DNA from: Actinomycetota bacterium
Lineage (GTDB): Bacteria > Actinomycetota > Actinomycetes > Nanopelagicales > Nanopelagicaceae
NCBI GenBank assembly: GCA_016870895.1
Contig: VGAA01000001.1
Location: 77,157-133,561, forward strand
DNA: 56,405 bases
Direction: 5' to 3'
The number at the start of each line of letters is the position of its first letter. The stretch's first letter is position 1. The translations under genes and the position numbers were made by a program. The notes under the pieces were generated by a model. The model did no database searches. It worked only from the letters and a program-made list of their open reading frames with translations, and was not told the origin of the DNA. Shown here piece after piece: positions 1 to 56,405 of the stretch.

Positions 1-2
1 AA

Positions 3-1088
3 ACAATTTTACAAATGGCGGCTGTCTTACAGTATTTTTCATCATTACCAGTAGTAAAAGTTGGCAGAATGGCTGGCCAGTTTGCAAAGCCGAGAAGCAA
101 TGACAGTGAAACTCGAAATGGTGTGACTCTGCCTGCTTATAGGGGAGATGCTGTCAATGATCTTGAGTTTACTAAGGAGGCTAGAACCCCTAATCCAAAG
201 CGACTACTTAAGGTGTACAACACATCGGCATCAACACTAAATCTAGTAAGGGCTTTTACACAAGGAGGCTTTGCTGATATCAGGCAAGTGCATAGTTGGA
301 ATAAGGGATTTGCAGCCGATGCCAGATTTAGCGCTCGCTATGAAGAGATGGCCAATGAAATCGGTAGAGCTTTACAGTTTATGCAATCGGCAGGTGTTGA
401 TCCTGAGGCTTTTAAGTCGGTAGATTTTTATTCAAGTCATGAAGCATTGATATTGGAGTATGAAAAAGCTTTAACCAGAATTGATTCAAGAACTGGAAAT
501 GCTTATGATGTTTCAGCCCACTTTCTATGGATAGGTGAAAGAACTAGACAATTAGATGGTGCTCATATAGATTTTGCCGAAAAAATTCACAATCCAACTG
601 GAGTTAAGCTTGGGCCAAAGACGACACCGGAAGAAGCCCTGGCAATAATTAAGAAGCTAAATCCAAAAAATGAGCCAGGGCGCTTAACATTTATTTCACG
701 TATGGGTGCAACCTTAATTCGCGAAAAGCTACCACCACTTGTGGAAGCAGCTTCCAAATCAGGTGCTTCAGTTTTATGGGTTTGTGATCCTATGCATGGA
801 AATACCTATGAAGCACCAAGTGGATATAAGACCAGAAAATTCGATGACGTTTTAGATGAGGTTAGAGGATTTTTTGAAGTTCACAAGAAATTAGGTACTC
901 ATCCTGGTGGTATTCATATTGAACTAACCGGAGATGATGTTACAGAGTGCGTTGGCGGTGGAGATCAGATTAGTCATGAAGATCTCGCGACACGTTATGA
1001 GAGTGCGTGTGACCCAAGACTAAACCATACTCAATCGTTGGAATTAGCTTTTTTGGTTGCAGAAATGCTTAGGGACCACAAAAAATAG
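3..1088 (+). CDS. aroG: 3-deoxy-7-phosphoheptulonate synthase, class II (5' end outside window)
   Basis: Condenses phosphoenolpyruvate with erythrose 4-phosphate to DAHP, the first step of the shikimate pathway; cytosolic. The frame is open to the window edge, and the residues before the first Met (TILQ) continue a family-typical helix, so the gene begins upstream and roughly the first 90 residues are missing. Recognisable class II blocks are VVKVGRMAGQFAKPRS, the HSWNKGF region, FLWIGERTRQLDGAHI, GVKLGPKTTPEE, RLTFISRMGA, WVCDPMHGNT and GIHIELTGDDVTEC near the C-terminus. The end fits full-length class II enzymes (about 450 residues). The neighbourhood with a PASTA kinase and a polyprenyl synthase resembles the aroG-pknL region of mycobacteria. 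Product is aromatic amino acid precursor, linking it to the trp operon later in the window, though not co-transcribed with it. Confidence 0.96.
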   Translation, partial: TILQMAAVLQYFSSLPVVKVGRMAGQFAKPRSNDSETRNGVTLPAYRGDAVNDLEFTKEARTPNPKRLLKVYNTSASTLNLVRAFTQGGFADIRQVHSWNKGFAADARFSARYEEMANEIGRALQFMQSAGVDPEAFKSVDFYSSHEALILEYEKALTRIDSRTGNAYDVSAHFLWIGERTRQLDGAHIDFAEKIHNPTGVKLGPKTTPEEALAIIKKLNPKNEPGRLTFISRMGATLIREKLPPLVEAASKSGASVLWVCDPMHGNTYEAPSGYKTRKFDDVLDEVRGFFEVHKKLGTHPGGIHIELTGDDVTECVGGGDQISHEDLATRYESACDPRLNHTQSLELAFLVAEMLRDHKK

Positions 1089-1126
1089 AAGTTTAAAATA
1101 ATCTCCACTAGGTATATAGTATTTAG

Positions 1127-1621
1127 GTGTTGCTTTCGACAAGCTTAAAGACTCCAGTAGGGGAGTTAAGTTTGATTGCAGACGAAGATATCCTTATTGC
1201 TGCCGGATTTAGTGGGATTGCTAATCTAATTAGCCGCTTGGATAAACATACTACCGAACAGAAATTATCTAAGTCTTCGAGAATTCCAATTATTTCCGAT
1301 TTAATATCAGATTATTTTGATGGAGACTTAAATTCACTCAATGGCATTAGGGCTCGCCAGTCAGGTGCAAAGTTCTCACAGGATGTATGGAAAGTTATGA
1401 GAAAAATTCCAGCAGGAAAGACGATCTCATACTCAGAGTTAGCAAAGCGAGCTGGTTCTGAGGCCGCCGTTAGAGCTGCTGGAACCGCTTGCGGGAACAA
1501 TTTGATTGCACCAATAATTCCTTGCCATCGAATCGTTAAAAGTGGTGGTGGATTGGGAAATTATGGTTATGGAGTAAAAGTAAAAGAGTGGTTACTTCGC
1601 CATGAGGGCGCTCTTAAGTAA
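1127..1621 (+). CDS. ogt: Methylated-DNA--protein-cysteine S-methyltransferase
   Basis: Suicide repair protein that moves alkyl groups from O6-alkylguanine in DNA to its own cysteine. The 164-residue protein has the active-site signature PCHRIV with the acceptor Cys at about residue 133, the helix-turn-helix region with SYSELAKRAG and AVRAAGTACGNN just before it, and the closing block [20 protein letters not shown]. The N-terminal RNase H-like domain is short and divergent, as usual. The start is GTG at 1127; the next codon is TTG, also possible. It lies 38 bases after aroG and its last 30 bases overlap the end of the convergent threonine aldolase gene. Ogt rather than Ada because no AraC-like domain is present. 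Symbol is by family, not by proven orthology. Confidence 0.93.
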   Translation: MLLSTSLKTPVGELSLIADEDILIAAGFSGIANLISRLDKHTTEQKLSKSSRIPIISDLISDYFDGDLNSLNGIRARQSGAKFSQDVWKVMRKIPAGKTISYSELAKRAGSEAAVRAAGTACGNNLIAPIIPCHRIVKSGGGLGNYGYGVKVKEWLLRHEGALK

Positions 1622-2650
1622 TTTTGGAATAATACTCTTAATTTTCTCAATATCTTTATCGGTAATATCAAAGTGAGTAACAAGTCGTAGGTATTTAGGG
1701 CCAAGTGCAGAAGAAAGAATTCCTGCTTGCTTAAGCTGGATAGCAAGTTCTTCAGCAGAAATTTGATACCTTGAAAGGTCTAATCCAACTATGTTTGTTT
1801 CAACAGTTTCACTATTAATTAAGTCAGGTGCTATATCCTCAATTAATTTTGCAATTTCTTTTGCCCTTAAGTGATCTTTAGCTAATAACTTAAGATTAAA
1901 ATCTAATGCGTAATCGCCAGCTGCTGCGATTAATCCCACTTGGCGCATGCCACCGCCATATCGTTTACGCCATGGTCGTGCTCTAGAAATTAACTCTTTA
2001 TTTCCAATCATTAGTGAGCCTATGGGTGCTCCAAGCCCCTTAGACAGGCAAACACTTAATGTGTCAAAGTATTTCCCATATTCAGAGAGTGAAATTCCTG
2101 ATGCAACATGAGCATTCCAAATCCTTGCCCCATCCATATGCATTTTCAAACCCAGTTTTTTACTTTCTTCTCTCAAAATTTTTATTTCAGAAAGTGGTTG
2201 GACAGTGCCGCCACCAAAATTATGGGTATTTTCGATGGCAATTGCCGTAGTTGATACCAGATAAGGTCCCGAATTCGGTTTGACTATGTTTAGTACATCT
2301 TCTGCTTTCAATAGGCCTCTATCTGCAACCCAGGTTCTTGTTGTGATTCCACTGAAGACTGCAGCTGCGCCTAATTCAGCCCGCACGATATGTGAGTTAG
2401 TTTCTGAAACTAATTCCTCACCAGGTGAAACAAGGAGTCGTATTGAAAGCTGATTTGCTAAAGAGCCAGAAGTACAAAAAAGCGCTGACTCCTTACCAAA
2501 TAAATTTGCAACCTTATCTTCAAGTGCATTAACTGTTGGGTCTTCGCCATATACATCATCACCGACTGGCGCTGAAGCCATTAAAGCACGCATTTCTTTT
2601 GAAGGTTTAGTGACCGTATCAGATCTAAGATCTATCTGAGAATCAATCAT
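1592..2650 (-). CDS. ltaE: Low-specificity L-threonine aldolase
   Basis: PLP enzyme cleaving L-threonine or allo-threonine to glycine and acetaldehyde. The 352 residues match the family length. Landmarks: [12 protein letters not shown] at the N-terminus, [35 protein letters not shown] with the PLP-contacting Asp near residue 173, and [12 protein letters not shown] where Lys204 is the predicted Schiff-base lysine. The start codon overlaps the end of the upstream EamA gene by 8 bases, so the two are probably translated from one message. Its 3' end overlaps ogt on the other strand by 30 bases. A glycine-supplying role is plausible in a small genome; this is inference. Confidence 0.94.
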
Positions 2651-3521
2651 TCTTTACCTCCGCACTTTTATTTTTTTTAGTCTCTGACCAAATTACCATA
2701 GCCATAGCACCCATAACTAGGGCGCCACCGGAAGCAATTCTTAATGTTAATGGATCATTATCAAAATAGAGTCCGAATATAAAAGCAAAAGGGACTTCCA
2801 TTGCTAGTATAACTCCAGCTGCAGTAGCAGTCATAATAGCTTGAGCCTTAACTTGAATTAAGAATCCTAAAAATGTTGCAAAGAGAGCTGTGAATAATAT
2901 CGCAATCCAAACTGAACCATCTGGCGGTACTTGGTAACCATCTTTGAATGAAATCATTACAAATAAAAGTGCAGCAACTAAAATTTGAATAAGTGCGAGC
3001 GGATATGCATTTTTTCCATTACTCCACTCACCTACGGCAACAATTTGTATTGCGAATAAAACTGCTGAAATTAGCACTAAGAACTCGCCAAAGCCATATT
3101 CAATTCCATTATATGCAATTAAGTACAAACCAAGAGTGGCGATAAATACAGCAAGTAGTTGCAATCTTAAAATATGACGCTTAAGAAGTAACCAGGAAAT
3201 TAATGGTGTAAAGACCAAGTAGAGCCCAGTAATGAATCCTGTGCTAGAAACTGTAGTTTTTGTTAAACCGACTGATTGAAAAATAAATCCTGCTGCCAAT
3301 AAGAAGCCTAAAACAGTAGCGCGAATCCAGAGAGTTTTACCTAACCCCATCAAGGAGTAAGGTCGATAGGCCAACATTAATAACCCAGCAATTAAGAATC
3401 TAGTTGCTAGAAAAGATATTACATCCTGGCGTTCTAATGAGTCTTTCATAACCACAAAGGAGCCACCCCAGACCGCAGTTGTAAGTAGTAATCCAAAATA
3501 AAGTAGTAGCTTTTGCTTCAC
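2643..3521 (-). CDS. EamA/DMT-superfamily permease
   Basis: Predicted inner-membrane transporter of the drug/metabolite superfamily, 292 residues with about ten hydrophobic segments in two repeats. The start MKQKLLLYFGLLLTTAVWGG and the following SFVVMKD are typical of EamA domain 1; the second repeat starts near residue 150 with GEFLVLISAVLFAIQIV, and a KAQAIMTATAAGVILAMEVPFA-type stretch (around residues 225-247) marks its end. A charged tail ([13 protein letters not shown]) is cytosolic. The gene overlaps the nfo stop by one base upstream and ltaE by 8 bases downstream, so it sits in the middle of a coupled trio. Substrate cannot be read from sequence; amino acid or metabolite export is the usual guess for this family. 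Confidence 0.88.
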   Translation of the reverse strand: MKQKLLLYFGLLLTTAVWGGSFVVMKDSLERQDVISFLATRFLIAGLLMLAYRPYSLMGLGKTLWIRATVLGFLLAAGFIFQSVGLTKTTVSSTGFITGLYLVFTPLISWLLLKRHILRLQLLAVFIATLGLYLIAYNGIEYGFGEFLVLISAVLFAIQIVAVGEWSNGKNAYPLALIQILVAALLFVMISFKDGYQVPPDGSVWIAILFTALFATFLGFLIQVKAQAIMTATAAGVILAMEVPFAFIFGLYFDNDPLTLRIASGGALVMGAMAMVIWSETKKNKSAEVKND

Positions 3522-4387
3522 TATTGACCCCGAATTTTCTTGAGTAAGGCAATTTCACTACCGTGTTCTGGTTCAGCACCTGGAGTTTCTAGTATTAGTG
3601 GGGCATTCGTAACAGCAGGATGAGCCAATAATTCTGTAAATGGCTCACTACCAATTTCGCCCTTACCTATATTCTGATGGCGATCCTTTAAATTTCCACA
3701 TATGTCCATGGAGTCATTTGCATGGATTAGTTGGATGCGCTCTATTCCAGCAATCTTTACCAGTAAATCTAGAGTCTCTTTCATTCCACCGGGCTTCTTA
3801 ATATCGTGCCCGGCTGCAAAAACATGGCAGGTATCTAAGCAAACGCCAACTTTCGGGTGCCATTCGAGTGCTTCGAAATACCTTGTGAGGTCATCAAGTT
3901 TTTTTACCAAAGATTGGCCTTGACCTGCGGTTGGTTCTAAGAGTAACCAAGGGTCATCCTCTCTAAGATTATTTAAAATTGGCATTACACCTTCATGAAT
4001 TTGCTTCCAAGCTTGAGATATATGTGATTCATCAACAGCAGATCCTGTATGGACTACTACACCTTTAGATCCAATTTCTCTTCCACGTCTGAGAGAGTAA
4101 GCGGTAGCAGAAAGTGAATTTTCGTATGTTGACTTAGTTGGTGAACCCAAATTAATCAAAAACGAAGCATGCACGTATGTTTCAATATCTAATTCAGTTG
4201 TTCTTTGACGAAAAAGATCATCTACCTTTGGATTAGGCGCAGATGTGGCCCATGTTCTCGGGCTTGAAGCGAAAACCTGAATAGCTTCAGCTTTTATTGT
4301 TTGTGCATACTCGATTGAGCGAGTTGCCATTCCACCTGAAGTAGGAACATGAGCTCCAATTCGAGGGGAGACTTTGCCTTTTGCCAC
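3521..4387 (-). CDS. nfo: Deoxyribonuclease IV (AP endonuclease, endonuclease IV family)
   Basis: Cuts DNA 5' of abasic sites in base excision repair using a three-zinc centre. The 288-residue TIM-barrel protein shows the family order of motifs: RIGAHVPTSGGM, QVFASSPRTW, YVHASFLINLGSP, VVHTGSAVDESH, LLLEPTAGQGQS, VCLDTCHVFAAGHDI, LIHANDSMDICGNLKDRHQN, GKGEIG and LILETPG. These carry the His, Glu and Asp zinc ligands of the family. Start is GTG at 4387. It follows the PASTA kinase gene by 32 bases on the same strand and runs into the EamA gene with a one-base overlap. With ogt nearby this forms a small DNA-repair neighbourhood, though not a defined operon. Confidence 0.95.
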   Translation of the reverse strand: MAKGKVSPRIGAHVPTSGGMATRSIEYAQTIKAEAIQVFASSPRTWATSAPNPKVDDLFRQRTTELDIETYVHASFLINLGSPTKSTYENSLSATAYSLRRGREIGSKGVVVHTGSAVDESHISQAWKQIHEGVMPILNNLREDDPWLLLEPTAGQGQSLVKKLDDLTRYFEALEWHPKVGVCLDTCHVFAAGHDIKKPGGMKETLDLLVKIAGIERIQLIHANDSMDICGNLKDRHQNIGKGEIGSEPFTELLAHPAVTNAPLILETPGAEPEHGSEIALLKKIRGQ

Positions 4388-4419
4388 TTGGCGAGCCTAC
4401 CTGAGCAGCATGAATCTTT

Positions 4420-6321
4420 TTACCGCAGGGTTAGTGTGATTAAAGCCCCCTGCTTTACCTTACTGCCGATAGCTGGAGAAATATTATTCACTTTTCCAGA
4501 ACCCTTAATCGCTACTCGAAGTCCTAGGTTTTCTAAGTCTAAGGTCGCACTATTCTTACTCTTACCCAAAACATTCGGCACAAAAACAAATTCTGGCCCT
4601 TTTGAAACAGCCAAGATAATTTTACTTCCTTTTTCGATCGCATTAGAACTGTCAGGGCTTTGAGAGATGACCTGACCTTTAAAAATATTTTCACTGAATT
4701 TATACTCAATTTCAACATCAAATCCACTTTCAGTCAATTCAGATAAGGCTTGCTCACCACCTTTACCGATGTAAGACCTGAGTGAGACTTTTTCAATTCC
4801 TTTACTTACTATGATGTTTACAATCGACCCACGTTTAACCGGTGTCTGCTCTTCAGGGTTAGTTCCGATTACAAACCCCACCGCTATATCTGAGTCGAAG
4901 TTTTCAATGATTTCACCAACCGAAAGTCCAAGATCAGCAATTTTTTGTGAAGCTATATCAGGGGTAGTACCTTTTAGCGATGAAAGAATTATTCGTTCTT
5001 GACCTTTAGATACCACTAACCCAACAACGCCATCGGGAGATACCTTTCCTCCACCACCTGGTTTAGTAGAAATAATTTTGCCCTTATCAATATCTTCACT
5101 AAAAATTTCTTCAGCTATCTCAACTCTTAAACCTAATTGACTGATAACTTTGCTTGCTTCAGATTTACTTAGACCAACTAACGATGGAACCGCTATCCGG
5201 CCACTATCCAACCATTTAAATAATCCAAAAATAACTGAAACTAAAATTAGAAAAGCAATAATTCGGTTTCTTTTTACTCGCCTAGATAATTTCCTTCGTT
5301 TTGTATTCACTGAATCCTCTGTCTTTTTTGTAACACTTGAGTTAGCAGATATTATTTGAGTTGTTTTTTCCTTTAACCCTTCAAATGCTGATGCCACAGA
5401 AACCTTATTTCGCTTTGAGGGTTTGGTTGCAAGTGGTGGTATATCTAACTCCAAACTCATTTGTCTACGTTTTGGGTCGATCTCAGCCTGTATTTGACGC
5501 ATTGAGTTCAATAGCTCTTCGGCATCTCTGGGTCTTAAATCTGGATTTGGAGAAGTTGCATTAAAAATTAAGTCAGATAAATTCTTTGGAATATCGGATT
5601 TAATCTTTACTAGCTCAGGAATTCGGTCATTTACATGTCTATAGGCAATCTGGATTGGTGTTTCACCATCGTACGGCTTCGAACCTGTAAGCATTTCGAA
5701 AATCAAGATTCCGATTGCATATATGTCACTTCTTGAGTCTGCAACACCGCGTTGAACCTGCTCTGGCGACAAATAGGAAACACTGCCCAGTATCACACTT
5801 GATTCTGCCGTCATTGTTTGAGCCAGGGAAGTGTTTCTTGCCAATCCAAAATCAGCAACCTTAACTCTGCCATCTCTTGATATCAGGATATTTTCCGGTT
5901 TTATATCTCGATGAATAATCCCTATTTTATGGGCAGCCGAGAGAGCACTCAGAACTGGATTAATTATTTGAAAAGCTTGCTCGATACTTAGAGGAGAAGA
6001 TTCATTAAGTAAATCTCTCAACGTTGTTCCCTCAACTAATTCCATGACAATGAAAACAGCAGGAGGGCCACCTTGGTTCCAGCCCTGGTCTTGAATCGAA
6101 ACAATATTTGGGTGAGATAAAGCTGCTGTCGCTTTTGCTTCCTTTATAAATCTTGAGACAAATGCCTCATCATTTGCCAGATGTGCATGCATTATTTTTA
6201 CAGCGACTGGTCTATCTAATCTAGTGTCCAAGGCAGAATAAATACTTGCCATACCGCCCGAGGCTATAAGGCGCTGTAATAAGTACCTATTATCAATTAG
6301 TTCACCAGTTAAGTCCGACAC
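4420..6321 (-). CDS. Membrane Ser/Thr protein kinase with four PASTA domains (PknB/PknL type)
   Basis: Sensor kinase for cell wall precursors or muropeptides. The kinase domain spans about residues 10-275: Gly loop IASGGMAS, catalytic Lys42 in VAVKIM, HRDIKPEN with Asp139, DFG at 157-159, and SPEQ in place of APE. A basic juxtamembrane stretch (KRRKLSRRVKRNR) leads to one transmembrane helix near 353-370, followed by four extracellular PASTA repeats from about residue 375 to the end, each closing with a VSKG-like motif except the last. The neighbourhood (class II DAHP synthase, polyprenyl synthase) matches mycobacterial pknL, but mycobacterial PknL lacks PASTA repeats, so I withhold a symbol. 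The dcw cluster in this window carries no kinase of its own, so this protein could be the division-linked PASTA kinase. Confidence 0.95.
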   Translation of the reverse strand: MSDLTGELIDNRYLLQRLIASGGMASIYSALDTRLDRPVAVKIMHAHLANDEAFVSRFIKEAKATAALSHPNIVSIQDQGWNQGGPPAVFIVMELVEGTTLRDLLNESSPLSIEQAFQIINPVLSALSAAHKIGIIHRDIKPENILISRDGRVKVADFGLARNTSLAQTMTAESSVILGSVSYLSPEQVQRGVADSRSDIYAIGILIFEMLTGSKPYDGETPIQIAYRHVNDRIPELVKIKSDIPKNLSDLIFNATSPNPDLRPRDAEELLNSMRQIQAEIDPKRRQMSLELDIPPLATKPSKRNKVSVASAFEGLKEKTTQIISANSSVTKKTEDSVNTKRRKLSRRVKRNRIIAFLILVSVIFGLFKWLDSGRIAVPSLVGLSKSEASKVISQLGLRVEIAEEIFSEDIDKGKIISTKPGGGGKVSPDGVVGLVVSKGQERIILSSLKGTTPDIASQKIADLGLSVGEIIENFDSDIAVGFVIGTNPEEQTPVKRGSIVNIIVSKGIEKVSLRSYIGKGGEQALSELTESGFDVEIEYKFSENIFKGQVISQSPDSSNAIEKGSKIILAVSKGPEFVFVPNVLGKSKNSATLDLENLGLRVAIKGSGKVNNISPAIGSKVKQGALITLTLR

Positions 6322-6356
6322 AGCTAAAGTTTAGAGAAATCTGCTTACATTTTAGT

Positions 6357-6896
6357 TTAAGGCGCGCCCTTGATTATGTAATCTGCATGATTATTAGTTA
6401 ATTCCGCATTAAAATGCTTTTCTTGATCAATTAGGAATTTCTTCATGCTCTCCTTTATGTGTTCACCATCTCGTTTGATCACCCTTTGATATCCAATAGC
6501 TGGATCTAAATCCATCCAAATTAACTTTTGAATATAGCTACGAAAACTACTCTGGCCTGAGCCTACTCCCTCCAATATTAAGTACTTAGGGTGTGAAATT
6601 CCTACCGTCTCACTAAATGTTTTATTGACCCAGTTGTATTTTTGGTATGAGGCTGAATTTGAAATTAAATACGGTTTTAAAATGTGTTTAATGACACGCT
6701 GAACTAATTCATCAGAAAATGGATTACTCCAGCCATTATAAAGATCATCCATATGGACAACTGGAGCATGACTCAGTTCTTCAGATAACTTTATTGCTAG
6801 TGTAGTTTTGCCAGACCCAGCTACACCATCAATTGCAATTATTGAAGGTGTAGCTGCTAGTTTTTTTAAATCTTGTACTAAGTTAGTTATGTTCAT
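6357..6896 (-). CDS. P-loop small-molecule kinase, uridine-kinase-like
   Basis: Predicted nucleoside/metabolite kinase of about 179 residues. It has a Walker A motif GVAGSGKTT, a uridine-kinase-like second motif VVHMDDLYNGW, and YLILEGVGSGQ preceding a WMDLDP strand, with a lid-like RVIKRDGEH segment. I chose the ATG at 6896 (MNITNLVQ): it overlaps the stop of the upstream pnuT-like gene by 14 bases, whereas the longer frame reads deep into that gene. Because the two genes are translationally coupled and the transporter lies behind a predicted TPP riboswitch, the kinase may phosphorylate imported thiamine or a thiamine precursor and so trap it. That is inference from context; by sequence alone uridine/cytidine kinase or another nucleoside kinase is equally possible. 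The known thiamine pyrophosphokinase folds are not recognisable here. Confidence 0.8.
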   Translation of the reverse strand: MNITNLVQDLKKLAATPSIIAIDGVAGSGKTTLAIKLSEELSHAPVVHMDDLYNGWSNPFSDELVQRVIKHILKPYLISNSASYQKYNWVNKTFSETVGISHPKYLILEGVGSGQSSFRSYIQKLIWMDLDPAIGYQRVIKRDGEHIKESMKKFLIDQEKHFNAELTNNHADYIIKGAP

Positions 6897-7434
6897 TCTT
6901 TTTTGACTCTTTACCCCAACGAATCCAACCCCAAATAGCAATGCCACTAAAAATTAGGTAAAGCGCACTGGTTAAATAAAGTTCACCTTGAAAATATTGA
7001 TATGTATACGCTATGTCAACTATCAACCAGAGCGGCCATGCTTCAAATTTTTGCCAAACCATTAAAAGTTGCGCACAGATACTTCCAACAAAGCCAAAAG
7101 ATTCTATTTCGGAAGAGACCGCTCCAATACTTGTTAGAATTGGCCAAAGGGTTATTGATAAAATAGCTACTACAGATGTCAAACCCAGTCTCGATTTAAT
7201 TGTAAGCTTTTTAGGTTTTGCACCTTTTGGCCCCCATCCAAGCCATCCCCATATAGCACCGGCGATAAAAACAAACTGCAAAGCTGCGCTTGCATAGTAT
7301 GCCGATTGAAAGAAGAGTATCGAATAGAGCAGGCTACTTAGACTCCACCATGGCCAGGTTATTCTTGGACCCAAAACTCCCAAGCTAACAGCAATTAGTG
7401 ATGTTAAGAACGCTAATATTTCCAAAATAGACAT
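6883..7434 (-). CDS. pnuT: PnuC/PnuT-family vitamin transporter, probably thiamine (PnuT)
   Basis: Membrane facilitator of the PnuC family, 183 residues with about seven hydrophobic segments. Family features are the early WPWWSLSSLLYS segment, AIWGWLGWG before a basic loop (KPKKLTIKSR), and the C-terminal WLIVDIAYTYQYFQGELYL followed by AIWGWIRWGK. PnuC members take up nicotinamide riboside, while PnuT members take up thiamine and are typically controlled by TPP. Directly upstream lies a sequence that fits a TPP riboswitch whose 3' strand contains this gene's ribosome binding site, so I assign thiamine as substrate. The stop overlaps the downstream kinase start by 14 bases. The family call is firm; the substrate rests on the riboswitch. 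Confidence 0.87.
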   Translation of the reverse strand: MSILEILAFLTSLIAVSLGVLGPRITWPWWSLSSLLYSILFFQSAYYASAALQFVFIAGAIWGWLGWGPKGAKPKKLTIKSRLGLTSVVAILSITLWPILTSIGAVSSEIESFGFVGSICAQLLMVWQKFEAWPLWLIVDIAYTYQYFQGELYLTSALYLIFSGIAIWGWIRWGKESKKNEHN

Positions 7435-7440
7435 AAGTTA

Positions 7441-7530
7441 ATCCCTTCCAATTCGCATTGCCGAACTGGTCAATCGGTCGGCTTGAATTTCAAGCCCTCT
7501 CAGCTAAATTGATTAGCTCCCGTATAGATA
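7441..7530 (-). promoter_or_regulatory. TPP (thi-box) riboswitch controlling pnuT
   Basis: Read on the minus strand, the leader contains GGGAGCTA and TAGCTGAGAGGG (the conserved CUGAGA element with its paired GGG.GC arm), a hairpin GGCTTGAAATTCAAGCC, then GACCGATTGA resembling ACCUGAUC, a stem CCAGTTCG / CGAATTGG closed by a GCAATG loop, and AAGGGA at the end. That order matches the TPP aptamer. Some core bases depart from consensus (UGACC for UGAUC, UUGGAAGGGA for GCGUAGGGA). The final GGAAGGGA also serves as the Shine-Dalgarno seven bases before ATG, so TPP binding would plausibly block translation. Nothing was computed; a covariance-model search would settle it. Confidence 0.8.
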
Positions 7531-7573
7531 TGTTATCGCAATTTCTACATCAAAAATTGTCTATAGTTCTCTC

Positions 7574-7903
7574 GTGTTGAAGTTTGGTTACTTGGCTATG
7601 ATTTTGTTCACTATTGCAGGCTCTTTCTGGTTGGAAATTGCTTTGAAAGTAGGTGTGTTGCGTCGAGCGCTACGTCTAGTTTTGAGTGTTGGTCCAGTTG
7701 CACTCTTATTTTTAATTTGGGATGCGTATGCAATTTCTCAGGGACATTGGTATTTTGATAAGAGTCAAATTTTAGGAATCATCGGTCCATTTAACATTCC
7801 ACTAGAAGAGTTTCTTTTCTTTATTTTTGTACCAATTGCTGCGATTATGACTATAGAGGCAGTGAGAACTGTAAAGAAGCATTGGAAAGTTGGGGACGAA
7901 TAG
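7574..7903 (+). CDS. crtYc: Lycopene cyclase subunit CrtYc-like
   Basis: First half of the heterodimeric lycopene beta/epsilon cyclase of actinobacteria, an integral membrane protein of 109 residues with three hydrophobic helices. Diagnostic features are IWDAYAISQGHWYFD, then GPFNIPLEEFLFFIFVPI, which is the conserved PLEE segment of the CrtYc/CrtYd/CarR family. The start is GTG at 7574 (TTG at 7577 also fits). The stop TAG shares its last base with the GTG start of crtYd, which suggests coupled translation. It is divergent from pnuT and convergent with crtB. The product would cyclise one or both ends of lycopene; the myxol-type genes downstream suggest at least one end is left open. Confidence 0.92.
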   Translation: MLKFGYLAMILFTIAGSFWLEIALKVGVLRRALRLVLSVGPVALLFLIWDAYAISQGHWYFDKSQILGIIGPFNIPLEEFLFFIFVPIAAIMTIEAVRTVKKHWKVGDE

Positions 7904-8208
7904 TGGTTTATACAGACATTGCAATTGTGGCATTTATTGCCTCAATTATCGCTGATCGATTCCTTATTAAAAGTAAATTATTGACTAGAAAAGTTTTTTG
8001 GACAAGTTATACAATTATTCTTTTTTTTCAGTTATTAACAAACTGGTGGCTTACTTCAAAAAATATCGTTATGTATAATCCAGACGCAATTATTGGATTA
8101 AGAATTGCCTCAGCTCCTGTGGAGGACTTATTCTTTGGCTTTGCCCTAGTGTTACTAGTTATGAATCTATGGGTCTTCTGGGGCAAAAGAGGAATACAGA
8201 AGAAGTAA
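7903..8208 (+). CDS. crtYd: Lycopene cyclase subunit CrtYd-like
   Basis: Second half of the split lycopene cyclase, about 101 residues with three membrane helices. It contains the family blocks TNWWLTSKNIVMYNP and GLRIASAPVEDLFFGFALVLL; the PVEDLFF motif is the counterpart of PLEE in CrtYc. I chose GTG at 7903, which overlaps the last base of the crtYc stop and has GGGGAC nine or so bases upstream; a longer frame would need a TTG at 7882. It ends three bases before the convergent crtB stop. The split arrangement is the normal actinobacterial state, not a frameshift, because both halves start and stop cleanly and the reading frames are the usual two-gene form. Confidence 0.92.
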   Translation: MVYTDIAIVAFIASIIADRFLIKSKLLTRKVFWTSYTIILFFQLLTNWWLTSKNIVMYNPDAIIGLRIASAPVEDLFFGFALVLLVMNLWVFWGKRGIQKK

Positions 8209-8210
8209 TT

Positions 8211-9122
8211 TTATCGAGACTTTATTGTTCTTAAATAAGCAGGTAATGCAACTTTCAAGCGTCGCCAATTAGAAGTTTTTGCACGTAATTTAAAAATCTC
8301 ATAGTCAATTTTTTCAACTTCATCAACTATTCCACAGTAAAGTTCACTAGCAGCCTCGATACAGGCTCGACTACTTGGTTGGAGTAATTTAATTCCAGTT
8401 GATGATTCCTTTTGGAGTTTCCTAACTCGCGCAATTTGTTCCTGCAATGCATTTTTAATTTCTTTTGTAAGATGCCTTTGTTCAAGCATTTCTCTCGTTA
8501 CATTATGAGAACTAAGCTCATCAATTGGAAGATAAACGCGTCCTCGATCTAAATCTTCACTAACATCACGAATAAAGTTTGCTAATTGAAATGCAATGCC
8601 CAATTTTTCGGCAGCATAATTTGCCTCCTCAATCGAGTCAGGTGATACCACACCCAAGATTGGAATCATTTGTAGGCCAATTACTGCAGCAGATCCATAC
8701 ACATACTCATAGAGGTCTTCGTAGGTTTGATACTCATTTATGTGCAAATCCATCGACATTGAGTGCAGAAATGCTTCAAAATAGGCGATTGGAATGTTAA
8801 ATCGATTTACTGTATCAACCAGAGCCAAGCCAATAGTGTCATTACTTTTTCCATTGCGAACATCATTAAGAATTGTTTCACTCCAAGAGTTTAAAGCTGC
8901 TATTTTCTCTGAATCAGTAAGTGTTGATTGCAAATCATCAACAATTTCATCTGCGTATCTTGCAAATCCATAAAGTGCATGAACAAAAGGTCTCTTGCTT
9001 GGTGGGAGGAACTTTGTTGCGAGAAAATAAGTTTTACCGTGCAAGGAGTTTAAACGTTTGCATTCAAGGTAAGAAAGTTTTAACTGTGAATCTGTAATAC
9101 CAGCTGCGACTAATTCATCCAT
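8211..9122 (-). CDS. crtB: Phytoene synthase
   Basis: Joins two geranylgeranyl diphosphates head to head to give phytoene. The 303-residue protein contains the two Asp-rich magnesium-binding motifs of the squalene/phytoene synthase family: YADEIVDD near residue 60 and RDVSEDLDRGRVYLP near residue 190, plus YVYGSAAVIGLQM. The start ATG is two bases after the crtI stop, and crtI follows crtE by three bases, so crtE-crtI-crtB form one tight operon. Its end is three bases from the end of crtYd on the opposite strand, leaving almost no room for a terminator. Confidence 0.96.
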   Translation of the reverse strand: MDELVAAGITDSQLKLSYLECKRLNSLHGKTYFLATKFLPPSKRPFVHALYGFARYADEIVDDLQSTLTDSEKIAALNSWSETILNDVRNGKSNDTIGLALVDTVNRFNIPIAYFEAFLHSMSMDLHINEYQTYEDLYEYVYGSAAVIGLQMIPILGVVSPDSIEEANYAAEKLGIAFQLANFIRDVSEDLDRGRVYLPIDELSSHNVTREMLEQRHLTKEIKNALQEQIARVRKLQKESSTGIKLLQPSSRACIEAASELYCGIVDEVEKIDYEIFKLRAKTSNWRRLKVALPAYLRTIKSR

Positions 9123-9124
9123 AC

Positions 9125-10609
9125 TTACTTAACGGGTCCAATAATTCTTTCAGCTGCTAATCTTCCTGAAATTAACACCATTGGCACTCCAACTCCTGGT
9201 TGAGTTCCGGATCCTGCAAAAACAATATTCTCGTAACCCTTTGCAAGATTTCGAGGGCGGAAAGGTCCAGTCTGGAAAAAAGTATGAGCACTAGCAAATG
9301 GTGCACCTTGGGCCATCCCTTGATTTTCCCAATCAAGTGGAGTGGTTTGATGTTCAACCTCAATGTTCTCACCAAAATCTGAATAGCCACGATCTTCTAG
9401 CGCTTTAACCATTTCATCTCTATACCTTGGACCAATTTTTTTCCAATCGATTCCAGCAGTTAAATTGGGTGTTGGAAATAAAATGTAATAAGAGGTCTTG
9501 CCCGCTGGGGCCAAATCTGGGTCATCCTTTGACGGAACAGTAACTAGAATACTTGGATCGCTCATCAGTACTTTCTTTTTGATAAGCTCGTCAAAAACGC
9601 CATCCCAAGATTTTCCAAAATGAATGTTGTGGTGAGCTAAATGATCGTAGCTCTTATTAGAGCCAACTAATAAGGTCACACATGAAGGTGAATATTTTAG
9701 TCGCTTCACTGACATTGGTTCCTTTTGAAGCAAATCACGCCAAGCAATAGGTAGGTCTGGATTCAGTACCACTACATCACAAGGAATTCGCTCTCCCTTA
9801 TCAGTTATTACGGCTTTAGCCCTACCGTTGGATCTTTCTATTGAGGTAACAGTTGAGTTGTACTTAAATGTTACTCCATGCTTTTGTGCCGCAGAAGCAA
9901 GGGCACGTGGCACTGCATGCATACCTCCTTTTGGAAAAAATACGCCGTTAACAGAATCCATATATGCGATTACTGCATAAATTGCTAATGCCTGCTGCGG
10001 ACTTACTCCAGCATACATCGCTTGAAATGAATAAACTTTTTGTGTTCTAGGATCCTTCAAGAATTGATTAACTTTAGGAGCTAGTTTTCTAAATCCACCT
10101 ATGGCTATCAGTCTTGCTAAATTAGGAGTTAACAAATTAAAAGGCGAATCAATATTACGGTCAATAAAATCATTCATCTCATACTTATATAATTTTGTAA
10201 CAAAATCCACATATCGTCCGTATCCAATTGCCTCTTGTGAACCAATAGTCTTTGCAATTTCAGCTTGCATTTGATTAGTATCTGCATGAACATCTAATTG
10301 TGTTCCATCATCATAAAATGCTCGATATAGAGGCTTTAATGGAACCAAGTCGAGCCAATCTTTTATATCTTCACTAACGCATGCCAAGGCATCAGAGATT
10401 AGATCTGGCATCGTCAAAACTGATGGACCGGTATCAAAAGCAAAGCCAGACTTATTTAGCAAACCGTTTCTACCTCCTGGAACACTCTCTCGTTCCACAA
10501 CAGTTACTGTTCTACCGGCGCCAGCAAGTCTCAGCGCTGCGCTTAATCCCGCCAAGCCGGCCCCAACAACAACAACATTCTCGGTTGGTCCCTTTACTCT
10601 TGCTGGCAT
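9125..10609 (-). CDS. crtI: Phytoene desaturase (phytoene to lycopene)
   Basis: FAD-dependent desaturase of 494 residues in the CrtI family. The N-terminus holds the dinucleotide fold VVVVGAGLAGLSAALRLAG with ERESVPGGRNG, then FDTGPSVLTMPDL; the C-terminus holds the second FAD contact ENIVFAGSGTQPGVGVPMVL. Its place between crtE and crtB, three and two bases apart, assigns it to the main C40 route making lycopene. The second CrtI-type gene at 12404-13897 is clearly divergent in sequence, so these are separate enzymes and not an assembly duplicate. Confidence 0.95.
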   Translation of the reverse strand: MPARVKGPTENVVVVGAGLAGLSAALRLAGAGRTVTVVERESVPGGRNGLLNKSGFAFDTGPSVLTMPDLISDALACVSEDIKDWLDLVPLKPLYRAFYDDGTQLDVHADTNQMQAEIAKTIGSQEAIGYGRYVDFVTKLYKYEMNDFIDRNIDSPFNLLTPNLARLIAIGGFRKLAPKVNQFLKDPRTQKVYSFQAMYAGVSPQQALAIYAVIAYMDSVNGVFFPKGGMHAVPRALASAAQKHGVTFKYNSTVTSIERSNGRAKAVITDKGERIPCDVVVLNPDLPIAWRDLLQKEPMSVKRLKYSPSCVTLLVGSNKSYDHLAHHNIHFGKSWDGVFDELIKKKVLMSDPSILVTVPSKDDPDLAPAGKTSYYILFPTPNLTAGIDWKKIGPRYRDEMVKALEDRGYSDFGENIEVEHQTTPLDWENQGMAQGAPFASAHTFFQTGPFRPRNLAKGYENIVFAGSGTQPGVGVPMVLISGRLAAERIIGPVK

Positions 10610-10612
10610 TTT

Positions 10613-11653
10613 CTAAATCTTCCTATTAGTAGCTAGTTGGGCAAGCTCTTGAAGCAAGCGCTTGCCTTCCAGAGAAATTGCTTCATAGGCTAGAGCATTA
10701 AGTGAAGTTTCAGCCAATTGTTTAATCATTGACTCAATGTGAGATAGGGCGCCAGTTTCAACAATAATCTCTTGGAGCAGACTAATTTGAACATCAGAGA
10801 GATTTGGATCACCAAAATACTGATCCAAAACTTCTAGTTGTGATTTATTAGCCTTATCAAAAGTTGCTGCGATCAAGGCAGTTCTTTTCCCTTCACGTAA
10901 ATCATCGCCGGCAGGCTTTCCCGTTTCTTTAGGGTTGCCAAAAATTCCTAGAATGTCGTCTCGTAATTGAAAGGCCTCACCTAGTGGAATTCCATAATCA
11001 GTAAAAGCCTTCAGCAAGTCAGTTGATCCATTGCCTAATGCGACACCAAAATGAAGTGGCCGCTCAATCGTATATTTACCAGATTTAAATCTTGCTACTT
11101 TCATTGACCTCTCAATGCTTTGCGTCGCTAAAGATTGTTCAAATACATCCAAATATTGTCCTGCCATTAGTTCTACACGCATTTCATCATAGAAGGGTAG
11201 GACCCCAATCAATTCTTGATCACTAATGCCTGAGGTATGAAGCATTTGAGCTGACCAAACTAGGGCTAAGTCGCCCATTAAAATTGCAGATGCACTACCA
11301 AACTGTGAGGCTGATCCTGAAAGTTTTTGCTGATTGTGAATTGCTTCAAAAATTTTATGGATACTAGGAGCACCTCGCCTTGTATCTGAATTATCCATCA
11401 CATCATCATGAATAAGTGCACAAACATGAATTAGTTCTAAAGAAGCAACTGCTTTGATCATCTGGGGAGTAGGTTTTTTACCAGTTGATAACAATCCGGC
11501 ATAGGCAAATAATGGTCTTAGTCGCTTACCGCTATCTAGTAGAAACTTTTCAATTTCTGTAGCCACAGGTTTTAGTTCTACCCCAATATTAGATAAGTAC
11601 TGACTTCCAGTTTTTACAAAATCTGATAACGCAAGATTTATGTCATCCCGCAT
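10613..11653 (-). CDS. crtE: Geranylgeranyl diphosphate synthase (polyprenyl synthetase)
   Basis: Chain-elongating trans-prenyltransferase supplying GGPP. The first Asp-rich motif is IHDDVMDNSDTRRG and the second LRDDILGIFG; GKRLRP and the GEAFQLRDD helix are also present. I chose ATG at 11653 (MRDDINLALSDF), about 346 residues, because this is where similarity to short-chain prenyl synthases should begin; in-frame GTG at 11686 and TTG at 11734 would add 11 or 27 residues that look non-conserved. None has a strong Shine-Dalgarno. It heads the crtE-crtI-crtB operon, three bases before crtI. The exact chain length product (C20) is inferred from the operon. Confidence 0.9.
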   Translation of the reverse strand: MRDDINLALSDFVKTGSQYLSNIGVELKPVATEIEKFLLDSGKRLRPLFAYAGLLSTGKKPTPQMIKAVASLELIHVCALIHDDVMDNSDTRRGAPSIHKIFEAIHNQQKLSGSASQFGSASAILMGDLALVWSAQMLHTSGISDQELIGVLPFYDEMRVELMAGQYLDVFEQSLATQSIERSMKVARFKSGKYTIERPLHFGVALGNGSTDLLKAFTDYGIPLGEAFQLRDDILGIFGNPKETGKPAGDDLREGKRTALIAATFDKANKSQLEVLDQYFGDPNLSDVQISLLQEIIVETGALSHIESMIKQLAETSLNALAYEAISLEGKRLLQELAQLATNRKI

Positions 11654-11774
11654 TGAAACTAATATCGAGCCATCAGGTGAAGTCACGGCGCAACGGTACC
11701 CTGCCTGGGCTTTTGAGGATAGAAAATGAACCAATATTTTCGGAAAAAAAGAGTATTAAAGATGGTGTGGAATT

Positions 11775-12407
11775 ATGATTAGACCCATAATGAGAAAGCA
11801 CGATTTTTTGAATCACTGGAGCCGGCTACATGGAAATGCGCCAATTTCGGGAGTAGTGAAGGCTTGGTTATCGATATCTTTTATCATGGCAAGGGTTTTA
11901 TGTAAGTTAAAGATATCTGCAAATCTACTCACATTTTCAGGACTACTTTTTGCAGTACTTCTCTATCTGTTTGGTAAGGAAGTTTGGTCACCTATATTTT
12001 TAGTTCTTTCGTTACTGGCAGATGGTATCGATGGAAGTATGGCAATAATCTCCGGTAGAGCTTCTAAATTTGGCTCACTATTGGACTCAGTAGTAGATCG
12101 AATCTCTGAAGCACTCTGGGTTTTAGTGTTATATAAAATCGGGATTGATCAAGAAGTTTTACTTCTCATAGTTATCACGGCATTTATTCAAGAGTATTTA
12201 AGAAGTAGATCTGGTGGACTAGGTTTGACGGATATTGGAATAGTAACAATTGCTGAAAGACCAGTGCGAGCTTCTTTTGTATTCATAATTCTAATTTTCT
12301 TTCATCTAAATTTTGCCAACATTATTTTTATCGCTTATCTATGGATAATATTTCAAATAGTAAGTCTGATTACAATTACAAAATATTTACGGTCAAAATT
12401 TCGTTAA
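11775..12407 (+). CDS. CDP-alcohol phosphatidyltransferase family protein
   Basis: Membrane enzyme family that transfers a phosphatidyl group from a CDP-linked lipid to an alcohol, 210 residues with about six hydrophobic segments. The active-site motif is visible around residues 78-105: DGIDG, then SMAI, then GSLLDSVVDR, which supplies the four metal-binding Asp residues. The usual DGxxAR has Ile where Arg is expected, an unusual change. It lies alone on the plus strand between the crtE operon and the second desaturase gene, with its last four bases overlapping the latter's stop. The alcohol acceptor is unknown; it may have nothing to do with carotenoids, or it could serve phospholipid synthesis. 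Confidence 0.85.
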   Translation: MIRPIMRKHDFLNHWSRLHGNAPISGVVKAWLSISFIMARVLCKLKISANLLTFSGLLFAVLLYLFGKEVWSPIFLVLSLLADGIDGSMAIISGRASKFGSLLDSVVDRISEALWVLVLYKIGIDQEVLLLIVITAFIQEYLRSRSGGLGLTDIGIVTIAERPVRASFVFIILIFFHLNFANIIFIAYLWIIFQIVSLITITKYLRSKFR

Positions 12408-13897
12408 GCTTTTCCGATACAATTCGCCACAATCTCAGCACTTATTCCAACTAATGGAAGTCCGCCCCCAGGGTGTGCTGAGCCGCCAACACAGAATAAT
12501 CCCTTGGTTTTAGATCTATTTCTGGCTCGCAAAAAAGCAGATGCTGCGGAATTACTTGATGTACCGTAAATAGAACCACCTGGAGCCATAGTGTAGTTTT
12601 CTAAGTCTGCAGGAGTTCTGTACTTAAAAAATTCAAGTCTTGATGAAACATTCATACCTAGACCATCAAGTTTCTTAACTATTTTCTTGGCATAAATATC
12701 ACTATTTTGTTGCCAATCCCAACCTGAATCTGGCTCATGCCGAGGAGCATTGACTAGTACAAACCAAGACTCCTTATTTGCGCTTTTTACCATACTGTCA
12801 TCTTTTGGTGCGCAAATATAAATAGTTGGGTCATCTACTGGGACTTTTCTATTGAATACATCTTCAAACTCATTATCGTAGTTTTGTGGAAAAAAAACAT
12901 TATGGTGAGCTAACTCTACATTTTTACCTCTAGAGTTATCTAAACCTAGTAGTAATGAAAAACCAGACAGAGATTTTGTAGAACGTTTAAGTTTCTTTCT
13001 CTCAAAACGAGCTGATTTAACTTTTTTAGAAATTAAATTATTGAAAACGTGTTCAGCATCAGCATTAGCAACTACTAAATCACTAGCAATAAATGCTTTA
13101 TCTTCAATTACAATTCCTTTAGTTCTGTCATGATCAACAGTTATTTCTGTTACACGCGAGTTAAATTCGAATTTAACCCCTAAATCTTGGCATCGAGTCT
13201 GTAGGGCGTTAGATAGTTGCCCTATTCCACCTCTTATATGCCATGCTCCAAAAGCACTTTCAACAAATGCGATTGTTAACAGCACGGCCGGTGCCCTCCG
13301 GGGATCACTACCTGTGTATGTTGCATACCGGTCAATGATCATTTTTAGATGTGGATCAAGATCCATTTTATTGCTTAACTTGCGCAAGGAAGAAAAAGGT
13401 GCAATTTCTTTTATTTGTCTAAAAAGATTTTTATTTTTAAGCAGTGGCCAGATTGAATCTAATTCAGACTCGACAAATTGCTCTCTCGAAAGTTCCCACA
13501 TGCGCTCTGCTCTGTCAATTACTATCTTCCAATCTTGTCCAGATTTATCGCCTAGCACCCGTGAAATCTCTTGGTAAGTTTTTGGGTTAGACAGATTTGG
13601 AAAAGTTATCGACTTACCATCGCTAAAGTTATATTTGAAAGCAGGGTCAACTGGTACTAATTCCAAAATATGTTCAATTCTTTTCCCAGTTTTTAAGAAA
13701 AGATCCCGATAAACGGCAGGAAGTGTTAAGAGTGATGGACCAGTGTCGAATGCAAAATCTCCAAACCATTCAGTCCGGCACTTTCCACCAGATCGTTCAC
13801 TGTTTTCAAAAATTGTAACTTCATGACCATTTTTTGCAAGCCGCGCTGCAGCACTCATACCGCCGACACCAGCCCCAATTACTGAAATTTTAGCCAT
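12404..13897 (-). CDS. crtD: CrtI/CrtD-type carotenoid desaturase
   Basis: Second FAD-dependent carotenoid oxidoreductase in the cluster, 497 residues. N-terminal dinucleotide fold ISVIGAGVGGMSAAARLAKNG with NSERSGGKCRTEWFG and FDTGPSLLTLP; C-terminal GLFCVGGSAHPGGGLPLVGIS, the pattern seen in CrtI/CrtD and bacterial carotenoid oxidoreductases. Its gene overlaps the CruG-like glycosyltransferase gene by eight bases and lies in the operon with CruF- and CrtA-like genes, so a 3',4'-desaturation of a hydroxylated acyclic end (the CrtD step of myxol formation) is the best guess. Symbol is by inferred role. Other possible roles: a second phytoene/neurosporene desaturase or an isomerase. Confidence 0.85.
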   Translation of the reverse strand: MAKISVIGAGVGGMSAAARLAKNGHEVTIFENSERSGGKCRTEWFGDFAFDTGPSLLTLPAVYRDLFLKTGKRIEHILELVPVDPAFKYNFSDGKSITFPNLSNPKTYQEISRVLGDKSGQDWKIVIDRAERMWELSREQFVESELDSIWPLLKNKNLFRQIKEIAPFSSLRKLSNKMDLDPHLKMIIDRYATYTGSDPRRAPAVLLTIAFVESAFGAWHIRGGIGQLSNALQTRCQDLGVKFEFNSRVTEITVDHDRTKGIVIEDKAFIASDLVVANADAEHVFNNLISKKVKSARFERKKLKRSTKSLSGFSLLLGLDNSRGKNVELAHHNVFFPQNYDNEFEDVFNRKVPVDDPTIYICAPKDDSMVKSANKESWFVLVNAPRHEPDSGWDWQQNSDIYAKKIVKKLDGLGMNVSSRLEFFKYRTPADLENYTMAPGGSIYGTSSNSAASAFLRARNRSKTKGLFCVGGSAHPGGGLPLVGISAEIVANCIGKA

Positions 13898-14960
13898 GAA
13901 TAATTCTTCTATTTCGCCAAGTAAGCGTTTTAGTTAATCTGCCATACCAGGAATAAAAAATGAATATGATTAAAAGGCCAACAGCAATTGGATGTAACAG
14001 CGCAGTACTTGGAATGCCTCCAGTTCTTAGTGAAGAAAATACTCTGCTTAAGAAGATTAAAACAAATGCCCATAATGCCAGGTGTGATCCTTGTATTGCA
14101 GCCACAATCGGAACAATTCCATTTAAAACCAGAATTATTAAAGTAAAAACAACACCAATAGGATTACCAAAGGCTTTGTAAAGAGACTTTTGATAACCAC
14201 GGATAAGTTCTTTGTTTGTGTTATACATTTTACAAGTTGCAACTTGACTTGCTTCGGCCACTGAACCCCGAAAACCAGATGTAATCAATTGGCGAGCAAG
14301 CATCAAATCATCTAAAACTTCATCTCTAATTTTAAAATGTCCGCCACTATTTAAATATGCAGATTTTTTAACAATAAAAAACTGCCCATTTGCGATTGTC
14401 ATCGACCTAATAGGAAATTTGTAGGCCAGTAGTAGGGGAACTGATGCTAACCAGGACCACTGCAGTAGTGGTTGAAATACTCTTTGCAAAAAACCTTCTG
14501 TGAGCTGCCTTGGATAGGGTGAAATAAACTCCCATCCTTTCATTGAGTTTAAAGCCGAAGAAATTGCATTTTGTGATAATCTCACATCTGCATCAAGAAA
14601 AACCAAATATTCGCCAGTGCTACGTTCAGCAAGCTGGTGACAAGCCCATAATTTACCAAGCCAACCCTGGGGCGTTGGCTGACCTTCTAGGATTTTAATG
14701 CTTGAAAATTTCCTTAGCTCTGACAGTGTTTGATCGCTTGATTCATCATCGAGAACTAATATCTCATAATTATCTAAACCACGCTGATTTACTACAGCAT
14801 TAATGCATTCCTGAACATTAAGTTCCTCATTCCTCATAGGAATCAAAATCGAAATTGAAGTGGAGGTTGAAAAACTCTTGTCCTTAAGAACCCTAATACT
14901 ATAGCTGTTGAGTATTACCAGAAAAAAAGAAACACATGCCAGAATTAGTACGAGTGCCAT
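13890..14960 (-). CDS. cruG: CruG-like carotenoid glycosyltransferase (family 2)
   Basis: Predicted membrane-bound GT2 glycosyltransferase, 356 residues. After an N-terminal membrane helix come ISILIPMRNEELNV, VLDDESSD, GWLGKLWACHQLAE and the DXD-type site FLDADVRL; further on are IANGQFFIVKK, IRDEVLDDLMLAR and an RGYQKSLYKAFG region, followed by three or more C-terminal helices. The GWxGKxWA motif is shared by CruG and CrtQ-type carotenoid glycosyltransferases. I use ATG at 14960, whose A is the last base of the CruF stop; a TTG at 14963 gives a TTGA overlap and one more residue. Role inferred: adds a sugar to the 2'-hydroxyl of a myxol-type carotenoid. Confidence 0.86.
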   Translation of the reverse strand: MALVLILACVSFFLVILNSYSIRVLKDKSFSTSTSISILIPMRNEELNVQECINAVVNQRGLDNYEILVLDDESSDQTLSELRKFSSIKILEGQPTPQGWLGKLWACHQLAERSTGEYLVFLDADVRLSQNAISSALNSMKGWEFISPYPRQLTEGFLQRVFQPLLQWSWLASVPLLLAYKFPIRSMTIANGQFFIVKKSAYLNSGGHFKIRDEVLDDLMLARQLITSGFRGSVAEASQVATCKMYNTNKELIRGYQKSLYKAFGNPIGVVFTLIILVLNGIVPIVAAIQGSHLALWAFVLIFLSRVFSSLRTGGIPSTALLHPIAVGLLIIFIFYSWYGRLTKTLTWRNRRIIHG

Positions 14961-15772
14961 CAAATATTACTTGGTGGACCAAAACGTGAAACGAATATAT
15001 ATGGAATCATTAGTAGTCCAAAAACAATTCCACCTGAAACTGCAACACCTGGAGAATCAAAGAAAAATAAATTTCCTACAATTCCCGAAAAGAAAGTCCA
15101 TCCTAAAAAGATATTATGAATAGGTGGTACTTGTGAAACATTTCTTCGATCTTTTCTAAGCAACCTATGTAAAATCGCCATTAAGCCCATTCCGGTTAAC
15201 AACCATCCCACTGCATTTGATAATGGAATATTTGGCTGAAGAGGAAAAGTTTGGCCTGTAAAATTCCAAACCCATCTCTCAGCCGCAACCATTTGTGGAT
15301 CTAAAAACAAATCCCAGGCCATCATTCCTAAGCCTCCGTATAGAAAAACCCAATTCTTAGTTACTTTTCTTGCCACTATCAAAATTGGATGAGCAATCAT
15401 TATCCAAGCAAACGGAACTACTAATGGAACGCCGTAAATTTGATAGCCAAGTGTGCCTGAATACTCATAACTACCAAATGGCCAACCGGTCCTACTGCCA
15501 ATTTGTTCGATTACTAATGAATAGCTAAAGGTGACTAAGAATAAAGTCAAGGTGTAGGTTAGGCCATAAGCAAAAAGTGCATGTAATAACATTGACCCTG
15601 CTGCCCAATATACTGTTGCAATCGTAATAACTCGCAATGTCTCACCATCTGTAAGCGGATAAGAAATCTGGAGTCCAATTGCCACAATAAATATTGCATA
15701 TAGCCCAAAAAGCTTCCAGGTTGACAGTCTCTTTCGACTATCTCGTTTGGGATAAAACTGGCGCAGTGACAT
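14960..15772 (-). CDS. cruF: CruF-like carotenoid 1',2'-hydratase (DUF422)
   Basis: Integral membrane protein of 270 residues with about seven helices. The family hallmark is the run around residues 85-125: SYSLVIEQIGSRTGWPFGSYEYS then YQIYGVPLVVPFAWIM, followed by WVFLYGGLGMMAWDLFLDPQMV. In cyanobacteria CruF hydrates the open end of gamma-carotene at C-1', in haloarchaea and some actinobacteria the relative acts in bacterioruberin synthesis. Here it lies directly before the CruG-like gene (overlapping stop and start) and 21 bases after the CrtA-like gene, as part of one minus-strand operon. Monocyclic gamma-carotene as substrate is inferred from the presence of CrtYc/CrtYd. Confidence 0.91.
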   Translation of the reverse strand: MSLRQFYPKRDSRKRLSTWKLFGLYAIFIVAIGLQISYPLTDGETLRVITIATVYWAAGSMLLHALFAYGLTYTLTLFLVTFSYSLVIEQIGSRTGWPFGSYEYSGTLGYQIYGVPLVVPFAWIMIAHPILIVARKVTKNWVFLYGGLGMMAWDLFLDPQMVAAERWVWNFTGQTFPLQPNIPLSNAVGWLLTGMGLMAILHRLLRKDRRNVSQVPPIHNIFLGWTFFSGIVGNLFFFDSPGVAVSGGIVFGLLMIPYIFVSRFGPPSNI

Positions 15773-15793
15773 AGTCCAATTGTGCCGTACTAA

Positions 15794-16453
15794 TTAAAGA
15801 TGGCCACGCTCTTGAAGTACAGCAAAGCGTGCAAATAGCTCTTCGGAGTACCAATTCTCTTCCGAGGTGGCCTTAATTGCCGCTTGGTGGGCTTGTCCCT
15901 GGTACGCAAACTCTCGTAGCTTGGATCCATTTTCCCAAATAGAGAATGTTCCTTGAAGCCCGATAGGAGCTTCACCAATACCAATAGCTGATATTAATCC
16001 CTCGGATTTATGAAGACTTGCAGTCACCGGGGGAACGGCTGACCAAAAAATAAAATTCTTACGCCAGACAATTCTTGCACGTGTAATTGCTGCAACTTTC
16101 CCGCTCCATTCAATCTTTTCTTGGTCAAATGGCTGTTTTCTTGACCATAGTCCGTGAGAGGAGATTGGCTTAAGAATTATTCTATATTCAGAGGTAGAAA
16201 TTTTTTGCCACCTGCTGATTACTTCAGAATGATCTAACTGATCAATTTTTTGATCATTAATTGTTATTAGCAATCCCCACCGCAAGAGATCAGCATCTTT
16301 TGGCGTAAAAGTCTCACCTTTACCTGTTCCAAGAAGTTTTACGAACTTAATTCCTGATTCTCTTTGCAATTTTAACTTATTTGTAGCCATATAAAAGAAA
16401 GCTATTGGTATATACCTTTTCTTGATCCGCCAAAAGTAAAGGACAGTTTTCAA
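15794..16453 (-). CDS. crtA: CrtA-like carotenoid oxygenase, probable 2'-hydroxylase
   Basis: 219-residue relative of spheroidene monooxygenase (CrtA). Conserved blocks in order: KFVKLLGTGKGETFTP, YRIILKPISSHGLWS with KQPF, AAITRARI, FIFWSAVPPV, GLISAIGIGEAPIG, GTFSIWENGS, FAYQGQAH, and WYSEELFARF at the C-terminus. The start is TTG at 16453, forming a TTGA overlap with the hydrolase stop; the residues from TTG align with the start of purple-bacterial CrtA, so the ATG at 16390 is too short. CrtA-related proteins in flavobacteria have been described as carotenoid 2-hydroxylases of myxol synthesis. With CruF, CrtD-like and CruG-like neighbours, that reaction is the best inference; 2-ketolation as in purple bacteria is the alternative. 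Confidence 0.88.
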   Translation of the reverse strand: MKTVLYFWRIKKRYIPIAFFYMATNKLKLQRESGIKFVKLLGTGKGETFTPKDADLLRWGLLITINDQKIDQLDHSEVISRWQKISTSEYRIILKPISSHGLWSRKQPFDQEKIEWSGKVAAITRARIVWRKNFIFWSAVPPVTASLHKSEGLISAIGIGEAPIGLQGTFSIWENGSKLREFAYQGQAHQAAIKATSEENWYSEELFARFAVLQERGHL

Positions 16454-17238
16454 AGTACACTTCTTACAGTTAATTTTATTTCAGTTAGTACCTCTTCTGC
16501 ACTATCCCACATCGGCGCATGTCCGGTATTTGGCAAAATAATCCATTTTGCATGGTTTGGAGCTAATGAGCGTTCTTGACAAGTTTTTTCTGGCAATGTG
16601 CGATCACTGTCACCAAAAATTATTGTGATTGGTATATTTTCTGAAACTTTTTTATCAAATCTTTTACCTAATAATGCATCCCAAGCCGGGAAGTAGCCAG
16701 TGGAATTTGCCATGGCGTTTGTGGCATCAAGGCATAATTCATAATCTAATTCCTTCCATCTCGGTGAGACAGTTTCAAATCCAATTTGCTTAGCCCATGT
16801 GTAATTGAGAAGTGAGGGTGCTAATTTATTTACCCCTCCTGCAATAACTCTAAGGGCAACCTCTCCAGGGTAGCGAGAGGTAAATGGGGTTAACCATAAG
16901 CCAGCAGGTGCTAATGCAATCACGCTACTGACACTCTCTGGGTAGTCAGCCGCTATTTCTAAGCAGATCCAGCCGCCAAGTGAATTTCCGATTAGGTGGA
17001 ATTTGTCTATTTGAAGGTCAGTTAAGTTTTGTTTAATAAGGTTTGCTAAAGAGTTTGGATCCATGGGCTGATTTTGTGAATATGGAGTCTGCCCGTGCCC
17101 AGGTAGGTCAATGAGAACCACCTTGAATTCATTGCCCAAGAATTTAACTAGCGGTTTCCAAGCAGTTGCCGCAGAGCCCATGCCATGAATGAATACCAGG
17201 GGTTCTCCCTGGCCAAAGGTTTCCATGGATAGCTTCAT
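16450..17238 (-). CDS. Alpha/beta hydrolase
   Basis: Cytosolic alpha/beta-fold hydrolase of about 262 residues. It has the oxyanion strand LVFIHGMGSAATAW, the LIDLPGHGQT segment, nucleophile elbow GNSLGG (Ser), the acid near FGDSDRTLP and the catalytic His in NTGHAPMWD. I use ATG at 17238 (MKLSMETFGQG), preceded by AGAAGG, in place of the longer TTG frame from 17277, which would overlap the divergent rhodanese gene. It is the first gene of the carotenoid-modifying operon and overlaps the CrtA-like gene by four bases (TTGA). Substrate unknown; an esterase or acyltransferase acting on the carotenoid or its precursors is possible but not shown by sequence. Confidence 0.88.
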   Translation of the reverse strand: MKLSMETFGQGEPLVFIHGMGSAATAWKPLVKFLGNEFKVVLIDLPGHGQTPYSQNQPMDPNSLANLIKQNLTDLQIDKFHLIGNSLGGWICLEIAADYPESVSSVIALAPAGLWLTPFTSRYPGEVALRVIAGGVNKLAPSLLNYTWAKQIGFETVSPRWKELDYELCLDATNAMANSTGYFPAWDALLGKRFDKKVSENIPITIIFGDSDRTLPEKTCQERSLAPNHAKWIILPNTGHAPMWDSAEEVLTEIKLTVRSVL

Positions 17239-17258
17239 GACTCTAAGATTACCTTCTA

Positions 17259-17573
17259 ATGATAGATCTGGATGCAACCGCTTTCGCTGAAATAATTATC
17301 AAGCCTGATGTAATTTTACTTGATGTTCGAACTTCAACAGAGTATCTAAAAAGTCACATTCCAGGTTCTTTAAATATAGATTACTACAGTGAGCACTTCT
17401 TGCCAGATCTGGCCGCTCTAGATCGAAGTAAAAGCTATGCGATTTATTGCAGATCTGGTAAAAGATCAATTGATTCTTGCCAAATCATGTCAGAGTTAGG
17501 ATTTAATGATTTATACAACCTTCGTGGCGGAATTATCGAATGGGTAGAATCTAATCAGCAAGTTACTCAGTAA
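17259..17573 (+). CDS. Single-domain rhodanese-like sulfurtransferase
   Basis: 104-residue rhodanese domain. Landmarks are VILLDVRTSTEYLKSHIPGSLNI near residues 17-40 and the active-site loop YCRSGKRS, where the Cys would carry persulfide sulfur, then LRGGIIEWV at the end. It starts 20 bases before the divergent hydrolase ATG, so the two share a regulatory gap, and its end overlaps the convergent arsenate reductase gene by 11 bases. Single-domain rhodaneses act in thiosulfate or sulfide handling; the nearby TauE/SafE permease and DoxX protein fit a sulfur theme, but the gene is on the opposite strand from them. Confidence 0.92.
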   Translation: MIDLDATAFAEIIIKPDVILLDVRTSTEYLKSHIPGSLNIDYYSEHFLPDLAALDRSKSYAIYCRSGKRSIDSCQIMSELGFNDLYNLRGGIIEWVESNQQVTQ

Positions 17574-17964
17574 TTAAAGTTGGAATCAATTCTTTAACTA
17601 GTTTTTCAATTTCTTCTCTTATTGGCCTAACAGCTTCTACACCTTGTCCAGCTGGATCAGCTAATGGCCAATCTAAATATCTTTTTCCTGGATAAAAAGG
17701 ACAAGCATCACCACATCCCATAGTAATAACCACATCTGATTGCTCAACAGTAGAGGTAGTGAGCACCTTCGGAATTTCATTTGAAATATCAATGCCAACT
17801 TCAGCCATGGCGGCCACGACTGTGGGGTTTATATTTTTCGCCGGCTCTGATCCAGCAGATCTGACCTCAATTCGATCATGTGCAAAATGGGTTAGAAATG
17901 CTGCCGCCATCTGAGAGCGACCAGCATTGTGAACGCACACAAAAAGCACAGAGGGTTTACTCAT
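17563..17964 (-). CDS. arsC: Arsenate reductase, low-molecular-weight phosphatase type
   Basis: 133-residue protein of the thioredoxin- or mycothiol-linked ArsC group. The catalytic P-loop is VCVHNAGRSQMA (CX5R) at residues 10-17, and a Cys in GCGDACPFYPG plus the later DWPLADP complete the low-molecular-weight tyrosine phosphatase fold. It reduces arsenate to arsenite for export. No arsB or acr3 exporter is nearby; the gene follows a TauE/SafE permease by about 60 bases. The Cys pair GCGDAC resembles the thioredoxin-dependent enzymes. Dephosphorylation of proteins remains a lesser possibility. Confidence 0.9.
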   Translation of the reverse strand: MSKPSVLFVCVHNAGRSQMAAAFLTHFAHDRIEVRSAGSEPAKNINPTVVAAMAEVGIDISNEIPKVLTTSTVEQSDVVITMGCGDACPFYPGKRYLDWPLADPAGQGVEAVRPIREEIEKLVKELIPTLITE

Positions 17965-18025
17965 TTTTTGTCTTACCTAAGAACTTGATCGTTGCTCCCT
18001 GCTGCTTCATATCTGTCTTCCAGAA

Positions 18026-18781
18026 CTAAAGAATTATCTGATTTAAAATAGTAAAGCCTGCAATTGAGATAAGTAAAAAAGCAAAGGCTCGTTTTAGATG
18101 AACAGTAGGTGTACGAGCGGCTATTTTGGAAGCAGCTTGTGCAGTAACTACCGCCGTAATAGCTATAAGAATTGGATACTGCCAGTTGAGTTGGTCCCAA
18201 ATAGGAATTTTCGCCAACAATGCTGTCAAAGAATTCAAAGCAATAATAAAAAGGGAGGTACCGGCCGCCTTATTCTGCGGTGTACTAAAAAATAAAACTA
18301 ATACTGGGATTGCTATAAATCCGCCACCGATTCCAAATAACCCAGTTATTGAACCAATAACTAATGAAAGAATAATTAGCGCCCAACTCGGCATCCTCTC
18401 TTCAGCGACACTCTTCGCTGGAACCTTAAGCATTGAATAAGCAGCGCCAATTAGCACAATTGAAAATCCAACTAGAATTACCGTTTCCGAAATATCTTCA
18501 ACTATTAGACTAAATCCGATATTACTTACTAGACCTAAGGACCAGATGGTCAAGCCTTCTTTAACAAGTACATCATCGCTTTTAAATTTTGGACCAAGGC
18601 CGGCAATAGCAGCTAAGCCAACTACTGCAAGTGATGCGGTAGTTGCAGCAACTGGTGAAAAATCAAATAAATATATAAAAATAGGAACAGAGACCATAGC
18701 GCCACCTGCGCCAATAAAACCCAGGACTGAGCCAATAAACACGCCACTTAAGACTGCAGTTATTATCAAGCCAATATCCAT
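18026..18781 (-). CDS. TauE/SafE family sulfite/sulfonate permease
   Basis: 251-residue membrane protein with eight predicted helices in two repeats. Each repeat starts with a Gly-rich motif: GSVLGFIGAGGAMVSVPIF near residue 17 and GSITGLFGIGGGFIAIPVL near residue 147, the signature of the TauE/SafE/YfcA group. These proteins are thought to move sulfite, sulfonates or related organosulfur anions across the inner membrane. It lies between arsC and doxX on the minus strand; a strong terminator separates it from doxX, so it has its own promoter or is read with arsC. Confidence 0.92.
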   Translation of the reverse strand: MDIGLIITAVLSGVFIGSVLGFIGAGGAMVSVPIFIYLFDFSPVAATTASLAVVGLAAIAGLGPKFKSDDVLVKEGLTIWSLGLVSNIGFSLIVEDISETVILVGFSIVLIGAAYSMLKVPAKSVAEERMPSWALIILSLVIGSITGLFGIGGGFIAIPVLVLFFSTPQNKAAGTSLFIIALNSLTALLAKIPIWDQLNWQYPILIAITAVVTAQAASKIAARTPTVHLKRAFAFLLISIAGFTILNQIIL

Positions 18782-18817
18782 AACTAAATACTTTCATACA
18801 AACCGGTTTTGCGAGAT

Positions 18818-18852
18818 AAAAAACCACCCTTGAGTACCTACTCAAGGGTGGT
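18818..18852 (-). terminator. Rho-independent terminator after doxX
   Basis: Fourteen-base perfect inverted repeat (ACCACCCTTGAGTA at 18823-18836 with its complement at 18839-18852), two-base centre, followed on the minus strand by TTTTTT. It begins 12 bases after the doxX stop. The U-run lies on the minus-strand side only, so it ends doxX transcription and not anything coming from the left. Confidence 0.93.
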
Positions 18853-18863
18853 AGAAGCCTAAA

Positions 18864-19280
18864 TTAGCTAAAGAAAAGCAGAGTGCCTACATTGCTACCA
18901 AAATCTGCACCACCTCTAAGAAGTGCAAAAATGATTAGGGCCGCACCAGCTAGCGACAGGTCTTTAAAAAATGCAATCGATTCATTTTGCTTTGCTGTCG
19001 CATCACTTTCTTTCCAAAAAGCATGCATCAAGAAAGAGGTTGGAATTAGGAAAATTGCTATTAATAGCGCACCTAGATCGGCGTAGAAGCCAAGAGCTAT
19101 GTATATGCCGCCAAGCAAAATCATGACACCACTTACATAAACAGAGACCTTTGCAAGTGGCACCTTTTTGTACTGGGCATATCCAGTCATGGCTGAGTTT
19201 TTTGTAAAGTGAGCAATTCCAGAGTTAATAAATAGAAGCGCAAACAGAATTCGGCCAACAATTAATACAATTTCGGTCAT
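18864..19280 (-). CDS. DoxX family membrane protein
   Basis: 138-residue four-helix membrane protein: ILFALLFINSGIAHFTK at the start, GVMILLGGIYIALGFYADLGALLIAIFLIPTSFL (about residues 49-83, two helices) in the middle, and a last helix LAGAALIIFALLRG. The pattern matches DoxX/SURF4-like proteins, which in other actinobacteria work with thiol or sulfur redox enzymes. It is transcribed alone: divergent from dinB and ended by a strong hairpin terminator. No specific function can be read from the sequence. Confidence 0.88.
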   Translation of the reverse strand: MTEIVLIVGRILFALLFINSGIAHFTKNSAMTGYAQYKKVPLAKVSVYVSGVMILLGGIYIALGFYADLGALLIAIFLIPTSFLMHAFWKESDATAKQNESIAFFKDLSLAGAALIIFALLRGGADFGSNVGTLLFFS

Positions 19281-19422
19281 TATTTTCCTACCTCTTTAGT
19301 AGCCCACTTTCGGGCTGGTTAGTTAAAAGATAAGGGCTATTGTCAGGTATATGAACTAACCTTTGGGGTGTGTTCACAATTTATAGTATTACTTCAAGGG
19401 TTACGACTAGAAAGATCATCGC

Positions 19423-20601
19423 ATGAATCAAAGTATTGCAAGTATCTTGCATGTTGATATGGATGCATTTTTTGCATCGGTTGCCGAGAAAGATAACCCA
19501 GAGTTAAAAGGCAGACCGGTTGTAGTTGGCGCAGGTGTCAGGGGAGTTGTTTCATCAGCAAATTATGAGGCCAGAAAATTTGGCATTAGATCTGCTATGC
19601 CGGTGTATCGAGCTAAAGCATTAGCACCTCATGCAATTTTTGTCCCACCAGATTTAAAAAGATATAGCGAGGTCTCTGCGCAGATAATGAACATTTTTGA
19701 AGATATAACGCCATTAGTCGAGCCACTTTCATTAGATGAGGCCTTTTTAGATGTAACGGGATCAAAGCGATTATTGGGAAGTGCGTTAGAGATTGCAGAG
19801 ATAATTCGCAAGCGAGTAGAGGCAGAACAAGGAATTACCTGTTCAGTTGGAATTTCACACAACAAATTTATCGCCAAAATTGCTTCAGCACATTGCAAAC
19901 CCAATGGCGTACTAGAGATTGAGCCTGAAAAAGTTCTGGATTTTCTTCACCCACTACCAGTATCTGAGATTTGGGGTGTTGGGCCTAAAACCAATGAGCA
20001 ATTGGCAAAACTAGGCTTAACTAAAGTTGCAGATATAGCAAATACGCCCAGACAAACATTAATTAGAGCATTGGGGCAGGCAAATGGAAGTTCGCTTTAT
20101 GAATTGGCTTGGGGTAGAGATTATCGAGATGTTGAAACACAAAGAGTTGATAAAAGTGTTAGCTCATCTGAAACCTTTGATGAAGATTTAGATAATCAGG
20201 AGGAGATTCTAAAAATTCTCTTAAGATTAACTGAAAGGAGTGCTGAGAGAATGCGAGCAAAAGGGTATGCAGCTCAGACCATCAGCATAAAGGTGCGGTT
20301 TGCAGATTTTAAAACAATTTCTAGATCTAAAACTTTAGATTTACCAACTGTAACAACTTGGGAAATATTCGAAGTAGTAAAAAATCTTTATCAAGCACTT
20401 GATTTAGCTGGGGTATTGGTCAGATTAGTAGGGGTATCCCTTGACTCATTAGTCGAAAATGATGATATTCAGCAGATGGTTCTAGGCCAGCGCGCCAGCG
20501 GTTGGCGCCAAGTGGATCGGGTGGCAGATCGAATTAGGGCAAGATTTGGCGGTGCGAGTTTGCGTCCGGCACGGTTAGTTGAAGATCACTTAGAGGAGTA
20601 G
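19423..20601 (+). CDS. dinB: DNA polymerase IV (Y family)
   Basis: Translesion polymerase of 392 residues. Catalytic Asp/Glu motifs are LHVDMDAFFASV at residues 9-20 and LSLDEAFLDVTG near 100-111; YEARKFGIRSAMP is the finger-palm motif; HNKFIAKIAS and the helix-hairpin-helix IWGVGPKTNEQL follow, then the little-finger domain ending with LRPARLVED. Start ATG at 19423. The 142-base gap before it holds the doxX leader; I see no actinobacterial LexA box, so SOS control is not supported. It is followed after 45 bases by the DUF3040 gene, a common actinobacterial arrangement upstream of mraZ. Confidence 0.96.
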   Translation: MNQSIASILHVDMDAFFASVAEKDNPELKGRPVVVGAGVRGVVSSANYEARKFGIRSAMPVYRAKALAPHAIFVPPDLKRYSEVSAQIMNIFEDITPLVEPLSLDEAFLDVTGSKRLLGSALEIAEIIRKRVEAEQGITCSVGISHNKFIAKIASAHCKPNGVLEIEPEKVLDFLHPLPVSEIWGVGPKTNEQLAKLGLTKVADIANTPRQTLIRALGQANGSSLYELAWGRDYRDVETQRVDKSVSSSETFDEDLDNQEEILKILLRLTERSAERMRAKGYAAQTISIKVRFADFKTISRSKTLDLPTVTTWEIFEVVKNLYQALDLAGVLVRLVGVSLDSLVENDDIQQMVLGQRASGWRQVDRVADRIRARFGGASLRPARLVEDHLEE

Positions 20602-20646
20602 CCCTATTGAGTTTTAAAATATTCAAAATTGCTCTATATTGCGAAT

Positions 20647-20997
20647 ATGGCACTTTCAGATCACGAGCGTAAGTTATTGGCTGAGATGGAGGCTGCCTTA
20701 GAGCAAGAGGATCCACGACTTGGATCGACTCTAACCGGCAAAGCTAGGACCAAGCAGGGCACTCGGGTATTACTGGGTTTTAGCATCTTATTACTTGGCC
20801 TTTTGGCACTGGTATCTGGTTTAGTAGCCAAGCAAACCGTGGTGGGCGTTATCGCCTTTTTAATCAGTTTAACTGGGGTGGTTTTAATCATCACCAATAT
20901 CAGCCTAAAGCCGAAATTGAGCAGGGGTAATAAGAGGTTTGGCATCGGCTCAAACCTGGAAGAGCGGTGGGATCGAAGGAATAACAACGAGATTTAG
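20647..20997 (+). CDS. DUF3040 small membrane protein
   Basis: 116-residue actinobacterial protein of unknown function. The start at 20647 (MALSDHERKLLAEMEAAL) matches the family's conserved N-terminus, and DPRLGSTL follows. Two hydrophobic helices near residues 40-60 and 65-88 indicate a membrane hairpin, and the tail is basic (NKRFGIGSNLEERWDRRNN). The longer frame from 20629 adds six residues that are not family-like. It ends at a strong terminator before mraZ. Family members sit beside mraZ/dinB in many actinobacteria, so a link with division is suspected, not shown. Confidence 0.88.
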   Translation: MALSDHERKLLAEMEAALEQEDPRLGSTLTGKARTKQGTRVLLGFSILLLGLLALVSGLVAKQTVVGVIAFLISLTGVVLIITNISLKPKLSRGNKRFGIGSNLEERWDRRNNNEI

Positions 20998-21032
20998 TGA
21001 TGGCGTAGCTGGGTAAAACCACTCAGACAGAT

Positions 21033-21063
21033 AAACCACCCCCCTTGAGGGAGGTGGTTTTTT
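21033..21063 (+). terminator. Rho-independent terminator between DUF3040 and mraZ
   Basis: Inverted repeat AAACCACC (21033-21040) / GGTGGTTT (21053-21060), extended by CCC/GGG inside a short TTGA loop, and followed by a run of six T. It separates dinB-DUF3040 transcription from the dcw cluster. Its core resembles the doxX terminator. Confidence 0.93.
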
Positions 21064-21095
21064 AATGCCCAAAAACGGGTGGGGAGAGGGGATGA

Positions 21096-21142
21096 AAAGT
21101 GGGTGCGGGGGGTTGAAAGTGGAGAAAAAGGGAGTAAAGTGG
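21096..21142 (+). promoter_or_regulatory. Three AAAGTGG boxes upstream of mraZ (probable MraZ operator and promoter)
   Basis: AAAGTGG occurs at 21096, 21116 and 21136, exactly 20 bases apart, each followed by a purine-rich G/A/T tail. MraZ proteins bind short direct repeats containing GTGG or TGGG in front of their own gene, and AAAGTG-type boxes are known for a mycoplasma MraZ. The second and third boxes also overlap a possible promoter TTGAAA (21113) - 16 bases - TAAAGT (21135). Binding by MraZ would therefore cover the promoter. The repeats and spacing are seen; the protein and promoter assignments are inference. Confidence 0.6.
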
Positions 21143-21183
21143 TGACCTGACGTTTAGCCTGAGCGTAAAGGGGAGGCCAGTAG

Positions 21184-21615
21184 ATGTTTCTGGGTACCCA
21201 CGAACCAAAGCTTGATGAGAAGGGCAGATTGATTCTGCCAGCCAGATTTAGAGATGAATTAGCAGATGGCCTAGTAATTACCAAAGGTCAAGAGCATTGT
21301 TTATATGTTTTTCCAGCCGCTGAGTTTTCATTGATTACCGAAAGATTACGACAAGCACCAGTTACTCAAAAAAATTCTCGAGATTACCTACGTGTGATGT
21401 TTGCTGGCGCTCATGATGAAGTTCCAGATAATCAAGGACGGGTCACTATTCCTACTGGGCTTCGAACTTATGCATCTTTAGAAAAAAATTGCGTAGTCAT
21501 AGGTGCCAATACCAGATTAGAAATTTGGGATTCAACTTCATGGAGTAAGTATCTACAGGATCGAGAAAAAACATTCGCAGATGTTTCAGAGGAGGTCCTA
21601 CCTGGATTGTTTTAA
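21184..21615 (+). CDS. mraZ: Transcriptional regulator MraZ
   Basis: 143-residue DNA-binding protein with two SpoVT-AbrB-like repeats, the first gene of the dcw cluster. Repeat 1 is [20 protein letters not shown] near the N-terminus, repeat 2 is [17 protein letters not shown] near residues 79-95. It forms a ring that binds direct repeats before its own gene and represses the cluster. The start ATG at 21184 has a strong Shine-Dalgarno (AAAGGGGAGG) 8-9 bases upstream. Three evenly spaced boxes lie just upstream. A structured leader separates it from rsmH. Confidence 0.97.
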
Positions 21616-21625
21616 ATCCAATCAA

Positions 21626-21729
21626 ATATCTATTTAGGCCACCGCCACTAAACCATTCGCGGCGCCACTTCCCCGGTGCCGCGCATTATTAGTCAGGCTC
21701 CGTCAAGTGGCGGTGACCTAAGTAGATAT
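21626..21729 (+). promoter_or_regulatory. mraW RNA motif-like structured leader before rsmH
   Basis: A long stem pairs 21626-21649 with 21706-21729: 24 positions with one C-A mismatch and one G-U pair. Inside it a second hairpin pairs CGCGGCGCC (21658-21666) with GGTGCCGCG (21675-21683) around an eight-base loop, leaving about 22 unpaired bases (21684-21705). It sits between mraZ and rsmH (formerly mraW), the position of the described mraW RNA motif of actinobacteria. No run of T follows, so it is not a simple terminator. A cis-regulatory role, perhaps tied to the SAM-dependent enzyme encoded next, is speculative. Confidence 0.72.
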
Positions 21730-21809
21730 CTGAGTCATTAGAAGCTAATTAATAGCAAAAAAAGTTAGAAAAAAGTCAGAAAAACAGATAGAGAAAAGGG
21801 GGAAAGTAA

Positions 21810-22763
21810 ATGAGTGCAGATATTGCCCACATACCAGTGGCATTAAACCGATGCCTTGATTTACTTTCACCGGCAATAGCCAATAAAGAAAAGCCAGTTT
21901 TGATTGATGCTACCTTGGGACTAGCTGGTCATGCCAAGTTATTTCTAGAGAGATTTGATGACTTACATTTAATCGGAATAGATCGTGATCAGTCAGCACT
22001 TGAGATCGCAAAAAATGAGCTAGAAGAATATCTTGATCGGTGCACATTGGTTCATACCACCTACGATCAAATAGAGGCTGTAATGGCGCAAGCTGGTGTG
22101 ACAAAGGTCGATGCAGTTTTATTTGATCTAGGAGTCTCCTCCATGCAACTCGATGTAGCAGAGCGTGGTTTTTCATACTCCAAACAAGCCCCGCTTGATA
22201 TGCGCATGGATCAAAGCGCAAAATTATCAGCTGAGGTAGTGCTTAATACTTATTCACATGGGCAGTTAGCCAAAATAATTCAAACCTATGGCGAAGAGAA
22301 ATTTGCTAGCAAGATTGCCGAAAATATCATTAAAGCTCGCACCCAAGGTGAGTTAAACACAACTAAAGATCTGGCTGAAATAGTTAAGAACTCAATCCCG
22401 GCGGCTGCCCGCCGGATCGGTGGCAATCCAGCTAAACGTACCTTCCAGGCACTACGAATTGAGGTCAATCAGGAGTTAGCGATCTTAGAGCGGGCAATTC
22501 CGCAGGCATTATCAGCATTAAATATTGGCGGACGCTTAGTAGTGATGTCTTATCAATCTTTAGAGGATCGAATTGTGAAGCGATTTTTTAATCAAGTTAG
22601 TGCCGCAAAAACTCCACGTGGTCTACCAATGGATTTACCTAATTCAGCTGCCCATTACCGATTATTGGTTAGTGGCAGTGAATCTTCTGCTGAAAGTGAG
22701 CAAATAAGTAATCCAAGATCGCAGTCAATGAGGCTACGCGCTATTGAACGGGTGGCTGCTTAA
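21810..22763 (+). CDS. rsmH: 16S rRNA (cytosine(1402)-N(4))-methyltransferase
   Basis: SAM-dependent N4-methylation of C1402 in 16S rRNA. The 317 residues contain HIPVALNRCLDLL, the SAM-binding DATLGLAGHAKLFLERF (usual GxGGH is here GLAGH), VDAVLFDLGVSSMQLD, RGFSYSKQAPLDMRMD, and the C-terminal PAKRTFQALRIEVNQEL and VMSYQSLEDRIVKRFF. The start ATG has GGGGGAAAG upstream. It is preceded by the structured leader and shares its last base with the first of ftsL. Confidence 0.97.
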   Translation: MSADIAHIPVALNRCLDLLSPAIANKEKPVLIDATLGLAGHAKLFLERFDDLHLIGIDRDQSALEIAKNELEEYLDRCTLVHTTYDQIEAVMAQAGVTKVDAVLFDLGVSSMQLDVAERGFSYSKQAPLDMRMDQSAKLSAEVVLNTYSHGQLAKIIQTYGEEKFASKIAENIIKARTQGELNTTKDLAEIVKNSIPAAARRIGGNPAKRTFQALRIEVNQELAILERAIPQALSALNIGGRLVVMSYQSLEDRIVKRFFNQVSAAKTPRGLPMDLPNSAAHYRLLVSGSESSAESEQISNPRSQSMRLRAIERVAA

Positions 22764-23146
22764 TGGCTATTTTTGAATTAGCACCTGCGCTCAAAATCTC
22801 ACGTAAAGTTGTACAAGAGCAAACTAACAAAGTTGTTCTTAAATTAGTACCGGAGGTTAAGTCAGGCCAGGCAGTTGCCGATCGCACTTTTGGCATTATT
22901 CTCGCCACTATTTTTACCTTAGGGCTTTTTGCATTACTGGTGATTAATACTGCGCTCGCTCAAGATGCCTTCAAATTAAGTGAATTAAAAGTTCAAGCAC
23001 AAATTTTGAAAGATGAGCGAGAATCGATACTTAAGGAGGTTGCTAAAAAGTCAGCCCCAGATCAACTAGCAGAGAGTGCAAATAATTTAGGAATGATTGC
23101 TGCCAAGCAACCATACTTTCTAGACCTAAGTGTGGGTGGACAATGA
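22763..23146 (+). CDS. ftsL: Cell division protein FtsL-like
   Basis: 127-residue bitopic membrane protein between rsmH and ftsI. A cytosolic N-terminus of about 45 residues precedes one membrane helix (FGIILATIFTLGLFALLVIN) and an extracytoplasmic coiled-coil segment with leucine and alanine heptads (FKLSELKVQAQILKDERE), ending with the short YFLDLSVGG. Sequence conservation in FtsL is poor, so assignment rests on topology, size and position. Starts on the last base of the rsmH stop and overlaps ftsI by ATGA. It would form the FtsQ-FtsL-DivIC(B) complex that activates FtsW-FtsI. Confidence 0.88.
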   Translation: MAIFELAPALKISRKVVQEQTNKVVLKLVPEVKSGQAVADRTFGIILATIFTLGLFALLVINTALAQDAFKLSELKVQAQILKDERESILKEVAKKSAPDQLAESANNLGMIAAKQPYFLDLSVGGQ

Positions 23147-24960
23147 GCCAAGATCAGATAGTTCAAGACAGAATTCGAAAAGTAGTAGCCGTTTTAATTA
23201 TTATAATGATGTTGTTCGGATTAAGATTAATTGAAATTCAAGCAATTCGTGCCCAAGAGTATGTTGAAAAAGTAGATATTGAATTAAATAAATCAGCGAC
23301 CTTGCTAGCGCCTAGAGGTGCTATTTTTGATAAGAACGGTGTGGAGCTAGCTAGGAGTATTTCGGCTATAAACATTGCCGTTGATCAAACGGTTGTAAAT
23401 GATCCAATAAATGCTGCAAAACTAGTTGCACCAATACTTGGCTTAAATGAGTCTGAATTAATTCTAAACCTAACTGGCCAGCGGCGCTATGTGTTGATAG
23501 CAAAGAATATAGAACCTTCAAAATGGCGAGATGTTTACGCCGCTCTTACCGCCTATAACATTGCAATTTTAAAAACACCAGAAGGAATAAGTAAGCGAAT
23601 CGGTGGATTTGTCCCTGAGCGTAGTTATATTAGAGAGTATCCAACTGGGAAATTGAGTTCTTCTTTAGTAGGCATTATCAATGATCAGGGAGCTGGCGCA
23701 TCTGGTATTGAGAGTAGTTTAAATTCAATCCTCACTGGAACCAATGGAAAATATGTCTATGCAAATGGGCGCGGAAATATTATTCCTGGTTCTGAGCAGA
23801 TTCGTATCGAGACAAAATCAGGCACAAGTATTCGACTGACAATTGATCGAGATGTTCAATGGGTAGCCCAGAATGCAATAAGTCAAGCGGTGGCAGCAGC
23901 AAGAGCTGAATCAGGCACTGTAATTGTTATGGATCCAAAAACTGGCCATATTTTAGCTCAAGCTAGTGCTCCTACATTTGACCCAAATAACTCAGAAAGT
24001 ATTACCCAAAATAGGTTACGAAATCCTTCGGTACAGGAAGTCTATGAGCCCGGATCAACTGGCAAAGTAATAACTGTGGCCGCAGCGCTAGAGGAAAAGC
24101 TCGTTACTCCAAATACAGTTTTTTCAATTCCCTATTCATTACAAGTTGCTGGTGAAACATTCAGAGATCATGAAAAACATCCACTACAAAGACTTACTAC
24201 TACTGGGTTATTGGCAGTTTCGAGTAACACAGGTTCCATCAAACTCGGCCAAGTGTTAGGCAAGTATGCTCTTTATAGCTACTTGAAAAAGTTTGGTATT
24301 GGTGAAAATACAAATTCAAAATTGCCTGGAGAGTCTGCTGGAATTTTGCACCCAGTCAAGGATTGGTCTGGTACATCACTACCTACTATTGCATTTGGTC
24401 AGGGTTATTCAGTAACTGCGATGCAAGCTACTTCAGTATTTGCCACTATTGCAAATGATGGTGTTCGGGTAAAACCAACAATTTTGGCGGGATTAGTTGA
24501 TCAAACTGGAAAGTTTACAGCTTCAGAAAAATCTGAATCTATTCAAGTACTAAGTCAGCAAACCGCTCAAAGTCTTCGCAAAATGATGGAAAGTGTTGTT
24601 TCTCCAAACGGTACCGCGCCATCTGCTGCAATTGAGGGATACCGTGTTGCTGGTAAAACCGGAACCGCAGAAAGATATAACTCAAATTGCGGCTGCTACA
24701 GCGGATATACCGCTTCATTTATCGGCTTTGCTCCCGCTGATCAACCAAAATACGTAGTTAATGTAACTATTCAAGATCCAAAGGGAATGCACTGGGGTGG
24801 GGTGCTTGCAGGTCCAGTATTCAAAAAAGTTATGAGTTTTGTACTTCAGAATCAGCGGATAAAACCTACACCTGTATCTGAGACACACCTATCGCTAACT
24901 GAAGCAGCTTTAAAAAGTAAAATACTAGCCAATAAAAATTCTAAGAAGGCTGGGGCATAA
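23143..24960 (+). CDS. ftsI: Division-specific transpeptidase FtsI (class B PBP)
   Basis: 605-residue penicillin-binding protein crosslinking septal peptidoglycan. N-terminal membrane anchor near residues 11-27, pedestal domain with RGAIFDKNGVELA, then the transpeptidase domain with SxxK in YEPGSTGKV (about residue 304), SxN in VSSNTGSI and KTGTAE near 510. The start overlaps ftsL by four bases (ATGA) and the stop is one base before murE. Family partner of FtsW, encoded further down the cluster. A GCYSGY segment after KTGTAE adds two close Cys residues (NCGC), which is uncommon at this position in the catalytic domain. Confidence 0.96.
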   Translation: MSQDQIVQDRIRKVVAVLIIIMMLFGLRLIEIQAIRAQEYVEKVDIELNKSATLLAPRGAIFDKNGVELARSISAINIAVDQTVVNDPINAAKLVAPILGLNESELILNLTGQRRYVLIAKNIEPSKWRDVYAALTAYNIAILKTPEGISKRIGGFVPERSYIREYPTGKLSSSLVGIINDQGAGASGIESSLNSILTGTNGKYVYANGRGNIIPGSEQIRIETKSGTSIRLTIDRDVQWVAQNAISQAVAAARAESGTVIVMDPKTGHILAQASAPTFDPNNSESITQNRLRNPSVQEVYEPGSTGKVITVAAALEEKLVTPNTVFSIPYSLQVAGETFRDHEKHPLQRLTTTGLLAVSSNTGSIKLGQVLGKYALYSYLKKFGIGENTNSKLPGESAGILHPVKDWSGTSLPTIAFGQGYSVTAMQATSVFATIANDGVRVKPTILAGLVDQTGKFTASEKSESIQVLSQQTAQSLRKMMESVVSPNGTAPSAAIEGYRVAGKTGTAERYNSNCGCYSGYTASFIGFAPADQPKYVVNVTIQDPKGMHWGGVLAGPVFKKVMSFVLQNQRIKPTPVSETHLSLTEAALKSKILANKNSKKAGA

Positions 24961-24961
24961 A

Positions 24962-26431
24962 ATGATGTCACCCACTTCTATCAGCGCTACAAAGCAATTA
25001 GCAGATTTTGATTCTGAAATATTTAATAAAAGTATTGAAGTAACTGGTATCTCAATAAATTCAGAAGATATTCAAAAAGGTGATCTATTTGTAGCGCTAC
25101 CAGGGGCTAAAACCCATGGATCAAATTTTTTAGATACTGCAATCAAAAATGGGGCAGTAGCAGTCCTTAGTGACATTCCAATTAATTCTTCTATTCCAAG
25201 TTTTGTGTGTGCTTCACCTCGTCAAATACTCGGGGAACTTTCTGCATGGTTTTTTGATTATCCATTTAAAAAACTTACCTCTGTTGGAATTACTGGCACC
25301 AATGGAAAAACTACTACGACTGATTTAATTAATCAGCTATGGGAGCTTAATAGTATTAGTTCTGGATTAATCGGAACGCTGGGCACGCGCTTTAAGTCTA
25401 ACTTTGAACCTGGAACTAAAACTACACCTGAAGCTAATGAACTTCAGCAAGTCGCAGCACAAATGGTGAAAGAAGGCATAAAACATTTGGTCATGGAGGT
25501 AAGTAGCCATGCAATTGAACAATTAAGAATAAAAGGATGTAGGTACAAGGTTGCTGGCTTTACAAATTTAACTCAAGATCATCTTGACTATCACATTAAC
25601 ATGGAAAATTACTTTAGGGCAAAAGCCACATTATTTACTGAGGAGTATGCTGAACAAGCACTTATAAATATTGACAATTCTTATGGAGTTGAGTTGCTAA
25701 AAATCACTAAAATTCCTAAATTAACAATCTCAAGAATAGGTAATACTGCTGATTGGTATTTCTCGAAAGTAATTTCAAAAGATTTCGGATACGAGGTTGA
25801 GATAAGCAGTAAATTTGGCAATAATATTTCTGGAAATTTTGGATTTAAGGGTGAATTTAATTTAGATAATTTACTTCTTGCAGTTGTTTCAGCAAGTTTG
25901 ACTGGACTGTCTGATTTACAGATTTCTAATTCTTTATCGAAATTAAAGTCGGTACCAGGCAGACTGGAGCAAATTTATTTGGGACAAGGATTTACTGCTT
26001 TAGTAGATTATGCTCACACGCCGGATGCGGTGACAAGGGTGTTAAAAGCTGTTCGGAATTTCACTACCGGTAAAGTGATATCGGTTTTAGGCTGTGGTGG
26101 TGAAAGAGATAAGGCTAAGAGGCCATTAATGGGCGCTGCCTTATTTAATGAAAGTGATCTGCCAATATTTACCAGCGATAACCCACGGGGTGAATCTGCC
26201 GAGCAAATTCTTAAGGAAATGACAGATGGCCTAGATGTAAAACTAAAAGGCTCGGTAGTTAGTGATCGAAAAGCCGCTATTTTATTTGCTTGTCAGCAGG
26301 CTAAAGCCGGAGATTGTGTAGTCATTCTTGGGAAAGGCCATGAGATAGGTCAAGAGATTAGCGGCACCACCTATCCATTTGATGATCGAATTGAGTTGGC
26401 TAATGCGATTAAGCAGGTGAGTAGCCAATGA
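24962..26431 (+). CDS. murE: UDP-MurNAc-L-Ala-D-Glu ligase MurE
   Basis: ATP-dependent ligase adding the third stem amino acid. The 489 residues contain GVGITGTNGKTTTT-type P-loop (here VGITGTNGKTTTT), the VMEVSSHAIEQLR motif, GFTNLTQDHLDYH and YAHTPDAV. The substrate-selecting motif is DNPRGESAEQ; DNPR is the hallmark of meso-diaminopimelate ligases, so this organism likely has mDAP peptidoglycan. It begins one base after ftsI (ATG ATG, either usable) and overlaps murF by ATGA. Confidence 0.96.
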   Translation: MMSPTSISATKQLADFDSEIFNKSIEVTGISINSEDIQKGDLFVALPGAKTHGSNFLDTAIKNGAVAVLSDIPINSSIPSFVCASPRQILGELSAWFFDYPFKKLTSVGITGTNGKTTTTDLINQLWELNSISSGLIGTLGTRFKSNFEPGTKTTPEANELQQVAAQMVKEGIKHLVMEVSSHAIEQLRIKGCRYKVAGFTNLTQDHLDYHINMENYFRAKATLFTEEYAEQALINIDNSYGVELLKITKIPKLTISRIGNTADWYFSKVISKDFGYEVEISSKFGNNISGNFGFKGEFNLDNLLLAVVSASLTGLSDLQISNSLSKLKSVPGRLEQIYLGQGFTALVDYAHTPDAVTRVLKAVRNFTTGKVISVLGCGGERDKAKRPLMGAALFNESDLPIFTSDNPRGESAEQILKEMTDGLDVKLKGSVVSDRKAAILFACQQAKAGDCVVILGKGHEIGQEISGTTYPFDDRIELANAIKQVSSQ

Positions 26432-27807
26432 TCAGTATTTCAGCCAAGAAGTTTGCCGATATTGTTGATGGAAAGCTAAGTAACATTCCAGAGGAATTTG
26501 TTATAGATCAACTACCTATTATTAATTCAAAGTTAGCAACAAATGGTACATTTTTTGTAGCTTTTAAGGGTGCTCAAGTCGATGGTCATGATTTTGTTAC
26601 TGAAGCAATTGAAAATGGGTCAGCATTCGCTATTGTTTCAAAAAGCATTGATGCACCATCAGTCTTAGTAAAAGATGTTGGTCTAGCTCTACTAGCGATT
26701 GCTAATTATGTACGAAATAACATTCAAGGATTGAAGGTTATTGGTATAACTGGTTCTCAAGGGAAAACAACGACAAAAGAGTTTTTATACTCAATTTTAA
26801 GACAATTAGGAGAAACTGTAGCAACTGAAGGAAACTTAAATACAGAAATTGGCGTACCACTTACTATCCTAAGATGCAAGGAAAATACTAGGTATTGTAT
26901 TTTAGAAATGGGGGCTAGGCACGAAGGTGATATTTTAAAACTAACTAAGGTTGCAGAACCTGATGTAGGTGTAGTTTTAGTAGTTGGCACAGCACATATC
27001 GGCGAGTTTGGGTCTGTAGAAAAAATAGCAAGAACAAAAGGAGAGCTCATTGCTGGTTTGAGCAATAGTGCAACTGCAGTTTTAGGAAGTTACGATTCTT
27101 GGACTCCAAAAATGGCCGATGGTATGTCCATAAGAAAGATTTCATTTGGTGATCAACAAGAAATTAGAGCCGCAGATGTAGAAATACACGGTGGGTATGC
27201 ACACTTTGATTTAGTTACTCCAAGCGGCAGAAATTCAGTTTCACTTCAAGTTATTGGAGAGCAGCAAATACCAAATGCTCTTGCTGCTTCTGCTGCAGCT
27301 TATGCCTTGGAAGTATCTAATGAGAATATCGCTACTGGGCTTACACTAGCAAAACCAAGTAGCAAGTGGCGTATGGAAGTTACGGAAACTAAAGGAATTC
27401 AATTTATAAATGATTATTACAACGCTAATCCAGAAAGCATGAGAGCCGCTATAAAAACCCTGGTTCTACTTAGCCAAGAAAGCGGTGGATCTTCATGGGC
27501 AATTCTTGGAAAGATGCATGAATTAGGCTCAATCGAAATTTCAGCACATAAGGAAATTGTTAAATTTTGCAGTGATTTAAGTGTAGATCATTTAGTGAGT
27601 GTAGGAACTGATCTATATAAGATGGCGGGCGATCAAAAAAATACCAAACATATGCTCTTTCATAACTGCTCAGATGTAAGCGCTGTTTTACAGTTAGTCG
27701 ATAACTTTTCAGTAGGGGATGTTGTTTTATTAAAAGCTTCAAGGTCAGAAAAATTTGAAGATTTAGCCCAAGCGATAAACTTAAGATGGAATGGAGAGCG
27801 ACTGTGA
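26428..27807 (+). CDS. murF: UDP-MurNAc-tripeptide--D-Ala-D-Ala ligase MurF
   Basis: Adds D-Ala-D-Ala to complete the cytosolic pentapeptide precursor. The 459-residue protein has an N-terminal substrate domain, the ATP loop GITGSQGKTTTKEF near 108-121, EGNLNTEIGVPLTIL, LEMGARHEGDI, GTAHIGEFGS and the late INDYYNANPESM. Start overlaps murE (ATGA) and the stop overlaps the GTG start of mraY (GTGA). No ddl gene is present in this window, so the D-Ala-D-Ala ligase must be encoded elsewhere. Confidence 0.96.
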   Translation: MISISAKKFADIVDGKLSNIPEEFVIDQLPIINSKLATNGTFFVAFKGAQVDGHDFVTEAIENGSAFAIVSKSIDAPSVLVKDVGLALLAIANYVRNNIQGLKVIGITGSQGKTTTKEFLYSILRQLGETVATEGNLNTEIGVPLTILRCKENTRYCILEMGARHEGDILKLTKVAEPDVGVVLVVGTAHIGEFGSVEKIARTKGELIAGLSNSATAVLGSYDSWTPKMADGMSIRKISFGDQQEIRAADVEIHGGYAHFDLVTPSGRNSVSLQVIGEQQIPNALAASAAAYALEVSNENIATGLTLAKPSSKWRMEVTETKGIQFINDYYNANPESMRAAIKTLVLLSQESGGSSWAILGKMHELGSIEISAHKEIVKFCSDLSVDHLVSVGTDLYKMAGDQKNTKHMLFHNCSDVSAVLQLVDNFSVGDVVLLKASRSEKFEDLAQAINLRWNGERL

Positions 27808-28862
27808 GAGGAATACTACTTTCGGGTGGAATTTCAGCCATCTTTGCTTTTTTTGCAACGCCTGGACTTATTAGATTATTAGCAAAAAAAGGATATGGCC
27901 AAATCATTCGCGATGATGGCCCAACTTCACATCATGTAAAGAGGGGTACACCGACCATGGGTGGATTGGCATTAATCGCTGCCATGCTAGTTGGGTACTT
28001 TGTAAGCCATTTAATTACTGGGATTGCAACCACCACCTCTGCACTGTTAGTAATTGGACTGGTAGTTGGCTTAGGAATTGTCGGGTTTGTTGATGATTGG
28101 TTAAAGGTAGCCAAGCAGAGATCTCTTGGATTGAATGCCAAACAAAAATTATTGGGTCAGGCAGTAGTAGCTGGCGCCTTTGGATACGCAGGTTTGCAAT
28201 TTCCTGATGAAACTGGACTAACGCCTATTTCAAGTTATTTATCTACTGTAAGAGACACTTCAATCAAGCTTGCATTAGCAGTAGTAATACTTTGGGTAAT
28301 AGTTATGGTTTTAGGAACTAGTAATGGCGTCAACTTAACTGATGGATTAGATGGTCTAGCAACTGGTGCTGCCGTAATGGTGTTTACCTCATTTATCTTG
28401 ATAGGAGTTTGGGAGTTTGGACAAAGCTGTGCTATTTCACCCGGAGTTAAATGTTACGCTGTAAGGGATCCACTTGATTTAGCTGTTTTGGCTGCCGCGT
28501 TTGCTGGTGCATGTGGTGGATTCTTATGGTGGAATGCATCTCCTGCAAAAATATTCATGGGTGATGTTGGTTCCTTAGCACTAGGTGGCGCAATAGCGGG
28601 TATTGCGATCACATTGCGAACTCAATTATTACTTGCAGTATTAGGGTTCATTTTTGTTCTTATAACTGCATCGGTAATAATTCAAGTTTTATACTTTAAA
28701 ATATCTGGAGGTAAGCGAGTTTTTAAAATGGCACCACTCCAGCATCATTTTGAATTAATAGGCTGGGGCGAAGTAACAATAGTTATTAGATTTTGGATTA
28801 TTGCCAGCCTTGGTGTTGCTGCCGGACTTGGTTTGTTTTATGCGCAGTGGGTAGCGCTGTAA
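27804..28862 (+). CDS. mraY: Phospho-N-acetylmuramoyl-pentapeptide-transferase MraY
   Basis: Transfers phospho-MurNAc-pentapeptide to undecaprenyl phosphate, making lipid I. Ten-helix membrane enzyme, 352 residues from the GTG at 27804 (MRGILLSGG), which forms a GTGA overlap with murF, follows GGAGAG, and matches the actinobacterial N-terminus; the longer ATG frame from 27786 adds six residues. Motifs: GPTSHHVKRGTPTMGGL, GFVDDWLKV with the catalytic DD, SNGVNLTDGLDGLATG, FMGDVGSLALGG and APLQHHFEL. One base separates its stop from the murD start region. Confidence 0.96.
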   Translation: MRGILLSGGISAIFAFFATPGLIRLLAKKGYGQIIRDDGPTSHHVKRGTPTMGGLALIAAMLVGYFVSHLITGIATTTSALLVIGLVVGLGIVGFVDDWLKVAKQRSLGLNAKQKLLGQAVVAGAFGYAGLQFPDETGLTPISSYLSTVRDTSIKLALAVVILWVIVMVLGTSNGVNLTDGLDGLATGAAVMVFTSFILIGVWEFGQSCAISPGVKCYAVRDPLDLAVLAAAFAGACGGFLWWNASPAKIFMGDVGSLALGGAIAGIAITLRTQLLLAVLGFIFVLITASVIIQVLYFKISGGKRVFKMAPLQHHFELIGWGEVTIVIRFWIIASLGVAAGLGLFYAQWVAL

Positions 28863-28863
28863 T

Positions 28864-30216
28864 ATGAATTTTATTGAAAGTTTAAATGGTAAAAATTGCC
28901 TTGTAGTTGGTGCAGGAGTCACTGGGATGGCCGTCCAGAAGGCATTAAGTAACTTTGGCGCTAAGGTGGTTGTTTTTGATGAGAAAAAAAATAGCCAAAG
29001 TGGTGTGGTTAATACAATTCCTGATGAAATTCATCTAGCAGTTGTTTCTCCAGGATGGCGGTTAGAACATCAAGTCATAAAAGATCTTCGCAAAAGTGGA
29101 GCACAAATAATCAGTGAGATTGATTTTGCCTGGGAGGTAAAGAATGTCTTAGCTCCAAATCAGAAATGGATCGCACTTACAGGCACTAATGGCAAAACCA
29201 CAACAATCAAGATGGTTGAATCTATTTTTAACTCTGCCAACATAAAGGGTAAAGCTTGCGGCAATGTTGGTGAAACTGTAATTGAAGCGGTGTGCCGGCA
29301 AGAGCCTTTCGATTACTTAGCGCTAGAACTTTCATCTTTTCAAATTGAGTGGAGTAATATTGCAAGGTTTGAGGCGATAGCGTTGCTCAATATATCTGAG
29401 GACCATATTGACTGGCACGGAACTTATAAAAAATATCTTGCGGCAAAGTTAAAGCTCATAACTCATTCAAAGGTGATAATTGCAAATAAGAGTGATCCTA
29501 TATTGGCTACCAAATTAAAAAATCAAGAGGTCATTTGGTTTTCACTTTCCACACCTAGTAAAGGTGAGTTAGGTCTGGTCGAGGAATTACTAGTTGATCG
29601 GGCTTTTGCTGGCTCAAAAGATCATGCGCACGAGATTGCTGAGTTGGCTGATGTGAAGCCTCCAGTGCCTCACAATGTATCCAATGCGCTTGCAGCAGCC
29701 GCCCTTGCTCTAGCAATTGGTATTGATAACAAAGATATTAAAACCGGATTAAGTAAGTTCACCCCTGATCACCATCGTATGGAGTTAGTTCTTGAGGCAG
29801 GCGGTGTTAGGTGGATTGATGATTCGAAAGCAACTAATCCTCATGCAGCAATTGCATCTCTGCTTTCGAATTTCAATATCATTTGGATTGCAGGCGGCCT
29901 TGCCAAGGGTGCAAGTATGGATGAATTAGTTCAAAGATGTTCAAATAGAATTAAGTCTGTTTTACTAATTGGTGAAGACAAAGAATTGATTGCTGATACT
30001 TTTGTAAAATTTTCAAAGAGCGTACCAATAAAGAAATTTGAAAAAAGCACTGATTCAAAACAACTAATGTGGGAAGTGGTAAGTCACGCAAAGTCCATTG
30101 CAGTACCCGGAGACACGGTTTTACTTGCTCCTGCCTGCGCATCTATGGACCAGTTTGCTTCATATGCTGAAAGAGGGGAATTGTTTTCAGCGGCTGTTCG
30201 GGAGTTAGCTAAATGA
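28864..30216 (+). CDS. murD: UDP-MurNAc-L-alanine--D-glutamate ligase MurD
   Basis: Adds D-glutamate to UDP-MurNAc-L-Ala. The 450 residues show an N-terminal Rossmann-like domain (CLVVGAGVTGMAVQKAL), ATP loop IALTGTNGKTTTI, GNVGETVIEA, LSSFQIEW, NISEDHIDWH, and the C-terminal DDSKATNPHAA and IWIAGGLAKGA. Its end overlaps the ftsW start by ATGA. It lies in the usual slot between mraY and ftsW. Confidence 0.96.
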   Translation: MNFIESLNGKNCLVVGAGVTGMAVQKALSNFGAKVVVFDEKKNSQSGVVNTIPDEIHLAVVSPGWRLEHQVIKDLRKSGAQIISEIDFAWEVKNVLAPNQKWIALTGTNGKTTTIKMVESIFNSANIKGKACGNVGETVIEAVCRQEPFDYLALELSSFQIEWSNIARFEAIALLNISEDHIDWHGTYKKYLAAKLKLITHSKVIIANKSDPILATKLKNQEVIWFSLSTPSKGELGLVEELLVDRAFAGSKDHAHEIAELADVKPPVPHNVSNALAAAALALAIGIDNKDIKTGLSKFTPDHHRMELVLEAGGVRWIDDSKATNPHAAIASLLSNFNIIWIAGGLAKGASMDELVQRCSNRIKSVLLIGEDKELIADTFVKFSKSVPIKKFEKSTDSKQLMWEVVSHAKSIAVPGDTVLLAPACASMDQFASYAERGELFSAAVRELAK

Positions 30217-31397
30217 AGCAAAGCCTTGAAAACAGTGGATACTCTAAAATTTTTGCGCGACCAGAACTGCCTTTCTATTTGATCCTCTGGAGTACAGTAT
30301 TTCTAGTAGCTCTTGGTCTAACCATGGTTTTATCTGCTTCGACAGTTACGTCTTTGCAGGAAAACGGTAACTCATACTCTATTTTCACACGTCAATTCTT
30401 CTTTTTGATAATTGGCACCGCAGCAGCATATTGGGCCTATAAAGTTCGGGGCACAGTTTGGCTTAGGATTGCAAGAATTTCACTTACAGTTTCAATTCTT
30501 ACTCTTTTATTGCCCTTTGTTTCTTTTCTTGGCAAGGATGTTAAAGGAAATAGAAACTGGATTGAATTCTGGGGTTTTACTTTACAGCCATCTGAATTTG
30601 CAAAGCTTGGTCTAATTCTTTGGTGTGCCTATCAGCTTAAAAATATTGACACAAATCGTAATGGTAGTAGCAGCCTCTTGGTCCTACTACCTGCAATAGG
30701 GGTTATGGCATTAATTATTTTGATTCAGAAAGATTTAGGCACGGCATTATTAATTCTAATGATATTCATAGGTATTTTGTTTATAGCTGGGGCACCTTTG
30801 AAACTTTTTCTATCAGTATTTGTTACCGGAATTGTTATTGGTAGTGTGTTTGTTTTCAGTAGTCCTTATCGGATGGATCGATTCGCTGCGCTTTTTGATC
30901 CATTTGATGAAAGGTATTATAAATTTTCTGGGTGGCAACCAGCTCATAGCATTATGGGATTGGCAAGTGGTGGTTTATGGGGTAGTGGTTTAGGCGCCAG
31001 TAAACAAAAGTGGGCTAATTTGGCTGAGGCCCATACAGATTTTATCTTTTCGGTAATTGGTGAAGAGCTGGGCTTGCTCGGTTCGTTACTTGTTTTAGGA
31101 CTTTATTCAGCTCTTATTTACGCGATAGTAAGAGTTGCTTTAAAAACTAAGGATAACTTCTCGCGATATGCTACCGCTGCTATTGCATGTTGGTTTATCG
31201 CCCAAGTGGCTATCAATATTGGTTCGGCTACATCATTGATTCCAGTAATTGGAGTTACCTTGCCATTCATTTCTTATGGTGGATCTTCGTTACTTGCAAA
31301 TTTACTTGCTGTTGGATTTGTTTTAGGTGTGGCTAGAAGAACCCCAGAGATTTCATATGGAATTAAGGCAAACCAAATTAGAAGGTCCTCTATATGA
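30213..31397 (+). CDS. ftsW: SEDS peptidoglycan polymerase FtsW
   Basis: Lipid II polymerase of the division septum, 394 residues with about ten membrane helices. SEDS signatures: GLTMVLSASTV near the N-terminus, KGNRNWIEFWGFTLQPSEFAKL (about residues 110-132), QKDLGTALLI, the catalytic-loop region YKFSGWQPAHSIMGLASGGLWGSGLG (about 230-255), AHTDFIFSVIGEELGL and ATSLIPVIGVTLPFISYGGSS. Overlaps murD and murG by ATGA on both sides. Works with FtsI above. Confidence 0.96.
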   Translation: MKQSLENSGYSKIFARPELPFYLILWSTVFLVALGLTMVLSASTVTSLQENGNSYSIFTRQFFFLIIGTAAAYWAYKVRGTVWLRIARISLTVSILTLLLPFVSFLGKDVKGNRNWIEFWGFTLQPSEFAKLGLILWCAYQLKNIDTNRNGSSSLLVLLPAIGVMALIILIQKDLGTALLILMIFIGILFIAGAPLKLFLSVFVTGIVIGSVFVFSSPYRMDRFAALFDPFDERYYKFSGWQPAHSIMGLASGGLWGSGLGASKQKWANLAEAHTDFIFSVIGEELGLLGSLLVLGLYSALIYAIVRVALKTKDNFSRYATAAIACWFIAQVAINIGSATSLIPVIGVTLPFISYGGSSLLANLLAVGFVLGVARRTPEISYGIKANQIRRSSI

Positions 31398-32479
31398 AAA
31401 CAACAATTATTTTGGCAGGCGGTGGCACCGCAGGTCACGTGGAGCCTGCTCTCGCAGTTGCGCACTGGCTACGAAAAGCTAGGCCCGATTGGCAACTGTG
31501 CTTTGTAGGCACAAAAAACGGACTAGAAAATCAATTAGTCCCTAGTGCAGGTTTTGAATTAACGACCATTCCTAAAGTGTTGATGCCGCGACAGTTCACG
31601 CCATCAGTAATCATGTGGCCATTTAAATTAGTTTATGCAACTTGGAAATCACTAAGTATCTGTCGAAGTGCGAATTTAGTTATTGGTTTTGGTGGCTATG
31701 CTAGCCCGCCGATTTATCTTGCTGCAGCATTACTGCGGAAACCCATATATTTGCACGAAGCAAATGCTATTCCTGGATGGGCCAATCGATTAGGAGCGCT
31801 ATTTGCGAAAGAAATATTTATTGCATTTAGCAGAGCGGGCAATAAAGTTGGCAGATGGCGAAATGCCAAATTAATTGGAATGCCGATTCGTTCTGAAATT
31901 ATAGAGAACAGTGGAAAATCTTTAGAACTTAAATCAAGTATTAGAATTTCTCAACTTGAAAAATGGCGCTTAGCAGTTGATAAACCAACAATTTTAGTAT
32001 TTGGAGGCTCGCAAGGCTCAAGACATATCAACGAAGCCATTTTACAGACATTATCATTTTTCACTGAGAAGGGTATTCAGGTCGTGCACTCGGTCGGAAG
32101 AAGTAATCCTCTTCCGACAAGTACTGAAAATTATTTACCATTGGCATATATAGATGATATGCCAGCCGCTTATCAATCCTGTGATTTAGTGATTGCTAGA
32201 AGTGGTGCCCTAACCTGTGCTGAGCTAGCAGCGGTAGGAAAATTTGCAATCCTAATTCCATTGCCTATTGGAAATGGTGAGCAATCAGCAAACGCCTTAG
32301 ATTTGCAAACTATCGGCGCAGCTCAGGTAATAGATGATAATAAGTTCAATGCTGACTGGCTAATTAGTAACTGGGATGAAATTTGGCGAACATCTAGAGA
32401 ATACAAACCCCTTTCAATTCCAAAATTTGATGCAAGCCAGATTATTGGTACGGCAATCATCGAAGAGGTAGAAAAATAG
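31394..32479 (+). CDS. murG: Lipid II synthase MurG (GlcNAc transferase)
   Basis: Peripheral membrane GT-B glycosyltransferase converting lipid I to lipid II. The 361 residues contain GGGTAGHVEPALAVA at the N-terminus, GFGGYASPPIYLAA, LHEANAIPGWANR, the C-terminal domain start ILVFGGSQGSRHINEA, and ARSGALTCAELAAVGKFAILIPLP with NGEQSANA. The glycine-rich loop normally reads GGTGGHxxPA; here one position is Ala (GGTAGHVEPA), a common variant. Overlaps ftsW by ATGA; murC begins one base after its stop. Confidence 0.96.
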   Translation: MKTTIILAGGGTAGHVEPALAVAHWLRKARPDWQLCFVGTKNGLENQLVPSAGFELTTIPKVLMPRQFTPSVIMWPFKLVYATWKSLSICRSANLVIGFGGYASPPIYLAAALLRKPIYLHEANAIPGWANRLGALFAKEIFIAFSRAGNKVGRWRNAKLIGMPIRSEIIENSGKSLELKSSIRISQLEKWRLAVDKPTILVFGGSQGSRHINEAILQTLSFFTEKGIQVVHSVGRSNPLPTSTENYLPLAYIDDMPAAYQSCDLVIARSGALTCAELAAVGKFAILIPLPIGNGEQSANALDLQTIGAAQVIDDNKFNADWLISNWDEIWRTSREYKPLSIPKFDASQIIGTAIIEEVEK

Positions 32480-32480
32480 C

Positions 32481-33884
32481 ATGAGTACCAGTTCTAGTAT
32501 CGATCTAAAGAAGTTAGGTGCAACTAGAATTCACTTTATTGGTATTGGTGGCTCTGGAATGAGCGGTATCGCCAGAATAATGCTTGCAAAGGGATTTGCT
32601 GTATCAGGCTCAGACAAGAATGATTCAGCAGTAATTAAGTCATTACGAGCATTAGGAGCAGAAATATTCATTGGGCATAACGAAAATAATTTAAAAGATT
32701 GTGAATTAGTGATTATGTCTTCTGCAATCAGTGATACAAATCCAGAGTTAGCCATTGCTAAATTAAAGGGAATTCCAATCGCTGCAAGGGCTGAGGCACT
32801 TGCATGGTTGATGTCTGAATCTATTTCCGTAGCAATTGCAGGTACTCATGGAAAAACTACAACCACAGCCATGCTTACTGTGGCATTGCAATCAGCCGGA
32901 CTTGATCCCTCTTTTGCAATCGGTGGCACAATCAATACAGCTGGCACAAATGCACATAGCGGTAGTGGATCAGTATTTGTAGCTGAAGCGGACGAATCTG
33001 ACGGTTCATTTCTGTCCTATAAGCCAAACGGTGCCATCATCACCAATATCGAGCTCGATCATGTAGACCATTTCAATAGTGAAGAACAGGTGTTTCTTGC
33101 ATTTGAAGATTTTGTGAAATCAGTTAAACAAAATGGGTTCTTGGTTGCGTGTGGAGATGATGCGGGCGTAAAGCAATTACTCAACAGAGTTTCTCGCGAT
33201 GATTTAAGAGTCTATTTGTATGGTGAGGGGGCCAATAATGATTTTAAGATCGATCGAATCCATTTAGCTCCCACAACCTCAGTTGCGACGATCACAAATT
33301 CCGGTCGAAAAGTGGGGGAATTGAACCTATCGGTGGTGGGAAAACACAATCTATTAAATGCACTTGCTGCTTTTGCGACGGGCAGCGCACTGTCGGTAGG
33401 TGAAGAAAAAATGCTAATTGGGTTGAAGAGTTTCACGGGGACTAGACGTCGTTTTGAATTAAGAGGTGAAGTCTCTGGAATTAAGGTTATTGATGACTAT
33501 GGCCATCACCCAACTGAGATAAATGCAACATTAACTGCAGCAAGAAACTTAGCGCAGTCCGGTCGGGTAATAGTAGTTTTTCAGCCACACCGATATTCAA
33601 GAACAGCAGTATTTGCCAAAAAATTTAGTGAATCCTTAAGTTTGGCAGATTTTACTTATTTACTAGAAGTGTATGCTGCAAGCGAATCTCCTATCCCCGG
33701 AGTATCGTCCTTGATGATTGCAAAAGAAATGAGTTCAGATAAAGTCAAGTTTGAGCCATCAATGATCAAAGTAGTTGAAGAGATATCAAAGAATGCTAAA
33801 AATGGAGATGTGATAATTACCTTAGGCGCTGGGGATGTTAACTCATTAGCACAGCCAATTTTACAAGCAATTTCTGCTCTATAG
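32481..33884 (+). CDS. murC: UDP-N-acetylmuramate--L-alanine ligase MurC
   Basis: Adds the first stem residue, L-Ala, to UDP-MurNAc. The 467 residues hold IHFIGIGGSGMSGIARIML, GTHGKTTTTAML, EADESDGSFL, NIELDHVDHF, RRFELRGE and VIDDYGHHPTEI, then VFQPHRYSRT. It starts one base after murG and is followed by ftsQ after four bases. No murB or ddl occurs between murC and ftsQ, unlike some other bacteria, but as in many actinobacteria. Confidence 0.96.
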   Translation: MSTSSSIDLKKLGATRIHFIGIGGSGMSGIARIMLAKGFAVSGSDKNDSAVIKSLRALGAEIFIGHNENNLKDCELVIMSSAISDTNPELAIAKLKGIPIAARAEALAWLMSESISVAIAGTHGKTTTTAMLTVALQSAGLDPSFAIGGTINTAGTNAHSGSGSVFVAEADESDGSFLSYKPNGAIITNIELDHVDHFNSEEQVFLAFEDFVKSVKQNGFLVACGDDAGVKQLLNRVSRDDLRVYLYGEGANNDFKIDRIHLAPTTSVATITNSGRKVGELNLSVVGKHNLLNALAAFATGSALSVGEEKMLIGLKSFTGTRRRFELRGEVSGIKVIDDYGHHPTEINATLTAARNLAQSGRVIVVFQPHRYSRTAVFAKKFSESLSLADFTYLLEVYAASESPIPGVSSLMIAKEMSSDKVKFEPSMIKVVEEISKNAKNGDVIITLGAGDVNSLAQPILQAISAL

Positions 33885-33888
33885 TTTC

Positions 33889-34617
33889 ATGGAAATAACA
33901 ATTAAAAAAAGGCGCCCGATCCTATTTTCAGGCTTAGTGATTTTGCTGGTTTCGATAGCTGCTTATCTACTTGGTTGGTCTCCATTATTTACTGTCAAGT
34001 CTTTTGAAGTCCGGGGGAGTATGGCCCAAACTGAGATCTTAAATAAATTATCTAATGATGCAATTAAACCCACCATTGGATCAAAGATTGCAAGAGTAGA
34101 AACTCGTGCAATTCAAGGATCGCTTGAGCAGTTAGATTGGATAGATTCAGTTAATGTGGCTCGGAGATGGTTAGATAGATCCATAATTATTTCGATTAGT
34201 GAAAAAATTGCAGTTGCAAGAACTACAGGGGATCAAGATTTCGCCATCAATTTTGATGATTCAGGGGATATATTCAAACCTACTTCTGCTACCCAATTAG
34301 CAGCGCAGGATCGATTGCCACTAGTTATTCTTCAAGATCCAAGTAAATCAAACCTAAAATCGGCTGCGCTTTTGATCAACCAAATCCCACCTGAGATGAG
34401 TGAGCTAATTACCAATCTGGTTTCATTAACTGTTACCGATACTGGCCTGGTCCAAATGAATACCAGATTTAACGGCGCATCTGTGCAAATTGATTGGGGT
34501 CTAATTCAACAAATTGAGCAAAAATGCAGGGTATTAAATGCATTGCTGGAATTGCCAGAAAACAAGGGTGTGAAAATGGTGAATTTATCTCGTCCAGATC
34601 TGCCAATTGTCAGTTAA
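33889..34617 (+). CDS. ftsQ: Cell division protein FtsQ (POTRA domain)
   Basis: 242-residue bitopic protein. A short basic cytosolic N-terminus (MEITIKKRRP) precedes one membrane helix near 12-31, then a POTRA domain beginning FTVKSFEVRGSM and the FtsQ beta domain with LEQLDWIDSVNVARRW. The region RWLDRSIIISISEKIAVART matches the FtsQ/DivIB core. It acts as the scaffold for FtsL and its partner at the septum. It ends 181 bases before ftsZ, the longest gap in this half of the cluster, so ftsZ has room for its own promoter. Confidence 0.93.
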   Translation: MEITIKKRRPILFSGLVILLVSIAAYLLGWSPLFTVKSFEVRGSMAQTEILNKLSNDAIKPTIGSKIARVETRAIQGSLEQLDWIDSVNVARRWLDRSIIISISEKIAVARTTGDQDFAINFDDSGDIFKPTSATQLAAQDRLPLVILQDPSKSNLKSAALLINQIPPEMSELITNLVSLTVTDTGLVQMNTRFNGASVQIDWGLIQQIEQKCRVLNALLELPENKGVKMVNLSRPDLPIVS

Positions 34618-34755
34618 TTTAGGGCTTTCTGATGGGCTTGGATTTTGATGAAAATCTAACGAAGTTTTGAAAATTTAAATTAATTAAAAGATCGTGTCGG
34701 TGTTTGATTGGTTCCTACTTAATGCCTACTTTTGCTTAATCAGAAGGCATTAACT

Positions 34756-34778
34756 TTAACTCTCAACTTGAGGGTTAA
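34756..34778 (+). promoter_or_regulatory. Hairpin or operator palindrome just upstream of ftsZ
   Basis: TTAACTCTCAA / TTGAGGGTTAA, eleven paired positions around a single central C (one G-T), lies 20 bases before the ftsZ start and immediately before its ribosome binding site (GGGAAGAGG). In RNA it would form a hairpin with a small loop next to the Shine-Dalgarno; in DNA it is a near-perfect palindrome that could bind a dimeric regulator. No T-run follows, so it is not a standard terminator. Function unknown. Confidence 0.5.
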
Positions 34779-34798
34779 GGCTAGGGAAGAGGCGCAAA

Positions 34799-35938
34799 TT
34801 GGCAACACCGCAGAATTACTTAGCTGTAATTAAAGTCGTTGGTATTGGTGGCGGCGGAGTTAATGCAGTCAACAGAATGATTGATGTTGGATTAAAAGGC
34901 GTTGAGTTCATAGCGATAAACACAGATGCACAAGCATTACTCATGTCAGATGCAGATGTGAAATTAGATATTGGTAGAAAACTAACCAGAGGACTTGGTG
35001 CAGGAGCCGCTCCGGAAATAGGACGCCAAGCCGCGCTCGATCACATTGATGAGATTGAAGAAGTTTTACGTGGTGCAGATATGGTCTTTGTTACCGCAGG
35101 TGAAGGTGGTGGAACAGGAACTGGTGGTGCTCCAATAGTTGCGAAGGTCGCGAAAGATTTAGGTACATTAACTGTTGGTGTAGTTACTAAACCTTTTACC
35201 TTTGAAGGTAAACGCAGAACTGCACAAGCTGAAGAAGGAATTGAAAACTTACGAACCGAGGTTGACACTTTAATAGTAATTCCTAATGATCGCTTGCTTG
35301 CAATATCGGATCGTTCAATAAGTGCATTGGAGGCATTTAGAACTGCTGATCAAGTTTTGCTCTCTGGTGTTCAGGGAATTACCGATTTAATTACTACTCC
35401 TGGATTAATTAATTTAGATTTCGCTGATGTAAAAAGTGTAATGGCTGGTGCAGGTTCAGCATTAATGGGTATTGGATCAGCAAGGGGGGAGGCACGATCA
35501 ATTAGAGCTGCTGAGTTAGCGATTTCTAGCCCACTTCTTGAAGCTTCAATCGACGGTGCACATGGTGTATTGCTCTCTATCGCGGGTGGATCAGATTTGG
35601 GGCTATTCGAAATATCTGAAGCCGCAGAGATGGTGGCCAAATCGGCTCACCCTGATGCGAACATAATTTATGGAACGGTAATTGATGATGCTCTAGGTGA
35701 TGAGGTCCGCGTTACTGTAATCGCAGCTGGCTTTGATGGTGGCCAACCTAAGCGCGTATCAATGCCAGTAATTGATACTACAACAATTAGTGGCGAAGCA
35801 GATCCAATTGCTGCCAATGATCCAATTGCGGTCGCGTTAGATATTGGCATCGATAACTCTGAGCGTCCCAAAAAGCGCATTACTTTTGAAGACCTGATAG
35901 CTGAAGACGAAATCGATATACCTGATTTCATGCGGTAG
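34799..35938 (+). CDS. ftsZ: Cell division GTPase FtsZ
   Basis: Tubulin-like GTPase forming the Z ring. 379 residues: [16 protein letters not shown], the tubulin signature [10 protein letters not shown] (about residues 101-110), FTFEGKRR, the T7-loop [11 protein letters not shown], and the C-terminal conserved peptide [11 protein letters not shown] that would bind SepF. The start is TTG at 34799, following GGGAAGAGG; the protein from there ([15 protein letters not shown]) aligns with actinobacterial FtsZ starts, so TTG is preferred over any internal codon. pgeF follows eight bases after the stop. Confidence 0.97.
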
Positions 35939-35946
35939 AAGCCTTT

Positions 35947-36552
35947 ATGGCTCGACTGCTTTTTACGGCAAAAGAATTTGGCTCACTTGCAGATCCTCTA
36001 TGTCCACCTACCAGGAAAAAATTAGAGGATCTAATTGGAATGCCCGTGCAATATATGCAACAGAGTCACAGTAATAATGTTTCAGTTGTTTCCAAGATAG
36101 GTATACTTCAAGCAGATACCGATTCACTGATAAGCCCCAGCAAGGAGTTTGCTCTGGCGGTCAGGGTTGCAGATTGCATGCCCTTACTTTTGTATTCAAA
36201 AAATGTAGTAGCAGCGGTACATGTCGGTCGTAAGGGTTTACTCAATGAAGTTGCCCTAAAGACTGTTGAGAAAATGAAAACCCTAAGCAGTGAACAGATT
36301 ACTGGGGTGGTTGGCCCACATATTTGTGGTGATTGCTATGAAGTAGGTGAGCAGATGGCTACACAAATACACCAAACCCATCCGGCAACTGGTGGCAAGA
36401 AGAATTACCTTAATCTTTTTGCAGGCCTTAAGGAGCAGCTGGCTGGCATTCCTGTTGAGAATTTGAATATTTGTACTATGGAAAATCAAAGGTATTTTTC
36501 ATACCGGGCTAGAAAAGATGATGCTCGTCAGGTTGGGGTTATCGCCCTATGA
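35947..36552 (+). CDS. pgeF: PgeF/YfiH (DUF152) family protein, laccase-domain fold
   Basis: 201-residue protein of the family that includes purine nucleoside phosphorylase/adenosine deaminase and peptidoglycan editing activities. The three zinc-ligand motifs are all present: QSHSNNV (His), VADCMPLLL (Cys) and AAVHVGRKGL (His). The last normally reads HAGWRG, so Trp is replaced. GPHICGDCYEVG and FSYRARKDDARQ close the protein. Family members are usually about 240 residues, so the N-terminal part is shortened. It lies between ftsZ and yggS, as in other actinobacteria, and overlaps yggS by ATGA. Confidence 0.9.
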   Translation: MARLLFTAKEFGSLADPLCPPTRKKLEDLIGMPVQYMQQSHSNNVSVVSKIGILQADTDSLISPSKEFALAVRVADCMPLLLYSKNVVAAVHVGRKGLLNEVALKTVEKMKTLSSEQITGVVGPHICGDCYEVGEQMATQIHQTHPATGGKKNYLNLFAGLKEQLAGIPVENLNICTMENQRYFSYRARKDDARQVGVIAL

Positions 36553-37235
36553 ATCGCAAAATAGAAATTAGAAATAATCTAGAGAACGTGAAGGAGAGAA
36601 TTGCAGTTGCGGCCCAAAAGGCGCAGAGAGATTTAGCTGATATCACTCTGGTAGTTGTTACTAAAACTTTTGAGGTCGGCGATCTTGAAATTCTTTACGC
36701 GCTAGGAGAGCGAGAGTTTGGTGAGAATCGTGATCAGGAGGCAAGTAAAAAAGCAGAACAGCTTCCCGAAGACATTAATTGGCATTTTCAGGGACAAATT
36801 CAAAGCAATAAATTAAAATCTATTTGCAAGTGGGCAGATTTTATACATTCAGTTGATCAATTCAAATACGCAAAAATTATTTCTGACCAATGTCAGATAA
36901 AGCCCATGTCTATTTTTTTGCAGGTATCACTAGATTCCCCAGTTGAATCTAGAGGAGGCATAGATCCGATTAAATTGGAAAATTTAGCCTCAGAGATATC
37001 AGAGCTACCAGGGGTATCTATTGCCGGACTCATGGCTGTTGCTCCGTTAGGTATTGAAGCAGATCAAGCCTTCAAGAGAGTTCAGATGATTCATAGTAAT
37101 TTTAAACACAAATTTCCGCAGGCCAAGTTGCTCTCGGCTGGCATGAGCGGTGATTTTGAGACCGCACTTTTATACGGTGCGACACATCTACGAATAGGTA
37201 GTTCAATCCTCGGAAATCGGTACTTAAGCGAATAA
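36549..37235 (+). CDS. yggS: YggS/PLPBP family pyridoxal phosphate homeostasis protein
   Basis: 228-residue PLP-binding TIM-barrel protein with no known catalytic activity, thought to buffer intracellular PLP. Landmarks: LVVVTKTFEVGDLEIL with the PLP-binding Lys near residue 38, FGENRDQEASKKA, INWHFQGQIQSNKLK, VSLDSPVESRGGI, GLMAVAPLG, LSAGMSGDFETAL and THLRIGSSILGNR. Overlaps pgeF by four bases and is followed after a few bases by sepF, in the standard actinobacterial order. Confidence 0.95.
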   Translation: MNRKIEIRNNLENVKERIAVAAQKAQRDLADITLVVVTKTFEVGDLEILYALGEREFGENRDQEASKKAEQLPEDINWHFQGQIQSNKLKSICKWADFIHSVDQFKYAKIISDQCQIKPMSIFLQVSLDSPVESRGGIDPIKLENLASEISELPGVSIAGLMAVAPLGIEADQAFKRVQMIHSNFKHKFPQAKLLSAGMSGDFETALLYGATHLRIGSSILGNRYLSE

Positions 37236-37244
37236 AATTTGGTC

Positions 37245-37697
37245 ATGGCTGGTGCTTTCAAAAAAGTCGCAGGTTACCTCGGTCTTATGGATGAGGAAGA
37301 GTTGGATCATGGAACAAATCAAACTGCTCAACGTTCACCAAGACTTGTAAGATCTGAAAATAAGAGATTAAATCATTCTAATGTAGAGTTATTGCCGCAT
37401 GCTGATTCCAATAAAATTATGGATCATATTATTTCTTTGACGCCAAGGACTTACAGCGAAGCAAGATTAATCGGCGAACACTATCGTCAAGGTAAACCCG
37501 TAATTATGAATCTAAGCGACATGGAAGAGACAGAGCGTAAGCGATTAGTGGACTTTGCATCGGGTCTAGTTTTTGGTCACCATGGCAGTATTGAACGAGT
37601 AACGCCCAAGGTCTTTTTACTTACACCGCCAAATGTTTCAGTAAGTGTGGAAGATAAGAATTCAGCTGCACAGGCTAGTTTTTTTAATCAAAGCTAA
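37245..37697 (+). CDS. sepF: Cell division protein SepF
   Basis: 150-residue FtsZ-binding membrane anchor. The N-terminal amphipathic helix MAGAFKKVAGYLGLMDEEE is the membrane-targeting part, a variable polar linker follows, and the C-terminal DUF552 core has SLTPRTYSEARLIGEHYRQ-type sequence (about residues 64-83), PVIMNLSDMEETERKRLVDFASG and a VFLLTPPNV end. I use ATG at 37245; the frame extends to a TTG at 37239 that adds two residues. It links FtsZ's C-terminal peptide to the membrane in actinobacteria, which lack FtsA and ZipA. Confidence 0.95.
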   Translation: MAGAFKKVAGYLGLMDEEELDHGTNQTAQRSPRLVRSENKRLNHSNVELLPHADSNKIMDHIISLTPRTYSEARLIGEHYRQGKPVIMNLSDMEETERKRLVDFASGLVFGHHGSIERVTPKVFLLTPPNVSVSVEDKNSAAQASFFNQS

Positions 37698-37715
37698 TTC
37701 GCCTTCAGTGTTGTT

Positions 37716-38000
37716 ATGGGATTGATACTCACCTTAATCTATTGGTTCTTGAACATTTTTTTGTTTGCACTAATTGCACGTTTGATTTTGGATTATGTTC
37801 GAATGTTCAAGCCTGATTGGCGACCAAAAGGTGCAGTTTTAGCAGCTGCTGAAATAGTTTATTCATTAACTGACAAACCATTAGCCTTCACAAGACAATT
37901 TGTCCCACCCTTACAATTGGGAGGAATTGCTTTGGATCTATCTTTTATAGTTGTCTTTTTTGTGGTGCAATTATTAATTAGATTAGTGGTAATTCTTTAA
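37716..38000 (+). CDS. yggT: YggT family membrane protein
   Basis: 94-residue small membrane protein with two helices: LTLIYWFLNIFLFALIARLI near the N-terminus and LDLSFIVVFFVVQLLIRLV at the end, joined by VYSLTDKPLAFTRQFVPPLQLGG, the conserved YggT loop containing TDP/TDK and PLR-like residues. Usually followed by divIVA in this cluster; here its end overlaps the end of ileS on the other strand by four bases, so the dcw cluster stops here. Confidence 0.92.
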   Translation: MGLILTLIYWFLNIFLFALIARLILDYVRMFKPDWRPKGAVLAAAEIVYSLTDKPLAFTRQFVPPLQLGGIALDLSFIVVFFVVQLLIRLVVIL

Positions 38001-41000
38001 GTACTTTTTGCTAGCTTCAATCCAAGTCCCAACTCGTTTGTTACTAGTTTCTTATCTGCAACTTGATTCATTTTGGTAGCTAGAACCTCAGCGCTAATTT
38101 CATTTTGAGCAGAATTAATAGCATCGGCTAACTCTTTTGGAGCACTCCAAGTAACAATGATTCGATCACTAACGTCAAGACCTATCCGCTTTCGCTCTTC
38201 TTGAATTGCTCGAATAGCTTCTCGAATTAAACCTAGTCTTACTAGCTCTGGAGTCAGTTCAAGATCTAATGCCAAACTTTCGCCATTATGAGATGAAACT
38301 GACCAACCAGTTCTTGGTGTTTCTGTAATTACTAAATCATCAATGTCAATTGGGAAAATTTTAGAAGTTCCTGAAACCTCAACAGCCAAATCATAGTTAT
38401 TGCTTGATCTCAATTGTTTGACCATGGCAACAGCATCTGCTGAAGAAATTTGTTTGGCAATTGATTGTACGTCCGCGCCATACTTTGTTCCCAGTGTTCT
38501 GAAATTTGCTTTAATAGAAATATCTACTAAACCCTTACCCGCAACATGAATCCCATCAAGCTGAAGAATATTCAGTTCCTCAGAAATATGAGTTCGAATT
38601 TCCTCTGAGATTAACTCCCATCCAGATGCTGAAACCAAGGCTCGAGAGAGGGGTTGCCTAATCTTTACACCCGATTCTGCACGTGCCGCCCTACCGAGCT
38701 CGACCAGCCTACGAGAAAGTGAGACTGATGCAGAAAGTTTTTCATCTATTAATTTAGCTGATGAATTAGGAAAGTCTGCAAGGTGAACTGACTCAGTTTG
38801 ATCATCCTCAGCAATTCGAATTAAAGTTTGCCAGACATACTCAGAGATGAAGGGAACCATTGGGGCCAACAGAAGAGTCAAATTCTTCAAACAAAAATAT
38901 AGTGTATTTAAAGCACTCTCATCGCCATCCCAAAATCTGCGTCTAGATCTACGCACATACCAGTTTGATAGATCATCAATAAATGTAGCAATTAATGCAC
39001 CTGCCGTTTGAGAATCAAAATTTTCTAAAGCAACGTCAACATCTCTAGTTAATTTGTTTAGCTCGGAAATTATCCATCTATCCATCAATGTCTGATCACT
39101 AGATAGCGCTGAAACAACAAAATTTGAGGCATTTGCATAAAGTGTGAAGAATGAAATTGTGTTCCAGTAAGTCAAAAGTGTTTTTCTTACAACATCCGTA
39201 ATTGCATCATGGCCAACTCGCCTTGCACTCCATGGTGAACCTGCAGCCAACATGTACCAACGCACTGCATCAGCTCCATGTTGATCCATTAAGGGTACGG
39301 GCTCTAAAACATTTCCAAGATGCTTACTCATTTTCCTGCCATCTTTATCCAAAATATGTCCAAGGCATAGAACCGTTTTGTAAGATGACTTATCAAATAC
39401 CACAGTCCCAATGGTCATTAAGGTGTAAAACCAACCTCTAGTCTGATCAATGGCCTCACAAATAAAGTCGGCAGGATATGCCGATTTGAATTGATCTTGG
39501 GAGCCTTTTTTGTGTGGGTATCCCCATTGCGCAAATGGCATGGCGCCTGAGTCATACCAACAATCAATTACCTCAGAAACTCTGCTCATGGTCGCTGAAC
39601 ATTCACTGCACTTAAACTTTATATCGTCAACAAATGGTCGATGAGGATCTAAATCACTCAATTCTTGGCCAGATAACGCACCCAATTCAGAGAGAGAGCC
39701 AATACAAATCTCATGATTATTATCGCATTGCCAAATTGGCAAGGGGGTTCCCCAATACCTATTTCGAGAGACTGCCCAATCAATATTATTATCTAACCAA
39801 TCACCGAATCGACCAGTTTTTATGGTCTCTGGATGCCAATCAGTTTTTGAGTTCTCTCTCAGTAACTCTTGTTTAATTGCGGTAGTTTTAACATACCAAG
39901 AGGGCTGAGCGTAGTACATCAGTGCAGTGTGGCAACGCCAGCAGTGAGGGTAAGAGTGCTCAAATTGCGAACTCTTAAACATCAACCCACGGGACTTAAG
40001 ATCCTTAATCAAATCTTTGTCTGCGTCCTTAAAAAATTTTCCACCCACTAGCTCAATTTGATTTTGAAAGTGGCCATCTGCGTTTATGGGATTTACAACC
40101 AACAGGCCGTACCGGCGACATACCTCTAAGTCATCTGCACCAAATGCGGGTGCCAGATGAACTAATCCAGTGCCGTCTTCGGTTGTTACATAATCGGCAA
40201 GAACTACAAAGTGAGCATTTTCAATTTCAATAAGTTCAAATGGTCGTTGATACTTTGTATTTTCTAGCTCTGTTCCGTTAAAGGTAGCAATAACTTTTCG
40301 GTCCTCGCCTAGAACTGATGCGAGATCAGAAGCCACGACTAATCTCTCAATTTTGTCCTCGTTTGTTATCTCAATAACCTGGTACTCAACTTTTGGATTA
40401 ACAGCAACAGCAGTATTAGATACTAAGGTCCAGGGAGTCGTAGTCCAAATTAATAAGCTAGCATTTAATTCTGCTAACTTTCCAGATAATGCAGGTAGGC
40501 GCACATAAACTGATGGATCTTTAATAGTTTCATACCCTTGTGCTAATTCGTGATCGGATAAGCCAGTACCGCACCTTGGACAATATGGCGCCACGCGGTG
40601 ATCCTGGACTAACAAACCTTTTTTCCAGATTTGTTGCAATGACCACCAAACGCTTTCAATATATTCTGGTGACATAGTCCAATATGCATCTTCAAAGTCA
40701 ACCCAAAAACCCATGCGTCTTGTCATTTCGGTAAACTCGCCGACATGGCGCTGAACCGATTCTTTACATTTTTGATTAAAAGCCGCTACACCATATTTTT
40801 CAATATCTGATTTACCAGAGAATCCCAATTCTTTTTCCACTGCAATTTCAACTGGTAAACCGTGGCAATCCCAACCCGCCTTTCGAATTACTTGTTTGCC
40901 CTTCATGGTCTGAAAGCGTGGAAATAAATCTTTAAAAACTCTTGCTTCAATGTGATGAGTACCAGGCTTGCCATTTGCAGTTGGTGGACCTTCGTAAAAA

Positions 41001-41140
41001 CTCCAACGTTTTGCACCATTTCGATTCGCAACAGATTTTTCAAAAATTTGATTTTTTGACCAGAAATCTAAAATACCCTTTTCCATTGCAGGTAGATCGA
41101 TTTGCGCAGGCAGACTATTAATTTCGCGCTTTAGGCTCAT
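37997..41140 (-). CDS. ileS: Isoleucyl-tRNA synthetase, type 2, with GxHH signature
   Basis: Class I synthetase charging tRNA-Ile, 1047 residues from ATG at 41140, which is preceded by GGAGGG at six bases; a GTG two codons earlier abuts that site. The ATP motif usually written HxGH reads GTHH here (residues 60-63), as in the type 2 group described as resistant to mupirocin. KMSK appears as GRKMSKHLGN. Zn-finger-like Cys pairs occur at YCPRCG and FKCSECSATM. The editing domain and a long C-terminal tail are present. It lies convergent with yggT (four-base overlap) and divergent from dksA. In other actinobacteria ileS also sits near divIVA and lspA, so the region is syntenic but inverted. Confidence 0.96.
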   Translation of the reverse strand: MSLKREINSLPAQIDLPAMEKGILDFWSKNQIFEKSVANRNGAKRWSFYEGPPTANGKPGTHHIEARVFKDLFPRFQTMKGKQVIRKAGWDCHGLPVEIAVEKELGFSGKSDIEKYGVAAFNQKCKESVQRHVGEFTEMTRRMGFWVDFEDAYWTMSPEYIESVWWSLQQIWKKGLLVQDHRVAPYCPRCGTGLSDHELAQGYETIKDPSVYVRLPALSGKLAELNASLLIWTTTPWTLVSNTAVAVNPKVEYQVIEITNEDKIERLVVASDLASVLGEDRKVIATFNGTELENTKYQRPFELIEIENAHFVVLADYVTTEDGTGLVHLAPAFGADDLEVCRRYGLLVVNPINADGHFQNQIELVGGKFFKDADKDLIKDLKSRGLMFKSSQFEHSYPHCWRCHTALMYYAQPSWYVKTTAIKQELLRENSKTDWHPETIKTGRFGDWLDNNIDWAVSRNRYWGTPLPIWQCDNNHEICIGSLSELGALSGQELSDLDPHRPFVDDIKFKCSECSATMSRVSEVIDCWYDSGAMPFAQWGYPHKKGSQDQFKSAYPADFICEAIDQTRGWFYTLMTIGTVVFDKSSYKTVLCLGHILDKDGRKMSKHLGNVLEPVPLMDQHGADAVRWYMLAAGSPWSARRVGHDAITDVVRKTLLTYWNTISFFTLYANASNFVVSALSSDQTLMDRWIISELNKLTRDVDVALENFDSQTAGALIATFIDDLSNWYVRRSRRRFWDGDESALNTLYFCLKNLTLLLAPMVPFISEYVWQTLIRIAEDDQTESVHLADFPNSSAKLIDEKLSASVSLSRRLVELGRAARAESGVKIRQPLSRALVSASGWELISEEIRTHISEELNILQLDGIHVAGKGLVDISIKANFRTLGTKYGADVQSIAKQISSADAVAMVKQLRSSNNYDLAVEVSGTSKIFPIDIDDLVITETPRTGWSVSSHNGESLALDLELTPELVRLGLIREAIRAIQEERKRIGLDVSDRIIVTWSAPKELADAINSAQNEISAEVLATKMNQVADKKLVTNELGLGLKLAKST

Positions 41141-41258
41141 GCTCACCCTCCATTCTAACGCGGAGAATATGGTTTTTCAGAACTGCTTTTCATAGGCGGG
41201 GGTGGCGGTTGGTAATTACTTCACCCAAGCCATAATCTTTGCCCCTCCGGGGGGTATT

Positions 41259-42065
41259 GTGGCTATCAGTAAGTTATTTAAGAAGAGTGCAACAAAAGGC
41301 ACAAAGTCAGGTATGAAGAAGAAAGCTAAGAGTTCAGTAAGAAAAGTAGCAAAGAAAGCACCGGCTAAGAAAGCCTCTGCAAATAAAACTGTAAAAAAGC
41401 CAGTAAAGAAAATTGCTAAGAAATCTGCCAACAGAGTAAAGCCACAGTTGGTAAAAAAACCACTTGGTAAAAAAGCTCCAGGAAAGCCATTTCCAGCAAA
41501 ACTACAAACATCTACAACTGGTTCCTCGACCACTATTTCAGTTACTTCTACAATTCCAAATGCCAACGCTTTACCAGTTGTTGAAGAGCGCAGATTAGTA
41601 ATGTTGCCACCACCAAAGCCAGTTATTAAGTCTAAAAAATCGGCCGCACTTAAACCCATTAAGTCTGCACCAGCCCCACTTGTAGTTCAGTCTGAGGAGA
41701 TCGCTTGGAATGCAACTGAATTAAAAAACATGAAGGCCGAGTTATCAAAAGATTTGGTTAGATTGCGGAAGGAATTAGAAATAGCTGAGGCCGAAATGGA
41801 AGACTTGGTTGAAGCTGCAGGTGTTGGTGCCGGAGATGACCAGGCGGATGCCGGAGCAAAAACTTTTGAACGAGAACATGAGATGTCTTTAGTTTATAAC
41901 GCTAGAGATATGGTAGAGCAAACCGAAAGAGCGCTAGAGAGAATTACCAACAAAAGTTATGGAAAGTGTGAGGAGTGCGGAAACTTTATTGGGAAGGCAA
42001 GATTACAAGTCTTTCCAAGGGCAACGCTTTGTATGGTATGCAAACAAAAAGAGGAACGACGCTGA
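41259..42065 (+). CDS. DksA/TraR-type zinc finger protein with Lys/Ala-rich N-terminal tail
   Basis: Protein of about 268 residues in two parts. The N-terminal 120 or so residues are basic and low complexity (repeated KKxAKK, KKAPAKK), like actinobacterial histone-like tails; a Pro/Ser linker follows. The C-terminal part begins with a coiled coil (LSKDLVRLRKELEIAEAEME) and ends in the C4 zinc finger KCEECGNFIGKARLQ ... LCMVCKQKEERR. I chose GTG at 41259 preceded by GGGGGG; a GTG at 41202 with GGCGGGGG is the alternative and adds 19 residues. Likely binds RNA polymerase's secondary channel or DNA. Sits before lspA as in other actinobacteria. Confidence 0.87.
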   Translation: MAISKLFKKSATKGTKSGMKKKAKSSVRKVAKKAPAKKASANKTVKKPVKKIAKKSANRVKPQLVKKPLGKKAPGKPFPAKLQTSTTGSSTTISVTSTIPNANALPVVEERRLVMLPPPKPVIKSKKSAALKPIKSAPAPLVVQSEEIAWNATELKNMKAELSKDLVRLRKELEIAEAEMEDLVEAAGVGAGDDQADAGAKTFEREHEMSLVYNARDMVEQTERALERITNKSYGKCEECGNFIGKARLQVFPRATLCMVCKQKEERR

Positions 42066-42544
42066 ACTTAATTCAGCGTAAGTGGTTAGCTGCAACGGCA
42101 CTAACCATTTTTGTTCTGGACTACTCCACAAAAGAGATTGCGCTAAATGTTTTAGCAGATGGCCCGATAAAGGTATTAGGCACTTTTTTGCAATTAAAAC
42201 TTGCATTTAACTCTGGCGCTGCCTTCAGCTTAGCTTCGAATGCGACAATATTCTTGTCCGTTTTTGCCATGATTGTTGCAGCTGCGATTTTTTACTACGG
42301 AAGAAAAGTAACCTCTACCAAGTGGGCAATTGCCTTAGGTCTAGCTTTGGGCGGGATATTCGGCAACCTTTCTGATCGAATATTTCGAACCCCAGGTGGT
42401 CTAAAAGGTGAAGTTATTGATTGGATACAACTTCCAAATTGGCCAATATTTAATGTTGCAGATATATCAGTAGTCAGTGCTGCGCTAGTAATTTCATACT
42501 TGAGTTGGAAAAACATACCCTTTACCAAGGACAAGGACCTCTAG
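42038..42544 (+). CDS. lspA: Lipoprotein signal peptidase LspA
   Basis: Aspartic protease removing signal peptides of prolipoproteins after Lgt modification. Four membrane helices; motifs are VLDYSTKEIA, NSGAAFSL, GGIFGNLSDRI with the first catalytic Asp, and FNVADISVV with the second. The start is unclear: ATG at 42038 (shown here, 168 residues) has no Shine-Dalgarno, while CTG at 42062 is placed six bases after AGAGGA and would overlap the dksA stop as CTGA. No ATG, GTG or TTG lies between CTG and the first helix. Its TAG shares one base with the GTG of the next gene. Works with Lgt encoded at 52819. Confidence 0.93.
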   Translation: MQTKRGTTLNLIQRKWLAATALTIFVLDYSTKEIALNVLADGPIKVLGTFLQLKLAFNSGAAFSLASNATIFLSVFAMIVAAAIFYYGRKVTSTKWAIALGLALGGIFGNLSDRIFRTPGGLKGEVIDWIQLPNWPIFNVADISVVSAALVISYLSWKNIPFTKDKDL

Positions 42545-43482
42545 TGAGTGATCGAGAGGTAAGAAATCTTTCGATTCCTGAGGGTCTTAACCAAGAGCGA
42601 ATAGACGTTGCAATCTCGAGGTTGCTTGGCCTTTCACGAAATGTAGTTGTGGGATTAATTGAAGCTGGTGAGATTTTTAAATCGGGGGAGCCAGTTGGTA
42701 AATCAGACAGAGTTGTCACAGGTGAATTAATTGAAGTAAAACTTCCAGAATTAAAGAGTGAACCAAAACTGGTTGCAACACCAATTGATGGTTTAAAAGT
42801 AATTTATGATGATGAATTTCTCATAGTCATTGATAAACCAGTAGGAATTGCAGCGCACCCAAGCCCTGGATGGCAAGGCCCAACAGTGGTAGGTGCAATT
42901 TTCGCTGCGGGTTATCAACTAGCAACATCTGGTTCAGCTGAACGGCAAGGCGTTGTTCACCGGTTAGATGTGGGAACATCTGGGTTGATGGTTGTAGCAA
43001 AAAATGAAACCGCGTATTCGAGTTTGAAGGATCAATTTAGAAATAGGAGTGTCGCTAAGATTTACCATGCATTAGTTCAAGGGCACATGGATCCAACTGT
43101 TGGGACAATTGATGCTCCTATCGATAGGCACCCTCGCGAAGATTATCGGTTTGCTGTTGTTGCAAATGGAAAACCAAGTATTACTCACTACAAAACCTTA
43201 GAAGTATTTCCGGCTGTGACATTGCTAGAAATTGAATTAGAGACTGGTCGAACGCATCAGATAAGGGTTCATTTTTCGGCATTGCATCATCCATTAGTTG
43301 GAGATTTAACTTATGGCTCAGACCCAGTTTTAGCTGAAAAATTAAAGGTGTCCAGGCCGTGGCTACATGCTATGCACCTTTCCTTTACTCACCCAGGCAG
43401 TGGGCAGCACATATCCTTTTCATGCGATTACCCTGAGGATCTGACACGCTCACTTACCCTACTTTCGGATATTGCCCGCTAG
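42544..43482 (+). CDS. rluD: RluA/RluD-family 23S rRNA pseudouridine synthase
   Basis: 312-residue pseudouridine synthase. An N-terminal S4-like domain (ERIDVAISRLLGLSRN) is followed by the catalytic core: VIDKPVGIAAHPS, GVVHRLDVGTSGLMVVAK with the catalytic Asp in HRLD, YHALVQG, and LETGRTHQIRVHF. The start is GTG at 42544, overlapping the last base of the lspA stop, with AAGGAC upstream; the longer frame reads into lspA. Position between lspA and dnaE is normal in actinobacteria. RluD is inferred from S4 plus RluA domains; the exact uridines modified are not visible. Confidence 0.93.
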   Translation: MSDREVRNLSIPEGLNQERIDVAISRLLGLSRNVVVGLIEAGEIFKSGEPVGKSDRVVTGELIEVKLPELKSEPKLVATPIDGLKVIYDDEFLIVIDKPVGIAAHPSPGWQGPTVVGAIFAAGYQLATSGSAERQGVVHRLDVGTSGLMVVAKNETAYSSLKDQFRNRSVAKIYHALVQGHMDPTVGTIDAPIDRHPREDYRFAVVANGKPSITHYKTLEVFPAVTLLEIELETGRTHQIRVHFSALHHPLVGDLTYGSDPVLAEKLKVSRPWLHAMHLSFTHPGSGQHISFSCDYPEDLTRSLTLLSDIAR

Positions 43483-43512
43483 AAATATGGGTCAGTAGTA
43501 ATCTCACCACCG

Positions 43513-46500
43513 ATGTCTAACTCACCTAAAAACTCCAGCAACTCAGAGAATTTTGTGCACCTTCATGTGCATACTGAATATTCAATGTTAGATGGTGCTG
43601 CAAAAATAACAGAATTAGTTGAAGAAGTTGCAAAGCAGGGTATGCCCGCTATCGCGATGACAGATCACGGAAATGTATTCGGGGCTTTTGAGTTTTATAA
43701 ATCTGCAAAATCAGCAAATGTTAAGCCAATCATTGGAATTGAAGCCTATGTTGCCCCCGAATCAAGATTTGATAAGCGTAGAGTCAAATGGGCAGATGGC
43801 GGAGAGGATGATGTTTCGGCTCGTGGTGCTTACACCCACATGACATTGCTTGCTCAGAACAATCGAGGATTATCTAACCTATTTAAACTTTCTTCATTAG
43901 CGTCTCTTGAAGGTTTTTATTACAAACCACGCATTGATCGAGAATTACTCTCAAGGTATTCAGCAGGAATAATTGGTACAACTGGATGCGCCGGTGGCGA
44001 GATTCAAACTCGATTAAGAATGGGAGCTTACGAAGAGGCAAAAAAAGCCGCCAGTGATATGAAAGATATTTTTGGACCTGAAAATTATTTCCTTGAGCTA
44101 ATGGACCACTCAATTGATATTGAGAAGAGAGTATTTACTGACTTACTAAGACTGGGAAAAGATTTAAATTTACCGCCATTAGCCACAAACGACTTACACT
44201 ATACATTTCATAATGATGCCGCCGCTCACGAAGTGCTTTTATGTATCCAGTCTGGTTCCACGTTAGCAGATCCAAAGCGGTTCAAGTTTGAAAATTCTGA
44301 GTTTTATCTCAAGACAGCATCTCAGATGCGAACACTCTTCAAAGATCTGCCAGAATCTTGCGATAACACCTTAATTATTGCCGAACGTTGCGAGATTTCT
44401 ATGCGCGAGGGTGAGAACCTATTACCTAGATTTGAAGTTCCTGCAGGTGAAACCGAAGATAGTTGGTTGGTGAAAGTTGCAAACAAAGGTTTAGCTCAAA
44501 AATTAAATGGCAATGTACCCAATGAATACCAAGAACGCTTAAATTTTGAGTTAGATGTAATGATTAAAATGGGGTTTCCAGGATACTTTTTAGTTGTGTC
44601 AGATTTGTGCTCGCATGCGAGAAAAGTTGGAATTAGGGTTGGACCAGGTCGCGGCTCAGCCGCTGGTTCTTTAGTTTCTTACGCCTTAGGTATTACTGGC
44701 TTAGATCCAATTAAATTTGGACTGTTATTTGAAAGATTCCTTAATCCTGAGCGTATTTCTATGCCTGATATCGATTTGGATTTTGATGAGCGAAGAAGAT
44801 CAGAAATGATCCAATATGCAACAACAAAGTATGGTGATGATCGAGTTGCACAAATTATTACCTACGGAACTATTAAATCTAAGCAAGCAATCAAAGATTC
44901 AACCAGGGTATTGGGCTATCCATATGCTCTTGGAGAAAGACTTACTAAATCATTGCCACCCTCTGTAATGGGAAAGGATATATCTCTAAGTGGTATCTTT
45001 GATGTTGAAGATGACCGATATTCAGAGGCTTCTGAATTTAGAAATCTATATACAAGTGATGTTGATTCAAAGAAAATTGTTGATACTGCACGAGGAATTG
45101 AGGGATTAAAGCGTCAGTGGGGAGTTCATGCGGCTGGTGTAATTTTAAGTAAAGAACCATTATTAGATGTTATTCCTATTCATCGCAGAGAGGCCGATGG
45201 CGCTGTAATTACTCAGTTTGATATGGGAGCATGTGAGGCAATTGGTCTTTTAAAAATGGACTTCCTGGGCCTGAGGAACTTATCTGTTCTTGATGATTGT
45301 TTGGTGAACATAGAGAAGAATTTGGGTAAGAAAGTTGTACTTGAAGAATTGCCCTTGAAAGATACGAAAACTTTTGAATTGCTTTCGAGGGGAGATACTT
45401 TAGGAGTTTTTCAGTTAGACAGTGCGCCAATTAGAGCCCTTTTGCGCTCTATGGCACCAGATAGTTTTGAGGATATTTCTGCCGTGATTGCACTTTATCG
45501 ACCAGGCCCAATGGGTGAAGACTCACATAATAAATATGCTGATTACAAGAATCGTCGTAAAGCTCCGGTTGCCATCCATGCTGAACTAGAGGAGCCATTA
45601 AATGAAATTTTGAAAGATACTTATGGATTAATTGTTTATCAGGAGCAGGTATTAGCCATCGCTCGAAAAGTTGCTGGGTTTACTCTTGGTAGAGCGGATT
45701 TATTGCGAAAGGCGATGGGAAAAAAGAACAAAGAAATTCTTGATAAAGAGCTCGTCCATTTTGAACAAGGCATGAAGTCAAATGGATTCTCGGAAGACGC
45801 AATAGAAAAACTTTGGCAAACACTGATTCCGTTCTCTGATTATGCTTTTAATCGAGCTCACAGTGCAGGATATGGATTGCTATCTTTTTGGACTGCTTAT
45901 TTGAAAGCAAATTTTCCAGCGGAATACATGGCTGCCCTACTAACTAGCGTTAGAGATGATAAAGATAAGAGTGCTCTATATTTGAACGAATGTAGGCGTA
46001 TGGGAATCCAGGTTTTACCTCCTGATGTAAACGAGTCAGACTCCGAATACACCCCTATAGGTGAAGACATCCGATTTGGACTTACTGCAATTAGAAATGT
46101 TGGGGAAAATGTTGTCTCATCAATAATAAAAAATAGAAATGATAAGGGTAGGTATCTAAATTTTGGTGATTTTTTATCGAAAGTGGATTCAATTGTTTGC
46201 AATAAGAAAAGTATTGAGTCGCTAGTCAAAGCTGGTGCATTTGACTCTTTAGGGCACGCACGCAGAGGATTGATGATGGTTTATCCAGAGGCCTTAGATG
46301 CAATTTCTGAAACCAAGCGAGCTGAATCAATCGGACAATTTGATCTTTTTGGTGGCACCGCTACCACTACCTCGGTTAGTGGCGTAGAGCTTGATATTCC
46401 AAATACTGAGTGGGACAAAATGGTTTTGCTTGGCTATGAAAGGGAAATGCTTGGATTATATGTTTCAGACCATCCACTACTTGGGGTTGAACATGTCTTA

Positions 46501-47040
46501 AAAAGTGTATCTGACTTTACGATCAGTCAAATTTCTGAAGTTGGGCATGATCAAGTAATTACAATTTGCGGATTGATAACTCAAATTCAACGAAAGGTAT
46601 CAAAGCAAGGAGCACCCTGGGCAATAGTTACGGTCGAGGATCTAGAAGGTGCTATTGATGTACTGTTTTTCTCAAATTCTTATTCAACTCACGGCGTTAA
46701 TTTAGTAGAAGATCGGATTGTTGCAATTAGGGGAAGGGTAGATAAAAGAGAGGAACAACCAAGAGTTTCAGCATTGGATTTAAGCATTCCGGATTTGAAT
46801 ATTGTGCCAACTGGTCCTTTAGTAATTTCAATGGAAATGGCGCGATGTACCCCACCAGTTATTGATCGAGTAAAGGAAATTCTGCGTTCACATCCAGGGG
46901 GAAGGGAAGTTCACTTGAGATTGGCAGATGGGGCTAAAAGTACTGTATTAAAATTAGACGAGGCTTTGAAAGTTACTTCCTCACCAAGTCTTAGTGCTGA
47001 TTTAAAAACGGTGCTCGGTCCAGATTGCCTAGTGGGTTGA
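43513..47040 (+). CDS. dnaE: DNA polymerase III alpha subunit (DnaE1)
   Basis: Replicative polymerase catalytic subunit, 1175 residues. N-terminal PHP domain with HLHVHTEYSMLDGA and AMTDHGN; polymerase core with GPGRGSAAGSLVSYAL, the catalytic PDIDLDFDERRR (about residues 416-427), HAAGVILS; then the tandem helix-hairpin-helix region DFLSKVDSIVCN and an OB-fold (VITICGLITQIQR). Start ATG at 43513, 30 bases after rluD. As in other actinobacteria, DnaE1 length and the HIS-rich PHP residues suggest an intact PHP exonuclease, which is inference from visible His residues. A 147-base gap follows before trpE. Confidence 0.97.
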   Translation: MSNSPKNSSNSENFVHLHVHTEYSMLDGAAKITELVEEVAKQGMPAIAMTDHGNVFGAFEFYKSAKSANVKPIIGIEAYVAPESRFDKRRVKWADGGEDDVSARGAYTHMTLLAQNNRGLSNLFKLSSLASLEGFYYKPRIDRELLSRYSAGIIGTTGCAGGEIQTRLRMGAYEEAKKAASDMKDIFGPENYFLELMDHSIDIEKRVFTDLLRLGKDLNLPPLATNDLHYTFHNDAAAHEVLLCIQSGSTLADPKRFKFENSEFYLKTASQMRTLFKDLPESCDNTLIIAERCEISMREGENLLPRFEVPAGETEDSWLVKVANKGLAQKLNGNVPNEYQERLNFELDVMIKMGFPGYFLVVSDLCSHARKVGIRVGPGRGSAAGSLVSYALGITGLDPIKFGLLFERFLNPERISMPDIDLDFDERRRSEMIQYATTKYGDDRVAQIITYGTIKSKQAIKDSTRVLGYPYALGERLTKSLPPSVMGKDISLSGIFDVEDDRYSEASEFRNLYTSDVDSKKIVDTARGIEGLKRQWGVHAAGVILSKEPLLDVIPIHRREADGAVITQFDMGACEAIGLLKMDFLGLRNLSVLDDCLVNIEKNLGKKVVLEELPLKDTKTFELLSRGDTLGVFQLDSAPIRALLRSMAPDSFEDISAVIALYRPGPMGEDSHNKYADYKNRRKAPVAIHAELEEPLNEILKDTYGLIVYQEQVLAIARKVAGFTLGRADLLRKAMGKKNKEILDKELVHFEQGMKSNGFSEDAIEKLWQTLIPFSDYAFNRAHSAGYGLLSFWTAYLKANFPAEYMAALLTSVRDDKDKSALYLNECRRMGIQVLPPDVNESDSEYTPIGEDIRFGLTAIRNVGENVVSSIIKNRNDKGRYLNFGDFLSKVDSIVCNKKSIESLVKAGAFDSLGHARRGLMMVYPEALDAISETKRAESIGQFDLFGGTATTTSVSGVELDIPNTEWDKMVLLGYEREMLGLYVSDHPLLGVEHVLKSVSDFTISQISEVGHDQVITICGLITQIQRKVSKQGAPWAIVTVEDLEGAIDVLFFSNSYSTHGVNLVEDRIVAIRGRVDKREEQPRVSALDLSIPDLNIVPTGPLVISMEMARCTPPVIDRVKEILRSHPGGREVHLRLADGAKSTVLKLDEALKVTSSPSLSADLKTVLGPDCLVG

Positions 47041-47123
47041 GCTAATTCTTTAATCAGGATTATATTCATTAAAGTTGCTACAACAAGATTTTAAGCGGGA
47101 TTTGCTAGATATTTTAAAGAAAT

Positions 47124-47151
47124 TTGCCAGTTACGCTGTCATAAATAATAG
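47124..47151 (+). promoter_or_regulatory. Possible promoter of the trp operon
   Basis: TTGCCA (47124-47129), 16 bases, then TAATAG (47146-47151) resembles a housekeeping promoter in the 147-base gap before trpE. The distance from the -10 to the ATG is about 37 bases, leaving a short leader. I see no Trp-rich leader peptide and no terminator hairpin, so ribosome-mediated attenuation is not supported. Confidence 0.35.
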
Positions 47152-47187
47152 TTACAAAGCGTTGGGCTACTAAGGCACAATAAGCAC

Positions 47188-48687
47188 ATGAATAAGACAC
47201 TGATGTCCCTTAACGAATTTAGGCAGTTTGCGGCAACTCATAACGTTATACCTGTTGCACGAAAACTCTTCGGTTCGAAAGAGACTCCACTTTCAATTTA
47301 TAGCAAACTAGCAAACCGCAGAGCTGGGACATTTCTTCTTGAATCAGCTGAAGCAGGAATTTGGGCACGGTACTCTTTTATTGGCGTAAATAGCGAAGCG
47401 ACCTTAACTGAATCCAACGGGCTGGCAGACTGGCGAGGAGTGATGCCGGCTGGTGCTCCCTTTGGTATTGATCCACTATCAGCACTAAGAGTTTCTACAC
47501 TGCATCTTCGCTCACCAAAGTTAAGTGATTTACCACCATTAACTGGTGGATTAGTTGGTTACTTAGGGTATGAAATAGTTAGGCGCCTAGAAAAATTACC
47601 AACTCACACCAAAGAAGATATTGATATTCCAGAAATTGCAATGATGCTTACCTCAGATCTAGCTGTGTATGATCATCAGGAAGAAGTAGTAACCTTAATC
47701 GCAAATGCAATTAATTGGGACGGCAGTAATGAGCGAATTGATGAAGCATATGAAAATGCAATGAATCGTTTAGATAAGATGGAAAGAGATTTAGCAGAAA
47801 AAGAGTCACCAAACTTTCTACCAATTCCAGGGCGAATAGACCCTATTTATTCCAGGAATACCAAAGATAGCGAGTACATATCAAAAGTTGAATTAATTAA
47901 GGAAGAAATAAGATCAGGGGAAGCTTTTCAGGTAGTTTTATCGCAAAGATTTTCGATGCCAGTTGAATCAGATCCTTTTGATTTATATCGAGTGCTTAGG
48001 GATCAAAATCCAAGCCCATATATGTATTTATTTAAGTTTGAAGATGGCCTATCTGTCGTTGGATCAAGCCCTGAAGCGCTAGTTAAAGTTACTTTAGATA
48101 AGGTAATGATTCACCCGATTGCAGGCACTAGAGCAAGAAGTAGTGATGAAAAAATAGATGAGGATAGAGCTAAAGAATTGCTATCTGATCCAAAAGAACG
48201 GGCAGAGCACCTCATGTTAGTAGATTTAGGTAGAAATGATTTAGGAAGAGTATGCCAGCCTGGTTCAGTTGAGGTAACTGAGTTCATGCAGATAGAGAAG
48301 TATTCTCATGTAATGCATATTGTTTCGACGGTAATTGGTAAGTTGATTTCAAACAAGAAACCAATTGATGCATTATTTGCAGTTTTTCCAGCTGGTACAC
48401 TTTCTGGTGCACCCAAACCACGAGCAATGGAAATAATTGAAGAAAATGAAGTTAACAGACGTGGCATCTATGGTGGAACAATTGGCTATCTAGATTTCAC
48501 AGGGAACATTGATACTTGTATTGCTATCCGTACTGCTGTTATAAAAGATAATGTGGCATATGTGCAGGCGGGGGCAGGAATTGTTGCTGATTCAAATCCT
48601 AAAACCGAGAACCAAGAGTGTATAAATAAAGCAGCAGCTGTCTTAGGTGCAATTGCAACCTCTAATAGAATGATATCTACTAAATGA
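47188..48687 (+). CDS. trpE: Anthranilate synthase component I
   Basis: Converts chorismate and ammonia to anthranilate, first committed step of tryptophan synthesis. 499 residues. N-terminal feedback-regulatory domain with LLESAEAGIWARYSF (the usual LLES tryptophan-binding element), then the chorismate-binding core: AGTRARSSDEKIDED, LMLVDLGRNDLGRVC, HVMHIVSTV, FPAGTLSGAPKPRAM, RGIYGGTIGYLDF and VQAGAGIVADS. The glutaminase subunit TrpG is not in the operon and must be encoded elsewhere. The stop overlaps the next small gene by ATGA. Confidence 0.96.
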   Translation: MNKTLMSLNEFRQFAATHNVIPVARKLFGSKETPLSIYSKLANRRAGTFLLESAEAGIWARYSFIGVNSEATLTESNGLADWRGVMPAGAPFGIDPLSALRVSTLHLRSPKLSDLPPLTGGLVGYLGYEIVRRLEKLPTHTKEDIDIPEIAMMLTSDLAVYDHQEEVVTLIANAINWDGSNERIDEAYENAMNRLDKMERDLAEKESPNFLPIPGRIDPIYSRNTKDSEYISKVELIKEEIRSGEAFQVVLSQRFSMPVESDPFDLYRVLRDQNPSPYMYLFKFEDGLSVVGSSPEALVKVTLDKVMIHPIAGTRARSSDEKIDEDRAKELLSDPKERAEHLMLVDLGRNDLGRVCQPGSVEVTEFMQIEKYSHVMHIVSTVIGKLISNKKPIDALFAVFPAGTLSGAPKPRAMEIIEENEVNRRGIYGGTIGYLDFTGNIDTCIAIRTAVIKDNVAYVQAGAGIVADSNPKTENQECINKAAAVLGAIATSNRMISTK

Positions 48688-48842
48688 AATCATCATTAGT
48701 AGGAGTTTTTTTTCTCATTATTTTCGCTATTTACTTGATAATCAAGTTAAGTAAGCGCTCTAGCTCTCAACGATATGATCCAAAAGCTAAAAACACTTGG
48801 AATCTACTTTCTGAGGGAAAGGATCCAACTGATGGAAAGTAA
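48684..48842 (+). CDS. Small membrane protein of the trp operon (52 residues)
   Basis: Short gene overlooked by length filters. It starts ATGA on the trpE stop (four-base overlap) and ends with an 11-base overlap into trpC, so it is embedded in the operon by coupling. The product has one hydrophobic helix (about residues 5-20, SLVGVFFLIIFAIYL), a basic juxtamembrane segment, and a polar tail ending WNLLSEGKDPTDGK. The W..L..G.DPT ending resembles the C-terminus of the larger actinobacterial trp-operon membrane proteins (TIGR02234 / Trp_oprn_chp), which lie in the same slot between trpE and trpC and have several helices. I therefore read it as a strongly reduced member. Function unknown. Confidence 0.75.
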   Translation: MKSSLVGVFFLIIFAIYLIIKLSKRSSSQRYDPKAKNTWNLLSEGKDPTDGK

Positions 48843-49611
48843 TAGTGCTCTAAGTGAAATCATTGAAGGTGTTCTAGCAGATGTTAATAATAGACTGGTT
48901 CCAATATCAATCTTAGAAAAACAGTTAGACCAAGCACCTGTCTTGCGAGATGCTTATTCGGCACTGAACAAGAAAGAACTTAGTTTAATCGCAGAGGTGA
49001 AGCGTTCATCACCCAGCAAGGGCGCGCTTGCAACTATTTCTAATCCGGTTGAGTTAGCTAACTCCTATCAGGCCGGTGGAGCTGAGATCATAAGTATTTT
49101 GACTGAAGAACGAAGGTTTAAGGGGAGTATTTCAGATCTTGTTTCAGTAAAAAGTGCCGTGAGTATTCCAGTTCTACGAAAAGATTTTATTGTCACCGAA
49201 TTCCAAGTTTATGAATCTAGAATTATTGGTAGTGATTTAATGCTACTTATAGTCGCTGGCTTATCAAAGTCTAAATTAAGGGATTACTTTCAGTTGGCTA
49301 CTGGCCTTGGAATGCAGGTCTTAGTAGAAGTTCATGATATGTCGGAAGTGGAGTCGGCCCTAGAGATTGACAGCAAAATAATTGGCGTAAATTGCAGAAA
49401 TCTTAAAACTTTAGAGATTGATAAAACTGTCTTTGATTTGATTCTGCCAAGGTTGCCAGAGAATGTGCTTAAAGTTGCTGAATCAGGGATCTCGACTAGA
49501 GATGAGGTGGAGAAAATTGAATCACTTGGAGCTAATGCCATTTTGGTGGGTGAGACTCTCGTTAAGTCAGGTAATCCAGTTCATACGATAAAAGAACTAC
49601 TCAATCGCTAG
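48832..49611 (+). CDS. trpC: Indole-3-glycerol phosphate synthase
   Basis: Closes the indole ring from CdRP. 259 residues from ATG at 48832 (MESNSALSEIIEGV), which overlaps the end of the small membrane protein gene by 11 bases; the longer frame from 48775 would overlap it almost entirely. TIM-barrel motifs: LIAEVKRSSPSKGAL, SILTEERRFKGS, VLRKDFIVTEFQVYESR, VLVEVHDMSEV, IGVNCRNLKTLEID, and VAESGIST with AILVGETLVKS. trpF and trpD are not adjacent. Next gene trpB starts 20 bases on. Confidence 0.95.
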   Translation: MESNSALSEIIEGVLADVNNRLVPISILEKQLDQAPVLRDAYSALNKKELSLIAEVKRSSPSKGALATISNPVELANSYQAGGAEIISILTEERRFKGSISDLVSVKSAVSIPVLRKDFIVTEFQVYESRIIGSDLMLLIVAGLSKSKLRDYFQLATGLGMQVLVEVHDMSEVESALEIDSKIIGVNCRNLKTLEIDKTVFDLILPRLPENVLKVAESGISTRDEVEKIESLGANAILVGETLVKSGNPVHTIKELLNR

Positions 49612-49631
49612 ATTTCCAATAAACTTCACTA

Positions 49632-50843
49632 ATGGCAAAAGATAAAATTCAGGATTTCGAATCAATGGTTTTGGGACACTTTGGTCCCTATGGTGGGCGC
49701 TTTGTGCCAGAGGCGCTAATTGCTGCATTAGATGAATTAGCCGAAGCTCATAGCCAGGCTCAGTCCGATCCTAAGTTTCATGCTGAACTAAATCAATTAC
49801 ATAAAACCTATTCAGGTAGGCCAAGTATTTTGACTGATGCAAAGAGATTTTCGCAGTATGCCGGGGGAGCGAGAGTTTTATTAAAGCGCGAAGATTTAAA
49901 TCACACTGGCAGTCACAAAATAAATAACGTATTGGGTCAATCTTTATTAACAAAGCGAATGGGAAAGAAAAGAATTATTGCAGAAACAGGTGCTGGCCAA
50001 CATGGAGTTGCCTCAGCTACCGCTGCTGCTTTATTTGGATTGGAATGTGTTGTTTACATGGGGGAAGCCGATACCAAACGCCAAGCATTAAATGTGGCAA
50101 GAATGAAGTTACTAGGAGCTGAGGTTGTCCCAGTCACTCAAGGATCGAAGACTCTCAAAGATGCTATAAATGAAGCAATGCGTGACTGGGTTACTAATGT
50201 TGAGACTACACATTATCTCCTTGGGACCGTGGCCGGACCCCACCCATTTCCAACTGTGGTTAGAGATTTTCAAAGAATTATTGGTGTAGAGGCTAAAGAA
50301 CAGGTATTGGAATTAACTGGAAAGCTTCCAGATGCAGTACTTGCATGTGTCGGTGGCGGATCAAATGCAATTGGTATTTTCCATCCATTTATTGAAGATA
50401 AGTCTGTGAGATTGATTGGATTAGAGGCGGGCGGAAAAGGAATTGAGACTGGATTACATGCTGCAACAATTTCAGGAGGTTCTCCCGGCGTGCTACATGG
50501 CACCCGTTCATATGTATTACAAGACAAGAATGGCCAGACTGTTGAATCACATTCAATTTCTGCCGGACTTGATTATCCTGGAGTTGGACCTGAACACGCC
50601 TATCTAAATGATTTAGGTCGAGCAGAGTATCGGCCTATAACTGATGATCAAGCAATGTATGCATTCTCTTTGCTTTGTAAATCAGAAGGAATAATTCCTG
50701 CGATAGAGACTGCACATGCACTTGCGGGCGCGCTAGAAATTGGAAATGAACTAGGTAAAGAAGCAACTTTGTTGATAAATCTTTCAGGCAGGGGCGATAA
50801 AGATGTTCAAACCGCAGCAGATTATTTTGGATTACCGCTTTAA
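49632..50843 (+). CDS. trpB: Tryptophan synthase beta subunit
   Basis: PLP enzyme condensing indole with serine. 403 residues; starts with [14 protein letters not shown], then [20 protein letters not shown] where the Lys in HKIN binds [33 protein letters not shown] with the phosphate-binding glycines, GLEAGGKGI and [13 protein letters not shown]. It shares one base with trpA (TAATG), so the two subunits are co-translated, fitting their stable alpha2beta2 complex. Confidence 0.97.
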
Positions 50844-51652
50844 TGTCTACCCCGCTTGAAAAACTCTTTACAAAAGCAAAAATAGAAAATCGTGCTCTGT
50901 TAATCGGGTATTTACCGGCAGGATTTCCTATTCAGAAAAAAGCTAAAAAAATTATTAAGGCAATGGTTTCCGGTGGTGTCGATGCGATTGAAATTGGATA
51001 TCCATACTCTGATCCCGTGATGGATGGACCTGTAATTCAAGCTGCCTCGGATGAGGCAATCAAGAATGGAGCTGGCGCTGCTGAAGTTTTTGAGCTATTA
51101 CAGACGAGTGTCGAGTTAGGCGTACCCTCGGTAGTAATGAGTTACTGGAGTCCGATAGAAAAATATGGAGCGACAGAATTTGCTCGTGAGGTTTCAAAGC
51201 GCGGTGGATCTGGTGTCATCACGCCGGATCTAACCTTTGAAGAGTCAGAAAAATGGAGGGCAGAGTCAACTCAAAATTCATTAAATCGAATTTATGTAGT
51301 TGCACCAAGTAGTACAAAAGATCGCTTGGCTAAAGTAGCTAATGAATGCACAGGATTTGTTTATGCTGCAAGTTTGATGGGCGTAACTGGTACAAGAAGT
51401 TTAGTCTCAGCAAATGCTAAGCAATTAGTCGAACGTGTCAGATCAGTTTCAAATACTCCTGTTGCAGTAGGATTAGGTGTTTCCAATAAGGAGCAGGCAA
51501 AAGAGGTTGCAGTTTTTGCTGATGGTGTAATTGTGGGATCTGCTTTTATTAAAGTTGTTCAAGAGTTTGGAGCTGGCCGGACTGGATTGAAGAAAGTAAA
51601 ACAGCTGGCCGAATCACTATCAGAAGGGGTAAGAAGTGCAAGAAAAATTTAA
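50843..51652 (+). CDS. trpA: Tryptophan synthase alpha subunit
   Basis: Cleaves indole-glycerol phosphate to indole, passed to TrpB through a tunnel. 269 residues; catalytic Glu and Asp lie in DAIEIGYPYSDPVMDGPVIQ, followed by VVMSYWSPIEKYG, GVITPDLTFEESE, VYAASLMGVTGTR and VAVGLGVSNKEQAKEV with GVIVGSAFIK. Starts on the last base of trpB's stop. Its last 17 bases overlap the start of the MauE-like gene. Confidence 0.96.
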   Translation: MSTPLEKLFTKAKIENRALLIGYLPAGFPIQKKAKKIIKAMVSGGVDAIEIGYPYSDPVMDGPVIQAASDEAIKNGAGAAEVFELLQTSVELGVPSVVMSYWSPIEKYGATEFAREVSKRGGSGVITPDLTFEESEKWRAESTQNSLNRIYVVAPSSTKDRLAKVANECTGFVYAASLMGVTGTRSLVSANAKQLVERVRSVSNTPVAVGLGVSNKEQAKEVAVFADGVIVGSAFIKVVQEFGAGRTGLKKVKQLAESLSEGVRSARKI

Positions 51653-52094
51653 AGTCGCACAACCTTGGTTAACCCTTCTTGCTCGCCTAACTCTTGGTGG
51701 TGTATTAATTGTTGCCGGTGCCTTAAAAGTCGGAAATCTGCAAAAATCTGCTATGGCAGTACGTGCCTATGAAATACTACCTATCTGGCTTGCGAATTTT
51801 TTCGGCTATGCCTTGCCTTGGGTTGAAATTGGCATTGGTGCGCTATTAATAATTGGAGTGGCTGTAAAAATTATGGGTTCGCTAGGCGCATTAATTATGT
51901 TTGGCTTCATAATTGCAATTGCCCAGGCATGGGCGCGCGGGTTAAGCATTGATTGCGGGTGCTTTGGCGGTGGAGGCACAATTGACCCGGAGGACACCAA
52001 ATATTTATCCACAATCCTTAGGGACATTGGATTTCTTGCGCTTGGCGTTTTCTTATATTTCTACCCAAAGGGTAGATTTGCGCTAGATAAATAA
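51636..52094 (+). CDS. MauE/DoxX-like membrane protein
   Basis: 152-residue four-helix membrane protein of the MauE group. Helices: LLARLTLGGVLIVAGALKVG, FGYALPWVEIGIGALLIIG, GALIMFGFIIAIAQAWARG and ILRDIGFLALGVFLYF. A conserved loop reads SIDCGCFGGGG, with two Cys that could form a redox pair. Start is GTG at 51636, overlapping trpA. The next gene encodes a DsbA-like protein, and MauE-type proteins are thought to help oxidise periplasmic or outer-face thiol proteins, so the pair probably handles disulfide exchange. The overlap with trpA may be only an accident of tight packing. Confidence 0.87.
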   Translation: MQEKFKVAQPWLTLLARLTLGGVLIVAGALKVGNLQKSAMAVRAYEILPIWLANFFGYALPWVEIGIGALLIIGVAVKIMGSLGALIMFGFIIAIAQAWARGLSIDCGCFGGGGTIDPEDTKYLSTILRDIGFLALGVFLYFYPKGRFALDK

Positions 52095-52120
52095 GTTATA
52101 CACCAAATAGGAGAGTAGAG

Positions 52121-52795
52121 ATGGCAACAAGTAGTAGCGGCGACAAGGGAACACGAAATCTTGTAATAATAATGGTGGCATTTATTGTCGTTGTTGGTGT
52201 CATTTTTTCAATTATTAGCAACCGGACTAGTTCAAACTATTCAATCCCTGCCGCTGTCTCAGAGGCTGATGGTTATGGAATCGTTCTCAACCCTACGGCA
52301 ACTCCTAAAATTGATGTTTATGTTGATTATCAATGTCCAGCCTGTCGTACCTTTGAAATTTTAAATGGTGGATATCTAAATGAGGTAATTGCCCAAAATA
52401 AGGCCAAGGTAGTTTTCCACCCAATGACATTTATTGGACCAGAATCAATTCTGGCAGCAAATGCTGCAGCATGCTCAGCTGATGAAAATAAGTTTATAGA
52501 TATGAACCTAGCGCTTTTTCAAAATCAACCATCAGGTGAGAATACCGGCAGATGGACAAATGACTCTTTGATTGCAATTGGCAATGCAGTCGGTATTACT
52601 AGTAATACCTTTAATGAATGTGTGAATCAAGGCAAGTATGTTAAGTGGACTAGAAACATTACGGTTGAATCAGGAAAAGCTAATGTAAACAGCACGCCAA
52701 CTGTATTAGTAAATGGTAAACCGCTGGATAGAGATACTGAGTACGGTGATCCAGTTAAGTTCAAAGCCGCTTTGGCTGCTGCTGGTGTTCAGTAG
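52121..52795 (+). CDS. Membrane-anchored DsbA-like thiol oxidoreductase
   Basis: 224 residues: N-terminal membrane helix near residues 13-30 (LVIIMVAFIVVVGVIFSI), then a thioredoxin-fold domain with IDVYVDYQCPACRTFE; the CPAC motif is the redox-active pair, typical of DsbA/MtbA-type proteins in actinobacteria. A late VNSTPTVLVNGKPL contains the cis-Pro loop. Start ATG at 52121 follows GGAGAG. It is 26 bases after the MauE-like gene and before lgt. It probably oxidises exported proteins outside the membrane. Confidence 0.92.
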   Translation: MATSSSGDKGTRNLVIIMVAFIVVVGVIFSIISNRTSSNYSIPAAVSEADGYGIVLNPTATPKIDVYVDYQCPACRTFEILNGGYLNEVIAQNKAKVVFHPMTFIGPESILAANAAACSADENKFIDMNLALFQNQPSGENTGRWTNDSLIAIGNAVGITSNTFNECVNQGKYVKWTRNITVESGKANVNSTPTVLVNGKPLDRDTEYGDPVKFKAALAAAGVQ

Positions 52796-52818
52796 ATAAT
52801 TAATTTTAGAAGATTAAC

Positions 52819-53640
52819 TTGATTCCAAGCCCAAGTTCTTCTGCACTTAGCATTGGACCGTTTACGGTTTATTACTATGCAATCTGCATAATTATTGGAA
52901 TTGCGGTTGCAATATTTATTGGCAAAAGAAGATATGCAACAATGGGTGGCAATCCAGAGGATGTATTAGAGGCATCAATATGGGCAGTTCCTTTTGGAAT
53001 TATTGGTGGCCGGATTTACCATGTGGTTTCTTCTCCTCAACAATATTTTGGCAAATCAGGAGAGCCATTAGATGCGTTTAAAATTTGGCAAGGTGGTTTA
53101 GGTATCTGGGGTGCGATATCACTTGGTGCCATAGGTGCTTACCTATATTTTCGAACTCACAGTACAACCCTTGAGTTTGCAAAATTTTTAGATGCGCTAG
53201 CCCCTGGGGTCGTTTTAGCACAAGCAATAGGGCGAATTGGAAATTGGTTTAATCAAGAGTTATTTGGAAAACCAACTGAGCAAATTTGGGGACTAGAAAT
53301 ACAGGTAAGCAAACGACCAAACGGATATGAACAATTTGAGACATTCCATCCTACTTTCCTATATGAACTAATCTGGTGTGTATTGGTAGCTTTCATTTTG
53401 GTAAAGACTCCTTGGTTTTTGAAGAGAGTTTCAAAGCAATCTGGAGATTTGTTTGCGATCTATGTTTTGGGATACACAATGGGAAGATTATGGATTGAAG
53501 CGATAAGAATTGATGATGCCAATCAGGTATTAGGCTTAAGAGTAAATATCTGGGTCTCGGCAGTGGTAATTGCGTTGGCTTATGCCTATTTAATTCGAAG
53601 TAATACTCAAAGCCGTAAAGGTGTTAAAAAGACTCCGTGA
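52819..53640 (+). CDS. lgt: Prolipoprotein diacylglyceryl transferase
   Basis: Attaches diacylglycerol to the lipobox Cys of prolipoproteins before LspA cleavage. 273 residues with seven helices; starts IPSPSSSALSIGPFTVYYYAI and carries the Lgt signature GRIGNWFNQELFG (about residues 138-150), GGRIYHVVSSPQQYF earlier, and HPTFLYELIW later. The start is TTG at 52819, which fits the family's MIPSP N-terminus better than any later codon. It lies at the end of the trp-redox stretch, as in mycobacteria where lgt follows trpA. Confidence 0.95.
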   Translation: MIPSPSSSALSIGPFTVYYYAICIIIGIAVAIFIGKRRYATMGGNPEDVLEASIWAVPFGIIGGRIYHVVSSPQQYFGKSGEPLDAFKIWQGGLGIWGAISLGAIGAYLYFRTHSTTLEFAKFLDALAPGVVLAQAIGRIGNWFNQELFGKPTEQIWGLEIQVSKRPNGYEQFETFHPTFLYELIWCVLVAFILVKTPWFLKRVSKQSGDLFAIYVLGYTMGRLWIEAIRIDDANQVLGLRVNIWVSAVVIALAYAYLIRSNTQSRKGVKKTP

Positions 53641-53664
53641 GATTTATCAGGTTAGGATAAGTGC

Positions 53665-54369
53665 ATGGGTCTTAAAGAAGTTCAAATGCGAAATCTGGAA
53701 CATCGCACCAATCGAACTGGGTGGTTAAGAGCTGCAGTATTGGGTTCAAATGATGGGTTGGTTTCTACCGCCAGTTTGATGATTGGTGTAGCAGCAGCAA
53801 ATAAGAGTGACTTACTGATCACTGCAGGTTTAGCTGGAATTGCAGCTGGCGCAATGTCGATGGCAGTGGGTGAGTATGTATCAGTTAAATCTCAAACAGA
53901 TATCGAGAAGACAGATCGAGAAATTGAGATCAGACAATTAAGTGATGACCCGGAGGGTGAGCTTGCCGAATTAATAAACATTTATATGAAGCGAGGTTTG
54001 TCTAAAGAATTAGCAACCTCAGTAGCGACCGCTCTCCATGAAAAAGATGCTTTAGAAGCTCATCTTAGAGATGAGTTGGGTCATTTTGATCACACACGAG
54101 CTCGCCCAGTGCAAGCCGGTATTGCCTCAGCCATTGCTTTTACCGCCGGAGGTGCAATCCCATTATTGGGTGCAATAATTGACACTGGAAATCGGGTTCC
54201 ACTCATACTTGTTTTCTCATCAATCGGTTTGATTGTTGCAGGAGTGATAAGCGCACGCATCGCCTCATCATCAACTCTAAAAACAACTGCTCGAATTTTT
54301 GCTGGTGGCGCACTGGGTGTGACCATTACCGCAGGGATTGGTTGGCTGGTAGGGCTAACTGGAATTTAA
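53665..54369 (+). CDS. VIT1/CCC1 family transporter
   Basis: 234-residue membrane protein of the vacuolar iron transporter family. It starts EHRTNRTGWLRAAVLGSNDG, the family's hallmark, and then LVSTASLMIGVAAA and AAGAMSMAVGEYVSVKSQ. A polar, helix-rich metal-binding middle (KTDREIEIRQLSDDPEGE, YMKRGLSKELATSVATALHEKD) separates two helices at the front from three at the back. These proteins export Fe2+ or Mn2+ to limit toxicity. Start ATG at 53665; ATG at 53686 also possible. A short inverted repeat follows the stop without a T-run. Confidence 0.92.
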   Translation: MGLKEVQMRNLEHRTNRTGWLRAAVLGSNDGLVSTASLMIGVAAANKSDLLITAGLAGIAAGAMSMAVGEYVSVKSQTDIEKTDREIEIRQLSDDPEGELAELINIYMKRGLSKELATSVATALHEKDALEAHLRDELGHFDHTRARPVQAGIASAIAFTAGGAIPLLGAIIDTGNRVPLILVFSSIGLIVAGVISARIASSSTLKTTARIFAGGALGVTITAGIGWLVGLTGI

Positions 54370-54447
54370 TCTGCCTGATAGAATTGGGCAGACGCTAACA
54401 AGTTGGGTCATTGTCGTCCCGACCCATGATCGGGAGTGGCCACTTAA

Positions 54448-56405
54448 TTGAGTAGCAAATCTCTTTTTTCGACAACCCCAAATGCACTTGGGTTATACGA
54501 TCCTGCTAACGAGCACGATGCCTGCGGTGTTGCCATGGTTGCAACTTTAAATAATTTACCCTCACATGAAATTGTTTCCCAGGGATTATCGGCACTTTGT
54601 AATTTAGAGCACCGGGGCGCCTCTGGTGCCGAGCCAGACAGTGGTGATGGTGCAGGAATTTTGATACAAATTCCAGATAAATTTTATAGATCGGTCGTAG
54701 GTTTTGAACTACCAAAGGCTTCTCGATATGCAACCGGAATTTTATTTATTAGTCAAGACGAGCCCGATTATGAAAACGAAATTTCAAGAGTTGCGTTAGA
54801 GGAAGGTTTAGAAATTTTAGGTTGGCGAGACCTACCCATTAATTCAACTCCTTTAGGCAAGACAGCGCTCTCTGTTATGCCTATTTTTAAACAGATTTTT
54901 ATCGTTGGCAAAGAAAATGAAGCCGACATGGACCTGGAGCGAAAAGCTTATTGTTTGAGGAAGCGTATAGAACATAAGTTAAAAATATATATTCCATCAT
55001 TATCAACTAGAACTATTGTTTACAAAGGAATGCTGACGACTGGTCAACTTGAAGTTTTTTTCCCTGATCTTTCTAACCCATTAGTTGAATCATCTCTAGC
55101 GCTCGTGCACTCTAGATTTTCCACTAACACATTCCCATCTTGGCCATTAGCTCATCCCTATAGATATATAGCTCATAATGGCGAGATTAATACCGTAAAA
55201 GGAAACCGGAACTGGATGCGAGCACGCGAGTCCTTACTAGAAAGTAAATTAATCCCAGGAGATTTACAAAGGCTATTCCCAATAGTTGATAACTCTGGAA
55301 GTGATTCTGCTTCATTTGATGAGGTATTGGAGCTTTTATATCTTGGCGGCAGATCTTTACCTCATGCCATATTGATGATGATTCCAGAGGCTTGGGAGAA
55401 TCATTCAACAATGCCACAGAAATTAAAGGATTTTTATGCTTACCACTCGACCTTAATGGAGCCATGGGATGGTCCAGCGTGCGTGACCTTTACAGATGGC
55501 AAACAGGTTGGTGCTGTGCTAGATAGAAATGGATTGCGACCATCACGGTATTGGGTAACAAGTGATGGATTAGTTGTACTTTCTAGTGAGGTTGGAGTTT
55601 TAGATTTACCTCCAGAAAAAATTGTACGAAAAGGTCGACTGCAGCCAGGAAAAATGTTTTTGGTTGATATTGAAGAAGGCAGAATTATTGAAGATGATGA
55701 GATCAAAAAAACGCTGGCAGATTCTGCCCCCTATACAGATTGGCTACATGCTGGCTTCGTTAGATTAAGTGATTTGCCATCTAGAGAACATATTGTTTAC
55801 CCGCACTCCTCTGTTGTCCGCAGACAAAGAGCATTTGGATACACAGAAGAAGAGATCAGAATCATTATTACACCAATGGCAAAGAATGGTTATGAACCGT
55901 TGGGCTCAATGGGAACAGATACGCCAATTGCCGCACTATCTGAAAAGCCAAGATTACTTTTTGATTATTTTGCGCAGTTATTTGCACAAGTTACTAATCC
56001 GCCTCTAGATGCCATTAGAGAAGAATTAGTTACGTCTCTGGGTAGTTCAATTGGCCCAGAACATAATCTTCTAGATCCAGGGGCAGCTTCCTGTCGACAA
56101 ATATCATTGCAGTTTCCAGTAATAGATAATGATGAATTAGCAAAAATCATTCATGTTAATGCGGACGGTGATCAACCTGGTTTGGCTTCACATGTAGTTC
56201 GAGGCTTATTTAACATTGCCGGTGGTGGAAAATCTCTAGTAGCTAGAATTGAAGAAATTCGAAGGGAAGTATCAGAGGCGATCGAAGATGGGGCAAGAAT
56301 AATTGTCTTATCAGATAGAGATGGTGATGCAGAAAATGCACCAATTCCATCTTTGCTTTTAACCTCAGCGGTACACCACCATTTGATTCGTGAGAAAAGT
56401 CGAAC
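54448..56405 (+). CDS. gltB: Glutamate synthase large chain (3' end outside window)
   Basis: Ferredoxin- or NADPH-linked GOGAT, large subunit; the visible 652 codons are open to the window edge. A stop codon (TAA) directly precedes the TTG at 54448, so this is the first possible start, with GGGAG 11 bases upstream. N-terminal glutaminase: GLYDPANEHDACGVAMV with Cys26 as the likely mature N-terminus after propeptide removal, LEHRGASGAEPDSGDGAGIL, HSRFSTNTFPSWPLAHP, RYIAHNGEINTVKGNRNWM-type substrate block near 55164, SGSDSASFDE and RNGLRPSRYW. The central domain begins near residue 470 with RAFGYTEEE and LGSMGTDTPIAALS. Position downstream of lgt is normal in actinobacteria. Confidence 0.96.
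   Translation, partial: MSSKSLFSTTPNALGLYDPANEHDACGVAMVATLNNLPSHEIVSQGLSALCNLEHRGASGAEPDSGDGAGILIQIPDKFYRSVVGFELPKASRYATGILFISQDEPDYENEISRVALEEGLEILGWRDLPINSTPLGKTALSVMPIFKQIFIVGKENEADMDLERKAYCLRKRIEHKLKIYIPSLSTRTIVYKGMLTTGQLEVFFPDLSNPLVESSLALVHSRFSTNTFPSWPLAHPYRYIAHNGEINTVKGNRNWMRARESLLESKLIPGDLQRLFPIVDNSGSDSASFDEVLELLYLGGRSLPHAILMMIPEAWENHSTMPQKLKDFYAYHSTLMEPWDGPACVTFTDGKQVGAVLDRNGLRPSRYWVTSDGLVVLSSEVGVLDLPPEKIVRKGRLQPGKMFLVDIEEGRIIEDDEIKKTLADSAPYTDWLHAGFVRLSDLPSREHIVYPHSSVVRRQRAFGYTEEEIRIIITPMAKNGYEPLGSMGTDTPIAALSEKPRLLFDYFAQLFAQVTNPPLDAIREELVTSLGSSIGPEHNLLDPGAASCRQISLQFPVIDNDELAKIIHVNADGDQPGLASHVVRGLFNIAGGGKSLVARIEEIRREVSEAIEDGARIIVLSDRDGDAENAPIPSLLLTSAVHHHLIREKSR

Follow-up and report, generated by a model that had tools for sequence, protein, structure and literature searches.

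The operon at positions 7535 to 6357 on the reverse strand of the window, the whole stretch of 56,405 nucleotides that was analysed, consists of two genes that probably (roughly 0.78) import thiamine and trap it by means of a TMP-forming kinase in a thiamine-auxotrophic freshwater actinobacterium. This estimate covers import and trapping and the TMP-forming kinase and excludes the ligand of the leader RNA. In the mechanism suggested by comparative sequence analysis, the transporter PnuT would allow thiamine to reach equilibrium between the two sides of the membrane, the kinase encoded next to it would phosphorylate thiamine to TMP, which could not leave the cell, and ThiL, encoded elsewhere, would convert TMP to TPP. 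We favor uptake and trapping because of four observations: the gap between ThiL and its substrate TMP, the complementarity of the kinase with ThiE, the retention of the kinase where a ThiB-type transporter takes the place of PnuT, and independent operons of YkoEDC with kinase homologues. The conserved operon comprises a probable new family of thiamine kinases, as judged from these comparisons, and a variant aptamer.

From its relatives and features we infer that the host is an acI-like (Nanopelagicales) freshwater actinobacterium. Its genome assembly comprises 681 kb and is 64% complete; of the relatives of the kinase that bear names, most come from MAGs of uncultured actinobacteria. According to Kang et al. 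2017 (PMC5301498), acI bacteria form the most abundant bacterial group in the majority of lakes and rely on thiamine from their surroundings.

Layout of the operon and properties of its proteins

All features of the operon are located on the reverse strand, and their arrangement is conserved among the relatives:

7530-7535, reverse strand: putative -10 box TAACAT, from the position of TANNNT across the family aptamers
7430-7533, reverse strand: variant TPP-family aptamer with P2, P3, P3a and a continuous P4-P5 (RF00059 39.9 bits, R1 119 bits, covariation)
7498-7503, reverse strand: CUGAGA, the invariant J3-2 pyrimidine (HMP) pocket (alignments; role from PMC3764141)
7448-7469, reverse strand: continuous P4-P5 hairpin CCAGUUCG-GCAAUG-CGAAUUGG in place of the J4/5 pyrophosphate loop (alignment to canonical TPP aptamers of the same family and compensatory pairs)
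7442-7449, reverse strand: Shine-Dalgarno sequence of pnuT, GGAAGGGA, within the 3' edge of the aptamer (sequence)
6883-7434, reverse strand: PnuC-family transporter of 183 aa, putative PnuT (thiamine facilitator; PF04973 E 5e-34, kinase adjacency)
6357-6896, reverse strand: P-loop kinase of 179 aa with a uridine-kinase fold, a divergent relative of PRK06547 and putative thiamine kinase
6883-6896, reverse strand: overlap of the pnuT end and the kinase start, 14 bases (sequence and ORFs)

The kinase starts with the ATG at 6896 and the stop of the transporter gene ends at 6883, so that the overlap comprises exactly the 14 bases that had been reported from the first reading of the sequence. A gene for a PASTA-domain protein kinase (4420-6321) and a divergent lycopene cyclase gene (7574-7903) are the neighbors of the operon. 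The latter belongs to a carotenoid gene cluster at 7574-14963, directly divergent from the operon, which according to the ORFs (only some members were tested) contains a two-part lycopene cyclase, phytoene synthase and desaturase-like genes, a prenyl transferase and a glycosyltransferase. The position of the kinase between the lycopene cyclase or carotenoid side and the PASTA kinase is also kept in the relative G003.

The assignment of the transporter to the PnuC family was borne out by the match to PF04973 (E 5e-34, 118 bits compared with a curated Pfam cut-off of 27.3). NCBIfam names it PnuC, nicotinamide riboside (NR) carrier, with a score above the family cut-off; we consider thiamine the likelier substrate from the genomic context. 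PnuT was present directly upstream of the kinase in all loci of a first set except L026, whose contig ends short, and transporter and kinase are neighbors in almost every family locus that was inspected. PnuC-type facilitators depend on intracellular phosphorylation for trapping of their substrate.

The kinase had been described as uridine-kinase-like, which agrees with its fold, though it passes no curated cut-off for uridine kinases: the scores were 28.6 bits with TIGR00235 (cut-off 220) and 34.7 bits with PRK05480 (cut-off 180). Its best family is PRK06547 (NF005115) with 93.2 bits, below the cut-off of 173, and relatives from Leifsonia and Corynebacterium located in YkoEDC operons pass this cut-off with 181-195 bits. 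TPK_catalytic (PF04263) was not among the best 25 of 34 Pfam matches of the kinase, and no NadR model was among its best 25 NCBIfam matches. In a structure model calculated with AlphaFold2 from 25 sequences (pLDDT 95.7), the closest solved folds were pantothenate kinase, the putative uridine kinase 1rz3 and uridine-cytidine kinase, with Z values of 17-19 and an rmsd of 2.1-2.7 over 160-176 residues; NRK1 matched with Z about 12. Among the invariant residues are those of the Walker A motif, DD 50-51, Y53, G55, W56, W89, EGV 109-111, R138, R142 and D143. The predicted fold fits a small-molecule kinase, and the substrate cannot be read from it.

A TPP-family aptamer without the J4/5 loop

The leader had been predicted to be a TPP riboswitch. 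The Rfam model RF00059 matched 7533-7430 (reverse strand) over its full length (1-105) with 39.9 bits and an E-value of 1e-6 on 261 nt (genome-wide E = 6.4e-7), which identifies a TPP-family aptamer. The gathering score of RF00059 is 54.3 and at gathering scores Rfam gives no match for the leader of the window, so that the aptamer was judged by E-value, alignment and covariation. A pattern derived from the aptamer core had a single occurrence in the window and none in any of 100 shuffles, and the folding z-score of the aptamer was -3.4.

With R1, an aptamer model built from 17 relatives, the aptamer of the window scores 119 bits. At a score of at least 68 bits R1 detected variant aptamers in 131 of the 151 family genomes, 133 in total, whereas canonical TPP aptamers of the same family reach only 33-47 bits. 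In 126 of the 133 cases the kinase follows on the same strand at a distance of 515-678 bp, a spacing that corresponds to the length of PnuT; for the remaining 7 the kinase is located on a different contig or was not found in an incomplete genome. When only the Rfam model was used, the same aptamer-kinase spacing of 515-678 bp was seen for 91 of 118 TPP matches. The arrangement of aptamer, PnuT and kinase is not due to chance. The variant aptamer is inherited with the operon, and its spread therefore does not represent many independent events. Outside the family, among the sampled genomes of the class, aptamers with at least 56 bits were found with R1 only in G278 and G195, both before PnuT, and a search of viral contigs for the variant core yielded none. 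Two assemblies contain two variant aptamers each (contigs C27 and C89 of G141, C33 and C95 of G138), which could reflect duplication or contamination.

The variant aptamers of this set have lost the J4/5 loop and carry a covarying P4-P5 helix instead, whereas the canonical aptamers of the family, located before thiC or thiB, retain the loop. The canonical members read ACCUGAU-CUGG-GUAAUG-CCAG-CGCAGGG, the two thiC aptamers with ACCUGUCCGG on the 5' side, and the PnuT-linked ones read ACCAG-UUCG-GUAAUG-CGAA-UUGG. Compared with the canonical form each strand is two bases shorter, and what remains folds into a single helix. The pair adjoining the base of P5 is G-U, G-C or A-U and the next pair A-U, C-G or G-C; this variation with maintained pairing indicates that the helix is under selection. 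In an alignment of 68 distinct aptamers 97.7% of the cells are paired and changes on both sides occur in 11 of 21 pairs; no shuffle and no slid register reached these values. The alignment of the 68 aptamers was fitted to the model, which favors pairing, and a MAFFT alignment of 17 sequences agrees with it. CUGAGAGG is invariant among the variant aptamers, and the J3-2 pyrimidine pocket CUGAGA, also invariant, is present together with P2 and P3. All variants inspected are devoid of the CG of J5-4 and of the equivalents of C77 and G78.

In the thiM riboswitch of E. coli the contacts to the metal-bound pyrophosphate are made by G60, C77 and G78 of J4/5, three of the most highly conserved bases, and the pyrimidine is bound in J3-2 (U39-A43; PMC3764141); the pyrophosphate has been described as mandatory for switching (PMC4112796). 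As the pyrophosphate-sensing loop is missing, TPP as the ligand is doubtful, and the designation TPP riboswitch needs to be amended. The conversion of the pyrophosphate pocket into base pairs together with an invariant pyrimidine pocket suggests thiamine or TMP as the ligand, for which we see about an even chance. A riboswitch that still responds to TPP has a considerable probability, if somewhat below one half: the shortened P4-P5 could hold the pyrophosphate via other residues and metal ions, or TPP could be bound weakly, and the reading of the operon would be unchanged. The RNA derives from a TPP aptamer, scores 40 bits with its model and belongs to the same pathway, and the canonical members of the family presumably sense the end product. 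On the other hand, a TPP ligand has to be reconciled with the high conservation and mandatory role of the pyrophosphate contacts in thiM, with the missing equivalents of C77 and G78 and with compensatory changes that maintain the shortened helix.

The leader also overlaps the ribosome binding site of the transporter, as had been proposed: the Shine-Dalgarno sequence GGAAGGGA (7449-7442) serves the ATG at 7434 and sits at the 3' edge of P4. Of the variant aptamers 67 of 69, and of the canonical ones 13 of 16, carry a TANNNT box that ends at an upstream distance of 6-10 nt from CGGGAG, compared with an expectation of 9%. This family-wide -10 position is more informative than a generic sigma-70 promoter scan, which listed nothing at the aptamer. 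In the window the box TAACAT is located at 7535-7530, so that transcription would start approximately at the first base of P2, without P1. The fold contains no conserved P1, and in canonical as well as variant members the -10 box directly adjoins P2; both types of leader thus seem to be P1-less. The mRNA would accordingly begin at the edge of the aptamer, and in the simplest mechanism, with the mode of switching predicted from this layout, the ligand would close the aptamer junction, directly occlude the Shine-Dalgarno sequence and turn off translation.

Gene content, genomic contexts and the role of the kinase

ThiL converts TMP to TPP and requires TMP as substrate. The search for a source of TMP in the 151 family genomes was confined to ThiE, ThiK and thiamine pyrophosphokinase (TPK). 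ThiL is encoded in 143 and the kinase in 139 of the 151 genomes. TPK (PF04263) was found in none of the 151, the genome of the window included, and ThiK above the cut-off likewise in none. Genuine ThiE (TMP synthase, 165-201 bits) was restricted to seven genomes (G003, G005, G014, G020, G032, G044 and G076); weak, partial matches to PF02581 (18-25 bits) were treated as chance. Weakly matching ThiK/choline-kinase-like proteins occur in 72 of the 151 genomes, and a ThiK orthologue was rejected since none of these matches exceeded the cut-off. TPP-dependent transketolase-type enzymes were present in 21 of 21 relatives tested. Because ThiL needs TMP, TPK and ThiK are absent and ThiE is rare, most of these cells have no known route from imported thiamine to TMP.

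The kinase is distributed as expected for an enzyme that fills this gap. Among the 12 genomes without it, 5 encode ThiE and the other 7 are 60-86% complete; 83 genomes have a completeness of 90% or more, the kinase is missing from only 3 of them, and all 3 possess ThiE. The complementarity of kinase and ThiE is significant (Fisher p = 1e-4; by genus p = 0.02), with p-values that are generous since the family genomes are related, and the pattern of gene content rests on few independent losses. ThiE and the kinase occur together in G003 and G076. The genome of the window and the single-contig genomes G001, G018 and G030 of its genus contain the kinase, the aptamer and ThiL and neither ThiE nor TPK, which upholds, as far as tested, the expectation that genes for de novo thiamine synthesis are lacking. 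The best reading of gene content and context is that the kinase is the missing thiamine kinase, and we infer thiamine as its substrate and TMP as its product.

Exchanges of the transporter point in the same direction. Seven loci (L032, L039, L040, L042, L043, L044 and L046) from family members devoid of the variant aptamer carry a canonical TPP aptamer in front of a ThiB-type ABC transporter; TIGR01254 was above the cut-off in three ThiB loci confirmed by NCBIfam and in L032. A repeated search for ThiE in eight genomes devoid of the variant aptamer found none, yet these genomes have retained the kinase. G003 carries the kinase by itself between the genes for lycopene cyclase and the PASTA kinase, at the place that PnuT occupies in relatives. 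The kinases of G003 and G112, the two tested from genomes without the PnuT leader, nest inside the PnuT-linked clade of the tree, which indicates that PnuT was lost and the kinase kept. In three Leifsonia and one Corynebacterium the kinase is the gene after YkoE-YkoD-YkoC (PF09819 and PF02361 matched), and in Brevibacterium it follows ykoC on a contig that ends short (loci L098, L099, L100, L101 and L103 of these three genera). The Leifsonia locus L099 starts within a canonical TPP aptamer that precedes ykoE and whose GAU/CGC loop is intact. PnuT-linked and YkoEDC-linked kinases are located on opposite sides of the tree midpoint. Within 3 kb of most non-freshwater homologues no thiamine genes were found, and the function can therefore not be extended to all actinobacterial homologues. 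A replacement of the kinase itself was observed in G195 (98% complete, no ThiE), where a NadR-type AAA_28 kinase (L194, 2464-3033, reverse strand) comes after the variant aptamer and PnuT, a natural substitute for the trapping kinase.

This last case is again a trapping kinase, yet it fits NR as well as thiamine. An NR uptake system, with PnuC, an NR kinase of the NRK fold and a TPP-like leader responding to something else, could also account for the PnuC score above the family cut-off and for the fold shared with NRK1 (Z about 12). It is nevertheless very unlikely: 5 of the 7 genomes with ThiE do not contain the operon, the kinase is retained where PnuT has given way to a thiamine ABC transporter, homologues are found in YkoEDC operons, the pyrimidine pocket of the aptamer is kept, and G195 is also devoid of ThiE. 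Still less probable is a uridine/cytidine kinase for nucleoside salvage that lies beside pnuT by chance, the weakest of the alternatives in spite of the fold and the weak uridine kinase scores, since the curated cut-offs were failed, the neighborhood is fixed across the family and the nearest clades, and the thiamine links hold outside the family too.

Two further readings leave the kinase within thiamine metabolism. With TPK absent, a replacement that forms TPP in one step as a pyrophosphokinase is conceivable, but ThiL, retained in 143 of 151 genomes, would then be pointless and the fold is that of monophosphate-transferring kinases, which makes this reading distinctly unlikely. The original prediction had also allowed for a kinase acting on a thiamine precursor. 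YkoEDC is listed among the transporters of HMP as well as thiamine (PMC6593275), and the operon might salvage a breakdown product (HMP, aminopyrimidine or HET) that the kinase activates; without ThiE the phosphorylated precursor could not be joined to TMP, and we rate this version very low. The predicted uptake and trapping of thiamine itself is well supported by the comparative genomics. Extending thiamine trapping to a new uridine-kinase-fold family of thiamine kinases that serves PnuT, ThiB and YkoEDC in Actinomycetota, combined with a riboswitch class derived from the TPP aptamer that senses thiamine (or TMP), is a tentative proposal to which we give somewhat less than even odds.

Comparison with known systems

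The core of the operon is of a known kind. The association of a TPP element with PnuT in acI bacteria was already published in 2017: the excerpted text of Kang et al. (PMC5301498) describes acI strains as thiamine auxotrophs in which nearly all enzymes of de novo synthesis and salvage are missing, reports a THI element before a putative pnuT and names no kinase. Lineage, transporter family and leader are the same as in the window; the leader is treated there as an ordinary THI element, and a kinase partner is unmentioned in these excerpts. In the literature searched we found no report of a TPP aptamer without J4/5 or of the kinase assignment, so that both appear to be unreported. If the assignment is correct, the kinase would close the gap in thiamine salvage of acI bacteria and provide a function for a family that NCBI lists as 'hypothetical protein' and that occurs throughout Actinomycetota. 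The variant RNA would be a natural example in which to study the behavior of a TPP aptamer deprived of its pyrophosphate pocket, and a candidate for a change of ligand specificity.

Compared with the TPP riboswitch RF00059, the leader shares P2, P3, P3a, the invariant CUGAGA and the GUAAUG of L5, as well as the position before a putative thiamine transporter and the overlap with the Shine-Dalgarno sequence. It differs in its score below the gathering score, in the replacement of the J4/5 internal loop (GAU/CGU) by covarying pairs and in that no P1 was seen. The kinase has the fold, the Walker A motif, the DD motif and the lid arginines in common with the P-loop enzymes uridine/cytidine kinase, NRK1 and pantothenate kinase, but it shows about 20% identity to them, remains below their curated cut-offs and carries its own motifs MDDLYxGW, Y-x-K-Y-[ND]-W and LEGVGSGQ. 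With the thiamine kinase ThiK/YcfN (TIGR02721, choline-kinase/APH type) it would share the reaction, thiamine and ATP to TMP, feeding ThiL, whereas the folds are unrelated, the enzyme of the window being a P-loop protein of the uridine kinase type. The closest family is the hypothetical protein PRK06547 (NF005115), whose members in the YkoEDC operons of Leifsonia and Corynebacterium pass the cut-off; the kinase of the window is a divergent relative (93 compared with 173 bits) of this family, which has no assigned function.
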